Shown here in pieces: positions 1-47,106 of a stretch of DNA of 47,106 nucleotides. The notes under the pieces were generated by a model that saw only the letters and a list, made by a program, of their open reading frames with translations, searched no databases and had not been told where the DNA came from. The translations under genes and the position numbers were made by a program. Each line of letters starts with the position of its first letter. The stretch's first letter is position 1. Where the stretch lies: assembly GCA_030656095.1 (NCBI GenBank), contig JAUSOU010000101.1, positions 1 to 47,106 on the forward strand, in the 5' to 3' direction. The DNA is from Thermovirgaceae bacterium (GTDB taxonomy: Bacteria > Synergistota > Synergistia > Synergistales > Thermovirgaceae).

Positions 1-2
1 TG

Positions 3-35
3 AAAAAATCCAGCCCCGGGGGGCTGGATTTTTTT
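3..35. terminator. Bidirectional intrinsic terminator
   Basis: A perfect 15-bp stem (AAAAAATCCAGCCCC pairing with GGGGCTGGATTTTTT) with a 2-base loop, A-run on one side and T-run on the other. It lies just past the stop of the minus-strand gene at 58-459 and would end that transcript; the A/T symmetry lets it act on a plus-strand transcript from outside the window too. Confidence 0.85.
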
Positions 36-57
36 ATGATCCCGTACAAGGAAAATG

Positions 58-459
58 TCAAAAAGCGAAAATTCCCAGGCAGATGATCGCGAAACCCATG
101 CAGTAGACGAACCCCGCAAGTCCCAAAGAAAAGACCCTCCCCCGATCCATAAGAGAGACCATGATCTTCCTGGTCTGGCGGTATCTGAAAAGCAACAGGT
201 AAAATTTAGGGATCGCGAGAGTGATGTAAAGAGTCATGACCCAGGAAAGGTGTACCGAGGTCGTGAGCTCCGCATACCAGGTGACGAGAACCAGAAATAC
301 CGAAGCGGCGCCGGCAACCCAAAACCAGACGGGCTGTTCCTCGGGGTAGACAACCTCCCGCAGAAAATCGATCCACCGCTCTCCCCTCATCGCCACGAAA
401 GGCGCCACGGTAAGCATGACAGTTCCGAAGAAAAGCGCGAGAAACTGGAAGTACAACAT
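58..459 (-). CDS. Small multi-pass membrane protein, unknown function
   Basis: 133 residues when started at the internal ATG (MLYFQF), which has a strong GGAGGAG ribosome site a few bases upstream; the longer 159-residue ORF of the track would start inside the upstream gene's stop region and adds a non-hydrophobic tail, so it is rejected. Four hydrophobic stretches are visible (about residues 3-22, 43-62, 68-88 and 112-132), with a short charged loop (RYRQTRK) before the last. I recognise no family. It is 23 bp downstream of the gene at 483-884 on the same strand and ends at an intrinsic terminator, so the two form a short operon. Membrane location is inferred from hydrophobicity only. Confidence 0.7.
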   Translation of the reverse strand: MLYFQFLALFFGTVMLTVAPFVAMRGERWIDFLREVVYPEEQPVWFWVAGAASVFLVLVTWYAELTTSVHLSWVMTLYITLAIPKFYLLLFRYRQTRKIMVSLMDRGRVFSLGLAGFVYCMGFAIICLGIFAF

Positions 460-482
460 CTTTTCTCCTCCCCTCTGGAGTT

Positions 483-884
483 CTAGCCTTCCCGTTCTTC
501 GGGCGTTATCGTACCATCGGGCCGGATGGGCTCGCACGAACCCTTTGCCGGTTCCACTTTGAACCAGTATCCGACCGGATCGCCGATCTTGAATCCGTCC
601 TCGTTGAGCCGCCTGATGGTGTAACTCACGATAAAGACGCCCTTCTCACCGGTTTCCTCGATCCCCCAACCGAGCAGTTTGAATTTGCTCTCCTGGTGGG
701 TCCTGGACACGAATGCATCGATGGTTTCTTTGGGAAGATACTCTCTCTTCACAAGCTCGATGGCCTCGACCTTCGTGTTAACCTTCAAAACGAACAGGGC
801 GTACGTTGCCAGGCAGGCCAAGGTGAATGCCACGATCAGCAGAAGAGCCTTTTTCCCGAAAGTTAATCCGCTTTTCTTTGCCAT
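483..884 (-). CDS. Small single-pass anchored protein, unknown function
   Basis: 133 residues. An N-terminal basic segment (MAKKSGLTFGKK) is followed by one hydrophobic helix (about residues 13-33) and a soluble domain of about 95 residues rich in charged residues with alternating beta-type pattern (GVFIVSYTIRRL, VGYWFKVEP). The topology suggests an inner-membrane anchor with a periplasmic domain. No family recognised. First gene of a two-gene operon with 58-459. Upstream on the minus strand is a perfect TTGACA (941-946 as TGTCAA) but the matching -10 is poor, so the promoter is only suggestive. The start ATG has a weak GCAGG site nearby. Confidence 0.65.
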   Translation of the reverse strand: MAKKSGLTFGKKALLLIVAFTLACLATYALFVLKVNTKVEAIELVKREYLPKETIDAFVSRTHQESKFKLLGWGIEETGEKGVFIVSYTIRRLNEDGFKIGDPVGYWFKVEPAKGSCEPIRPDGTITPEEREG

Positions 885-955
885 CCCTGCAGGTCACCCC
901 CTTTTTCAATATTATGCCATAACGGCTCCATCTTTAAACCTGTCAATATCACTTA

Positions 956-984
956 TTGCAGGGATTTTTTGCATTTGGTAGACT
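956..984 (+). promoter_or_regulatory. Candidate sigma-70 promoter for the large exported protein
   Basis: TTGCAG, 17-bp spacer, TAGACT, ending 28 bp before the ATG at 1013. Matches consensus at 4/6 and 4/6 with ideal spacing. It shares the 128-bp divergent gap with the minus-strand operon at 58-884. Confidence 0.5.
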
Positions 985-1012
985 AAAATGCGAAGCAGGG
1001 GGTTGATATTCC

Positions 1013-4000
1013 ATGACGGCAAGAAAATTGATGCATTCCTTGATACTTGTATCTATCGCGGGCGCGCTCTTTCTGGCCTGCTGTGACGTGTTTTCCAGCG
1101 AAGCGCTTGCCGCCCCATCCTGGCTCCAGGTTGGGCAACCGGTTCCCGCTCAGTTTGCCTTCAGCGGAGAAGTTCCCTCCATGGAAGAGCTGCGCGAGGC
1201 TTTTATCCGGAGGTTCGGGACTGATCCATCGAAATGGCCCGATGAGTTCCGCCGCATTCACGAGACCCAGGTGGCTTTCAACAAGCGGGCCCTTGCGAGT
1301 TCAAAATTTCAGGGGCAGTTCGGCAGGGAGGCGCTGGATAAGATCAGGGTCCAGGCCGAGGATCCAGTCGGCTACTGGGTCCGCTCGCTATACGACGGGT
1401 GGGGTTTCGAGGAGTGGTTCAACCACGATCACCTTACGGTCCAGAGGGTTCCAAGAGCCCTCCTGGGCCGCTTTCTCAACGAGTTGTTTCCGTTGATGTG
1501 GAGGGACATCAGGAGCATCATCCACGTCCAGGAGCTGATGCTTGGATTTCCCGACGCCAAGTTCGTTCCGTACAATAGCTACGACGGTCAGGTTCTTCAT
1601 CTGAGAAAGCGCGATGTTCTTGAATACAATGGCCTAATCGAGAAGGCCGCCAATAAGTACATCAGGGAAAACGATTTCCTGATGCTTCTTCTGATGCCTG
1701 AGCGCATCGACACAAACTGGGTCGGTGACGCTGGACTGGAAGCCTCTCTGGTCAGCAGGGCAAAAAAACTCTCGGGAAGAATCCAGGATGTCGTCCGGAA
1801 TATGGACCGGAGTTTCAGGGAGTCTTTTTACAAGGCGGTTCCCCGCCTGACGTACTCATGGAACGAGGAACCGTGGTCGGAAAACCACGTTGTCCTGGAC
1901 GGGAAACCAAAGAAGAGATCGGCCAACGTTGATCTCCTTGGCGTCAGCACCCGGATCGAACACCCCTTCATTGGAGAAAAGACAACGGTTAAAGACCAGA
2001 AGATCCTTTCGGGCGCGGCGCTGAAACTGCAGTGGGGAACCGCACCGGTTCACTCGTCCGAGTTTGACAAGGGTGCCGTTGTCGCAAAAATCTCCTCACG
2101 GTACATGATAGCCAAAAAACAGTATGGGGAATCAAAGGAGTTCGTGCTCTCTCTCTACCTTGACCATGTCTCCGGATTCGGCCACGAGGTCGCCTTCACT
2201 CCCGCCGACGGGCCGCCCTACCCCGAGGGAATCGGCGAGGAGATCATGAATGCGGTCACCGCGGCCTTTTTCGAAGCCGCTGAGACCCTGTACGGCAAAT
2301 CATCCATGAACGAGCCGCAGGCCCTGAATGTTCCCGGTACTCAGGTTCTCGGTCCCGCTTCAGTCAGAAAGGTCCTCCTGAAACCTCCAAAAGAAAAGCG
2401 CCTCAATGTAATTGGCGATGAGCCGCGCGGATCTTCATTTACCGTCAGCGTCTGGGATGGAAGAAAAAAATTTCCCCATGCGGAGGTTTCGGTAAGGAAA
2501 CCGGAGGTAGGTTCTCTCTCGTCGAAAAACGCGACGGGAGGAGATGAGAAATGGCTGTTTATCACTACCGGCCCGCTTGGTGATGCCGAAGTCGTCTATG
2601 ATCCGCCTTCGAATTCGGAACTCAAGACGCTAGGGCCAATCCAGTGGGATGTCGTAATCGTGGTCGAAGATACCCTCGGAGGAGAAGGATCTTCGCTCAC
2701 CCTGAAAGTGATAAGGCCCAGGGACATCGACATCACGGCGGAACATGCCGTATTGCCGGCCGATCCCTCCTTTGCAAACCCGGTCCGTTTCCGTTTCGAC
2801 GGGAAGGGGCCCGGGAGCGACCCTTCCGAAAGATTCCGGATAAAGATAAGGGCCTTGAGCGGCATGGGGGTGTTGTCCACGAAGCGAGGCGATATAGGAG
2901 GCAGGAGTACCCTCGCCCTTGAGATCGAAGCCGACAGGGAGCACGAACTCTTTTACAGGTGGCTGGGTGACAGGAAGCTCAAGGGGCCCGTCGCCGAAAC
3001 CCTTCTTTTCGAGGTTCCGGAACTCGAGATAAAGGGCTCTGTGACCTTTTCGGTGGGAGTTGCCCCATACATTCATTCGCCGCAGGGGACGCACCCGGAC
3101 ATAAAGCAGCCAGGTCTTTTCATCCCCCTCAAGGTCTACGTCCAGGACGAGTATCACCCCGATCTGGACATGGCGGCGTTCCTGAAGGCCTTTGGACTCA
3201 AACCGGTTCTAGATATCAGGCAGGTTAGTTTCGAGCCCGTGGAATCGGACGGCTCAAAAAGCAGCCAGATCCTTGAAGCGATACTGCAGCACATCAAGGG
3301 GGCTGAACTGCCCCGGGATGTGCAATCCCTGGAACCGGAATCATGGTCTCTGGTCAAGGAATCCGGTTCCAGGTGGTTTATCGCGGGTGATACCCCCGGT
3401 GGGGATTACTCCTCGGAAAATGTCATTCCGGGCGTCATCCCCTGGGAATACGGTGACTACACCTTCAGGATAAGCATGAATCTCGAGGATACAAGAGGGG
3501 TTTCCGTTGAACCTCTAAGGCGGACGATGACGAGCATACTGCACGTTCGCCCTTTCGCGCCATCCTCCGGTGACGGCCAGGCGGACCTCATCCTTCCGTT
3601 GATACTCGCCTTCTCCGCAATATTTCCCGGAGAGGATACCCGGCAATTTGCAGCCAAAAGCAGGAACCTTCTCCAAAAGGGCGATTTTGAAGCCGTTTCT
3701 GTCGCCCTGGGGGAGCAGTTTTCCCAGCGGCTCTCATGGTCTTCCATATCGGATCTTGCAAACGCGGCTGACCGGGAACGCCTGGTTAAACTCGTCGCCA
3801 AGGCACACGGGATTTCCGGAGCTTCTCTGTCAGAGGATATAGTGAATGAATCTATCTTCCGCACCAAGCGCAACTTCCTCTGCGCCGTGGCAGGGGTTTA
3901 TGCGGAATCATTCCTTTCCGGGGGCTACGATCTGTCCCGCCTTGCGGAAGGTCCCTCTTCCGGGGCGAACGGTTCGGAGGTCCTTATCCTCGAGATGATC

Positions 4001-4336
4001 AAGTGTTTTCTCGAGGGTTACGGAGAATACGGGATCGTCGCCCTGACAAATGAAAACATCCGGTCTCTCGAGGTCTACACAGAATCAGGCGAGAGGCTCA
4101 CAGAGTTCCCAGGCCAGGTTTTCGGCGGGGGAGACGACTCCAGGAGGATCTTCAACGGGAAACACTCGGTTGTGATCCCCTTCAGGCTCGGCGAGAATCT
4201 TATGATAACTCTTCGAGGCAATGGAGAACCCGTCGATGCGATAAAGATCCTCCCCAACGGCATCAACGTCCAGCGGTACGGCTTCCGTCCGGGGAGCGAA
4301 ACCATCAACGTCTACGGCGATGTGGTGAGGCCGTAA
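1013..4336 (+). CDS. Large exported protein of unknown function (1107 aa)
   Basis: N-terminus has a basic start, a hydrophobic core (SLILVSIAGALFLACC) and an SEALAA-type cleavage site near residue 33, so it is exported; LFLAC is close to but not a good lipobox, leaving a lipoprotein possible. The mature part is long, without further membrane segments. The middle (about residues 470-900) is rich in short beta-strand-like stretches with Gly/Pro turns, resembling repeated Ig-like or beta-sandwich domains (for example TVSVWDGRKKFPHAEVSVRKPEVG), and the N-terminal 400 residues are more helical. No catalytic motif recognised. The last 70 residues look like a beta-rich C-terminal domain. The stop codon TAA lies inside the octamer repeat that follows. 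No gene partner on its strand; function is not inferred. Confidence 0.8.
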   Translation: MTARKLMHSLILVSIAGALFLACCDVFSSEALAAPSWLQVGQPVPAQFAFSGEVPSMEELREAFIRRFGTDPSKWPDEFRRIHETQVAFNKRALASSKFQGQFGREALDKIRVQAEDPVGYWVRSLYDGWGFEEWFNHDHLTVQRVPRALLGRFLNELFPLMWRDIRSIIHVQELMLGFPDAKFVPYNSYDGQVLHLRKRDVLEYNGLIEKAANKYIRENDFLMLLLMPERIDTNWVGDAGLEASLVSRAKKLSGRIQDVVRNMDRSFRESFYKAVPRLTYSWNEEPWSENHVVLDGKPKKRSANVDLLGVSTRIEHPFIGEKTTVKDQKILSGAALKLQWGTAPVHSSEFDKGAVVAKISSRYMIAKKQYGESKEFVLSLYLDHVSGFGHEVAFTPADGPPYPEGIGEEIMNAVTAAFFEAAETLYGKSSMNEPQALNVPGTQVLGPASVRKVLLKPPKEKRLNVIGDEPRGSSFTVSVWDGRKKFPHAEVSVRKPEVGSLSSKNATGGDEKWLFITTGPLGDAEVVYDPPSNSELKTLGPIQWDVVIVVEDTLGGEGSSLTLKVIRPRDIDITAEHAVLPADPSFANPVRFRFDGKGPGSDPSERFRIKIRALSGMGVLSTKRGDIGGRSTLALEIEADREHELFYRWLGDRKLKGPVAETLLFEVPELEIKGSVTFSVGVAPYIHSPQGTHPDIKQPGLFIPLKVYVQDEYHPDLDMAAFLKAFGLKPVLDIRQVSFEPVESDGSKSSQILEAILQHIKGAELPRDVQSLEPESWSLVKESGSRWFIAGDTPGGDYSSENVIPGVIPWEYGDYTFRISMNLEDTRGVSVEPLRRTMTSILHVRPFAPSSGDGQADLILPLILAFSAIFPGEDTRQFAAKSRNLLQKGDFEAVSVALGEQFSQRLSWSSISDLANAADRERLVKLVAKAHGISGASLSEDIVNESIFRTKRNFLCAVAGVYAESFLSGGYDLSRLAEGPSSGANGSEVLILEMIKCFLEGYGEYGIVALTNENIRSLEVYTESGERLTEFPGQVFGGGDDSRRIFNGKHSVVIPFRLGENLMITLRGNGEPVDAIKILPNGINVQRYGFRPGSETINVYGDVVRP

Positions 4337-4517
4337 CTCGTGACTCGTAACTCGTAACTTGGAAAAACCCAAAATGAAAACGCAAAACCAGATAAATCAC
4401 GAAAAAGCAGGGCCGAGTCTATAGACTCCGGCCCTGCTTGGTGTCTTGGAAAATTTCCAGATTCAACTCTGCAGCTCTTGCCTTTTCGAGTCACGAGTTA
4501 CGAGTCACGCGTTACGG
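4333..4517. repeat. Octamer repeat cassette, inverted blocks around a terminator
   Basis: Left block 4333-4360 is tandem GTAACTCG/GTGACTCG units and contains the stop codon of the 1013 gene; right block 4486-4517 is the reverse-complement form (CGAGTCACGAGTTACG and so on) and ends 7 bp from the stop of the convergent gene at 4524. Between them are an A-rich segment and a terminator hairpin. The two blocks can pair into one long imperfect stem. Confidence 0.85.
4402..4437 (-). terminator. Intrinsic terminator of the racemase gene
   Basis: Stem of about 13 bp (GCAGGGCC-GAGTC pairing with GACTCCGGCCCTGC, one bulged base). Read on the minus strand it is followed by TTTTTC, so it serves the minus-strand gene at 4524-5534. 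Confidence 0.7.
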
Positions 4518-4523
4518 TTTTTC

Positions 4524-5534
4524 CTATTTCGTCATCAAAAACCCCGTTCCCATCTCGTCGTTTTTCTGCTGGAGCAGGAAGTTGAACCCTGTCACGCTGG
4601 CTCTCCCCCGGATGAACGGGAGAACGGTTTCATAACCCCCGATCTTTGGCCCCGGCTGGTAGTGGCCGTGGAAAACGCTGCCCACGACGCTCTCGTGATC
4701 GAACACCTCTCCCGGTTTAAGCAGCCCCTTGGCGGCCAGGAGCGCCATCTTCGCGCAGGTGCCTGTCCCGCACGGCGAGCGGTCCACGTTGCTCTCTCCG
4801 AAAAGCACGCAGTTCTTGGTTGGTTTTCCCGGGCGCTCAAGGGCGAACTCGGTGAGTCCAATGGTGTTGATGTGTTTTTCGGTCGGATGCTGGACCGGCA
4901 CTGCCCGGTTGACCTCCCTGAGGATCTCCAGGCCGAGCCTGAGAAGTTCCGGGACCTCCTCGCGCTCGAGTGTCAGGCCAAGCTCCTCTGCGTGTACAAT
5001 AGCGAAGAAGTTTCCGCCGAACGCTATATCGAGATGGATCTTCTTTCCGCCCCGCGAGGGTACCGCAAGCTCAACGTCGCGCTTGAAGACAAAGGCCGGA
5101 ACGTTGGCCAGGGTCACATCCCCTACAACCCCGTTCTTAACCTCGACCTTGAGACGGATCTGCCCGACCGGTGTGTCCAGAACCACCTCGGTGTGCGGCT
5201 CGGTCCGCGGAACCATGCCGAGCTCAACAAGGGCGTTGGCCGTCCCTATGGAACCGTGGCCGCACATGGAAACCCCGTCGCCGGAATCCATGAAAAGCAC
5301 TCCGTAGTGCGAATCTTCGCGCTCGGGAGGGGTCAGAAACGCCCCGAACATGTCGCCGTGACCCCGGGGCTCGTGCATGACGAAATTGCGGAAGTCGGAA
5401 AGGTTTTCCTTGAGGTAGGCCCATTTTTCGCTCATGGTTTTTCCCGGGAGGTGAGGCCCCCCTCCGATGATAATGCGGGTGGGTTCTCCTCCTGTGTGGG
5501 TGTCCACAACTGCGGTGGCGCGTACTATCTCCAT
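4524..5534 (-). CDS. Proline racemase / 4-hydroxyproline 2-epimerase family
   Basis: 336 residues, the usual family length. Cofactor-independent inversion at C-alpha of proline or hydroxyproline by two cysteines. Both are present: Cys91 in MCGHGSIG and Cys255 in DRSPCGTGTC, so it is a racemase/epimerase and not the Thr-type 3-hydroxyproline dehydratase of the same fold. A good AAAGGAGA ribosome site precedes the ATG. It is divergent from the FAD oxidoreductase at 5740 and near the HypD operon, which argues for (hydroxy)proline as substrate. Two roles are possible: trans-4-hydroxy-L-proline to cis-4-hydroxy-D-proline (then oxidised by the neighbour), or L- to D-proline after HypD. I cannot decide from sequence alone, so no symbol is given. 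Confidence 0.9.
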   Translation of the reverse strand: MEIVRATAVVDTHTGGEPTRIIIGGGPHLPGKTMSEKWAYLKENLSDFRNFVMHEPRGHGDMFGAFLTPPEREDSHYGVLFMDSGDGVSMCGHGSIGTANALVELGMVPRTEPHTEVVLDTPVGQIRLKVEVKNGVVGDVTLANVPAFVFKRDVELAVPSRGGKKIHLDIAFGGNFFAIVHAEELGLTLEREEVPELLRLGLEILREVNRAVPVQHPTEKHINTIGLTEFALERPGKPTKNCVLFGESNVDRSPCGTGTCAKMALLAAKGLLKPGEVFDHESVVGSVFHGHYQPGPKIGGYETVLPFIRGRASVTGFNFLLQQKNDEMGTGFLMTK

Positions 5535-5621
5535 TGAATACCGTCTCCTTTCGAGTAATGGCTCTTGTAAAAATTAGTTCAACAAGCATTGCTGGTCGTA
5601 CCAAAAGTGCAAAACACGGTT

Positions 5622-5650
5622 TGACTGCTGGGGCCGGAATAAATAGAATC
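5622..5650 (+). promoter_or_regulatory. Sigma-70 promoter for the FAD oxidoreductase
   Basis: TTGACT, 17-bp spacer, TAGAAT: one mismatch in each hexamer at ideal spacing. It lies in the divergent gap and would start transcription near 5657, about 83 bp before the ATG at 5740. Confidence 0.7.
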
Positions 5651-5739
5651 ATGTATCGGGTCCTTATGATTATATGCACGTTCCTTGATTGAGGCAATTT
5701 TTTGGGTCTTTATTTTTTCCATGGAAGGAGTCGGAAAAC

Positions 5740-6885
5740 ATGGGTCGCAATACTGCGGATGTGGCGATAATTGGAGGCGGGGTTCACGGGTGTTCCATCG
5801 CCTACCACCTCGCGAAACGGGGAGTCAAAGCGGTTTTATTCGAGAGGGACTATCTCTCGTCCGGTTCCAGCGGCAGAAGCGCCGCCGGTCTCCGGTACCA
5901 GTTCGGGACAGAGGTCAATTGCCGCCTGTCTATGTACAACATGGAAAAGATACCGCATCTGCGTGAGGAACTGGAGTACGGAGCCGACCTTGAATACGAT
6001 CCCGCCGGTTACCTCTGGATCGCATACAGCGACTCGCAGCTCGATCAGCTCAAAAAGAACGTGGCGCTTCAGAACTCTCTGGGGATTGAATCGGTCATTC
6101 TCAATCCCGCAGGGGTCAAGGAAGTGGCTCCCGGCCTCAATATCGAAGGGATGCTTGGAGCAAGCTTCAACCAGAAGGACGGGCACGTCAACCCGCACAC
6201 CATGAACTTTGCCTACGGCGACGCCGCCAGACGTCTCGGGGCCGAGATCCATACCAAGACCGCAGTAACGGGTCTTCTGACGGACAACAAAAAGGTCTGG
6301 GGAGTCAAGACGGACAAGGGCGAATGGGAGGCCGGGGCTGTGGTTTGCGCAGTTAACGCCTGGTCCCCCGAGGTCTGCGGATGGTGCGGTCTTGAGGTGC
6401 CTATCGTGGCCGAACGTCACCAGATACTCATCACCGAGCCGGTCGAGAGAATGAAGCACCCCATGACCCTCTGCCTCGATGACGGCAGCTACTTCAAGCA
6501 ATGCCCGAACGGAACATTCATGCTCGGGTGGGGCAACCCGGAGGAGAAAAAAGACACCAGTTACGCATCCTCCTGGCAGTTCCTGGAAGAGGTATCCAAA
6601 AGAGTCGTCGCGAAGATGCCGTGCCTTGCCGGGGTGAGGGTTGTACGCCAGTGGACCGGTCCCTACGCGATCACGCCGGACGAGCAGACCATCATGGGCA
6701 AGACTCCCGTCGAGAACTTCTTCTTCGTAGGCGGGTGGAGCGGGCACGGACTACAGTTTGCCCCATCTGCGGGGCGTATCATGTCCGAGATCGTCATGGG
6801 CGAGGAGCCCTTCCTGGATGTAAGCCCCTTCCGTTTCAGCAGGTTCGAGGAAGGCTGTCTCTTCCCCGAACCCGCCTGCATCTAG
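5740..6885 (+). CDS. FAD-dependent amine/amino-acid oxidoreductase (DAO family)
   Basis: 381 residues from the ATG at 5740, chosen because GGAAGGAG sits 9 bp upstream and the Rossmann motif then begins at the expected place; the track's earlier start adds 17 residues without a ribosome site. Residues 7-30 carry the FAD dinucleotide motif VAIIGGGVHGCSIAYHLAKRG, followed by FERD and a C-terminal FAD contact (FFVGGWSGHGLQFAPSAG). Overall it resembles the sarcosine oxidase beta / D-amino-acid and hydroxyproline dehydrogenase group. Beside a proline racemase/hydroxyproline epimerase, the likely substrate is D-proline or cis-4-hydroxy-D-proline, giving the pyrroline; this is inference. It ends at a strong terminator. 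Confidence 0.85.
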   Translation: MGRNTADVAIIGGGVHGCSIAYHLAKRGVKAVLFERDYLSSGSSGRSAAGLRYQFGTEVNCRLSMYNMEKIPHLREELEYGADLEYDPAGYLWIAYSDSQLDQLKKNVALQNSLGIESVILNPAGVKEVAPGLNIEGMLGASFNQKDGHVNPHTMNFAYGDAARRLGAEIHTKTAVTGLLTDNKKVWGVKTDKGEWEAGAVVCAVNAWSPEVCGWCGLEVPIVAERHQILITEPVERMKHPMTLCLDDGSYFKQCPNGTFMLGWGNPEEKKDTSYASSWQFLEEVSKRVVAKMPCLAGVRVVRQWTGPYAITPDEQTIMGKTPVENFFFVGGWSGHGLQFAPSAGRIMSEIVMGEEPFLDVSPFRFSRFEEGCLFPEPACI

Positions 6886-6896
6886 TTTTTTAAAAC

Positions 6897-6939
6897 AAAA
6901 AGACACCGGGGGCCTGTCCGATGCCTCCGGTGTCTTTTT
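6897..6939. terminator. Bidirectional terminator between convergent genes
   Basis: AAAAAGACACCGG pairs with CCGGTGTCTTTTT (13 bp, extended by further partial pairing), with a following T-run. It separates the oxidoreductase (plus) from arnD (minus) and can serve both. Confidence 0.9.
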
Positions 6940-6961
6940 GTTTTTCCTTATGATTGCCTGT

Positions 6962-7855
6962 TCAGACAGATTGAACCGCCACTGCCCCCGCCCTTCCCGA
7001 AATCTCCAGGTTCCTGACATCGCATATCGGAAGTTTCGCAAGGCCGGATCCGGAAATAGATTCTCCTACTGGCGTGAGGAATATTCCGGCATCCAGGCAG
7101 CGGACAACAAGATCCTCCAGAAGATGGATCTTGGATCGCCCCTCCATCTCGGCATGAATGGTATGAACGCTCAGCCCTGGACGGATAAGTTTCAGGTAGT
7201 GGTCGTTGACGCTTCCGTCGTCGATGCCGGAAGCGCCGTAGATCTCGTCCATCGTAGGAAGTGTGGTGGGAACCTGCGGGGTTTTAAAAGCTTCGCAGCC
7301 CATCCGCGGGAGAAACGGGAAGCTTCCCCTGGTGTCGCTGCAGTAGTCGAAGCCGTACTCATCCTGCATTCCAAGGCTTGCCCCGGTGACCTTCCACGCC
7401 GGGGCGGCGCAGCAGCGGGGGGGTTTTCCCGCGAGCGACGAGAACATCTCGAAGGCCCTGGCGAAATCATCCCGCATCGCCGTTTCGGGCATAGAGTCCA
7501 GGGTGTCCTGCCACGCGACGTGGTCCCAGGCGTGAATGCCGCACTCGTGCCCTTCGCCGACAGCCCGCCGGAAGATATCAGGATCACGGGGAACAATAAG
7601 AGGCGCGGGGAGCAGGGTTCCGTACATCATCGTCGTGAGGCCGTAGGTCCCCGGCGCGTTTGTGCGGAGCATCTTTTTCACGAACCCTTTTCTGAAGATC
7701 CTTCTTATCGCCTTGCCGGAGTTGTCGGGTCCGAACGAGAAGTAGAAGGATGCCCTCACGCCATGCTTTTTGAGGAGTGAAAGCATTGCCGGAACCCCGT
7801 CCAGATACCCTTTCAGCGTGTCCACGTCAACCTTCAGCGCGAGAACAGCCTTCAT
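6962..7855 (-). CDS. arnD: ArnD-like deformylase of undecaprenyl-phosphate-L-Ara4FN
   Basis: Polysaccharide-deacetylase (NodB) fold of 297 residues. Removes the formyl group from undecaprenyl-phosphate 4-formamido-arabinose on the periplasmic side, committing the sugar to ArnT. The N-terminus (LKVDVDT, then FYFSFGPDNSGKAIRR), the HECGIHAWDHVAWQ stretch with metal-binding histidines, and VHTIHAEMEG match E. coli ArnD as I recall it and differ from general chitin deacetylases. The ORF's first ATG abuts the GGAGGG site; the second ATG (7855) has correct spacing and is chosen. It is separated from the other arn genes (15810-22317) by the HypD operon, which is unusual since arnD normally sits inside the cluster. 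Confidence 0.9.
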   Translation of the reverse strand: MKAVLALKVDVDTLKGYLDGVPAMLSLLKKHGVRASFYFSFGPDNSGKAIRRIFRKGFVKKMLRTNAPGTYGLTTMMYGTLLPAPLIVPRDPDIFRRAVGEGHECGIHAWDHVAWQDTLDSMPETAMRDDFARAFEMFSSLAGKPPRCCAAPAWKVTGASLGMQDEYGFDYCSDTRGSFPFLPRMGCEAFKTPQVPTTLPTMDEIYGASGIDDGSVNDHYLKLIRPGLSVHTIHAEMEGRSKIHLLEDLVVRCLDAGIFLTPVGESISGSGLAKLPICDVRNLEISGRAGAVAVQSV

Positions 7856-7898
7856 CGTCATCCCTCCGGAGGCAATTGTAGCAGGGGGACCGAAGGGC

Positions 7899-7998
7899 CG
7901 TAACTCGTGACTCGTAACTGGTGACTAGTAAGAACAAAAGAAACCATAGATTTTTAATCCTTAAAATGGGTTTCCGGGTAAAAGGTAACGAGTCACGC
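7899..7998. repeat. Octamer repeat pair in divergent gap
   Basis: Left block 7899-7930 (GTAACTCGTGACTCGTAACTGGTGACTAG) and a short right block 7984-7998 (GGTAACGAGTCACGC), separated by an A/T-rich stretch without a clear hairpin. This is the one site that lies between two gene starts (arnD and the GntR gene) and not behind a stop codon. Confidence 0.75.
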
Positions 7999-8000
7999 AC

Positions 8001-8036
8001 TTGAAAGTCCCTGATATCTGATATATCATATATCTG
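8001..8036 (+). promoter_or_regulatory. Promoter with overlapping palindromic operator
   Basis: TTGAAA (8001-8006), 17-bp spacer, TATCAT (8024-8029). The perfect palindrome TGATATATCA (8019-8028) covers the -10, and related half-sites (TGATATC at 8012, TATATC at 8029) flank it. This is the arrangement expected for autorepression by the GntR-family product that starts 20 bp downstream. Confidence 0.6.
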
Positions 8037-8055
8037 TAACGGGAGGAGGCGCGAA

Positions 8056-8751
8056 ATGCAGACCGATTGTCCGTTCAGCGTCGTGTCGCTTCGCCAGCAG
8101 GTTTACGACTACCTCAGGGGGCAGATGAACCGGGGAGACCTTCGCCCTGGGAGCGCCATCAACCTCGGTGAGATGAGCGCCCGATTCGGCATAAGCAGGA
8201 CCCCTCTTCGAGAAGCCCTTCTTCAGCTGGAAGCTGAAGGGTTTGTGACGATATACCCCCGCAGGGGGATAGTTGTGAACCCCCTTTCCGAAAGCGACAT
8301 CAGGCATGCCTACGAGGTGATCGGAGCCTTGGAGGCTTCCGTAATTTTAAACGAGCAGGGAAAAATTTCTTCTGCCGAAACCGGCCAGATGCGCGAGCTG
8401 AACGAACTTATGCGGCAGTCCCTGGATCGTGACGATTTCGCAGAATTTTACGACCACAACGTAGCCTTCCACAACGTCTACCTCGATCTCTCCGACAACC
8501 GTGGTCTGGTCCGCACGGTGATGACCCTGAAACAACGCCTCTACGACTTTCCCAGGCGAAAGGGTTTCGTTAAGGAGTGGGAGACGACGTCCACGGGAGA
8601 GCACGAGCGCTTCATCGGACTCCTCGAATCGGGCGACCCGAAGGCGGCCTCCGGCTACATGCGCGATGTTCACTGGTCGTTCGATGTCCAGAAACCCTGG
8701 ATACGCAGGTATTACAGCGAGCTGGAGCGGGAAGGGGCGCTGAATAGATGA
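8056..8751 (+). CDS. GntR-family regulator (FCD subfamily), probable regulator of hypD operon
   Basis: 231 residues. N-terminal winged HTH (about residues 8-75; ISRTPLREALLQLEAEGFV is the typical recognition helix and wing entry) and a C-terminal all-helical FCD ligand domain with His/Asp residues that normally bind a metal (YDHNVAFHN, GEHERF, DVHW). Strong GGGAGGAGG ribosome site 7 bp from the ATG. First gene of an operon with the activase (4-bp ATGA overlap or a short gap, depending on start) and the glycyl radical enzyme, so it most likely controls them in response to hydroxyproline or a product. The palindrome over its own promoter supports autoregulation. Ligand is inferred. Confidence 0.92.
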   Translation: MQTDCPFSVVSLRQQVYDYLRGQMNRGDLRPGSAINLGEMSARFGISRTPLREALLQLEAEGFVTIYPRRGIVVNPLSESDIRHAYEVIGALEASVILNEQGKISSAETGQMRELNELMRQSLDRDDFAEFYDHNVAFHNVYLDLSDNRGLVRTVMTLKQRLYDFPRRKGFVKEWETTSTGEHERFIGLLESGDPKAASGYMRDVHWSFDVQKPWIRRYYSELEREGALNR

Positions 8752-8768
8752 TCGGGGGAGGTTCTTCA

Positions 8769-9674
8769 GTGACCAGAGGGGTTATTTTCGACATCAGGAG
8801 GTACTCCATCCATGACGGTCCTGGCATTCGTACCACGGTTTTTATGAAGGGCTGTCCTCTCTCCTGTTGGTGGTGTCACAATCCGGAGAGCCAGTCCGCC
8901 TTCACGGAGATCATCTACAGGCCGGAACGGTGCATCGGATGCGGGGCGTGCGCCAAGACCTGCCCTGAAGGAGCCGTAACTCTGACCCAGCGCGGCTACA
9001 TCTCCGACCCCGATAAATGCACAGGTTGCGGTGATTGCGCGGGAGTCTGTCCCTCTGAGGCCCGTGAGATGCTAGGCAGAGATATTACGATCGGTGAACT
9101 GGCCCGGGAGATTCAGAAGGATGTTCTCTTCTTTGAAGAATCCGGCGGGGGTGTTACCTTTTCAGGCGGAGAGCCGCTCGCGCAGCCGGAGTTTCTTGCC
9201 GCAGCTCTTGAGGCTGCCCGCGAACTTGAGATACACACTGCCGTGGACACCTGCGGGTTTGCCCCACGTCATGTTCTTGAGACGATCGCGCCGCTCACGA
9301 GGCTTTTCCTTTTTGATCTGAAAATAATGGATCCGGTTCTCCACAGAAAGTACACTGGAGTCAGCAACGAAATCATTCTGGAAAACCTGAAGTGGCTTAC
9401 AGGGAATAAATATGAAACAGTGGTCCGTATCCCGGTTATACCGGGGATAAACGATACGGAAGAGAATATTGAAGCTGTCGGCAGGTTTCTCTCGGGTCTT
9501 TCCATGAGGCCGGATGTGGATCTGCTTGCGTATCACGCGTCAGCGACCGAAAAATACCGGAGGTTCGAAATGTCTTACCTTTTGCAGGATGTTGTTCCCC
9601 CACATAAGGATCATATGCGGGATATTTCAGACAGGCTTGAGATGTTCGGCCTGAATGTATCAACAGGAGGTTGA
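8769..9674 (+). CDS. Glycyl radical enzyme activating enzyme (HypD activase)
   Basis: Radical SAM protein of 301 residues. It installs the glycyl radical on the next gene's product using S-adenosylmethionine and a [4Fe-4S] cluster. Seen: CPLSCWWC (Cys29, 33, 36; CxxxCxxC), then two ferredoxin-type clusters (CIGCGACAKTCP at 55 and CTGCGDCAGVCP at 84), and the SAM-binding SGGEP. I chose the GTG at 8769 over the track's ATG at 8748: GGGGAGG lies 7 bp before the GTG, and family members start with the equivalent of VTRGVIFDIRRYSIHDGPG. Stop overlaps the ribosome site of the dehydratase, consistent with coupled translation. Confidence 0.95.
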   Translation: MTRGVIFDIRRYSIHDGPGIRTTVFMKGCPLSCWWCHNPESQSAFTEIIYRPERCIGCGACAKTCPEGAVTLTQRGYISDPDKCTGCGDCAGVCPSEAREMLGRDITIGELAREIQKDVLFFEESGGGVTFSGGEPLAQPEFLAAALEAARELEIHTAVDTCGFAPRHVLETIAPLTRLFLFDLKIMDPVLHRKYTGVSNEIILENLKWLTGNKYETVVRIPVIPGINDTEENIEAVGRFLSGLSMRPDVDLLAYHASATEKYRRFEMSYLLQDVVPPHKDHMRDISDRLEMFGLNVSTGG

Positions 9675-9679
9675 AAAGA

Positions 9680-12040
9680 ATGAACGATCGGGTCGAAAGA
9701 CTCAGAAGCGAAAGTTTTGAGGCGCCTGTGGCCCTGGATCATGAGAGGGCCGAGATCATTACGGAGTACTATCGCGATAATTTCGGCAAATTCTCCGTAC
9801 CCGTGAACAGGGCGATGGCTTTCATGGAACTGTGCGAAAAGAAGAGCATATTCATAGGCAGGGACGAGCTCGTCGTTGGAGAGAGAGGGCCATTCCCCAA
9901 GTCCGTTTCAACATATCCGGAGCTTAACTGCCACTCGGTAGAGGATCTCGAAATACTCGACAGCAGGGAGAAAAACCCCTACAAGGTCTCAAAGAAGTGC
10001 ATGGATGTTTACGCGGAGAAGGTCATTCCCTACTGGCGCGGACGCACGATGCGCGACAAGATATTCGCCGATATAGGCGACGAGTGGAAGGAAACCTACG
10101 CATCAGGCTTCTTCACGGAGTTCATGGAGCAGCGCGCCCCGGGGCACACGACGCTGGACGGCAAGTTCTACACCAAAGGCATGGAGGGTTTTAAAAGTGA
10201 TATCGACGAATCCATTGCCGCTCTTGATTTCAAGGCCGACCCGGAGGCCACGAAGAAGCGCGAGCAGCTCAAGGCCATGAAGATAAGCTGCGACGCAGTC
10301 ATTCTTTTTGCCGAGCGCCATGCGGAACTGGCGTCGAAGATGGCTTTGGAGGAGAAGGATCCGGCCAGGAAAAAGGAGCTGGAGCGCATAGCATCCATCT
10401 GCCGTTACGTTCCTCGCCATGCTCCCCGCGACTTCTGGGAGGCTCTCCAGATGTACTGGTTCATGCACCTGGGAACCATTACGGAGCTCAACGGATGGGA
10501 CGCCATGAATCCGGGTCACCTAGACCGCTACTTCCACCCCTTCTATGAGAGTGACCTGAAATCTGGCGCAATAACCCGGGACTGGGCGAAGGAGCTACTG
10601 AGCGCCTTCTGGATCAAGTTCAATAACCACCCCGCGCCCCCCAAGGTCGGTGTTACGGCTGCGGAGAGCGGGACTTACAATGATTTTACCAATATCAATC
10701 TGGGAGGACTTCTTTCGGATGGTTCTGACGGAGTCAACGATGTCTCCTACATGATGCTTGAGATAATCGACGAGATACATCTGCTCCAGCCGCAGGCAAA
10801 TATCCAGCTCAGCCGCAAGAACTCCGACAGGTTCCTCAAGGCGGCGGCCAGGGTTATACGCAAGGGTTATGGTTACCCATCGGTATTCAACGCCGACACG
10901 GTCATAGAGGAGATGATACGGGCCGGCAAGAGCGTGGAGGACGCACGCGAGGGCGGGACAAGCGGCTGCGTTGAGACCGGCGCGTTCGGCAAAGAAGCAT
11001 ACATCCTGACAGGTTACCTCAACACGCCGAAGATCTTCGAGCTGGCTCTCAACAACGGTGTGGATCCCGTTTCAGGTAAAAAGATCGGTGCCGAGACGGG
11101 TGATCCTGCCGGGTTCAAGACCTTCGATGACCTTTACGCTGCCTTTGAAAAGCAGTTGCATCACATCGTGGATATCAAGGTAAGGGGGAACCAGTTCATA
11201 GAGCGAATGTACGCCGACAATGCCCCGGCGGTCTTCCTCTCCGTCCTCACCGATGACTGCATCAAGAGGGGCAAGGATTACAATGACGGAGGTCCCCGCT
11301 ACAACACGAATTACATACAGTGCGTGGGCATCGGGACAATGACCGACAGCCTGAGCGCCCTGAAAAAGCATGTATTCGAGGAGAATGCCTTTACGATGGG
11401 CGAAGCCGCCAAAGCCGTACGGGAGAATTTCGAGGGGAAAGAGGCCATGAGACTTACCTTCGCCAACAAAACCTCCAGGTGGGGTAATGATGACGACTAC
11501 GCAGATTCGCTGATGAAAAAGGTTTTCAACTCCCTTTATGATGAGATCGACGGCAGGCCCAACACCAAGGGCGGCTGCTATCACATCGACATGCTCCCGA
11601 CCACCTGCCACGTCTACTTCGGATCGATAACCGGAGCGACGCCGGACGGACGCCTGGCGGGAGCGCCGCTTTCCGAGGGCATATCACCGGTCCAGGGGGC
11701 GGACCGCAACGGCCCCACGGCAGTCATCAAATCGTGCGGGAAAATGGACCATATCAGGACCGGAGGCACTCTGCTGAACATGAAGTTCATGCCGAAGGTG
11801 CTTGAGGGCGAAGAAGGAATAGACAAGCTTGCAAAACTCGTCCGGACCTACTTCCGTTACGATGCGCACCACATCCAGTTCAACGTAGTCGACCTCGAGA
11901 CACTGAGGGAAGCACAGGCCCATCCGGAGAACCACCGGGACCTTATCGTCCGTGTCGCGGGCTACAGCGATTACTTCTGTGACATAGGCCCCGACCTGCA
12001 GGAGGAGATAATCTCCCGCACCGCGCAGGAGGAAGTATAG
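9680..12040 (+). CDS. hypD: trans-4-hydroxy-L-proline dehydratase, glycyl radical enzyme
   Basis: 786 residues from the ATG at 9680 (AGGAGG 9 bp upstream; the track's TTG start abuts that site and is rejected). Dehydrates trans-4-hydroxy-L-proline to 1-pyrroline-5-carboxylate by radical chemistry. The glycyl loop RVAGYSDYF has the radical Gly at 761 and the thiyl Cys430 lies in SGCVETG with Glu432. As I recall C. difficile HypD (Cys434, Glu436, Gly765, Asp278, His160, Phe152, Ser334, Asp339, Tyr450), every one of these residues is here at a constant offset of four, without gaps, including Asp274, His156, Phe148, Ser330, Asp335 and Tyr446. That separates it from pyruvate formate-lyase, glycerol and choline-type enzymes. 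The reductase ProC that usually follows is not in the window. Confidence 0.93.
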   Translation: MNDRVERLRSESFEAPVALDHERAEIITEYYRDNFGKFSVPVNRAMAFMELCEKKSIFIGRDELVVGERGPFPKSVSTYPELNCHSVEDLEILDSREKNPYKVSKKCMDVYAEKVIPYWRGRTMRDKIFADIGDEWKETYASGFFTEFMEQRAPGHTTLDGKFYTKGMEGFKSDIDESIAALDFKADPEATKKREQLKAMKISCDAVILFAERHAELASKMALEEKDPARKKELERIASICRYVPRHAPRDFWEALQMYWFMHLGTITELNGWDAMNPGHLDRYFHPFYESDLKSGAITRDWAKELLSAFWIKFNNHPAPPKVGVTAAESGTYNDFTNINLGGLLSDGSDGVNDVSYMMLEIIDEIHLLQPQANIQLSRKNSDRFLKAAARVIRKGYGYPSVFNADTVIEEMIRAGKSVEDAREGGTSGCVETGAFGKEAYILTGYLNTPKIFELALNNGVDPVSGKKIGAETGDPAGFKTFDDLYAAFEKQLHHIVDIKVRGNQFIERMYADNAPAVFLSVLTDDCIKRGKDYNDGGPRYNTNYIQCVGIGTMTDSLSALKKHVFEENAFTMGEAAKAVRENFEGKEAMRLTFANKTSRWGNDDDYADSLMKKVFNSLYDEIDGRPNTKGGCYHIDMLPTTCHVYFGSITGATPDGRLAGAPLSEGISPVQGADRNGPTAVIKSCGKMDHIRTGGTLLNMKFMPKVLEGEEGIDKLAKLVRTYFRYDAHHIQFNVVDLETLREAQAHPENHRDLIVRVAGYSDYFCDIGPDLQEEIISRTAQEEV

Positions 12041-12041
12041 G

Positions 12042-12069
12042 AACAGGAGACAGGAGACAGGAGACAGGA
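12042..12069. repeat. Heptamer tandem repeat after hypD stop
   Basis: AACAGGAGACAGGAGACAGG: about four units of ACAGGAG starting 2 bp after the hypD stop codon. The same family occurs at 22324-22350, 22406-22430 and 27028-27067. Confidence 0.8.
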
Positions 12070-12086
12070 AAATCCAAACCATAAAC

Positions 12087-12222
12087 TTCACCACGGAGGA
12101 CGCAGAGTAACACAGAGGAGAACCTGTTTATGTGAAGAATAAATCAGGACCGATCAAAATAATTGATTTGTTTTTATCTCATAAAAGATTTTCTCTGTGG
12201 TTCTCTGTGCTCTCTGTGGTGC
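12087..12222. repeat. CACAGAG-type inverted repeat pair
   Basis: Left arm 12087-12120 (TTCACCACGGAGGACGCAGAGTAACACAGAGG) and right arm 12189-12222 in reverse complement (TTCTCTGTGG, TTCTCTGTGC, TCTCTGTGGTG), spacer about 68 bp with A/T-rich sequence. Related single arms occur at 16903 and 46727. The 237-bp gap between hypD and the next gene is filled by this and the heptamers. Confidence 0.8.
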
Positions 12223-12277
12223 AAAATTTGGGTTTTGCCTTTTCTGACTCCTTGCTTTTCACCCTTGGAGGTCTCCC

Positions 12278-13429
12278 ATGAAATTTTCGTCCCTGTTCTC
12301 GTTTCTGGGCATAGCCTTAAGCATCTATGCGGCGGCAAATCTCTATATATGGATACATCTGGCCAGGGTGATCCCTTACCTGGGGTCTCTCAGGATACCT
12401 GTGCTGGTGGGGTTCTGGCTCCTTGTCGCCGCGTTCCCGCTGGGCAGGATCGGCGGGACGATCTTCCGCTGCAGATTCACAGACACTCTTGCCGTCCTGG
12501 GTTCGTGGTACATGGCGGCCATGATAATGGCCCTGCTTATGCTTGGGCTTCTGGACATTTTGCTGGTAGCCGATCAATGGCTCCGCATTTTCCCGGATTC
12601 CCTGGCAAGGCGTCCGGAGATGGCGCGGCTGGTTTTCTTCTGGGTGATCGTCTCCCTGACGGTCATTTTCGTCGCCGCAGGGCGATGGAACGCCATCCAT
12701 CCGGTACTTCGGGAATATGAGATCACCCTCAGGGGAACTCCGCAAGATGCTCCGGTCCGTGTTGTCGTGGCGACGGATCTTCATGTGGGTCTTATGGTAA
12801 AGAACCACTGGCTGGGCAGGATGATCGAAGTCATCAACTCGGCCTCGCCTGATGTTGTGCTTCTGGTGGGGGATACCGTCGATTCCGACGCCACTCACGC
12901 CCAAGAGGAGAGGCTCTCCGATGAGCTGGCTTTGATCTCCGCTCCGCTCGGGGTTTATGCCGTGCTGGGCAATCACGAATTCTACTCGGGAGCCCAGGAG
13001 GCCGTTAACTCGTACGAAGCCGGAGGCGTGAGAGTCCTCCGCGATGAATGTGTCGTCATAGGAGATGCCTTTACTCTCTTGGGCCGCGATGACAGGGTAT
13101 CGCCACGGATGGGACTCAATCGCCTTCCTCTGGCAGAGATACCGGGAGTGAACGGGGGTCTCCCTGTAATAGTGATGGATCACACGCCGTCGCATCTTGG
13201 GGAGGCGGAGAAAGCCGGAGTCGCACTGCAGGTCTCCGGCCACACGCACAGGGGACAGCTGTGGCCGTTCAACTACATAACAGCCCACATCTTTGAACAG
13301 GACTGGGGTTTTCTCAAGAAAGGGAAAACGCTTTATTACATCTCCTGCGGAGTTGGTGTCTGGGGTCCGCCGATCAGGACATCCAGCCGCCCGGAAGTGG
13401 TGGTGCTGAAGATAAGATTTGAACCGTAA
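12278..13429 (+). CDS. Membrane-anchored metallophosphoesterase (YaeI-like)
   Basis: 383 residues. Four hydrophobic segments in the first 140 residues (about 5-25, 38-55, 72-95, 110-135), then a calcineurin-like phosphoesterase domain with all metal-ligand motifs: DLHVG, GDTVDSD, GNHE, and GHTHRGQLWP. In the family these bind two metals and hydrolyse phosphomonoesters or diesters; relatives such as YaeI act on cell-envelope substrates. The ATG has a GGAGG site 8 bp upstream. Single gene; the Ara4N cluster lies 1 kb further but no functional link is shown. Confidence 0.88.
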   Translation: MKFSSLFSFLGIALSIYAAANLYIWIHLARVIPYLGSLRIPVLVGFWLLVAAFPLGRIGGTIFRCRFTDTLAVLGSWYMAAMIMALLMLGLLDILLVADQWLRIFPDSLARRPEMARLVFFWVIVSLTVIFVAAGRWNAIHPVLREYEITLRGTPQDAPVRVVVATDLHVGLMVKNHWLGRMIEVINSASPDVVLLVGDTVDSDATHAQEERLSDELALISAPLGVYAVLGNHEFYSGAQEAVNSYEAGGVRVLRDECVVIGDAFTLLGRDDRVSPRMGLNRLPLAEIPGVNGGLPVIVMDHTPSHLGEAEKAGVALQVSGHTHRGQLWPFNYITAHIFEQDWGFLKKGKTLYYISCGVGVWGPPIRTSSRPEVVVLKIRFEP

Positions 13430-13453
13430 ATCGCGAGTCGTGTGATCTGTAAA
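13423..13453. repeat. Degenerate octamer repeat at stop codon
   Basis: CCGTAAATCGCGAGTCGTGTGATCTGTAAA: degenerate GTAAATCG-type units; the TAA of the phosphoesterase gene is within the first unit. Its likely partner is the block at 14349-14378, placing the toxin-antitoxin pair between the two. Confidence 0.55.
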
Positions 13454-13525
13454 AGGGCTGGCAAGGTTACGCAGTTGAAGCTTTCAAGGATATTTGTTCA
13501 GAGGTTCCTTAATAGACAAAACCAT

Positions 13526-13560
13526 ATCGATCATGATACCGTAATACAAAATAGATCGAT
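13526..13560 (+). promoter_or_regulatory. Candidate operator of the vapBC pair
   Basis: Inverted repeat ATCGATC (13526-13532) and GATCGAT (13554-13560), 21-bp spacer, with the right arm touching the ATGGAGGT ribosome site of the antitoxin gene. AbrB-type antitoxins usually bind such inverted repeats to repress their own operon. Confidence 0.45.
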
Positions 13561-13572
13561 GGAGGTATTGGC

Positions 13573-13779
13573 ATGCAATCAGTAACCATATCACCAAAAT
13601 ATCAAATCGTTATACCAAAAACAGTTAGAGAGGCATTGAATCTTCGTCCGGGCCAAAAAATGCAGGTTGTCGAATATGCCGGACGTATTGAACTTATACC
13701 GGAACGTGATATCAAAGAACTCCGTGGATTCCTCAAGGGCATCAATACAGAATTCAACCGAGAGGAAGATAGGGTATGA
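13573..13779 (+). CDS. AbrB/MazE-fold antitoxin (VapB-type)
   Basis: 68 residues with the SpoVT-AbrB swapped-hairpin signature (VTISPKYQIVIPKTVREALNLRPGQKM) at the N-terminus and a short charged C-terminal tail that would neutralise the toxin. Ribosome site GGAGGT 6 bp upstream. Its stop overlaps the start of the PIN-domain gene by 4 bp (ATGA), the standard arrangement for a toxin-antitoxin operon. Codon use is more AT-rich than neighbours by eye, in keeping with a mobile gene pair. Confidence 0.9.
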   Translation: MQSVTISPKYQIVIPKTVREALNLRPGQKMQVVEYAGRIELIPERDIKELRGFLKGINTEFNREEDRV

Positions 13780-14150
13780 ATATCGTTGATTCTTCCGGCT
13801 GGCTTGCCTACTTCGCAGATGAGCCTAATGCCGAGCATTTCTTAGCCCCGCTCAGTGACTCAGCTTTGCTTGTCGTCCCAACCGTAACGATATACGAGGT
13901 ATTCAAGGTCATTCTCAGGGAGTCCGGCGAGAATGAAGCGCTGCAGGCGATTGTGGCTATGCAAAAAGGAACGGTTGTGGATATGAACACACCATTGGCA
14001 ATCACCGCTTCAAAGCTGAGTCTGGAGCATAATCTTCCTATGGCGGATAGTATCATTCTTGCGACGGCGCAGGAATTCAAAGCCATTCTCTGGACTCAGG
14101 ATTCAGATTTCAAAAATATAAGTAATGTGAAGTATTTTCCCAAGAAATAA
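13776..14150 (+). CDS. PIN-domain ribonuclease toxin (VapC-type)
   Basis: 124 residues, normal length for VapC. The acidic PIN catalytic set is complete: Asp5 (NIVDSSGW), Glu41 (TIYEVFKV), Asp91 (PMADSIILATA) and Asp109/Asp111 (WTQDSDF). Expected to cleave tRNA or other RNA with Mg2+ when not bound by the AbrB-type partner. Co-transcribed with the antitoxin through a 4-bp overlap. No mobile-element ends are visible next to it. Confidence 0.92.
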   Translation: MNIVDSSGWLAYFADEPNAEHFLAPLSDSALLVVPTVTIYEVFKVILRESGENEALQAIVAMQKGTVVDMNTPLAITASKLSLEHNLPMADSIILATAQEFKAILWTQDSDFKNISNVKYFPKK

Positions 14151-14348
14151 GAAATAGCCAACCAATCAGTCCACCGGATCCTCATTGATACCTTTTTCCG
14201 AGTGCGATTATTTGGCAGACTTGTCCAATATGGCCTCCAAAACCGTTTCGGTTACTGGGGCATGTTCCCGATTTCAGTTTATTTTGGACAGCTCCGGGTT
14301 TTGCATTTACCAGTGATCCTGCCTTCGGCATTTATGTCCCTGCTCTTC

Positions 14349-14378
14349 CGAGTCACGAGTTACCAGTAACGAGTCACG
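14349..14378. repeat. Octamer repeat block after phosphomannomutase gene
   Basis: CGAGTCACGAGTTACCAGTAACGAGTCACGG: right-hand (reverse-complement) form, ending 6 bp from the stop of the minus-strand gene at 14385. The rest of the 234-bp gap 14151-14384 shows no ORF, terminator or promoter that I can support. Confidence 0.8.
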
Positions 14379-14384
14379 GCCTCT

Positions 14385-15767
14385 TTAATACTCCCACTCA
14401 AACTCATTGACCCCGGCCTTTAGTATCCTGCGCTTGAGGTCTTGTGAATATTCCGCAAGATCCTCCTTTGACTTTCCCTCTACTCTTGCAACAATGACCG
14501 GCTGGGTGTTCGAAGCCCGTACAAGCCCCCACCCCCTGGGGTAAAGGATCCTTACGCCGTCGACCGTTATAGCCTCGTGATCCCTGAGCGCGTCCTCTTT
14601 GATCTGCTCTATCACCTGGAATTTGCGTTCGTCGGTGCAGGTTATCCGGGTCTCGGCGGTGCTGTAATAGACAGGGACATCCGAAAGAAGTTCCGACAGC
14701 TTTCTGTCGGAGTTCGAGAGAATGCGGAGCAGCCTCCCGGCGGCGTAGAAAGAGTCGTCGAAACCGTAAAACTCGTCGGCGAAGAACATGTGCCCCGAGA
14801 CCTCGCCGGAAAAGAGCGCGTCAATTTCCTTCATTTTCGCCTTGATGAGGGAGTGTCCGGACTTCCACCAGACGACATTCCCCCCAAGGCGGTTGATCTC
14901 GTCAACCAGGGCCTGGGAGCTCTTCACCTCAACTATAGCGTCGGCTCCCTGGTGAAGAGGAAGGATCTCTCTCCAGAAGAGTATCATCAGGATATCTCCC
15001 CAGACGACCTCGCCCCGGTCGTCTATGACGCCGATCCTGTCGGCGTCACCATCGAAACCCAGCCCAAGGTCGGCACCCTCCCGGCGGACCGTCTCGATGA
15101 GGTCCACAAGATACTCGCGTTTTGTAGGGTCCGGGTGATGGTTGGGGAAAGTACCGTCCGGTTCCGCAAAGAGGGGGATAACTTCACATCCGATGTCTTT
15201 AAGGAACTTGTTTACCATTGGGCCTGCTGTCGCGTTGCCCGGGTCGGTGACTACCTTCAGTTTGCGGGGTCCCAGGGTTATCTTCGATCGCAGCATCCCG
15301 AGATATTCCCCGGAAAGATCGAGTTCGGTCACGGAACCCTGTTCGGGAGTCCTGACAAGGTCGTCTGCCTGGATCATCCGTCGGATCTCCTGGATCTGGT
15401 CGCCGTAGAGAGTCGTCTTTTCGAAAGCGAGTTTCAGGCCGTTGAACTCCTTCGGGTTGTGGCTTCCGGTTATCATTACGCCGCCGTTGAAGTCCAGGTG
15501 GAAGAGGCTCCAGTAAAGGAGCGGGCTGGTAACTACTCCGAGGTTCACGACATCGATACCGCCGGAAGTCAACCCTTCGATGATGTCTCTTCGGATCCTT
15601 TCGGTCGACAGCCTGACGTCTCCGCCGACAGTGATCTTTTTCACGCCGCTGCGGGCCAGAAATGTCCCGAAAGCAAGCCCTATGGCGAGAACTGTTTCGC
15701 TGGCAAGTTCCTCTTCAGCGTTTCCACGGATGTCGTATTCCCTGAATATGTTGGCGGGAACCTTCAT
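14385..15767 (-). CDS. Phosphomannomutase/phosphoglucomutase (AlgC type)
   Basis: 460 residues, alpha-D-phosphohexomutase family. Interconverts 1- and 6-phosphates of glucose or mannose in the cytoplasm. Motifs: catalytic Ser102 in TGSHNPKEFNG, the Mg2+ loop DGDADR at 239-244, the sugar loop GEVSGH, and the phosphate-binding RASNTQP near the C-terminus. Last gene of the minus-strand run that starts with arnT; 42 bp after the UDP-glucuronate decarboxylase gene. Here it most plausibly supplies glucose-1-phosphate for UDP-glucose and thus Ara4N, or mannose for LPS; the choice is inference. Confidence 0.92.
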   Translation of the reverse strand: MKVPANIFREYDIRGNAEEELASETVLAIGLAFGTFLARSGVKKITVGGDVRLSTERIRRDIIEGLTSGGIDVVNLGVVTSPLLYWSLFHLDFNGGVMITGSHNPKEFNGLKLAFEKTTLYGDQIQEIRRMIQADDLVRTPEQGSVTELDLSGEYLGMLRSKITLGPRKLKVVTDPGNATAGPMVNKFLKDIGCEVIPLFAEPDGTFPNHHPDPTKREYLVDLIETVRREGADLGLGFDGDADRIGVIDDRGEVVWGDILMILFWREILPLHQGADAIVEVKSSQALVDEINRLGGNVVWWKSGHSLIKAKMKEIDALFSGEVSGHMFFADEFYGFDDSFYAAGRLLRILSNSDRKLSELLSDVPVYYSTAETRITCTDERKFQVIEQIKEDALRDHEAITVDGVRILYPRGWGLVRASNTQPVIVARVEGKSKEDLAEYSQDLKRRILKAGVNEFEWEY

Positions 15768-15809
15768 GCTGAGACCTCCCCGAAGAAAATCCTTATTTTA
15801 TCATACCAC

Positions 15810-16835
15810 CTATAGCAGCGTGTTATGGCGCAGTGTTGCCTCAACGGTCATACGGACTGCGTCCTCGAGCTTAGTGACCGGTTCCCAGCCCAGCAGTCGC
15901 TTGGCCTTGGCGATCGAAGGAACCCGGTCAAGAACGTCCTCGTACCCCTTCCCGTAATAATCCCTGGAGTCTATCTCCACCAGCCCGGCTCTTTCGGCCT
16001 TTTCCCGGCATTGGGGAAATTCCTTCAAAATACGGATTATGGCCAGAGCCAGCTCCTTGATGGAGGCGTTGTTGGCCGGGTTTCCGATGTTGAAGATCTC
16101 ACCGTCGGCGCAGCCGTTTTCGTTTCTGATTATCGTCTCAAGGCCCCTGACCCCGTCCCCGATCCAGGTGAAGCTTCTCCTCTGGCGGCCTCCACCGACA
16201 AGGGAGACGTCCCTTCCGTGGAGGACGTCATAGAGGATCTGGGTGATGGAACGGGCCTTATGCGCCTCCGCGTCAGCAAAAGTGTCGAGCCGGGAACCTA
16301 TCCAGTTGAAGGGCCGGAAAAGCGTGTACCTGAGCCCCTCCTCCTGTCCGTAGGCGGCGATCACGCGGTCCATCATCTGCTTGCTGCAGCTGTAGATCCA
16401 TCGCGATTTGCACACAGGCCCGAGGATGATAGGGCTCTCGTCCTCCTTGAGTTCCTTGTCCGTGCTCATCCCGTAAACCTCTGATGTCGAGGGGAAGATC
16501 ACGCGTTTTTTGTGCTTCACGCACATGCGAACGATCTTGAGGTTGGCCTCGAAATCCAGGTGAAATGTCATGACCGGGTTCGTGATGTAGAACGCGGGCC
16601 TGGCGATGCCGACAAGGGGCAATACCGAGTCGCAATTTTTTACGGCGTCGTCGATCCATTCATCCTCGGTGTAAAAGTCTCCCTGTTTGAATGAAAACCG
16701 GTCCTTGCCCAGGCAGTTGCCGAGGTTGAAATCCTTGATATCGAATCCGGTGATATTCCACTCCGTATTTTCGAGCAGGTGCTCGCAGAGATGCGACCCG
16801 ATAAATCCGTTGGCGCCGAGAATAAGAACCTTCAA
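15810..16835 (-). CDS. arnA: UDP-glucuronate oxidative decarboxylase (ArnA C-terminal half, stand-alone)
   Basis: 341-residue extended SDR protein. Oxidises and decarboxylates UDP-glucuronate to UDP-4-keto-pentose using NAD+. N-terminal GANGFIG Rossmann motif; Ser118-Glu119 in PSTSEVYG, Tyr148 and Lys152 in YSCSK, and Arg304, each equal to the E. coli ArnA residues I recall (433, 434, 463, 467, 619) minus 315. The alignment is therefore gap-free and includes the ArnA-specific Glu and Arg. In enterobacteria this domain is fused behind the formyltransferase; here the two are separate genes, 375 bp apart, decarboxylase downstream. Confidence 0.92.
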   Translation of the reverse strand: MKVLILGANGFIGSHLCEHLLENTEWNITGFDIKDFNLGNCLGKDRFSFKQGDFYTEDEWIDDAVKNCDSVLPLVGIARPAFYITNPVMTFHLDFEANLKIVRMCVKHKKRVIFPSTSEVYGMSTDKELKEDESPIILGPVCKSRWIYSCSKQMMDRVIAAYGQEEGLRYTLFRPFNWIGSRLDTFADAEAHKARSITQILYDVLHGRDVSLVGGGRQRRSFTWIGDGVRGLETIIRNENGCADGEIFNIGNPANNASIKELALAIIRILKEFPQCREKAERAGLVEIDSRDYYGKGYEDVLDRVPSIAKAKRLLGWEPVTKLEDAVRMTVEATLRHNTLL

Positions 16836-17210
16836 AAGAAAACCCCCCTTTGGCTGGAGAAAAAATCAAGAGTAAGAATTTCAAAAAGAGAAAACCCAAG
16901 TCTTTCACCACGGAGGACACAGAGGGCCACAGAGAAAGGCAAAAGCCTTTTTTGGATTTAGAAACAAAAGAACCTGAAATATTTTTTCTGATTTATTGAG
17001 TTGATCTGCGTCCATCTTCGTAATACCCTACAGTCACCCATCGGCGGATCCGGAATTTCAGAATTACAGAAAGGCAAAGACGTGGATCACAAATTGTGAC
17101 CGGTTACAAGTTCCCGGGTCTTGTAATTCAGAGTCCGGCCATGGGTTGTGCAAAGAATCCGGGTCTGATCCTGTAACTTGAAGTATTGTATTTGGTTTTG
17201 ATCTTTCGAG
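16836..17210. other. Intergenic region with two repeat blocks, splits arnA
   Basis: 375 bp with no ORF. It holds a CACAGAG-type arm at 16903-16937 (TTTCACCACGGAGGACACAG) and an octamer block at 17206-17229 (CGAGTTACGAGTCACGTGTC) that supplies the last codons and stop of the formyltransferase gene. No terminator or promoter found between them. Confidence 0.7.
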
Positions 17211-18080
17211 TTACGAGTCACGTGTCACGCTCTTCTCATCCACCCTTACAACTCCCTTGCCCGCGGCGACGAGAAAAGGGTCCGTGGATATCACGGTTCC
17301 GGGAGAAGCATCGGCATTCTCGTCCAGGGGTGTTGCCTTCCAGATGAAGATCTTCTCGCCGTTCAGAACGGCGAAGGCTCCCGGATAGGGGTGAGTCACG
17401 GCCCTGACAAGGTTGCAGATGTTTCTGGCCGGGGCGTTCCAGTCTATCCTGCCGTCCTTCGGTCTTCTGCCTCCGAAGTACGTCGCCTGCGAACGATCCT
17501 GTTCCTTCCGCGGGGCCTTTCCCGATTCCAGCAGAGGCAGGTTCCTCGTGATGACCTTTTCGGCGGCATCCGCAATTTTCAGCATCACGTCCATCGCTGT
17601 GTCGCTCTCTTCGATGGGAACCCTTTCCTGGTCGACGATGTCCCCCTCGTCGGGGTGCTTCGTCATCCAGTGAAGCGTGGGGCCCGTCTCGGTTTCTCCA
17701 TTGATGATGGCCCAGTTGACGCAGGCTCTTCCTCGGTACTTCGGCAGAAGCGACCCGTGCATATTGAAGGCTCCCAGGCGCGGTATCTCAAGGATAGGTT
17801 CAGGGATGATGTCGCGATAATAAAAGGAGAAGATCAGTTCCGGCTGAAGGTTCCTTATCTGATCCAGGATTTCAAGGGTTTTCACTCCATCAGGAGTGAA
17901 AACGGGTAGTCCGTTGTCCAGCGCGAGCTCCCTCACGGAGCTAAACCATGTATTTTCACCCGGGTCGTCCTCGTAGGTGAAAACTGCCCGCACATCAGCG
18001 CCGGAGCGCAGCAACGCTCCGAGGCATCTGTAACCCACCTCACTGTAGGCAAAAACCACTATCCCCGGTCTGTCACTCAT
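17211..18080 (-). CDS. arnA: UDP-L-Ara4N formyltransferase (ArnA N-terminal half, stand-alone)
   Basis: 289 residues. Transfers formyl from 10-formyl-THF to UDP-Ara4N. Formyltransferase triad Asn106, His108 (FNMHGSLLPKYRGRA) and Asp144 (DEGDIV) correspond to E. coli ArnA Asn102/His104/Asp140. The start overlaps the arnC stop by 8 bp. The C-terminus is odd: the last codons (VTRDS, then TAA) are made of the octamer repeat at 17206-17229, as if the repeat had replaced the natural 3' end. The residues lost are beyond the catalytic core, so the enzyme should still work. Confidence 0.92.
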   Translation of the reverse strand: MSDRPGIVVFAYSEVGYRCLGALLRSGADVRAVFTYEDDPGENTWFSSVRELALDNGLPVFTPDGVKTLEILDQIRNLQPELIFSFYYRDIIPEPILEIPRLGAFNMHGSLLPKYRGRACVNWAIINGETETGPTLHWMTKHPDEGDIVDQERVPIEESDTAMDVMLKIADAAEKVITRNLPLLESGKAPRKEQDRSQATYFGGRRPKDGRIDWNAPARNICNLVRAVTHPYPGAFAVLNGEKIFIWKATPLDENADASPGTVISTDPFLVAAGKGVVRVDEKSVTRDS

Positions 18081-19014
18081 CTCCGTAAACCTTGTTCACG
18101 ATGTAGCGGGGGCGTTTGCGTATCTCCTGGAAAATCCTCCCGATGTATTCGCCGGCAATTCCGACGCAGAACATCGTTACGCCCATCAGGAAAAAGTTGA
18201 TAGTCATTAAAGTGAAGAGCCCTTCGGCCTCGGGGCCGACGAAGATGCGCCTCAGAACCATGTATATCGTGAAGAGGAAGCTGAAGCCCGCCACGAAAAG
18301 CCCAAGCATCGTTACGGCCTGGAGCGGAAAGAGGGAAAAGCCGGTCATGAGGTCAAAATTCAGACGTATGAGCCGGAACAGGCTGTACTTTGAGGTCCCC
18401 TGCTCGCGCTCGGAGTGACCCACCTCGATCTCGATGGGGTTAAGCGCGAATCTCTGGGCCAGGGCGGGGATGAATGTCGTCGTCTCCGAGCATCCGTTGA
18501 TCAGTTCGATGATACGCCTGCTGTAGGCTCTGAGCATGCATCCGTAGTCGTTGAGGTTAAGTCCGGTTATCCTGTTGGTTATCCGGTTTACGATCTTCGA
18601 GGCGAACTTTCTGAAGAAGGGGTCCTTTCTCATCGAGCGGATCGTGCCGACGACATCGTGGCCCGAGTCTATCTCGGCCAGGAGCCGCGGAATCTCCTCC
18701 GGGGGGTTCTGGAGATCGGCGTCCATTGTCACGACGATACTACCCCGCGAAGACGAAAAACCGGCGGTGATGGCCATGTGTTGACCGAAATTCCCATTGA
18801 AGTCGACAACCCGTACCTTGCCGGGAAATTTGTCCACGCATTGTAGAAGCATCCCCAGAGAGCGGTCCCTGCTTCCATCGTTTACGAAGACCACCTCCCA
18901 GCTTCGACCGAGTGACTCCATCACGGGGAACAGCCTCTCAAAAAGAGCGGGGAGCGACTCCTCTTCGTTGTAGACCGGGATCACTACCGAAACGTCCACC
19001 AGAGTTTTTTCCAT
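18073..19014 (-). CDS. arnC: Undecaprenyl-phosphate Ara4FN transferase ArnC
   Basis: 313 residues from the ATG at 19014, which has AAGGAG at proper spacing; the track's longer start adds a tail overlapping arnB. GT2 glycosyltransferase with VVIPVYNEE, the metal-binding DADLQNPPEE, and two C-terminal membrane helices (about 235-258 and 270-295). Transfers Ara4FN from UDP to undecaprenyl phosphate on the cytoplasmic face. Ten bp after arnB and overlapping the formyltransferase gene: same operon. Other GT2 dolichol-phosphate-mannose-like enzymes look alike; the arn context decides. Confidence 0.92.
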   Translation of the reverse strand: MEKTLVDVSVVIPVYNEEESLPALFERLFPVMESLGRSWEVVFVNDGSRDRSLGMLLQCVDKFPGKVRVVDFNGNFGQHMAITAGFSSSRGSIVVTMDADLQNPPEEIPRLLAEIDSGHDVVGTIRSMRKDPFFRKFASKIVNRITNRITGLNLNDYGCMLRAYSRRIIELINGCSETTTFIPALAQRFALNPIEIEVGHSEREQGTSKYSLFRLIRLNFDLMTGFSLFPLQAVTMLGLFVAGFSFLFTIYMVLRRIFVGPEAEGLFTLMTINFFLMGVTMFCVGIAGEYIGRIFQEIRKRPRYIVNKVYGDE

Positions 19015-19024
19015 CAGATTCTCC

Positions 19025-20185
19025 TTAGCCGCAAATTTCCAGCACCGCTTCGACACCGTCCGCGATGTCGTCATCGGTCATGGCTGGGAACAGTGGGAGA
19101 GAGATAATGCGGCCGCTTACGTATTCAGCGTTCGGGAAATCGCCCCTCTTCCATCCATAGTTTTCAGAGAAATACGAAAAAAGATGTATTGCCTGGTAGT
19201 GCAGTGCTGTTCCGATGTTCTTCTCCCTCATTTTGCCCATGAATTCGTCACGGGACATTTCCAGCCGGTCTGTTTCGACGAGCGGGGTGAAGATGTGCCA
19301 GGAGTGAGTGTCTTTGGGGTCCGGCACCGGAGGCAGGGATAGCGTCTTGAGCCCTCCCAGCTTGCGGCGGTAGAGATCGACGATCTCCCGTCTTTTTGCG
19401 TTGAAGGCCTCCAGGTGCTTCAGCTGGTCGCTGCCTATGGCGGCCTGGATGTCAAGCATGTTGTATTTCAGTCCGGGGAAGAGGATGTCGTAGTGCGGGT
19501 TTCCCGTGACGGCGTAGCGGTTCCACGCCCCCTTGCTCATGCCGTGCTGGCGGAGAACCGAGACCTTCTCGGCAGCATCCTCGCACTCCGTGCAGACCAT
19601 TCCGCCCTCACCCGTTGTGATGTTCTTGGTCGGGTGAAAACTGAAGACCGCGGCGTGCCTCTCTCCAAGAGGGGCTCCGATGCGCCTTCCCCTAAAATCA
19701 GCCCCGAGGGCGTGGGCCGCGTCCTCGATGATGACAAGTCTGTGCCTTTTCGCTATTGCCTCTATGGCATCCATATCACACGGTCGTCCGGCAAAATGAA
19801 CGGGGATGATCGCCTTTGTTCTTGGCGTCACCGCCTTCTCAACAAGGGCCGGGTCGATATTCAGAGTGACGGGGTCTATGTCCGCAAGTACGGGCTTCGC
19901 TCCGACCCAGACGATCGTGTTGACAGTGGCCGCAAATGTCAACGGAGTGGTGATGACCTCGTCTCCCGGTCCTATCCCGAAGGCCAGAAGTGCAAGATGC
20001 AGCCCTGCGGTGGCGGAGTTGACGGCCAGAGAGTACGGTGAGCCGACGTACTCCCCGAAGGAGTTCTCGAAGCGCTGAGCCTTGGGCCCCGTTGTTATCC
20101 ACCCTGATCTTATCGAATCCACTACGTCCGCGATCGCTTCTTCGCTGACGTCAGGCTTCGCGAAGGGAAGAAATTCACTTCTCAT
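19025..20185 (-). CDS. arnB: UDP-Ara4O aminotransferase ArnB
   Basis: 386 residues, PLP aminotransferase of the DegT/DnrJ/EryC1 family. Makes UDP-Ara4N from UDP-4-keto-arabinose with glutamate as donor. PLP lysine is Lys187 in FHPTKNITTGEGG; EDAAHALG carries the Asp that holds the pyridine nitrogen. Near full-length alignment with E. coli ArnB (379 aa) as remembered. Start overlaps the arnT stop by 4 bp (ATGA), and arnC follows after 10 bp. Confidence 0.93.
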   Translation of the reverse strand: MRSEFLPFAKPDVSEEAIADVVDSIRSGWITTGPKAQRFENSFGEYVGSPYSLAVNSATAGLHLALLAFGIGPGDEVITTPLTFAATVNTIVWVGAKPVLADIDPVTLNIDPALVEKAVTPRTKAIIPVHFAGRPCDMDAIEAIAKRHRLVIIEDAAHALGADFRGRRIGAPLGERHAAVFSFHPTKNITTGEGGMVCTECEDAAEKVSVLRQHGMSKGAWNRYAVTGNPHYDILFPGLKYNMLDIQAAIGSDQLKHLEAFNAKRREIVDLYRRKLGGLKTLSLPPVPDPKDTHSWHIFTPLVETDRLEMSRDEFMGKMREKNIGTALHYQAIHLFSYFSENYGWKRGDFPNAEYVSGRIISLPLFPAMTDDDIADGVEAVLEICG

Positions 20186-21837
20186 TGGCTGGTCTCATCT
20201 CCCTTGTTGGTAACGACAACTTTTCCGGATTCCTTGATCAGAACGACTGGTCTGATGCCGTCGATCTCGAGAAAATCGAGAGGCTGCCCTTCGCGAAGGA
20301 CCAGCAGCACGCGCTCGCCGGATCTCCAGTATCTTTTGATGAATGCGGGTGTATCAGGAAACCAGTCTGACTGATCCCCCCGCTTAGAACCGAACTCAAG
20401 TTCGCCTTTCCAGTCTATCAGCACTATCCGGCGTTTCAGATAGAAGGGCAGCCCCTGGTCATACTCCCCGTACTGGGCGACGATGTCTCCCGGCAGGATA
20501 TGCTCACTCATTGCCGCCGAAACTTCCCGGACTGTCATTATCCGGTCGTAGAAGCCGAAGACATTCTTGAAAGTGGCGATGTTGAGAAATGCAAAGATGC
20601 AGAGGGTAAGTATCACTTTTCTGGACTCGCCCTTTGCGTAGAAGACCCAGGACATCACCACCAGGAGTATGAGAACAGCCGCGACAGGCGCCACGAAGGG
20701 CAGAAGCATCGTTCCGTATCTCTCGTCCAGGAATGGATAAGCCGCCAACGCGATCCCGAACGGCAAAAGCACCATGGTATTGAACAGCATTCCCATGAAC
20801 AGTCCACGGGACTTTCCGCTGTCCATGAGGTTATCCAGGAATGCCCCCGCAAGAATTGCGAGCGGCGGCATCACCGGGATGATGTATGGGATCAGTTTGG
20901 AACTGGACAGAGAGAAGAAAACGAATATGATGATGAACCAGAGCAGGAGGAATAGATTTGCCCTGTTCTGGTGAGTCTGCTTCGAAAAAGATGAGGGTAG
21001 CGATTTTCTGACGGCTCCTGGAATGAACCCGGTCCATGGGATGAAACCCGCGATCAATATGGGGATGAACCACCACCACGGCTCAAATCGCCCGTGCATC
21101 TTCGTTGTGTAGCGCAGGAAGTGCTCCTGGATGAAGAAGAATTGGAAAAAATCACGATTCTCAAGGCTCACCATGACGAACCAGGGGGTTCCGATCAGGA
21201 AGAAGAGCAGTATTCCAGGCAGGTAAAGTGCGTCGAGGATGACGCTCCACTTTCTGGTCAGGACGATCCACCAGAATGCAACTCCCGCCGGCAGAACGAT
21301 CCCTATAAGCCCCTTCGTGAGAGTAGCAAGGGCCATTCCGGCGAAAAAGAGCAGGAAGAATCTCCTGTCCCTTCGCTGCCCCATCCAGAAGCCTGCCAGA
21401 GACAGCGTAATGAAAAAGGCCAGGGGCATGTCGGTGATGTTGATCTGGCCTATGGCAAAATACACAAGTGAGGTTGCCAGAATCCATGCGGATAAAAATG
21501 CAGAACGGGGTCCGTTCATCTTGTTGGCAAGCCAGTAGGTGACGAAGACTCCTCCGAGGGCCAGGACCGCAGGCCAGAAGCGCGCGGCGAACTCGTTCTG
21601 CCCCAGCAATTTGAATGAGAACGCCGTCAGCCAGTAGTGGAGCACCGGCTTTTCGAAATAGGCCACGTAGTTGAGGCGCGGAGTGAGATAATCTCCGCTC
21701 TCTATCATCTCCCGGGGGATCTCCGAATAGCGCCCCTCGTCGGGATCGAGAAGGCCATGGTTCCCCAGCGCCACCAGGTAGAGGATCGTTGTAAGTACCA
21801 GAAGGAACAGAATATTCTTTTTGTGGGAAGAAAACAA
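20182..21837 (-). CDS. arnT: Lipid A Ara4N transferase ArnT
   Basis: 551 residues with a TTG start at 21837: no ATG lies between the track's far upstream start and residue 113 of that ORF, a CTGGAGG ribosome site is 7-8 bp before this TTG, and the resulting length equals E. coli ArnT (about 550). GT83 integral membrane protein; moves Ara4N from undecaprenyl phosphate to lipid A phosphate at the periplasmic face, the step that gives cationic-peptide resistance. Motif DPDEGRYSEIPREMIESGDY in the first periplasmic loop and about 12 membrane segments. First gene of the minus-strand arn operon. Confidence 0.93.
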   Translation of the reverse strand: MFSSHKKNILFLLVLTTILYLVALGNHGLLDPDEGRYSEIPREMIESGDYLTPRLNYVAYFEKPVLHYWLTAFSFKLLGQNEFAARFWPAVLALGGVFVTYWLANKMNGPRSAFLSAWILATSLVYFAIGQINITDMPLAFFITLSLAGFWMGQRRDRRFFLLFFAGMALATLTKGLIGIVLPAGVAFWWIVLTRKWSVILDALYLPGILLFFLIGTPWFVMVSLENRDFFQFFFIQEHFLRYTTKMHGRFEPWWWFIPILIAGFIPWTGFIPGAVRKSLPSSFSKQTHQNRANLFLLLWFIIIFVFFSLSSSKLIPYIIPVMPPLAILAGAFLDNLMDSGKSRGLFMGMLFNTMVLLPFGIALAAYPFLDERYGTMLLPFVAPVAAVLILLVVMSWVFYAKGESRKVILTLCIFAFLNIATFKNVFGFYDRIMTVREVSAAMSEHILPGDIVAQYGEYDQGLPFYLKRRIVLIDWKGELEFGSKRGDQSDWFPDTPAFIKRYWRSGERVLLVLREGQPLDFLEIDGIRPVVLIKESGKVVVTNKGDETSQ

Positions 21838-21901
21838 AGGAATAGCCTCCAGAAAAAAGATAATTGTCTGCCCGGGAGTATAAAGGGCCCAAACTTGGAT
21901 T

Positions 21902-21907
21902 ATTATA
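21902..21907 (-). promoter_or_regulatory. Candidate -10 element of the arn operon
   Basis: Perfect TATAAT on the minus strand 65 bp before the arnT TTG, in the 114-bp divergent gap with the small flippase gene. No good -35 at 16-18 bp was found, so an activator may be needed; this is tentative. Confidence 0.35.
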
Positions 21908-21951
21908 GCGGTATTGTTCCGATTTTTCCCATCGCACGGGAGGTGCGCTTC

Positions 21952-22317
21952 ATGGACAGACTGGGGATGCTCATGATTCTTGGCTCGGCTCTCTTCAACG
22001 CCGCGGCCAGCAGCATGATGAAGACAGGCTTCGGGCACCAGCACGACCTTTTGGAGAGAGGCTTCATCGGCGCTGTCTCCAGGATCGTTACGAATCCGTG
22101 GGCTGTTGCCGGGGTCTTCTGTTTCGGCATCTCGTTCATCTTCATGAGCGCCGCTCTGACCCGGGTCGATCTTTCGGTGGCCTATCCGGTGATGTCGGGG
22201 CTTGTATTTGTGCTGGTGCTTGGAGTGTCCGTCTTTTTCTTCTCCGAGCAGATCACACTCATGCGCCTGATGGGCGTCTTCCTGATACTATCGGGAGTGT
22301 TGGCGATAAGCAGGTAG
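21952..22317 (+). CDS. Small 4-TM DMT/SMR protein, likely ArnE/ArnF-type flippase subunit
   Basis: 121 residues from the ATG at 21952 (GGGAGG 9 bp upstream; the longer ORF is antisense to arnT). Four hydrophobic helices and the AYPVMSGLVFVLVLGVSVFF segment typical of small DMT/SMR proteins. In enterobacteria ArnE and ArnF pair to flip undecaprenyl-phosphate-Ara4N; only one such gene is seen here, so it may work as a homodimer or with a partner elsewhere. It is divergent from arnT and 133 bp before ugd. A general small multidrug exporter is the alternative. Confidence 0.75.
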   Translation: MDRLGMLMILGSALFNAAASSMMKTGFGHQHDLLERGFIGAVSRIVTNPWAVAGVFCFGISFIFMSAALTRVDLSVAYPVMSGLVFVLVLGVSVFFFSEQITLMRLMGVFLILSGVLAISR

Positions 22318-22323
22318 AAAAAC

Positions 22324-22430
22324 AAGGAAACAGGAAACAGGAAACAGGAAAACCCCAATCCAGTGGCAGATTACAGGTAGGGGTCGGCATTAAGGTTTTC
22401 TGACGCCTGATGCCTGTCTCCTGCCTCCTG
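22324..22430. repeat. Heptamer repeat pair, inverted
   Basis: Left block 22324-22350 (AAGGAAACAGGAAACAGG) begins 7 bp after the flippase stop; right block 22406-22430 (CCTGATGCCTGTCTCC) is the complement form, 20 bp before the ugd ATG. They can form an imperfect stem across about 55 bp. Confidence 0.75.
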
Positions 22431-22450
22431 GTTTTCTTAGGAGGATTCTT

Positions 22451-23779
22451 ATGCGCGTCTGTATGATAGGTACAGGGTACGTAGGTCTGGTGACGGGAGC
22501 ATGCCTTGCCGAGAACGGAAACGACGTCTGGTGCGTTGACGTCGACGAAACAAAGATAGCGGGCCTCAAGGAAGGCAGGATCCCCATCTACGAGCCGGGG
22601 CTCGAGGACATCGTCCGCAGGAACGTGGCGCAAAACCGGCTTCGCTTCACTACCGACCTAAAGGAGGGCCTTGCCGATAGCCTCTTCGTCTTCATAGCAG
22701 TCGGAACCCCGCCGATGGGTGACGGTTCGGCCGATCTTGGCTACGTCTACGAGGCTGCCTCCCAGGTCGGAACCCTCATGGACGGATACAAGATAGTAGT
22801 CGCCAAATCAACGATCCCCGTTGGAACGACCGCAAGGGTCCAGGAGATCATCCGCGAAAAACTGGAGGAAAGAAAAAAAAGTGACATTGATTTCGATGTC
22901 GCGTTCTGCCCCGAATTCCTCAAGGAAGGAGCCGCCGTGGAGGACTGCCTCCGCCCCGACCGTATCGTAATAGGGACCGGGAACGAGAGGACCGCCGAGT
23001 TTCTCAAGGAACTCTTCGCCCCCTTCGTAATGAAGGAGAACCGATTCTACACCATGTCCATACCATCGGCAGAGATGACCAAATACGCCTCCAACGCGAT
23101 GCTTGCTACAAGGATCAGTTTTATGAACGAACTCTCCCGCCTCTGCGAGAAGGTCGGAGCGGATATCGATCAGGTGAGGGTGGGGATGGGTACCGACAGC
23201 AGGATAGGCTCCTCGTTCCTCTACGCCGGTCTCGGTTACGGCGGCTCATGCTTCCCCAAGGATGTGCAGGCCCTGATACACTGCGCATCTTCAAATGGGG
23301 TGGACCTCTCGATCCTGAAGGCGGTGGAGGAGGCCAATAGGGAACAGAGGCGGCTCTTTATCGAAAAAATAATCGGTCACTTCGGAGATGATCTTTCAGG
23401 AAAGGCCTTCGCACTCTGGGGTATGAGCTTCAAACCTCAAACCGACGACATGCGGGAGGCCCCGGCGCTTACCATTGCCGAGGCCCTTCTCTCGCGGGGC
23501 GCCGTCATAAGGGCGTTCGACCCGGTGGCCATGGAGAAGGCCCGGGAGATGCTCCCCGGAGACGGTTCGGTCATATTCTGCGACGATGCTTACGATGCCC
23601 TGGAGGGTACCGAGGCGCTCGTGCTTGTGACGGAGTGGCCCCAGTTCCGGAGGCCGGACTGGGATCGCATCAGGGAACTCATGAAACCGTCCGCCGCCGT
23701 CTTCGACGGTCGCAACCAGCTCTCTCCGTCCCGCGTCCGCGCCCTCGGGTTCGCATATTACGGGATAGGAAGAGCGTGA
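22451..23779 (+). CDS. ugd: UDP-glucose 6-dehydrogenase
   Basis: 442 residues. Oxidises UDP-glucose twice to UDP-glucuronate with two NAD+, the precursor for the ArnA decarboxylase. N-terminal Rossmann GTGYVGL, the central dimer domain, and the catalytic Cys267 in GYGGSCFPKD; C-terminal UDP-binding domain with GMSFKPQTDDMREAP. Strong TAGGAGG site before the ATG. On the plus strand, after the small flippase gene, convergent with citF across a terminator. Confidence 0.95.
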   Translation: MRVCMIGTGYVGLVTGACLAENGNDVWCVDVDETKIAGLKEGRIPIYEPGLEDIVRRNVAQNRLRFTTDLKEGLADSLFVFIAVGTPPMGDGSADLGYVYEAASQVGTLMDGYKIVVAKSTIPVGTTARVQEIIREKLEERKKSDIDFDVAFCPEFLKEGAAVEDCLRPDRIVIGTGNERTAEFLKELFAPFVMKENRFYTMSIPSAEMTKYASNAMLATRISFMNELSRLCEKVGADIDQVRVGMGTDSRIGSSFLYAGLGYGGSCFPKDVQALIHCASSNGVDLSILKAVEEANREQRRLFIEKIIGHFGDDLSGKAFALWGMSFKPQTDDMREAPALTIAEALLSRGAVIRAFDPVAMEKAREMLPGDGSVIFCDDAYDALEGTEALVLVTEWPQFRRPDWDRIRELMKPSAAVFDGRNQLSPSRVRALGFAYYGIGRA

Positions 23780-23789
23780 TTCGAAAGAA

Positions 23790-23958
23790 CGTAACTCGTA
23801 ACTGGTGACTCGTGACTCGAAAAAGCAAAACCCCGAAGCCGAAATAAAAAACTTGCCAACAAAGACAGGGCCGGAGTGTGCAATGCCCCGGCCCTGTCTT
23901 TAGTGATTGCTTTTGTTTTTGATTTTTTCGAGTCACGCGTTACGAGTCACGCGTGACG
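23790..23958. repeat. Octamer repeat cassette around a terminator
   Basis: Left block 23790-23819 (GTAACTCGTAACTGGTGACTCG) 11 bp after the ugd stop, right block 23929-23958 in complement form 4 bp from the citF stop. Same plan as 4333-4517, including the A-rich linker and central hairpin. Confidence 0.85.
23861..23901. terminator. Bidirectional terminator between ugd and citF
   Basis: Perfect 14-bp stem AAAGACAGGGCCGG / CCGGCCCTGTCTTT with a 13-base loop. Symmetric and placed between convergent genes. Confidence 0.85.
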
Positions 23959-23961
23959 CTC

Positions 23962-25512
23962 TTATTTCTTCTTCAGCTGCCTCACTACATCAATAACGGT
24001 TCCGTCGCGGTACTCGACGACACCGATGATCCTCTCTTCCGTTTCAACCGGGGACATCTTTCCTGTGAGCCCTTCAGCTTTTTCGATGAGTTCGTCCATA
24101 GTGACAAGCGGGATGTTTCCGGCCTCTTTGGCCGCGTCGATGAGGTCCTGCCGTCTGGGGTTGATGGCAACTCCGAACTCAGTGACAACGGCGTCAACTA
24201 CCTCGCCCGGCGTGGTGACTGTGTAGACTGAATCCACGGCGCAGGGGATCCGGCCGCGCAGCAGGGGAGTGGTTATGATCGTCAGCTGAGCTCCGGCCGC
24301 GGTGTCCTGGTGACCGCCGATCCCGTGCAGCAGGGCGCCGTCCGCCTCGGTGTTGACGTTGGCGTTGAAGTTCCGGTCCACTTCCGTTGCTCCGAGGACC
24401 ACGGTGTCGAGCATATTGACGGCGCATCCGGCGTTCCAGGGGTTGGCGTACCAATCGGCCGATATCTCTATGTGGTTGGGATTCTCGCCGATGGACTTGA
24501 CTGCGGCCAGGTCGAAAGACTGGACATCCATCAGCCGCTCGAAGAGACCTTCCTTCATCATGTCGACGAAGAACTCTGTGATGCCTCCCAGTCCGAAACT
24601 CCCCTTGATGCCCCTCTCGCGCATTGCGTCCCTTACGTAAGCCGCTACGGCAAGGGAGATGCCGCCTGCCCCCGTCTGGAAGGAGATCCCGTCCTTGAAA
24701 TACTGGCTGGATTCGATCAGTCTGGCAGCGTTTCTTGCGATCAGAAGCCTCATGGGATCCCTGGTTACGCGGGTGGTACCGCTTACGATTCCCGCCGGGT
24801 CCCCGATCGATTCGACCGTAACGACGTAATCGACGAAATACTGCGGAATATGGATGTTGGAAGCGGGGAACGGCGCCAGGTTGTCGGTGATCGCCACGAC
24901 GCACTCGGCGTACTCCGCGTCGGAATGGGCGTAACCAAGCGAACCGCAGGCGGATTTTCCGACAGCGCCGGAGAGGTTCCCGTACCTGTCGGATGTCGGG
25001 GCCGCGATAAAGGCAACATCTATAACAATATTCCCGCTTGTAACCGCGCGGGGGCGACCGCCGTGGCTTCGCAGGACCACCGGGACTTCCATGCCGCCCT
25101 CGGAGGCCAGCTGTCCGATCGGCCCGTTGACTGATCCCTGTATCTGGCGGATCACTCCGCTCTTGATGTGTTTGGTAAGGTGTTTGTGAACCCCGAAGAG
25201 AGCGGTGGGGAATAAGACGAGGTCGCGGATCCCCATCTCCGCGCATGCGTCCATAACGGCATTTACCACGAAGTCGCCGTTGCGGAGGTGGTGGTGGAAA
25301 GAGACTGTCATCCCGCTTTTGAGGCCGGAAGCGCTTATCGCGGCCTTGATGTCGGGGAGAGTCTTGTCAGTTTTGTTGTTGAATGATGCTCTGTTTTTTT
25401 TGCCGTAACGGTTCCCCTCGGGGATCCTCTTGTCGTGCCCCTCGAAGTGCTTTACATCGCCGTACCCCGGGATGGAGTCGGGGATATTGCGCCCCGCGGT
25501 GTTGATAGTCAT
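23962..25512 (-). CDS. citF: Citrate lyase alpha subunit (citrate:acetyl-ACP transferase)
   Basis: 516 residues, usual CitF length. Exchanges acetyl for citryl on the acyl carrier subunit. Diagnostic stretches: GGHQDTAAGAQLTIITTPLL, RGRIPCAVD, VTEFGVAINPRRQDL and the C-terminal EYRDGTVIDVVRQ, all as in E. coli CitF. ATG overlaps the citE stop by one base (TAATG), giving the gene order D-E-F. The companion citC, citX and citG genes needed to make and attach the prosthetic group are not in the window. Citramalate lyase uses homologous subunits, so (S)-citramalate is a possible alternative substrate. Confidence 0.92.
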   Translation of the reverse strand: MTINTAGRNIPDSIPGYGDVKHFEGHDKRIPEGNRYGKKNRASFNNKTDKTLPDIKAAISASGLKSGMTVSFHHHLRNGDFVVNAVMDACAEMGIRDLVLFPTALFGVHKHLTKHIKSGVIRQIQGSVNGPIGQLASEGGMEVPVVLRSHGGRPRAVTSGNIVIDVAFIAAPTSDRYGNLSGAVGKSACGSLGYAHSDAEYAECVVAITDNLAPFPASNIHIPQYFVDYVVTVESIGDPAGIVSGTTRVTRDPMRLLIARNAARLIESSQYFKDGISFQTGAGGISLAVAAYVRDAMRERGIKGSFGLGGITEFFVDMMKEGLFERLMDVQSFDLAAVKSIGENPNHIEISADWYANPWNAGCAVNMLDTVVLGATEVDRNFNANVNTEADGALLHGIGGHQDTAAGAQLTIITTPLLRGRIPCAVDSVYTVTTPGEVVDAVVTEFGVAINPRRQDLIDAAKEAGNIPLVTMDELIEKAEGLTGKMSPVETEERIIGVVEYRDGTVIDVVRQLKKK

Positions 25513-26390
25513 TATTTTTCACCTCCGGACTTCAGGCCCGCCCGCTGCAAAGTAAATTCCGCACGTTTTACGACCGGTCTGTCGACCATCCTGCCGTCGA
25601 CCTGAACGGCTCCAAGCCCCTTAGCGGCGGCCTCGGCGGCGGCTTCGACTATACGCTTCGCCTGCTCTATCTCCTTCGCCGTGGGAGTGAAGACATCGTG
25701 GATTATGGGTATCTGGTTGGGGTGAATGACGCTCTTGCCCTGGAAGCCAAGCTGTTTGACCCACTCGGTCTCCCGCCTCAAGCCGGCATCGTTGGTGATG
25801 TCGGCATATACCGTGTCCAGAGCATCGACCCCGGCTGCGTGGGCGGCCAAAACAACTATTCTGCGGGGGCCGATAAGCTCCTCGCTGTTTTCCGAACGCG
25901 TCGTCTTTAGATCTGCCCTGAGATCCTCACCCCCGGGACATATTGCCGCGACGCGCTTGGAGGCGGTCGCTATCTCGTAGGAGCGCCAGATGCCGAGGGC
26001 GGTCTCGAGAAGACAGAATATAAGCGTTTTTCCAACGGGGATCCCGGCCTTGCTCTCGATCTCCGAGAGAGCCTCGCCCATCAGGGCTACGTCCTTCGGG
26101 TTTTCCACCTTGGGTATGCGGATTCCGTCGATTCCGCAGGGGACTACGGTCTCGATATCGGTTCTCCACAGGTCCGTGTCCATGGCGTTGATCCTGACAG
26201 TAACCTCGCAATCGCCGAAATCGCCCCTGGTGAGGACATCCCTGACGAGAATTCGCGCCGCGTCTTTTTCGCTCATCGCAACGGCGTCCTCAAGGTCCAG
26301 AATGACGCCGTCCGGGCCGAAAAGGTGCCCCCTGAGAAGCATGTTGGGGTTGTTGCCGGGAAGATACAGCTTTGTCCTTCGCAGCTTCAT
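25512..26390 (-). CDS. citE: Citrate lyase beta subunit (citryl-ACP lyase)
   Basis: 292 residues, HpcH/HpaI-type TIM barrel. Splits citryl-ACP to oxaloacetate and acetyl-ACP with Mg2+. Visible: LRRTKLYLPGNNPNML start, DLEDAV acidic metal site, RIPKVE, and GFQGKSVIHPNQI near residue 215, all family signatures. Overlaps citD by 4 bp and citF by 1 bp, so translation is coupled. Related CitE-like enzymes act on citramalyl or malyl thioesters; presence of citD and citF argues for the true three-subunit lyase. Confidence 0.93.
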   Translation of the reverse strand: MKLRRTKLYLPGNNPNMLLRGHLFGPDGVILDLEDAVAMSEKDAARILVRDVLTRGDFGDCEVTVRINAMDTDLWRTDIETVVPCGIDGIRIPKVENPKDVALMGEALSEIESKAGIPVGKTLIFCLLETALGIWRSYEIATASKRVAAICPGGEDLRADLKTTRSENSEELIGPRRIVVLAAHAAGVDALDTVYADITNDAGLRRETEWVKQLGFQGKSVIHPNQIPIIHDVFTPTAKEIEQAKRIVEAAAEAAAKGLGAVQVDGRMVDRPVVKRAEFTLQRAGLKSGGEK

Positions 26391-26659
26391 CTGGCATCTC
26401 CCCCCAAAAGCCTTGTAGCGGCCGCCTCAACCCGTGCCCTCAGCACGAGATCGCCCGCGCCGTTGTCCTGGACGGAAACCGAAATATCGAGGACGCCCAT
26501 CTTTTTGAGGGTGTCCTTGGTGCTGCTTACGATCGCCTCGCCGAAGCGGGCGACGCTTGCTCCCTCCATCGAAACGGTAATGCCCCGTCCCTTTTCGGAT
26601 TCGCTTACGGTGACGATACAGTCCATCGATTCAAGGGTCCCTGCCTGGGCAGTCTGCAT
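26387..26659 (-). CDS. citD: Citrate lyase acyl carrier protein (gamma subunit)
   Basis: 90 residues. Carries the phosphoribosyl-dephospho-CoA arm. The attachment Ser is Ser11 in AGTLESMDCIV, equivalent to Ser14 of the K. pneumoniae protein as I recall it, and the C-terminus LRARVEAAATRLL also matches. ATG preceded by a GGGAGG site. First gene of citDEF; upstream is a repeat- and terminator-filled gap of 410 bp, so citDEF may be partly or wholly a separate transcript from the dehydrogenase gene. Confidence 0.92.
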   Translation of the reverse strand: MQTAQAGTLESMDCIVTVSESEKGRGITVSMEGASVARFGEAIVSSTKDTLKKMGVLDISVSVQDNGAGDLVLRARVEAAATRLLGGDAR

Positions 26660-26688
26660 ATGGATACCTCCCTGCGGAACTCGAAAAA

Positions 26689-26804
26689 CGTAACTCGTGA
26701 CTCGAGACTCGTTACTCGTAAAATCAAAGGCAAAATCCGAAAAGGGCTCCTGGTTTATAGTTTCTGCTCTTGCGAGTTACCAGTTACGGGTCACGAGTTA
26801 CGGG
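26689..26804. repeat. Octamer repeat pair upstream of citD
   Basis: Left block 26689-26720 (CGTAACTCGTGACTCGAGAC) and right block 26773-26804 (GCGAGTTACCAGTTACGGGT), with a 52-bp A/T-rich spacer lacking a hairpin. The minus-strand terminator follows directly at 26815. Confidence 0.8.
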
Positions 26805-26814
26805 TCCTAAAAAT

Positions 26815-26842
26815 CCGGAGCCCACCCGAAGGTGAGCCCCGG
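26815..26842 (-). terminator. Minus-strand terminator/attenuator between dehydrogenase and citDEF
   Basis: Twelve-bp stem (two mismatches) with a CGAA loop: CCGGAGCCCACC / GGTGAGCCCCGG. Read on the minus strand it is followed by ATTTTTAGG. It would stop most transcripts of the upstream dehydrogenase gene before citD. Confidence 0.6.
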
Positions 26843-26870
26843 GCTCAGAGCCTGTTTCCCTGTTTCCAAT

Positions 26871-26991
26871 TGTCATCCCGAGGTTCCTGAAGGGAACAGA
26901 GGCGGAACGCCCGCCCACCGGCGGGGATCTGGTTTAAATTATTCCTGGTAAAAAACGAGATTCCTCCCCGCTGGGCGGGTTCGGAATGACA
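26871..26991. repeat. 121-bp imperfect inverted repeat (TGTCATCCCGAG family)
   Basis: Begins TGTCATCCCGAG and ends TCGGAATGACA, with inner arms CCCGCCCACCGGCGGGGATC and GATTCCTCCCCGCTGGGCGG also complementary. A snap-back element of a type common in many bacterial genomes; single copy in this window. Confidence 0.7.
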
Positions 26992-27027
26992 AACAAAGGG
27001 TTGCATGTATCCTTGCCTTTCTGCCTT

Positions 27028-27067
27028 TCCTGTCTCCTGCCGCCTGTTGCCTGTCTCCCTGTTCCTG
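27028..27067. repeat. Heptamer tandem repeat after dehydrogenase stop
   Basis: Complement form CCTGTCTCCTGCCGCCTGTT and so on; read on the minus strand it starts 2 bp after the stop of the gene at 27070 as ACAGGAACAGGGAGACAGG. About five degenerate units. Confidence 0.75.
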
Positions 27068-27069
27068 TA

Positions 27070-28305
27070 CTATGCCAAATTCTCCCATGCGCACATCTCG
27101 CGAGCTTTTGCGCAGATAGCGTTGGCCTTCTTGTCGAAGCCCGGGTCGATCTTGGCTGCTATGGCCTTTGCCATCTCGAGGGTCGAGACAGCCTTCTTCT
27201 CCCAATCCTTGTCGACTTTGTCGTCGCGCCAGATGTCGTAGGTCAGAGACTTGCTCTCGACGAGGACCTCTCCGATGGCCTTCTCGAGTTTCGCCGCGTG
27301 ATCCATCAGCCCCAGATACTCCAGCATCATTGTGGCTGCACAAAGGATGCCGCAGGGGTTGATCTTGTACTGGTGCGCGTACTTCGGGACCGAACCGTGG
27401 CTTGGTTCGAAGATAGCCGCCTCTTCGCCGATGTTTCCGCTCGGAGCGAAACCCATTCCGCCGACCAGCTGGGATGCCTCGTCGGAGAGTATGTCGCCGA
27501 ATACGTTGGACGTCACGACAACCTGATAGTCCTGCGGGTTCTTGATGAGCCACATCGCGGTGGCGTCGGCGTTCTCTTCACGTGACTCGATGTCCGGATA
27601 CTCTTTGGCTATCTCGTGGAAGCGCTCCTTCATCATTCCGTCGGTAGCCCGGATGACGTTCGCCTTGTTGCAGCAGACGACGCTCTTGAGGCCGTTGGCC
27701 TTTGCGTACTCGAAGGCTGCGCGGATGATCCTGTCGCAACCCTCTTTTGAATAGACTCGCCAGGATACCGCCACCTCTGACTTGTCCTTGAAGCGCTCCA
27801 TTCCCGGGTGAAGGTCGAACATCTCACGGGGGAGCGGGCGCCATTCTACTGCCGCGTAAAGGTCCTCTGTGTTCTCGCGGAACATCCTGATATCGATCTT
27901 CGGGTCGCCCTTCAAGGGGCACTCCAGTCCCGGCAGAAGCTTTGCGGGGCGAAAGTTGATGTAAAGGTCGAAGATCTGCCGCATCTGAAGGATGGCCGAT
28001 TTGAACCCTTTGACCCCGGCTTTGGAGGTGATGGCGGCCATCAGTGTCGCGTCGGTGCTTCTCACCTTGTCGATAGTCTCCTGGGGAACGGAGTTCCGGC
28101 GCTTGTCGCCCTCGGGGAACTCCTTGCAGGATTTCTCCCACATGCACCAGCCCATATCCGCGCGGACCCAATCGATGGGGGGGTTGAGGGCCTGCATGAC
28201 GATCAGCGCTGCTTCCATTACATCGAATCCCGAGTCGTCTCCCGGGATGTAGCTTACATTGTAGCGGGCTTTTTTCTCTTTGACCTGCATGACGTTTCTG
28301 GCCAT
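27070..28305 (-). CDS. Isocitrate/isopropylmalate-type beta-decarboxylating dehydrogenase
   Basis: 411 residues. The family oxidises and decarboxylates 2-alkylmalates or isocitrate with NAD(P)+ and Mg2+. Motifs: MFRENTEDLYAAVEW, the metal-binding NVFGDILSDEASQLVGG, and GNIGEEAAIFEPSHGSVPKYA. The usual isocitrate-binding SxN of isocitrate dehydrogenases is not seen; the region reads KSAILQMRQIFDLYINFRPAK, nearer to homoisocitrate and isopropylmalate enzymes. So isocitrate, homoisocitrate and others remain open. AAGGAGG lies 8 bp before the ATG. Flanked by repeats on both sides, inside the minus-strand tricarboxylate cluster. Isocitrate is my first guess because of citrate lyase and the aconitase-type neighbours. 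Confidence 0.8.
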   Translation of the reverse strand: MARNVMQVKEKKARYNVSYIPGDDSGFDVMEAALIVMQALNPPIDWVRADMGWCMWEKSCKEFPEGDKRRNSVPQETIDKVRSTDATLMAAITSKAGVKGFKSAILQMRQIFDLYINFRPAKLLPGLECPLKGDPKIDIRMFRENTEDLYAAVEWRPLPREMFDLHPGMERFKDKSEVAVSWRVYSKEGCDRIIRAAFEYAKANGLKSVVCCNKANVIRATDGMMKERFHEIAKEYPDIESREENADATAMWLIKNPQDYQVVVTSNVFGDILSDEASQLVGGMGFAPSGNIGEEAAIFEPSHGSVPKYAHQYKINPCGILCAATMMLEYLGLMDHAAKLEKAIGEVLVESKSLTYDIWRDDKVDKDWEKKAVSTLEMAKAIAAKIDPGFDKKANAICAKAREMCAWENLA

Positions 28306-28329
28306 GTGAATTGCCTCCTTGTTTTTAAC

Positions 28330-28452
28330 ACGTAACTGGTAACTCGTGACGCGTTACTCGGAAAACCCAAAACCCGAAATCAGAAATCCCTGGAAGTTTT
28401 TCGATCCTGTTTTTGATCTTACTGGTTACGAGTTACGCGTCACGCGTCACGG
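28330..28452. repeat. Octamer repeat pair between two genes of one cluster
   Basis: Left block 28330-28361 (CGTAACTGGTAACTCGTGAC) and right block 28423-28452 (TGGTTACGAGTTACGCGTCA); the right block ends 3 bp from the stop at 28456. The 61-bp linker has no hairpin, so transcription may pass through here. Confidence 0.8.
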
Positions 28453-28455
28453 TTT

Positions 28456-28947
28456 CTACAGTCCCAGACTCTTCTTCACGTGCGGGATCAGCCCGCCGTC
28501 CTCGATCAGCCCCTTGACGAAATCCGGGTAGGGCGTGAAGGAGAAGGTTCCCTTGGAGGTCACGACCTGGCTCTTGTCGAAATCGATCGTTACTTCCTGC
28601 CCCTTCTCAAGGGCTTCCACTGCCTCGGGGCAAACGACGATAGGAAGACCTTCGTTGAGAGCGTTGCGGTAGTAGATCCTTGCGAAACCCTTTGCGATGA
28701 TCGCGCCTATCCCGCGCATTTTGATGCAGGTCACCGCCTGCTCACGGGATGAGCCGCAGCCCCAGTTCTTGCCGCCCACGATGATATCGCCGGGTTTGGC
28801 GTTTTTCGTGAAATCCTGGTCCAGATCCTCAAGGGCGTACTGCCCCATCTCTGCGGGATCGGAGACCGTGTAAGTGTATTTGCCCGGGAAGATGACGTCT
28901 GTGTTCACGTCGTTCCCGTATTTCCAGACCTTTCCGGTGATCTTCAT
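28456..28947 (-). CDS. LeuD-type hydro-lyase small subunit (pair 1)
   Basis: 163 residues, normal for stand-alone LeuD/homoaconitase small subunits. Forms the swivelling half of a [4Fe-4S] dehydratase that interconverts tricarboxylic or alkylmalate isomers. DVNTDVIFPG start and the GGKNWGCGSSREQAV active-site loop are typical. The substrate-specificity loop after the first helix reads KYTYTV, unlike the YLRT of homoaconitase or YLVY of isopropylmalate isomerase that I recall from Methanocaldococcus. Four bp after its large-subunit partner. Confidence 0.88.
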   Translation of the reverse strand: MKITGKVWKYGNDVNTDVIFPGKYTYTVSDPAEMGQYALEDLDQDFTKNAKPGDIIVGGKNWGCGSSREQAVTCIKMRGIGAIIAKGFARIYYRNALNEGLPIVVCPEAVEALEKGQEVTIDFDKSQVVTSKGTFSFTPYPDFVKGLIEDGGLIPHVKKSLGL

Positions 28948-28951
28948 GGTC

Positions 28952-30208
28952 TTAAAGCACCTCCCTTGGATCGGAGATCTCGCCCTTGAGAGCGGAGGCC
29001 GCGACGGTCATCGGGCTGGCAAGGTAGATATTGCTATCCTTGTTGCCCATGCGCCCCTGGAAGTTCCTGTTCGCGGTCGAGATGCATGTCTCTCCCGGAG
29101 CAAGAATTCCCTCGTGGTTGCCCATGCACGGGCCGCACCCCGGGTTGTTGATGATGCATCCCGCGTCGAGGAAGACGTCGAAGAGCCCTTCCTTCATCGC
29201 CTGGCGGTAAACGGTCCAGGAGGCGGGTATGACGATTGTCCTCACCGCGATCTCCTTGCCTTTCAGGATCGCGGCGGCCTCGCGCAGGTCCTCAATCCGG
29301 GCGTTCGTGCAGCTTCCGAGAAATGCCTGGTGGATCGGGGTGCCCTTGACCTCGCCGATGGGGGCGTAGTTGTCTACCGTGTGCGGTTTTGCGACGCACG
29401 GTTCGAGTTTGCCGAGATCGTAGTTCAGTTCCTGGGCATAAACGGCGTCGTCATCGGCCCAGATGGCTTCCCATGCGTTGGTCTTTGCGATCGGCTTGAT
29501 GAAATCCAGGACCTTCTTGTCTGGAGGGCAGACGGCGTTCTTCGCGCCCATCTCGATGCCCATGTTGCAGAGCGTCATGCGCTCGGCAAGGGACATTGCC
29601 TCGATCGCGGGACCGTGGAACTCCACCGACATGTAGTCAGCGCCGTCGGCCTTGATGTCGCCGATGACCTTGAGGATCAGATCCTTGGCAGAGACTCCCT
29701 TGCTGAACTTGCCGGTGACGGTGATCTTCATCGACTCCGGGACGCGGAACCAGATCTGCCCCGTAGCCCAGGCTCCGGCCATCTCGCTGCGGCCGATGCC
29801 TGTAGAAAAGGCTCCGAAGGCCCCGTAAGTGCAGGTGTGGCTGTCGCTTCCCACCATGATCAGTCCGGGAAGGGCGAAACCCTCCTCGCACATGATCTGG
29901 TGGCAGACTCCGCCCTTGCTGGTGACGTCGTAGAAGTGCTTGAGCCCCTGTTCCTTGACGACCTGGCGGATCTGCATGTGGTTCTCCGCATGCTTGTCGG
30001 TCGGCGCCGGGATAGCGTGGTCAAGGATGAACACCAGGTGGTCGGGTTTCCATACCTTGCTGACGCCGATCTTCTTGAAAGTCTTCCAGATGGGGGCGGC
30101 GTTGTCGTGGCTCATGCAAAAGTGCGGTTCGACGATCACGACCTGACCGGCAGATACGGATTCCCCAGCCGCCTTGCCAAGTACCTTTTCAGCGAATGTC
30201 TTGCCCAT
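28952..30208 (-). CDS. LeuC-type hydro-lyase large subunit (pair 1)
   Basis: 418 residues, aconitase superfamily, archaeal/bacterial type of about 420 residues. Cluster cysteines in FLGSCTNAR and NPGCGPCMG; substrate contacts in VGSDSHTCTYGAFGAFSTGIG and the C-terminal STANRNFQGRMG. With the gene just downstream it makes a complete dehydratase. Substrate unknown: aconitase, homoaconitase, isopropylmalate isomerase, dimethylmalate and mesaconate-type enzymes share this fold. Good GGAGGGAGG ribosome site. No leuA or leuB in sight, so leucine synthesis is not the default reading. Confidence 0.9.
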   Translation of the reverse strand: MGKTFAEKVLGKAAGESVSAGQVVIVEPHFCMSHDNAAPIWKTFKKIGVSKVWKPDHLVFILDHAIPAPTDKHAENHMQIRQVVKEQGLKHFYDVTSKGGVCHQIMCEEGFALPGLIMVGSDSHTCTYGAFGAFSTGIGRSEMAGAWATGQIWFRVPESMKITVTGKFSKGVSAKDLILKVIGDIKADGADYMSVEFHGPAIEAMSLAERMTLCNMGIEMGAKNAVCPPDKKVLDFIKPIAKTNAWEAIWADDDAVYAQELNYDLGKLEPCVAKPHTVDNYAPIGEVKGTPIHQAFLGSCTNARIEDLREAAAILKGKEIAVRTIVIPASWTVYRQAMKEGLFDVFLDAGCIINNPGCGPCMGNHEGILAPGETCISTANRNFQGRMGNKDSNIYLASPMTVAASALKGEISDPREVL

Positions 30209-30226
30209 GCCGTTTTCTCCTCCCTC

Positions 30227-30760
30227 CTACTTTTTCTTCTCTTCGGCCTTTTCCTTGAGATATTCGATCAGGCCGCCGGCTTTCATGATGTCCTTCTCAA
30301 GGTCTGCCACCGCGTCGCCGTGGAAAGTGTTGCCGTTGGTGACATCCTTGATCTCGCCTTTGAGAAGGTTTACCTCAAGTTCGTCCCCGTCCTTGATCTT
30401 GCCGTCCTTGATCGCCTGGCTAAGCCCCTTGACGAAGAGAACGGGGTAGCCGTTGTTGATGGCGTTACGGTAGTAGATGCGTGAGAAGGATTCGGCCAGA
30501 ATCACCGGCACACCGGCGTACTTGAGGCAGTAGACAGCGTGCTCACGCGATGAGCCGCAACCGAAGTTCGTCCCTGCGACCACGAAATCGCCTTCCTTTA
30601 CCTCTTTGGCGAAGTTTTCCTTGCCGGGGAAGTACTCGAAAGAGTACTTCGGCATGTTCTTCGGGTCTGTTTCGGCCAGGTACTTGTTGTGGTAGATGAG
30701 GTCGGTATCGACGTCATCATTGAAGACCCAGGCCCTTCCGCGAAGGATTGTCTTGTCCAT
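30227..30760 (-). CDS. LeuD-type hydro-lyase small subunit (pair 2)
   Basis: 177 residues. DVDTDLIYHNKYLAETDP and GTNFGCGSSREHAVYCLKYAGVPVI mark the family. The specificity loop is YLAE, again without the Arg of homoaconitase. C-terminus is a Lys/Glu-rich helix (EYLKEKAEEKKK). Eighteen bp before the pair-1 large subunit and 14 bp after the pair-2 large subunit. It differs widely from the pair-1 subunit, so the two pairs are not a recent duplication. Confidence 0.88.
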   Translation of the reverse strand: MDKTILRGRAWVFNDDVDTDLIYHNKYLAETDPKNMPKYSFEYFPGKENFAKEVKEGDFVVAGTNFGCGSSREHAVYCLKYAGVPVILAESFSRIYYRNAINNGYPVLFVKGLSQAIKDGKIKDGDELEVNLLKGEIKDVTNGNTFHGDAVADLEKDIMKAGGLIEYLKEKAEEKKK

Positions 30761-30774
30761 AAGTATTCCCCTCC

Positions 30775-32055
30775 CTATCCGAGGATATCCCTGGGATCAG
30801 TGACCTTGCCGCGAACGGCAGTGGCCATTGCGGTCATAGGGCTTGCCAGGTATGTGTGGCTGCCCTTGCCCACCTTGCCGATGAAGTTCCTGTTGGTTGT
30901 GGACATTCCCACGTCTCCGCTTGGAAGCGTTCCGAAGTGTTCCGCCGTGCAGAGAGCGCAGGTCGGGTTCGTGAAGATGATCCCGGCCTCAAGGAATTTC
31001 TGGATGTAGCCGGCCTCGGCGCACTGCTTCATGACCTCGCGTGTCGCGGGAGTTACTATGGCGCGCATTCCCGGTGCGATCTTGAAGTTGGCGGCCTTGA
31101 GAACCTCGAAGGCGGCCGAGATGTCCTCGAATCTTCCGTTTGAGCAGGATCCGATATGAACCTGGTCAACGTGTGCTCCTGCGACTTCGCGGACCTTCTT
31201 GACATTGTCCGGAGCGTCGGGGCATGAGGTCATCGGTTCGAGGTCGTCGACGTTGAAAACGAGCTCCTGGCAGTAGACGGCGTCCGGATCCGCGGAGAGC
31301 GTTTTCACGCGATCCAGCACTTCCTTGCCGGCCCTCTCGACGAGCCAGTCAAGGACTTTCCCGTTCGGCATGATGAGCCCGACCTTGCCGCTCATCTCGG
31401 TGACCATAGAGCAGAGGGTGATCCTGTCGGAGAGCGATGACCTCTCGATGGTGTCGCCGTAGAACTCCACGGACATGAAGAACATCCCGTCGGCTCCGAG
31501 CGTGCCTACTATGTGGGTCAGAAGGTCGCGCATGCAGACGCCTTTTTTGAACGAACCGTTCACAGTGACCTTCATCGTCTCGGGTACGCGGAACCAGTTG
31601 GTGCCCTCGAACCACGAGGCCACGATGTCGGTGTTCCCAACGCCTGTGGCGAAGGCCCCCACGGCGCCCAGAAGGTTCATGTGGCTGTCGGTGCCGAGGA
31701 TCACGTCGCCGGGTTTCACCAGACCGTTCTCCAGAAGAACGTGCTGTCCGATACCCCAGTTGACGTCGAAAACCTTTTTGATACCCTGCTGCTTGGCGAA
31801 CTCGCGGATGATCTTCTGGTTGACGGAGACCTTTTCGGAATGCGATGGAGCCTGCAGGTCGAAAGTGAAGGCCACCTTGTCGGGGTTCCACACCTTGCCC
31901 TTCTTGTCGGTTACCTCTTCAAACTGGAGAACGCAGTTGGCGCCTCCGAAGTCCCGGGCGGTCGAGAGGTCGATGTTGCACCATATCCTTTCACCGACCT
32001 TGATTTCCTTGCCGGATGACCGCCTCATGATCTTTTCGATCATCGTTTTGCCCAT
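30775..32055 (-). CDS. LeuC-type hydro-lyase large subunit (pair 2)
   Basis: 426 residues. Cluster ligands in HIGSCSNGR and NPTCALCTAEHFG; GTDSHMNLLGAVGAFATGVGNTD replaces the usual DSHTxTxGAFG, a change in the substrate pocket (HMNL for HTCT). STTNRNFIGKVG near the C-terminus is conserved. This departure from the common DSHT sequence sets it apart from pair 1 and from standard LeuC. Starts with an AGGAGGT site; 32 bp after the HD gene. Confidence 0.88.
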   Translation of the reverse strand: MGKTMIEKIMRRSSGKEIKVGERIWCNIDLSTARDFGGANCVLQFEEVTDKKGKVWNPDKVAFTFDLQAPSHSEKVSVNQKIIREFAKQQGIKKVFDVNWGIGQHVLLENGLVKPGDVILGTDSHMNLLGAVGAFATGVGNTDIVASWFEGTNWFRVPETMKVTVNGSFKKGVCMRDLLTHIVGTLGADGMFFMSVEFYGDTIERSSLSDRITLCSMVTEMSGKVGLIMPNGKVLDWLVERAGKEVLDRVKTLSADPDAVYCQELVFNVDDLEPMTSCPDAPDNVKKVREVAGAHVDQVHIGSCSNGRFEDISAAFEVLKAANFKIAPGMRAIVTPATREVMKQCAEAGYIQKFLEAGIIFTNPTCALCTAEHFGTLPSGDVGMSTTNRNFIGKVGKGSHTYLASPMTAMATAVRGKVTDPRDILG

Positions 32056-32087
32056 GGGTCACGCACCTCCTGTCCAGTGATTATTGG

Positions 32088-32642
32088 TTACTTCATTCCA
32101 AGGAACGACTTGATCGTCTCGAAGTTGATAAAGTCGCACTTGTTGATGACAACGGCCTCCGGGCAGCGGTATCCGCCCTCTCCCTCGCCCGCGTGAACCG
32201 CTATGCAGTGGCAGATCCGGGAGGGTATGCCGTTGCGCATCGCAAGTCCCACGCCGGAGAACGGGTGGCGAAGATCCTTGCCCATGGGAGACTTGATGTA
32301 CTTGCCGTCCTTCTTCTCGTACTCCACCAGTTTCCCCACATCATGGAGAATGGCTCCGGCGATCAGCACGTCATGGTCAAGCTGGAATCCGCCGTTGTCC
32401 TTATAGAGGGGGTTGTACTCCTCGTAGACCCTCTTTGCTATGCGCGTAACACCCCTGTTGTGGACGTTGAGAGAAGCGGGGCAGTCGGGGATAAGAAGCG
32501 TGAACGGGATCTTATCCATGTCTTCGGGCTCCCATCCGCCCGTCTTGAGTGCGTCCTCAATAGTTGCTACGACCTTCTCCTTGAGATCCTTGTCCTGGAT
32601 CCAGTCGATCTCGGGGATCATTTTCATGATCCGGTCTCTCAT
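32088..32642 (-). CDS. HD-domain hydrolase, unknown substrate
   Basis: 184 residues. HD motif set: His60 region (NVHNRGV), HD in GAILHDVGKLVEYE, a further His in LRHPFSGVG and VHAGEG, and Asp in NKCDFINFE; these would bind one or two metals. The family hydrolyses phosphate esters or acts as a lyase. It sits between the FadR-type regulator and the LeuCD genes in the same operon, which suggests a metabolite-repair or small-molecule role and not nucleotide signalling. GGAGGG ribosome site before the ATG. Confidence 0.85.
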   Translation of the reverse strand: MRDRIMKMIPEIDWIQDKDLKEKVVATIEDALKTGGWEPEDMDKIPFTLLIPDCPASLNVHNRGVTRIAKRVYEEYNPLYKDNGGFQLDHDVLIAGAILHDVGKLVEYEKKDGKYIKSPMGKDLRHPFSGVGLAMRNGIPSRICHCIAVHAGEGEGGYRCPEAVVINKCDFINFETIKSFLGMK

Positions 32643-32691
32643 TTGAACATCCCTCCAAAAAAGTTTTTGAAGCCTTGCCGCTCTATGGTTG

Positions 32692-33390
32692 TTACTTGAC
32701 CTCGAGGGCCAGTGCTTCCTGCAGTGTCTTGTAAACCCGTTCGATGTGCCCGGCCGACAGCGATCTGGCCCTTGCTACGTCGTGGTCTATGATCGCGTCG
32801 TAGATGGCCCGGTGTTCGTTCAGAAAAGCCTCCTTGTCTGCAAGGAGGGAGTAGATCCTGTCATGGGTGGCCATGATAAGGTTGAACGTCATCTTCACAA
32901 TGTTGATGAACACGAAGTTGTGGGTTGCTTCCGCAAGAACCAGATGGAAGTCGAAATCGACCTGCGAACGCCGCTCGATAATATCCAGGCTTTTCTCAGT
33001 GCGCGATAGGACCTTGCGCAGTTTCATGAGGTCTGCCGGCATAGCGTGCATCGCCGCAGTCGCCGCTATCGCGGGATCGAGGATCCGGCGGGCCTCCATA
33101 AGCTCAAGCACTGCCTCGTCCTCGAGCGGCATATTTCTTGAGTCTGCGGTGTCACCGCGCGGCTTTCTGACGAACCGTCCCTTTCCCGGAACACTGTCGA
33201 TGAGCCCCAGAAGCTCGAGGACCCTGAAGGCTTCCCTCAAAGAACTTCTGCTCACACCCATATCACCCATCAGCTGGCGCTCTGGGGGGAGCGGATCTCC
33301 CGGCTGGAGTTCGCCGGAGGCAATGGATTCCTTCAGCTGGTCGACAACCTGTTCGTATATCCTTGTATGACGCAGTTTCTTGTCGGTCAT
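32692..33390 (-). CDS. GntR-family regulator (FadR/FCD subfamily)
   Basis: 232 residues. Winged HTH at 8-75 (PPERQLMGDMGVSRSSLREAFRVLELLGL) and an FCD helical domain with metal-ligand Asp/His (DFDFHLVLAEATHN, NEHRAI, AGHIERV). First gene of the minus-strand cluster 23962-33390 and 49 bp from the HD gene, so it probably senses a di- or tricarboxylate and controls the cluster. Members of this subfamily often bind citrate, lactate or similar acids; the ligand here is inferred. Confidence 0.92.
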   Translation of the reverse strand: MTDKKLRHTRIYEQVVDQLKESIASGELQPGDPLPPERQLMGDMGVSRSSLREAFRVLELLGLIDSVPGKGRFVRKPRGDTADSRNMPLEDEAVLELMEARRILDPAIAATAAMHAMPADLMKLRKVLSRTEKSLDIIERRSQVDFDFHLVLAEATHNFVFINIVKMTFNLIMATHDRIYSLLADKEAFLNEHRAIYDAIIDHDVARARSLSAGHIERVYKTLQEALALEVK

Positions 33391-33422
33391 CTCTTCCCTC
33401 CTCGGCGGACCACCCAGTACAC

Positions 33423-33451
33423 TTTATATACCTAGCATACCGTTTGTGCAA
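33423..33451 (-). promoter_or_regulatory. Sigma-70 promoter of the tricarboxylate cluster
   Basis: On the minus strand: TTGCAC, 17-bp spacer, TATAAA. The start of transcription would fall near 33416, about 26 bp before the regulator's ATG, leaving room for an operator at the GTACTGGGTGGTCC stretch. Confidence 0.7.
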
Positions 33452-33574
33452 GAGTTATCAAGAAGACTAAATGTTCAGACTTTTTCGCGATTGGATGGCT
33501 TGTTTTCATAACAGTTCCGCAGGATCCTCTTCTGGACGCCGTCAAAAGCCCCGTATTGCTTGCTGCTGCAGGGT

Positions 33575-33600
33575 GCCATTTGCCGTTCACCATTCACCCG
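33575..33600. repeat. Variant heptamer-like repeat
   Basis: GCCATTTGCCGTTCACCATT: degenerate GCCATT/GTTCACC units like the CGATTCAC family at 36434. The remainder of the 314-bp gap 33391-33704 holds the promoter above and nothing else that I can support. Confidence 0.4.
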
Positions 33601-33704
33601 GTTTTTTTAAGTATTTTCCCCATCGACCTTCCCTGCCTCCAGCGGTTAAAATAACTCTCAGGGCCCCCTTCCGGGTTGCCCCCAACCATCCAAACGAAAG
33701 GATG

Positions 33705-34688
33705 ATGATCTTGAAAAAGACATCTCTGCTTGTCCTTGCTCTCCTGATCTGTTTTGCATCCGTTGCTGCAGGAGCGGAAACGGAACTCTCCAAGGACGCG
33801 CTTTTTGTTGATGCGGCCTGGTTAAAGGCCAACATCCCGAATGTCACTGTCATCGACGCCCGTCCGGCCGCTATGTACAACAAGGGACACATACCCGGAG
33901 CAGTCCAAGCGGAATGGACCTACTTCGCCAACATGAAAGGCCAGCCGGGAAGTCCCGGATGGGGAGATCTGTTCTCCAGGGAGACGCTGGCCAAAAAGAT
34001 AGGGGCCCTGGGCATCAGCGGCAAGAAGTCCGTAGTCGTATATGGAGATTGCGGTGGATGGGGTTCCGAGGGTTGGGCAGTATGGATACTTCGCCTTTCC
34101 GGCGTCGCAAACGCGAAAAAACTGGATGGCGGGTATAACGCCTGGGTGGCCGCGGGCGGCAAAGTCTCCACGGCCGCCGCAAAGGCCAAGGCTGTTGCTT
34201 TCTCCATCCCGGCCTTTCAGGGAGGGCTCAATGTAACGACCCCATGGCTGGTTTCAAAGCTGGGTGAGGTCGCCATCATCGATGCGCGCACCCCCTTTGA
34301 ATATGAAGGCGGCAGACTCTTTCAGGAGCGGCGGGGAGGTCATATCCCCGGAGCCATCAACATCCCCTTCGACGTAGTCTTCAAGGATGATATGAATGTC
34401 CGGGAGGTAGAAGATCTCCAGGCCATCTTCACCATGCACGGCCTTGATCCAGAGCAGGAGATAGTCGTCTACGACACAGCGGGAGTAAGGTCCGCGTATT
34501 TGGTCATGGTCCTGAGGATGGCCGGATACGAAAAAGCGCGCAATTACGACTCATCCTTCCAGGAGTGGGCCGGGAATATGGAACTGGAGGTAGTCCAGGG
34601 GAAAGAACCGGGCGGCCCCTGCAAGGAAGAACTCGCGACCGAGGATCCCCAGCCTCCGGTCGAACCTGCGCCTCAGCAGACTATATAG
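33705..34688 (+). CDS. Exported tandem rhodanese-like protein
   Basis: 327 residues from the ATG at 33705 (ATG 33702 or a TTG at 33711 with better spacing to AAAGGA are alternatives; the track's start adds 78 non-coding-like residues). Signal peptide MILKKTSLLVLALLICFASVAAGA. Two rhodanese domains (about 28-150 and 160-300) with DARPAAMYNKGHIPGA, LDGGYNAW, DARTPFEYEGG and GHIPGAINIPF. The catalytic Cys of the C-terminal active loop is missing: YDTAGVRSAY stands where family members have YCxxGVRA. The first domain has YGDCGGWGSEG with a shifted Cys. So thiosulfate sulfurtransferase activity is uncertain. Followed after 5 bp by the kinase fusion. Confidence 0.85.
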   Translation: MILKKTSLLVLALLICFASVAAGAETELSKDALFVDAAWLKANIPNVTVIDARPAAMYNKGHIPGAVQAEWTYFANMKGQPGSPGWGDLFSRETLAKKIGALGISGKKSVVVYGDCGGWGSEGWAVWILRLSGVANAKKLDGGYNAWVAAGGKVSTAAAKAKAVAFSIPAFQGGLNVTTPWLVSKLGEVAIIDARTPFEYEGGRLFQERRGGHIPGAINIPFDVVFKDDMNVREVEDLQAIFTMHGLDPEQEIVVYDTAGVRSAYLVMVLRMAGYEKARNYDSSFQEWAGNMELEVVQGKEPGGPCKEELATEDPQPPVEPAPQQTI

Positions 34689-34693
34689 CCGCG

Positions 34694-36334
34694 ATGCCGA
34701 TCTCCGTGGAGATATCCGGCGGGAGGGGCCACAGGTTCGACCCCCCCGTAACGGGGCAGGACATTCTCAACAAAGTCGGCGCCGGGCGGGACCGGAAGAT
34801 CGTGGCATGGCACGTCAACAACTACCTCCGCCCCCTTGACTGGATCTTGAAAGACGATGCCCGGGTCGATTTTGTCGACACCTCTACCTTTGAAGGAATG
34901 GCCGTATACCGGGGGACTTTGACGTTTGTCCTCTCTCTCGCCTGTCGAGGGGCTCTCGGTGAGGGTCTTTGCGTTCGCCACTCGATCAGCGACGGTTTTT
35001 TCTGCGAGCTTAGATCCGGTCCCATCACACCGGAACAGACGAAACTCGTTAAGGAAGCTGCCGATTTCATCATCACCAAAGACCTTCCCATAACCAGGGA
35101 GATCATGCCTATCGATGCGGCGAGAAGAATTTTTGAGGAGCAGAACGAGCCCGACACTGCCAACCTTCTGAAATGCGCCGGAATGGATCCGGTTATCCTC
35201 AATGAATGCGATGAGGTTTACGGATTCTTCCACGGCCCCCTGGCTCCGTCCACAGGTTACATCTCATCCTGGGATCTGGTTCCTTTCCGGGATGGGATGG
35301 TCCTTCGCTTTCCCACGGTGGCCTTCCCAAGGGAACTGCCGCCTTTCAAGCCCGCCGAAAAACTGGCCGGAGTTTTCCGCGAATACGGCGAATGGCTCCG
35401 GATACTCGGTGTCAAGACCATGGAAAACCTCCATGGACAGGTCACGGCGGGGCGGGGAAAGGAACTGGTCCTGGTCAGCGAGGCTCTCCACAGCCAGAAA
35501 CTCAACCAGATGTCCGAAAGGATCGTTTCGGGCGAAAACACCCGCCTGGTCTGCATATCGGGGCCGTCCGGTTCAGGAAAGACGACCACGGCGGCGAGGC
35601 TTTCTATCAACCTCAGGGCCCTCGGAATGAGACCTGTGGCCATATCGCTCGACGACTACTTCGTCGACAGGAAGAAGACCCCAAGGGACGAAGAGGGCAA
35701 CTACGACTTCGAATCAATTGACGCGCTTGATCTTGACCTGATAAACGAACACCTCGAAACCCTGCTTGGGGGCGGGAGTGTCAGCGTCCCCCGGTTCAAC
35801 TTCATAACGGGCCGACGCGAGCGGGGACCCGCGGTCCACCTGGAAAAGGGCGACATCCTCATAATCGAGGGCATCCACGGCCTCAACAGCAGGCTCACCA
35901 GTTCGGTACCGGATCCCTTGAAGTTCCGCATATACATATCGCCTCTCACCGGGATCAGCCTCGACAGGCACAACCGAACGAGCACCACCGACAACAGGCT
36001 CCTGCGGCGGCTCGTCAGGGATCAAAGGCTCAGGGGCAAGAGCGCCGAGACGACCCTTGCGCAGTGGCCTTCCGTCATTCGCGGGGCCCATCAGTACATC
36101 TTCCCCTACCAGGAGCAGGCCGACGAGATGTTCAACTCCGCGCTGGTCTACGAGCTCTCGGTGCTCAAAGGATACGCCGAACCTGTCCTGAAAACCGTCC
36201 GGGAGGAATCCCCGGAGTTCGGCGAAGCGCAGAGACTTCTCAACATATCAAGGTACATACCCTACATCCCGGCCGATTTCGTCCCCGCAAACTCCATCCT
36301 CCGCGAATTCATCGGAGGCAGCTGTTTTGAATAG
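34694..36334 (+). CDS. TGS/ThrRS-editing-like domain fused to uridine kinase-like P-loop kinase
   Basis: 546 residues from the ATG at 34694; no clear ribosome site, probably coupled to the rhodanese gene whose stop is 5 bp upstream. Residues 1-70 resemble a TGS domain, 70-250 a threonyl-tRNA-synthetase second-domain-like region (RHSISDGFFCEL, DLPITREIM), and 280-500 a phosphoribulokinase/uridine kinase domain with Walker A GPSGSGKTT at about 290, SLDDYFVDR and IIEGIHGLN. Proteins with this layout occur in anaerobes and thermophiles and are annotated as nucleoside kinases. Phosphorylates an unknown nucleoside or sugar-like substrate with ATP. Confidence 0.85.
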   Translation: MPISVEISGGRGHRFDPPVTGQDILNKVGAGRDRKIVAWHVNNYLRPLDWILKDDARVDFVDTSTFEGMAVYRGTLTFVLSLACRGALGEGLCVRHSISDGFFCELRSGPITPEQTKLVKEAADFIITKDLPITREIMPIDAARRIFEEQNEPDTANLLKCAGMDPVILNECDEVYGFFHGPLAPSTGYISSWDLVPFRDGMVLRFPTVAFPRELPPFKPAEKLAGVFREYGEWLRILGVKTMENLHGQVTAGRGKELVLVSEALHSQKLNQMSERIVSGENTRLVCISGPSGSGKTTTAARLSINLRALGMRPVAISLDDYFVDRKKTPRDEEGNYDFESIDALDLDLINEHLETLLGGGSVSVPRFNFITGRRERGPAVHLEKGDILIIEGIHGLNSRLTSSVPDPLKFRIYISPLTGISLDRHNRTSTTDNRLLRRLVRDQRLRGKSAETTLAQWPSVIRGAHQYIFPYQEQADEMFNSALVYELSVLKGYAEPVLKTVREESPEFGEAQRLLNISRYIPYIPADFVPANSILREFIGGSCFE

Positions 36335-36341
36335 TCCGGGA

Positions 36342-36470
36342 ACCGTAAATCGTAAATCGTTAATCGTTAAGCGAAGAAGCAAGGTGCAAAGCCCTTGCGC
36401 AAGGGTTTTCAAGGCCTGGTTTCCCGATTTGTCATTCACGATTCACGATTTACGATTCACGATTCACGCC
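36342..36470. repeat. GTAAATCG-type repeat cassette
   Basis: Left block 36342-36370 (CGTAAATCGTAAATCGTTAATCG) 8 bp after the kinase stop; right block 36434-36470 (CATTCACGATTCACGATTTA) 15 bp before the LacI start. The units are octamers (GTAAATCG, GTGAATCG) related to but distinct from GTAACTCG; the layout is the same, with a hairpin in between. Confidence 0.85.
36388..36409 (+). terminator. Hairpin: short terminator or LacI-type operator
   Basis: AAAGCCCTTGCGCAAGGGTTTT contains the perfect palindrome CCCTTGCGCAAGGG with central CG, followed by TTTT. As a terminator it would end the kinase transcript; its central-CG palindrome upstream of a LacI gene also fits an autoregulatory operator. I cannot separate the two. 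Confidence 0.45.
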
Positions 36471-36484
36471 TTAAGGTTCCTCCC

Positions 36485-37315
36485 ATGCGCGTGACAATGT
36501 CCGATGTCGCGGCGGAGGCTGGGGTCAACAAGGCCACCGTCAGCAGGGTCCTCAGGGGTGATCCCAGGATCAGCTCGGCAACCGGCGAAAGGGTCTGGAG
36601 CACCATCAAGGCTCTTGGCTACAGACCCGACGCAATCGCGAGGGGGCTTTCAAGCCGGAGCAGCGACACCATAGGCGTCTTTTTCAGGGATCTTTCCGCC
36701 CCCTGGGCTGGGGAGTTTCTCGCGGGGTTCGAACGCGTGGTCTCCCGTCACGGGAGCGAATGCATGATCCGAGCGACGGGTGCGGACCCTCAGCAGCGGC
36801 GCAACGCCATGTTCCGCTTCCTGTCCAGGAGGGTCGACGGATTCGTGTGGCTCGACGGTCTCCCCGAACCGGACGCGGAAGTGCCTGGGATCACGGTAGG
36901 GATCCCATCGCCCTCGGGGGTCTCCGTCCTTGTGGACATAGAAGTAGCTGCGTCCCTTCTCCAAGGGCTTGCGGGGGACCGGGACATTGAGATAGTGCAG
37001 GGGGAGAGGCCGTTTTTTCCGGGGATACACTCGTTTCTTCCCGTGGTCAAAAAAAAGGAGAGCGGGACCGTCAGGGTTTACGACGGGAACCTGCCCCCCG
37101 ATACGGAAACAGAGCACGGGGATATTCTTGTAATATGCACAACCCGTAAATGCCCGGTCCTCTCCCCGGATTCCTGGAGGCTCTACTGGCCGGCCTTCGA
37201 ACTCGGGACGCTTTCGGCCAGGGTTCTCCTGAACACCATAAGGGGCAGGGGAGCCCGCCCCGAAACGGTCAGACTGCTCCCTGTCCTGTCAGGCCCCTCC
37301 CGGGATCAACTGTGA
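36485..37315 (+). CDS. LacI-family regulator with shortened sensor domain
   Basis: 276 residues from the ATG at 36485; the longer ORF would translate the repeat block. N-terminal LacI HTH (MSDVAAEAGVNKATVSRVLRG) and hinge (YRPDAIARGLSS) are complete, with GVFFRDLSAPWAGEFLAGFE starting the periplasmic-binding-like domain. The family is normally 330-345 residues; about 60 are missing, mainly from the middle of the sensor (after residue 140), so ligand binding may be altered or lost. Its 3' end overlaps the convergent homoserine dehydrogenase-like gene by 10 bp. Confidence 0.88.
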   Translation: MRVTMSDVAAEAGVNKATVSRVLRGDPRISSATGERVWSTIKALGYRPDAIARGLSSRSSDTIGVFFRDLSAPWAGEFLAGFERVVSRHGSECMIRATGADPQQRRNAMFRFLSRRVDGFVWLDGLPEPDAEVPGITVGIPSPSGVSVLVDIEVAASLLQGLAGDRDIEIVQGERPFFPGIHSFLPVVKKKESGTVRVYDGNLPPDTETEHGDILVICTTRKCPVLSPDSWRLYWPAFELGTLSARVLLNTIRGRGARPETVRLLPVLSGPSRDQL

Positions 37316-38337
37316 GATCTGTGCACTGAAAGAAGATCCGCCAGGAGTGCCTGTCCGGTCTCCACCCTTCCGGCTCCGGGACCCACGATCGTGACCTCGC
37401 CGAGGTGGTCCGTAACCAGCGTGATGGCGTTGGTAGCGTTCATAATCCCTGCAAGCGGGTGCGTCAGGGGGATCTCTTTCGGGGCCACCTTTGCCACCAG
37501 TATGCCGTTCTCCCTTCGCACTTCCGCTATCAATTTGATGCGTGCGCCCCTCTTCGCCGCCGCCTCGATGTCCCCGCTGGTGATCCCGGTGATGCCCGTG
37601 CGGTCAACATCCTCAACGCGGATGGGTTCTCCCATCAGGACCTTGGCCAGCACCTGTACCTTTACCGCTGCGTCCCACCCTTCCACGTCTCCGGTCGGAT
37701 CGGCCTCGGCGTATCCGAGTTCCTGCGCTTTTTTCAACGCCTCCCCGTAGGGCATTCCCTCTTCCATGCGGGTCAGGATATAGTTCGTCGTCCCGTTCAC
37801 TATGCCCATGGCGCCGGTGATGTCGCAGCCCGCCAGCGCCTCGCGGGCCAGGTTCATCGTCGGCGTTCCGCTCATCACGACGCCTTCGAAGAAGTAGGAG
37901 ACGCCGTTTTTCTCCGCGAGCTCCATGAGTTCCGGCAGGGCTATTGATACCGGGCCCTTGTTTGTAGATACTACGTGGATTCCGCGATCCAGGGCTGTTC
38001 GGATGTGAGTAACGCCGGGCTCGCCGGTCTTCAGGTCGGTATATGTTGCCTCGGTGATGATGTCGGCGTAGTTTCCCGAGATCAGGGAGAGCGTGTCTTT
38101 TTCGGTCGCATCGGGGTGTCCTTTGAGTGATCCGGTCTTGTCCAGTACCGCAAGAGCGGAAGCAAGGTCTATCCCATTAGGGTTGAAAAGGGACCCCTTC
38201 ACCGGGGCCGCAATAAATGTTACCGAATACTCGAATCCGTAACGCTCCTTAAGAGCTTCACGCTTATCGACAAGAATTCTCGCAAGCCCCTGGCCGACGT
38301 TTCCGAAACCCACGCATCCGATCTTCCACATATTCAT
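37306..38337 (-). CDS. Homoserine dehydrogenase-like oxidoreductase
   Basis: 343 residues from the ATG at 38337 (GGGAGG 5 bp upstream; the track's GTG start overlaps that site). Rossmann motif CVGFGNVGQGLARIL, catalytic-type Lys in STNKGPV, and GIVNGTTNYILTRM plus GYAEADPTGDVEGWDAAVK as in homoserine dehydrogenases. The family's usual GGIPI stretch reads MSGTPTMN here, and no ACT domain is present. Canonical role is NAD(P)-dependent conversion of aspartate semialdehyde and homoserine; pairing with an aldehyde ferredoxin oxidoreductase 12 bp upstream hints at a different alcohol/aldehyde substrate. Confidence 0.8.
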   Translation of the reverse strand: MNMWKIGCVGFGNVGQGLARILVDKREALKERYGFEYSVTFIAAPVKGSLFNPNGIDLASALAVLDKTGSLKGHPDATEKDTLSLISGNYADIITEATYTDLKTGEPGVTHIRTALDRGIHVVSTNKGPVSIALPELMELAEKNGVSYFFEGVVMSGTPTMNLAREALAGCDITGAMGIVNGTTNYILTRMEEGMPYGEALKKAQELGYAEADPTGDVEGWDAAVKVQVLAKVLMGEPIRVEDVDRTGITGITSGDIEAAAKRGARIKLIAEVRRENGILVAKVAPKEIPLTHPLAGIMNATNAITLVTDHLGEVTIVGPGAGRVETGQALLADLLSVHRSHS

Positions 38338-38349
38338 CTGCACCTCCCT

Positions 38350-40143
38350 TTAAATGCGCTGGCGTATGCCAAGCCTGTTGATCGTGGCATCGGTGGGACG
38401 CCCTTCAAAGTCCCAACCTCTCAGCGAATAATATTCATCAAGCATCGTGTCAAAATCCTTTCGGGATAGCGAAACGCTCTGCTCCCCGCGCGGCGGCATT
38501 GGAAGCGGGTCCTCGAACATCCTCGGCGGGAGAGTGTCGTCCTTTCTGGATATTCCGGCTTCGCGGATGTTGAAGAGGCGTGTATGGTTCCATATCCGCT
38601 CCCCGGCAAAAAGGTACTCCTCTTCGGAGATCTCCCAGCCCGTGATATGTTTCAGGCACGACAGAGCCCTTTCCTGCGAATACGGGACAAAATCGCAGAC
38701 TACGAGAGAGTAGGCCGCGGCGCGCTCGTCCTGTGCCGACTTGACAGTCAATGCCATGCCATTGGTGCTGAAGCGGGGGAGAATACCGTCAAGCTCTCCC
38801 AGAACGGTCCAGGCCCTCTGGTGACATCCTCCACGGTCCGAGGTGGCGTATGCGAGGGCCATTCCCCAGGTTGCACGCGGTTCGTAGCCGGGAAGTTCCA
38901 TCCCCTTGACGTGGATCGCGAAGTGGTCAGTGCCCTGGCCTATCTCTTCTGCCGTAGCCCTGACGCCCTTTGAAAGCGTAGCGCCGAGCCCTCTTCTGTA
39001 GGCGATATCTTCGAGGAGTTTTACCTGCCCCTCAGAATCTCCGAACTCCGGCGCGTCGGGCAGAATGCCTCTCTGTCTGCACTCCATGGCAAAAGCTACT
39101 GCTCCCCCGGCGGATATGGAGTCCAGCCCCAGCTGGTTGCAAACCCTGACCGCTTTTGCCAGCTGCGGCATCTTGCCTATTCCGTTGTTGCTCCCGAGCA
39201 GTGCGATCGATTCATACTCGACCTTGACCGCATGTCCGTCGTCCTCCAGGACTTTTCCGCACATGATGGGGCAGTTGGAGCACGCCACATCGCGCTTGGT
39301 GTAGTGCCGAAGGTTAGTCGAGGTCAGTCCATAGATAGGGTTGAAATACCCCTGCTGAAAGTTGTTCGTAGGGAGGATCCCCGTACGGCTCATCGCTTCC
39401 ACAAGTGACGCTGTGCCGACAATGCGTCTCGTGTGGATCGAATCGCTGGCGTTGATACCCTTGATTATCTCCGCGACCTCTTTCCTGAGGGCGCTTTCGT
39501 TTGCAAGAGGGATGCTGCCGGATCCTTTCACAGCGATGGCCTTGAGATTCTTGCTCCCCATAACTGCTCCCGTGCCTCCGCGTCCTGCAACGCCTGCTCT
39601 TGTCGTGTCGCTGTCACAGTCGATCGTGATCGTGGCTATCGGGACAAGGTTCTCCCCTCCGGGGCCTATTACGGCAACGTGGGCGCCGGGGTCTGTCACG
39701 TCTCGTACGGCCATTACCGTATCATCAACAGCCTTTCCCCAGAGATCTCCAGCCTCGCGGATCTCCGCTTTCCCGTCGTTGAGCCAGAGGTATGACGGCT
39801 TTGCAGCTTTCCCGGTGACTATGATCCCGTCATAGCCCGCCATCCGCAGCTCCTTTGCGAAAAACCCTCCGGAGTGGCTGTCCACATACATTCCGGTCAG
39901 CGGGGATTTCGTCACAACAACGAATCTTCCCGATGTCGGGAATATCGTTCCCGTGAAAGGTCCGGTCAGGAATATCAGCACATTTTCCGGGTCAAGCGCT
40001 CCTGTGCCGGGTTTCATCAGGGAGTCCAGCAGGTATATCCCCAGTCCTTTCCCCCCAATGTACTGTCTTGCGATCTCCTCCGGAACAAAAGAATCCTTGA
40101 AAGATCCGGTTCCAAGGTCGACATGCAGAAGTTTTCCGAACAT
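38350..40143 (-). CDS. Aldehyde ferredoxin oxidoreductase (tungsten enzyme family)
   Basis: 597 residues from the ATG at 40143 (GGGAGGG 7 bp upstream; GTG at 40146 is the track start). Oxidises an aldehyde to the acid with reduction of ferredoxin, using a tungstopterin and one [4Fe-4S] cluster. Seen: the N-terminal GKGLGIYLLDSL, AGVAGRGGTGAVMGSKNLKA pterin-binding stretch, cluster Cys in ACSNCPIMCG and the fourth Cys in VVCDFVPYS, and the DRGGCHQRAW region. Same operon as the homoserine dehydrogenase-like gene. Substrate cannot be read from sequence. Confidence 0.93.
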   Translation of the reverse strand: MFGKLLHVDLGTGSFKDSFVPEEIARQYIGGKGLGIYLLDSLMKPGTGALDPENVLIFLTGPFTGTIFPTSGRFVVVTKSPLTGMYVDSHSGGFFAKELRMAGYDGIIVTGKAAKPSYLWLNDGKAEIREAGDLWGKAVDDTVMAVRDVTDPGAHVAVIGPGGENLVPIATITIDCDSDTTRAGVAGRGGTGAVMGSKNLKAIAVKGSGSIPLANESALRKEVAEIIKGINASDSIHTRRIVGTASLVEAMSRTGILPTNNFQQGYFNPIYGLTSTNLRHYTKRDVACSNCPIMCGKVLEDDGHAVKVEYESIALLGSNNGIGKMPQLAKAVRVCNQLGLDSISAGGAVAFAMECRQRGILPDAPEFGDSEGQVKLLEDIAYRRGLGATLSKGVRATAEEIGQGTDHFAIHVKGMELPGYEPRATWGMALAYATSDRGGCHQRAWTVLGELDGILPRFSTNGMALTVKSAQDERAAAYSLVVCDFVPYSQERALSCLKHITGWEISEEEYLFAGERIWNHTRLFNIREAGISRKDDTLPPRMFEDPLPMPPRGEQSVSLSRKDFDTMLDEYYSLRGWDFEGRPTDATINRLGIRQRI

Positions 40144-40175
40144 CACTTATCCCTCCCTGATCGTGGTCGAAGAAA

Positions 40176-40475
40176 TTATTCTTCCAGGGCCTCCGGAGCG
40201 CAGAAATTGAAAAACCTTGCAACGATGCGCCCCGAAAGGGTGCTGCAGATCTGGTGATTAGCCTCCTCCGATGCCGCATCGTAGGCTTCAGCAAGCCTGG
40301 CAATGCTTTCTGGATGCCCGTCAGCTCCCGAAGAGGAAGCCCTTCGGGCCGACTCGATCTCCCCACGCAGCGCATTGCACTCCCTCACGGCACGGAAGAT
40401 CCGGTCGTAGGCAAGCCCGATCCACCAGCAGACACCCATCAGAAAAAGAAAAAAGAAGATCATAAAAGTCCCCAA
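40176..40475 (-). CDS. Small anchored protein, weak LemA-like features
   Basis: About 99 residues from a TTG at 40475 (GGGAGG 7 bp upstream) or 95 from the ATG at 40463; the longer ORF is less likely. One N-terminal membrane helix (MIFFFLFLMGVCWWIGLAYD) then two charged helices. The end (GRIVARFFNFCAPEALEE) and the YDRIF start of the first helix recall LemA proteins, but the LemA middle is absent, so this is either a shortened relative or chance. 32 bp upstream of the aldehyde oxidoreductase gene, same strand. Confidence 0.55.
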   Translation of the reverse strand: MGTFMIFFFLFLMGVCWWIGLAYDRIFRAVRECNALRGEIESARRASSSGADGHPESIARLAEAYDAASEEANHQICSTLSGRIVARFFNFCAPEALEE

Positions 40476-40599
40476 AATCAGCCCTCCCGGCCCGGCTGAA
40501 CAATTTACACCGTACACTCATTTTAGCCTGAAAAGCTCTCCATGTGATCCTTCCTCAAAAATAAACAGGTTCATTTTTTACCAATTTACTAAACTTAGG

Positions 40600-40627
40600 T
40601 TGACATTTCCCGGAAGACGGATATGCT
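40600..40627 (+). promoter_or_regulatory. Sigma-70 promoter for the 40756 transcript
   Basis: Perfect TTGACA, 16-bp spacer, TATGCT. Transcription would start near 40634 and run through the GTTAATCG repeat block before the gene at 40756, so the repeat is in the 5' leader. Confidence 0.65.
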
Positions 40628-40642
40628 TGCTAGCGCGCAAGG

Positions 40643-40675
40643 GCCGTTAATCGTTAATCGTCGATCATAAATCGA
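40643..40675. repeat. GTTAATCG-type octamer block in a 5' leader
   Basis: CCGTTAATCGTTAATCGTCGATCATAAATCG, about four octamers. Partner block unclear; CGTCTTACGTCTAACATT at 40713 is a weak candidate. Rest of the 280-bp gap holds the promoter only. Confidence 0.7.
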
Positions 40676-40755
40676 GGAGGAGAAGCAAGAACAGAATAAG
40701 GTCTGGTTTTTCCGTCTTACGTCTAACATTTCACGCTGTCAGGAGGTCCTCACCG

Positions 40756-41172
40756 ATGCTTCGAATAAGACCTGGTCATCCATCAGGGATTAACAGCGCA
40801 ACAGCCAACTTCAAAACAGGAAACCTGATCGGAGGTCTCGATATGTGGCACCAGGACAGCGCAGGCAAATGGTACATGGCGGAAAGCGAAATCATAGGAT
40901 CCGATAACATCGCATCGCCCGCGGATGGCGTTGCGGTCTGGGCCAATACAGTCATATCAGGCGATTTTTTCGAGCTGGGAGTCGACAGCAGCGTTTACCT
41001 TTTTTCCTCCCAGGCCCGGGGGCATGAGAGAGCCGTAAATCGTGACTCGCACCCTGCCGCTGCGCTCGGGGCACCTTGTGACTCGGGGGATGGGGACAGG
41101 AAAACCACATCATCCAAACACAGGGTCGGGGGCGGTATGGCCCCCGCCCTTGTCATCCCGATTCACGCATAA
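40756..41172 (+). CDS. Small hypothetical protein with tail read from repeat sequence
   Basis: 138 residues with AGGAGG at proper spacing and a promoter upstream, so the first 90 residues (MLRIRPGHPSG, then WHQDSAGKWYMAESEI and VISGDFFELGVDSS) are probably genuine; the pattern is beta-rich and there is no signal peptide. From about residue 91 the frame runs through an octamer block (codons read AVNRDS), then a GC hairpin, and the sequence becomes low in coding character. The natural stop may have been lost by a small frameshift near 41010-41030. No family recognised. Confidence 0.5.
   Translation: MLRIRPGHPSGINSATANFKTGNLIGGLDMWHQDSAGKWYMAESEIIGSDNIASPADGVAVWANTVISGDFFELGVDSSVYLFSSQARGHERAVNRDSHPAAALGAPCDSGDGDRKTTSSKHRVGGGMAPALVIPIHA
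41032..41050. repeat. Octamer repeat inside an open frame
   Basis: GCCGTAAATCGTGACTCGC, two units, followed by TTGTGACTCGG at 41086 and GATTCACGC at 41161 as remnants. A GC-rich hairpin (CGGGGGC / GCCCCCG, about 41128-41147) lies between, so this is a worn copy of the usual cassette. Confidence 0.55.
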
Positions 41173-41236
41173 CGCACCTGCCCCTCTGCTATACTTTCCC
41201 CATAGATTTCTCATCGCAAAAAATGACAAAGGGGAT

Positions 41237-41845
41237 ATGCCTGTCATGACTGTTGCCTACTTCGACGGCGCTTCTCGAGGTAACCCGGGCGAATCTGGTG
41301 CCGGTGCCTGCATAATCAATGACGACGGAACAATGGCCTGGGAATCCTGCCGGGCCCTCGGAAGGGGCACCAACAACGAGGCCGAATACCACGCCTTGAT
41401 AATGCTCCTTGAGGAGATCTCCAAAAGGGGCCTGAAGCGCGTCACCGTGCGCGGCGACAGCCGCCTGGTCGTCTTGCAGGTCAACGGGGAGTGGAAGGTA
41501 CGCGAGGATCGCCTCCGCATCCTCGCCGACCGGGCACGTGCCCTCGTAAGGGAAAGCGGTGCAACCCTTGAGTGGGTCCCCAGGGAGCAGAACTCAATGG
41601 CGGATGCCCTCTCCAACAAGGCCCTCGACGGAGAAACCATCACAAAGATCAACCCCTTCCCGGAGGAGAGGCTCGAGCACGTCTCCGACGGGATCTTCAT
41701 CGCCCACGGCAGTTCCGACTATGCCGTGGACATTTCCCATTCATCATGCAGCTGCCCTTCCTTCAGGTCGCGGGGAAAGTGCAAGCATCTTGATGCTGCA
41801 CTCTCATTCGCGAAAAAGGAGAAGAGATCATGTTCGTCCTCCTGA
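41237..41845 (+). CDS. RNase HI-fold nuclease fused to SWIM zinc finger
   Basis: 202 residues from the ATG at 41237 (ATG 41246 is an alternative; the track start is far upstream in repeat DNA). Residues 4-130 are an RNase HI domain of the bacterial/archaeal ribonuclease HI-like type: AYFDGASRGNPG, NNEAEYHALI, RGDSRLVVLQVNGEWK and DALSNKA supply the four acidic residues. Residues 160-190 form a SWIM zinc motif CxCx8CxH (CSCPSFRSRGKCKH). The nuclease would cut RNA in RNA-DNA hybrids, with the SWIM part adding nucleic-acid or protein binding. Stop overlaps the next gene by 16 bp. Confidence 0.88.
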   Translation: MPVMTVAYFDGASRGNPGESGAGACIINDDGTMAWESCRALGRGTNNEAEYHALIMLLEEISKRGLKRVTVRGDSRLVVLQVNGEWKVREDRLRILADRARALVRESGATLEWVPREQNSMADALSNKALDGETITKINPFPEERLEHVSDGIFIAHGSSDYAVDISHSSCSCPSFRSRGKCKHLDAALSFAKKEKRSCSSS

Positions 41846-42738
41846 CAGGAGACACCGAAGCAGGGCTCAGGAAACCCGGCCGCTTTGCCTCTCACGAGGA
41901 GGCCGGGTTTATCTGGTGGGGCATTCCGGCCCCCTCCGATACTTTCGTGTTCCAGAAAGGCTCCGAAATACCTCCCGCGGTCTTCACGAGGGCTGCACGC
42001 CTGGTTTCAGATTTTCCGGTCCTGATCGTTCGTGCGGGCACATTCACCCACCCGGTTTGTCCCTTCATGGAGACAGGGGCTCAGCCCGGCAAGAACCCCC
42101 GAAAAGAAAAAGCCGTGCCGGATGCCCGCAGGCTCTGGGACTGCGGATTCAGCATCGGCAGACTTGTAGCCCGGATGGGCGAAACCGTTGTGATAGGAGA
42201 ATCCGTCCCCGGGGGAGATGTCACCGCGGATCTCCTGCTTAGGGCCTTCGGTATGCCCCCGGTAGACCCTGATAATGAATCCGCCTGGGAGGATGCATCA
42301 TCCCGCCTCGGCATCACCCCCAAAGATCTCCCTGGTCGAGGTTTCGAAGCGGTCGTTGAACTTGGAGACCCCATGCAGGTAGTTGCTGCGGGGATTGCAA
42401 CCGGTGCCCGCGACAGGGCGGAGGTCGTCCTTGCTGGCGGAATCCCCATGCTGGCCGTTGCGGCGCTGCTTCGAAACCTCGGGGACATTGGCAGGATAAC
42501 CATCGCAACGACAAGCCGTACGGTCGATGATCCCTCCCTTGACTTTTGCTCCATGGCCGCATCGCTCGGACTTGAATCCATGGTCATTCCGCTGGACTAT
42601 GTTCGAGACGGGGCCGGAGCGGCGGGCGCCGCATGGTACGCGGAGCGGCTGGATTTTACTCTGGAGCGAGTCCTCCAGCGGGCTGCCCTTCTTTGCGGCG
42701 AACTCTCCGCCGCACCCACGGTAAATACGGAAGGATAA
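41830..42738 (+). CDS. CobT-like phosphoribosyltransferase homologue (UPF0284 type)
   Basis: 302 residues. Resembles the archaeal/cyanobacterial nicotinate-nucleotide-dimethylbenzimidazole phosphoribosyltransferase homologues: ESVPGGDVTADLLLRAFG, EVVLAGGIPMLAVAALLR and the Gly-rich DGAGAAGAAW. CobT activates the lower ligand base of cobalamin; the exact substrate of this subgroup is less settled. AAGGAG inside the upstream gene at 9 bp; stop abuts the permease start. In operon with an ABC importer of the BtuCD/FecCD class, which supports a corrinoid role. Confidence 0.78.
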   Translation: MFVLLTGDTEAGLRKPGRFASHEEAGFIWWGIPAPSDTFVFQKGSEIPPAVFTRAARLVSDFPVLIVRAGTFTHPVCPFMETGAQPGKNPRKEKAVPDARRLWDCGFSIGRLVARMGETVVIGESVPGGDVTADLLLRAFGMPPVDPDNESAWEDASSRLGITPKDLPGRGFEAVVELGDPMQVVAAGIATGARDRAEVVLAGGIPMLAVAALLRNLGDIGRITIATTSRTVDDPSLDFCSMAASLGLESMVIPLDYVRDGAGAAGAAWYAERLDFTLERVLQRAALLCGELSAAPTVNTEG

Positions 42739-42740
42739 TG

Positions 42741-43712
42741 ATGACGCCCCGCGGCCCCTTCAGGCTTTGGCTCCTTGCCCTTTCGGCATCCCTGGCGGCG
42801 GCTCTTCTCTGGGTCATCTCCATCGGCGAGGTGAGGATACCCGCGGGGGAAATAATCGATGTGATCCTCGGAAACATCTCAGGGGCGGATCCCCGCGCTG
42901 TGATAGTCCTGTCGATCCGACTCCCCAGGGCTCTTGCCGCCTCGGCGGTCGGCGCGGTTCTGGCCGGGAGCGGCGTAGTCTTCCAGGGAGTCCTTTTAAA
43001 CCCCCTTGCAGAGCCGTACACGCTCGGTGTGGCCACTGGGGCTGCCTTCGGAGCATCTCTTGCCATAACTCTCCGCCTGCCATTCATACCCCCCTTCGCC
43101 TTTGCGGGGGGAGTGGCGGCCCTTGGCCTGGTCTGGATCCTCGGGCACGGAGGGCGTGACTCCTCATCTTCGACCCGCCTCATCCTTGCCGGGGTCATCG
43201 TCGGAAGCGTCCTCGGCGCCGGCATCACACTCATCAAGGCCCTTGCGGGCGACCAGGTGGGCGTCATAGTTCTCTGGCTCCTGGGGAGTTTTTCCCTTTC
43301 TTCCTGGGGCGATGTCGGATGGAGCATGGCTTCGGCGCTTCTGGTTCTCCTGCTGGGGATCTTCTGGGCCAGAGATATGGACGTGATATCGTCGGGCGTT
43401 AACCCCCGTTCCCTTGGAGTGGACGACAGAAAAACCGTGGGGTTCCTTCTCTTCGGATGTTCCCTGGCGACGGCCATAGCGGTATCGATCAGCGGGATCA
43501 TAGGTTTCGTCGGCCTTGTGGTCCCCCACCTCATCAGGCTGGTCTCGGGACCCTCCCATGCGAGGCTCGTTCCTCTGAGCGTCCTCGGCGGAGCTCTCCT
43601 GCTCCTGCTTGCCGACACGGCGGCCCGTTCGCTGGGCGAACTCCCAGTCGGGGTGATCACCGCCCTTATCGGCGGCCCCATTTTCTGTTTTCTGCTCTGG
43701 AGGGGAAGGTAA
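42741..43712 (+). CDS. FecCD/BtuC-type ABC transporter permease
   Basis: 323 residues from the ATG at 42741 (ATG 42738 also possible; GGAAGG upstream). About nine to ten membrane helices and the family hallmarks: SIRLPRALAASAVGAVLAGSG at residues 55-75, FQGVLLNPLAEPYTLGVATG, and the coupling-helix region GFVGLVVPHLIRLVSG. Imports iron-siderophore, heme or cobalamin with an external binding protein, which is not in this window. One-base overlap with the ATPase gene. The CobT-like neighbour makes cobalamin/corrinoid slightly favoured; FeoAB next door is convergent and not part of the operon. Confidence 0.92.
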   Translation: MTPRGPFRLWLLALSASLAAALLWVISIGEVRIPAGEIIDVILGNISGADPRAVIVLSIRLPRALAASAVGAVLAGSGVVFQGVLLNPLAEPYTLGVATGAAFGASLAITLRLPFIPPFAFAGGVAALGLVWILGHGGRDSSSSTRLILAGVIVGSVLGAGITLIKALAGDQVGVIVLWLLGSFSLSSWGDVGWSMASALLVLLLGIFWARDMDVISSGVNPRSLGVDDRKTVGFLLFGCSLATAIAVSISGIIGFVGLVVPHLIRLVSGPSHARLVPLSVLGGALLLLLADTAARSLGELPVGVITALIGGPIFCFLLWRGR

Positions 43713-44479
43713 TGGCGCTTCTATCCGTCAGCGGGCTCAAGGTTACGCTGGGTTCCTCCGAGGTTCTCAAAGGGATCGACATTGATCTTCTTGAGGGGCA
43801 GATCGTCGCGCTTCTCGGCTCCAACGGCAGCGGCAAAAGCACTTTTCTTGCGGCTGCAGGGGGAATAGGAAGGCGAAGCGGCGGTTCGGTTTATATCCTG
43901 GGTGACGACATCGACAGCCTGTCCCGGCGCGAGGTTGCCAGAAGAGTGGCAGTTGTGCCGCAGCAGACCGGATTCCTGATGCCGTTCTCGGTCATGGAGA
44001 CGGTCCTCATGGGTCGATTCCCGGCGGCAGGGAGGTTTGCCCCGCTTTCGCGCGAGGATGCGCAAGCCGCGAGGGCTGCTCTTGATGCGGTGGACCTGGG
44101 TTCGTTCGGGGACCGTCTCGTAACGGACCTCTCCGGCGGAGAGGCCCAGAGGGTTGCCATTGCCCGTGCGCTTGCACAGGACACCCCCATACTTCTTCTG
44201 GACGAGCCTGTTAGCGCCCTCGACCCGCGCCATGCCATGGCGGTATTCCGCCTTCTCGATTCGCTCAAAAAAGAGGGGAGGGGAATTATAGTGGCTCTGC
44301 ACGACATCAACTACGCTCTGCGCTTCGCGGACAGGATAATTTTCCTGAAAGACGGCCTTCTTCACGAGCCGCCGTCCCCGAGGCTGGTCGACGAAAAACT
44401 TCTTGGCCGCATTTTCGACACTCAATGGAGGCTGGAAACCCTCTCCAGCGGCGACCGAGCGGCCTTCCCGCTCGCCTGA
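43712..44479 (+). CDS. FecE/BtuD-type ABC transporter ATPase
   Basis: 255 residues from the ATG at 43712 (TAATG overlap with the permease). Walker A GSNGSGKST at 36-44, Q-loop VVPQQTGF, signature LSGGEAQRVAIARAL, Walker B ILLLDEP, and H-loop ALHD. Energises the permease above. Ends 7 bp from the convergent feoB stop with no terminator in between. Confidence 0.93.
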   Translation: MALLSVSGLKVTLGSSEVLKGIDIDLLEGQIVALLGSNGSGKSTFLAAAGGIGRRSGGSVYILGDDIDSLSRREVARRVAVVPQQTGFLMPFSVMETVLMGRFPAAGRFAPLSREDAQAARAALDAVDLGSFGDRLVTDLSGGEAQRVAIARALAQDTPILLLDEPVSALDPRHAMAVFRLLDSLKKEGRGIIVALHDINYALRFADRIIFLKDGLLHEPPSPRLVDEKLLGRIFDTQWRLETLSSGDRAAFPLA

Positions 44480-44486
44480 AACCTCG

Positions 44487-46292
44487 CTAGGCCAGAGAGA
44501 AAAGCGCGTTCAGGATCCCCCCGGCGGTCAGCGCCGCCAGTATCATGATCCCCATCGACAGCAGCATGTCGCGCAGGCCGAGTTCGCGCCACAGCACGAC
44601 GAAAGTGGCTATGCAGGGGAACGTCATTGCAAGGGTCACAACGGCCACTACCATCTGCCCAGGATCAAGCCCCATAGGCAGCAGCATTCCCACGGCTATG
44701 TCCTTGCGGAGAAAGCCCAGCAGGATCGGCCCGGCCGTCTCGGGAGGCAGGCCCAGCACTCCCCGGAACAGAGGCGAAAGAAAACCGGAAACAGAATGCA
44801 TGATCGAGGATGTCGACAGCAGATTTGCTATTAATACCCCCACCAGAACCAGCGGGATCGCCTCGATGAGGAACCCCTTGATCCTGAGCCAGAGCTTGAA
44901 TCCTATCCCTGCCAGGGACGGCATTCTGTAGGGTGGTATCTCGATCACAAGTTCGGGACTGTACCCCGGAAGCAATTTGTGCAATATCCTCCCCAGTATC
45001 ACCCACGACGCGAAGAGAGTGCCGTAGACGGCAAGTACGTAGCGCCCCCCAAGATCGCCCAGGGCTCCTATGATCATTGCCTGCAGTCCGGCGCAGGGGA
45101 CGGCGACAGATATCAGGGTGGCGGCTATAAAACGTTCCCTTCGTGAATCCAGGATCCTTGTAGCCATGATCCCCGGGACGTTGCAGCCAAGCCCCAGGAG
45201 ATTCGGAACAATGGCAAAGCCGTGGAGTCCTATGCGGTGCATAAGGGCGTCGAAAAGCACGGCGAAGCGCGGCAGGTACCCCACGTCCTCAAGAAAACTC
45301 AGCACTGCGTAAAAGGCGACGACGTATGGGAGCACCATCACCAGGGGTACATAAAGCCCTGTCGTGAGAAGCCCGAAACTCAGCTCCGGGTCGATCGTGC
45401 CCGCAATGGGCATTCCTATGAGGGTTCGGAAGAGGAAGGAACCATCACCACCCAGTATCGGGCCAAGCCATTCGAAGAATGGCATGAAGATGCCGTTGAA
45501 GATCGGGTCAAGGACGTAATTTATCAGGCCCTCTCCCAGGAACCGCACGGCCAGAAAACTTCCCAGTATCACAAAGACTCCGAGAAGGGCTCCCCACCCT
45601 GAGTGGACTGAAAGGTCCTCGATGCGGTCCCTCAGGGAGTGATGTCTATGCTCGATCATCTGAACGGCTTTCACGATCTCGCCAATTCGAAGCCAGCGCG
45701 CCGGGCCTTCAATGGCATCAGTTTCCCCGGCTCGGGCGTCGCCAAGGCGGGTGATAAGTTCGCTCACTCCCTGTCCTGTCACTGCCACGGTGGCGATCAC
45801 AGGGACTCCAAGCTCCCTTTCCAGGGCCGCAACATCGATGTGGACACCCTCGTGGCGGGCTTCGTCCACCATGTTGAGAGCCACGACCGAAGGCTGGCCG
45901 AGTTCCAGCACCTGCAGCGCCAGATTGAGGTTTCGTTCGAGAGCCGTGGCGTCTATGGTAATGACCACGACGTCGGCGCCTTCCTCCAGGATCCTTCTGG
46001 CGACCTCCTCGGCTTCGTTGGTAGGCTCGATAGTGTACGCGCCGGGGACGTCGATGAGGCGATACCTTTTTCCCCCGATCAGCAAATTACCCTCGGTGAA
46101 ACCCACGGTGGTGCCGGGGTAGTTGGACGAAACCGCATGTACTCCAGTCAGGCGTGAAAAAAGGGCGCTCTTTCCGACATTGGGGTTTCCAACCAGAAGA
46201 ACCTTTTTCGGGGGCAGAGCCTGCATTTCCGGATCTGCGTTGGAGCATGGCCGAAGGCACCCACCCGGAGGGCATTGGGAGCAGAACTTCAC
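44487..46292 (-). CDS. feoB: Ferrous iron transporter FeoB with N-terminal Cys extension
   Basis: 601 residues with a GTG start at 46292 that overlaps the feoA stop (GTGA) and has GGGAGG 9 bp upstream. N-terminal G domain with GNPNVGKS (G1), DVPGAY (G3) and NMVD (G4), then helical region and about eight membrane helices with the gate motifs LGCNVPGIMATR, VAVPCAGL and MTFPCIATFV. Shorter than E. coli FeoB (773) as it lacks the extra C-terminal helices and loop. Unusual: before the G domain lie 22 residues with four cysteines (CSQCPPGGCLRPC), a potential metal site. Imports Fe2+; no feoC seen. Confidence 0.93.
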   Translation of the reverse strand: MKFCSQCPPGGCLRPCSNADPEMQALPPKKVLLVGNPNVGKSALFSRLTGVHAVSSNYPGTTVGFTEGNLLIGGKRYRLIDVPGAYTIEPTNEAEEVARRILEEGADVVVITIDATALERNLNLALQVLELGQPSVVALNMVDEARHEGVHIDVAALERELGVPVIATVAVTGQGVSELITRLGDARAGETDAIEGPARWLRIGEIVKAVQMIEHRHHSLRDRIEDLSVHSGWGALLGVFVILGSFLAVRFLGEGLINYVLDPIFNGIFMPFFEWLGPILGGDGSFLFRTLIGMPIAGTIDPELSFGLLTTGLYVPLVMVLPYVVAFYAVLSFLEDVGYLPRFAVLFDALMHRIGLHGFAIVPNLLGLGCNVPGIMATRILDSRRERFIAATLISVAVPCAGLQAMIIGALGDLGGRYVLAVYGTLFASWVILGRILHKLLPGYSPELVIEIPPYRMPSLAGIGFKLWLRIKGFLIEAIPLVLVGVLIANLLSTSSIMHSVSGFLSPLFRGVLGLPPETAGPILLGFLRKDIAVGMLLPMGLDPGQMVVAVVTLAMTFPCIATFVVLWRELGLRDMLLSMGIMILAALTAGGILNALFSLA

Positions 46293-46540
46293 CGCGAAAC
46301 GTCCTCCCCGCTGATAATGGGATCAACAGTCACCTTGCAGCATATACCGTGTCCTATGGCGATCTGTCTTCCGTCGAGCATGATGGTAACTGGTCCACAG
46401 AAGGGCATGCCTGATACCTTTGTGACCATCTTTCCCGGCCTTAAACCAAGCGCTTCAAGCCTCCGCCCGCTCATGCCCGGCGGAAGCGCTATGATCCTTA
46501 CTGTCTCTCCGTTCTTCATGGAGCAAAGTGTGGTCGGCAT
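46289..46540 (-). CDS. feoA: FeoA-type SH3-like partner of FeoB
   Basis: 83 residues, normal FeoA size. SH3-like core with PPGMSGRRLEALGLRPGKMV and the hydrophobic GPVTIMLDGRQIAIG strand pair. Needed for FeoB function on the cytoplasmic side. Contains three extra cysteines (Cys6, Cys48, and the pair GICCKV). Four-base overlap with feoB; promoter at 46599-46627. Confidence 0.9.
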   Translation of the reverse strand: MPTTLCSMKNGETVRIIALPPGMSGRRLEALGLRPGKMVTKVSGMPFCGPVTIMLDGRQIAIGHGICCKVTVDPIISGEDVSR

Positions 46541-46598
46541 AAAAACCCCCCTGAAATAGTCCTGCTGTTAAAATGTTAGTGCCACCGAACTTTTTTAT

Positions 46599-46627
46599 AA
46601 ACTACCGTGTGACCGTCTCTTTGTCAA
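46599..46627 (-). promoter_or_regulatory. Sigma-70 promoter of feoAB
   Basis: On the minus strand: perfect TTGACA, 17-bp spacer, TAGTTT, 59 bp upstream of the feoA ATG. No clear Fur box was seen over it. Confidence 0.6.
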
Positions 46628-46647
46628 GAGTGGATATCAATAATGAG

Positions 46648-46694
46648 ATCGTAAGGCGTGGATCGTAACGCGTAACTCGTGACTTGTGACGCGT
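46648..46694. repeat. Octamer repeat block upstream of feoAB
   Basis: GATCGTAAGGCGTGGATCGT, then AACGCGTAACTCGTGACTTG: about five degenerate octamers, in the left-hand form. Followed by the usual AAAATCAAAGG linker. Confidence 0.75.
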
Positions 46695-46726
46695 AAAATC
46701 AAAGGCCAGGACAAAAACAAGCCTTT

Positions 46727-46769
46727 TCACCACAGAGGACGCAGAGGGGCGCAGAGAAAACCAGAGAGA
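46727..46769. repeat. CACAGAG-type repeat arm
   Basis: TTCACCACAGAGGACGCAGA and GGGGCGCAGAGAAAACCAGA: same family as 12087 and 16903. The region from here to the insertion-sequence end at about 46880 holds nothing else recognised. Confidence 0.75.
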
Positions 46770-46882
46770 ATCTTTTTTTGTGAGAGACAAAACCCGGGGC
46801 CAAGGCTAAAACCTTTTCATCACGGACAAAGTCACCGTTTGGGGCGGCAGAAACAAACAGGTCAGGGCGCAAACTGCGTTTT

Positions 46883-46964
46883 TCGGAGCAACTCGGCCAG
46901 GGTTTCGGAGCAACTCGGCCACCCTGTCGGAGTAATTCGGCCAGCATGACGGAGCAACTCGGCC
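46883..46964. repeat. Four 22-bp-spaced terminal repeats of the insertion sequence
   Basis: TCGGAGCAACTCGGCC at 46883, 46905, 46927 (as TCGGAGTAATTCGGCC) and 46949 (first base A). The period is exactly 22 bp, about two helical turns, fitting binding sites for a multimeric transposase on one DNA face. Confidence 0.85.
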
Positions 46965-47033
46965 TCCCTTAGGTTGGTCGGGGAGGAGGAGTTTGCTCCC
47001 ATCGGGGATCAGGAACAGCGCCGGGCAATCCAA

Positions 47034-47071
47034 AGCCATAAAATCGCATTTACGGGGGTGATTTTATGGCT
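47034..47071 (+). promoter_or_regulatory. Hairpin over the istA start codon
   Basis: Perfect 12-bp inverted repeat AGCCATAAAATC / GATTTTATGGCT with a 14-base loop that holds the GGGGG ribosome site; the right arm includes the ATG. In a transcript entering from outside, the stem would hide the start codon. Confidence 0.65.
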
Positions 47072-47106
47072 AACAGGAGGTTGCCTGTGCGAAAGATAAA
47101 AGAAAT
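47066..47106 (+). CDS. istA: IS21-family transposase IstA, N-terminus only (partial)
   Basis: Only 13 full codons are present: MANRRLPVRKIKE. This is the characteristic start of IstA proteins, which continue into a Rxx-HTH (LRLKxExGLSNRQIA type). Ribosome site GGGGGTG 6 bp upstream. IstA is the DDE transposase, normally followed by the ATPase gene istB, both beyond the window edge. Confidence 0.7.
   Translation, partial: MANRRLPVRKIKE

Follow-up and report, generated by a model that had tools for sequence, protein, structure and literature searches.

Inward-pointing heptamer arrays at gene borders of one Synergistota family contain three classes of unit position

Cyanobacterial STRR sequences are short tandem heptanucleotides scattered through the genome, and the Omega repressor of pSM19035 uses seven-base sites in rows (WATCACW) at the plasmid centromere and at promoters. 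RHH_1 proteins are a class that binds heptads. Intergenic heptamers of Xanthomonas (GGGAATC) and Nostoc (GGGGA(C/T)T) have the same layout as the arrays described here, and the accessible part of their description leaves the function open (PMC4692102). Direct repeats of TAACTGA in Beggiatoaceae, according to the accessible sections of the published account, are intergenic, lie just upstream of start codons, point at the start, almost never form inverted pairs and give three-frame stops as forward repeats (PMC4679880).

We analyzed a stretch of 47,106 nucleotides from a Thermovirgaceae bacterium (GCA_030656095.1, contig JAUSOU010000101.1; the window), together with further sequence from the same assembly and from related genomes. 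Like STRR, its arrays are scattered tandem heptamers, with a different unit. The Omega heptad, read on the other strand as WGTGATW, has GTGA in common with the present unit, and no candidate protein was found here. As far as the accessible part of the Xanthomonas and Nostoc description goes (PMC4692102), the likeness lies in the use of a seven-base unit only, in the convergent inward layout and in arrays that sit between the same genes in relatives with varied sequence; the difference lies in the phylum and in the present unit, which has no G-tract: its only fixed G is at base 2, and base 4 is either A or G. Because the consensus CGTRAMT contains no run of G, it forms no G-quadruplex. The present arrays are a non-G-quadruplex version of a published, functionally unexplained inward heptamer layout, and since the same layout occurs without G-tracts, G-quadruplex formation cannot be its general reason. 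Randomness at base 4 and array dialects were measured for the present arrays. They share with the Beggiatoaceae repeats, as these appear in the accessible sections (PMC4679880), an intergenic position and three-frame stops, but unlike them lie mostly at stop edges (40 of 55 edge arrays), run inward from both edges and, at start edges, point away. To the intergenic heptamers of Xanthomonas, Nostoc and Beggiatoaceae our work adds a distant lineage. Its three classes of unit position provide a testable signature with which simple slippage can be told from sequence-specific maintenance. A full-text literature search for the unit words, with restrictively licensed papers outside its coverage, gave nothing but unrelated papers in the 30 matches listed out of 7,921.

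Heptamer arrays in the window

A phase-locked scan with an array threshold of at least 18 bits detected 18 arrays, at precisely the 18 positions of a preliminary description of this DNA that had claimed at least 18 repeat blocks; five dinucleotide shuffles of the window gave 2, 1, 0, 1 and 0 arrays. That description took the unit for an octamer, which was wrong: Tandem Repeats Finder and lag analysis give a unit of seven bases, CGTRACT and its variants. It correctly recognized inverted pairs, a separate mix of units at each site and an A-rich inner linker, which is itself partly seven-periodic.

Fourteen of the 18 arrays form seven pairs of a left (+) and a right (-) arm. The left arm at 4332-4365 (+) gives the gene at 1013-4336 its stop codon and is partnered by the right arm at 4483-4520 (-). 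A divergent gap contains a left arm at 7899-7931 (+) and a weak right arm of 21.5 bits at 7969-7997 (-), a convergent gap the arms at 23790-23823 (+) and 23925-23958 (-), and a codirectional gap the left arm at 26675-26722 (+), followed by a right arm at 26770-26806 (-). The right arm at 28419-28455 (-) lies immediately past a stop codon, and its left partner at 28326-28364 (+) is identical at 36 of 39 bases in a species of the same genus. In the next pair, the left arm at 36337-36373 (+), of the CGTRAAT dialect, is identical at 35 of 37 bases in that species, and the right arm at 36421-36479 (-) is of the CGTGAAT dialect. The arms of one pair are about 900 bases apart with a 124-aa ORF between them: the array at 13420-13442 (+) sits at the stop of the 12278-13429 gene, and its distant partner at 14346-14378 (-) lies past the stop of the 14385-15767 gene.

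The other arrays are one at 17204-17229 (-), whose third unit provides the stop codon of the 17211-18080 gene; a CGTTAAT array in mid-gap at 40645-40674 (+), without a partner in the source species; a short array within a weakly called ORF at 41034-41049 (+); and one close to the end of the window at 46648-46697 (+). The preliminary statement that most blocks start 0-15 bp from a stop codon was too strong: about nine of the 18 arrays are within about 20 bases of a stop, and those away from stops lie near start codons, in mid-gap or, in one case, inside a called ORF. A tandem repeat of period 22/44 (TCGGAGCAACTCGGCCAGCATG) is also present at the window end (46883-46969). Some gaps are filled by other seven-base families, GAGACAG and AAACAGG with their inverse (at 12041-12070, at 22320-22351 and at the right-hand ends of these gaps); the corresponding edges in relatives bear CGTRA-type arrays.

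Period, placement and persistence at gene edges

The source assembly (G000) comprises 1.92 Mb in 169 contigs; G001 is the same-genus species, and G000, G002 and G007 represent three genera. Genes were called with a purpose-made, non-standard hexamer-based finder. Local repeats at lag 7 numbered 35 in the 226 gaps sampled from G000 and 46 in the 172 from G002; the remaining lags between 3 and 13 gave 0-2 each and shuffles gave none, making lag 7 the sole enriched short period in the sampled intergenic DNA. Beside CGTRACT, the seven-base families include CGTRAAT, CGTTAGA, AGTGAAC and AGGARAC. Some of the sampled stretches were picked because their contigs contained matches, so that array density there is biased upward; orientation and edge type should suffer less. 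Many arrays of G000 (contigs C3, C4, C29, C60, C80 and C98) lie less than about 250 bases from a contig end, suggesting that assemblies probably break at arrays and that array counts are too low.

At gap edges, 54 of 55 arrays point inward (32/33 in G000 and 22/22 in G002), irrespective of gene direction. Forty of them are at stop edges, mostly no more than about 12 bases from the stop, and 15 are at start edges, 11-55 bases away and all directed away from the start. Inward arrays occupy 39 of 371 stop edges versus 15 of 425 start edges (Fisher p 1e-4). By gap type, arrays are found in 16/57 convergent, 29/257 codirectional and 8/84 divergent gaps. Array neighbors up to 400 bases apart are ordered '+-' in 32 cases, '-+' in 2, '++' in 17 and '--' in 14, and one long gap of G002 contains nested pairs. 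The preliminary description had proposed to measure enrichment at stop codons and in inverted pairs, and both are present in the sampled part of the genome. The longer gaps between arrays repeatedly contain two further interspersed repeats, one with GTCATTCCGA/GTCATCCTGA words and one with GCTCGGGGCACCTTGT (L245, L250, L255, L259 and several G002 loci).

We looked up all 212 stop edges of the G000 sample in the available sequence of four relatives, all metagenome assemblies yielding small numbers of matched arrays. Where the G000 edge bears an array, the matched edge scores in 6/8 cases in G001, 6/11 in G002, 0/2 in G007 and 0/1 in G008; where it bears none, the figures are 5/29, 6/25, 2/14 and 1/8. 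By eye, four of the five unscored matched edges in G002 carry a CGTTAGA-type array in seven-base phase. Unit dialect often differs between species at one edge, and entire arrays change dialect: at L255_8672, G000 has a CGTAACT-type and G001 a CGTAAAT-type array at the same boundary, with base 6 changed in four of four units. For one gene, the arrays of G007 and G002 share their starting point, that of G000 begins within a few bases of this point, and the sequence downstream is unalignable. Two arrays are identical between G000 and G001 at 36/39 and 35/37 bases; third codon positions match at 63%, and the inner 40 bases next to the arrays are unalignable. Arrays of different loci are about 76% identical through the consensus alone, which leaves the best-preserved pairs as the sole proof of conservation in place.

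Unit positions and accounts of maintenance

Our data demonstrate three classes of position within the unit: G2, T3 and A5 are nearly fixed, base 4 is freely mixed between A and G, and bases 6-7 are array-specific. The profile in arrays is C.83, G.99, T.92, A.40/G.50, A.97, A.40/C.49 and T.72, corresponding to the consensus CGTRAMT. Among in-register arrays at the same edges, substitutions number 0/59 at G2, 0/59 at A5 and 5/55 at T3, as against 23/59 at base 4, 19/58 at base 6 and 21/54 at base 7. CGTRACT served as the seed of the first detector, whose profile favors the core bases; when a uniform change of 25% was simulated and run through the same detector, 6-7% remained at G2 and A5, so the detector accounts for part of the core invariance (0 changes in 118 comparisons at the two bases), not for all of it. 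Agreement within arrays is about random at base 4 (.50 vs.47 in G000,.45 vs.42 in G001 and.48 vs.47 in G002) and far above random at base 6 (.58 vs.42,.74 vs.46 and.77 vs.36, respectively) and also at base 7; the eight arrays of G007 behave the same way at bases 6-7. Paired arms share their dialect at base 6 (r.41, permutation p.011), base 1 (r.48, p.008) and base 7 (r.36, p.025), and are unmatched at base 4 (r -.21).

We tentatively favor the reading that the arrays are old and that a sequence-specific constraint keeps the GT.A core on its seven-base phase. The cores would most likely be rows of sites for a putative DNA- or RNA-binding factor at transcription-unit borders; base 4, A or G, would not be read by such a factor, and bases 6-7 may drift together along an array. 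This reading is consistent with the profile and with a core invariance at G2 and A5 beyond the simulated 6-7%, with random base 4 next to uniform bases 6-7, with the inward orientation of 54 of 55 arrays, and with arrays at matched edges in relatives, including the two best-kept ones. It sits less easily with the several dialects per genome, not obviously wanted by a single factor, with RHH_1 proteins that do not track array presence, and with the unscored matched edges of G007 and G008 (0/2 and 0/1), although at one other gene the G007 array shares its starting point with that of G002 and, within a few bases, with that of G000. The detector's preference for core bases, the few matched arrays and the metagenome origin of the assemblies also count against it. 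It is conceivable, if rather doubtful, that this lineage marks transcription-unit borders by rows of seven-base sites for a putative factor, with an invariant GT.A, an unread purine at base 4 and, at bases 6-7, a dialect that changes jointly throughout the array and its partner arm. A serious rival, with an appreciable chance of being right, is that the heptamers are neutral or selfish, born by seven-base slippage, passed from arm to arm and locus to locus through template switching or gene conversion, and surviving where they are least harmful, past stops and off promoters. Lag 7 as the sole enriched period, the dialect shared between arms at bases 6 and 1, the richness of convergent and poverty of divergent gaps, and the switching of whole arrays between dialects would all fit neutral copying, and a general excess of heptamers in bacteria is described in the accessible parts of two papers (PMC4692102, PMC4679880). 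The preliminary idea of a slippage-driven repeat keeps its footing insofar as seven-periodic arrays are compatible with a slippage origin, but base 4 is random beside bases 6-7 that are uniform per array; if whole units were copied, base 4 would travel together with bases 6-7, and simple slippage alone is therefore insufficient. The unchanged G2 and A5 likewise speak against neutral copying and for the constraint that we prefer.

Inward orientation makes the arms complementary, and a long RNA hairpin of paired arms could protect or end transcripts at gap borders, which we consider unlikely. Predicted duplexes have -36.2 kcal/mol, compared with -20.4 kcal/mol for shuffled right arms, and own arms pair slightly better than locus-swapped ones (-33.7 kcal/mol; 7 of 200 permutations were as good); A or G at base 4 would also tolerate G-U pairs. 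Yet base 4 is unmatched between arms, and pairing with G-U counted reaches.820 for own and.815 for swapped arms, results that argue against a hairpin tuned unit by unit; some arrays, moreover, lack a partner. In gaps of 100-400 bases, arrays are not commoner where crude terminator-like hairpins occur: these were found in 7/16 codirectional gaps with arrays versus 40/114 without, in 3/9 versus 9/19 convergent gaps and in 0/5 versus 7/54 divergent gaps, so the arrays were rejected as terminator companions; Rfam gave no match at gathering score in the window. The 3'-end stabilizer of the preliminary description is therefore borne out in part, by the enrichment of stop edges and the strong pairing possible between arms, and not by the presence of arrays in divergent gaps, the lack of co-variation at base 4 and the missing link to terminators. 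A fail-safe translation stop, in which a TAA- or TGA-bearing unit every seven bases puts stops in three frames, is extremely improbable: every frame is closed by a stop in 24 of the 39 stop-edge arrays, some genes end within the array, and the point has already been made for TAACTGA in the accessible sections of its description (PMC4679880), but stop-bearing units make up.85 of units at stop edges,.81 at start edges and.89 elsewhere. The stops are thus not gathered at the places where they would count, and the start-edge control led us to reject a stop-codon cassette as what is maintained. We also regard as very unlikely a MITE-like transposable element whose terminal inverted repeats are the heptamers. 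The excess of '+-' over '-+' neighbors (32 versus 2) and the nested pairs in G002 would suit it, but an all-against-all comparison of the interiors of paired arrays in G000 gave few short matches, and interior matches among long gaps of G002 resemble other interspersed repeats. With interiors mostly unrelated, no shared core, and arrays that keep to matching gene edges across species, the preliminary proposal of a mobile non-coding element is unsupported in the form of a classic MITE; copying of arrays by recombination may occur. What probability the constraint and neutral copying leave over is shared by the hairpin, the translation stop and an unrecognized element. REP/BIME elements, palindromes of 20-40 bases that sit beside a tag and are tied to a RAYT transposase, do not match, because the arms are direct heptamer repeats and Y1_Tnp proteins also occur in family genomes that lack arrays.

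Distribution across lineages

The arrays are a real, ordered and lineage-restricted repeat system of one Synergistota family. Four GTRA cores on seven-base phase occur in seven of ten family genomes (158, 125, 72, 59, 26, 22 and 2 matches), with 0 matches in G003, G006 and G004, and a reversed control gave 0 in the family genomes apart from 1 in G002. Across the phylum, 5 of 185 genomes contain a CGTRACT triplet, and each of the five belongs to this family. Beyond the phylum, a four-unit CGTRACT pattern matched at least 117 stretches from many phyla in genome_contigs; in viral_contigs, a three-unit pattern matched 8 stretches and its reversed-heptamer control, TCARTGC, 30. Because the reversed control is commoner and the phylum contains the word in one family only, cross-phylum occurrence of CGTRACT is no evidence for a shared special word, and we rejected it as a universal special heptamer. 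The inward rule fails among the 117 listed loci from named organisms, in which genes were called crudely from long ORFs: the 83 edge arrays divide into 29 that are inward (24 at stops, 5 at starts) and 54 that are outward (20 at stops, 34 at starts), and 34 further arrays lie inside ORFs and 11 far from edges.

Neither of two protein families compared with the arrays tracks them in the ten family genomes. RHH_1 is found in nine of them, with none in the array-bearing G001 and one each in G003, G006 and G004, which lack arrays, and Y1_Tnp proteins are found in all ten, including the three without arrays; presence of RHH_1 or RAYT proteins was rejected as an explanation. The Y1 transposases of all ten genomes are mostly open frames of about 290-330 aa, as in RAYT proteins.
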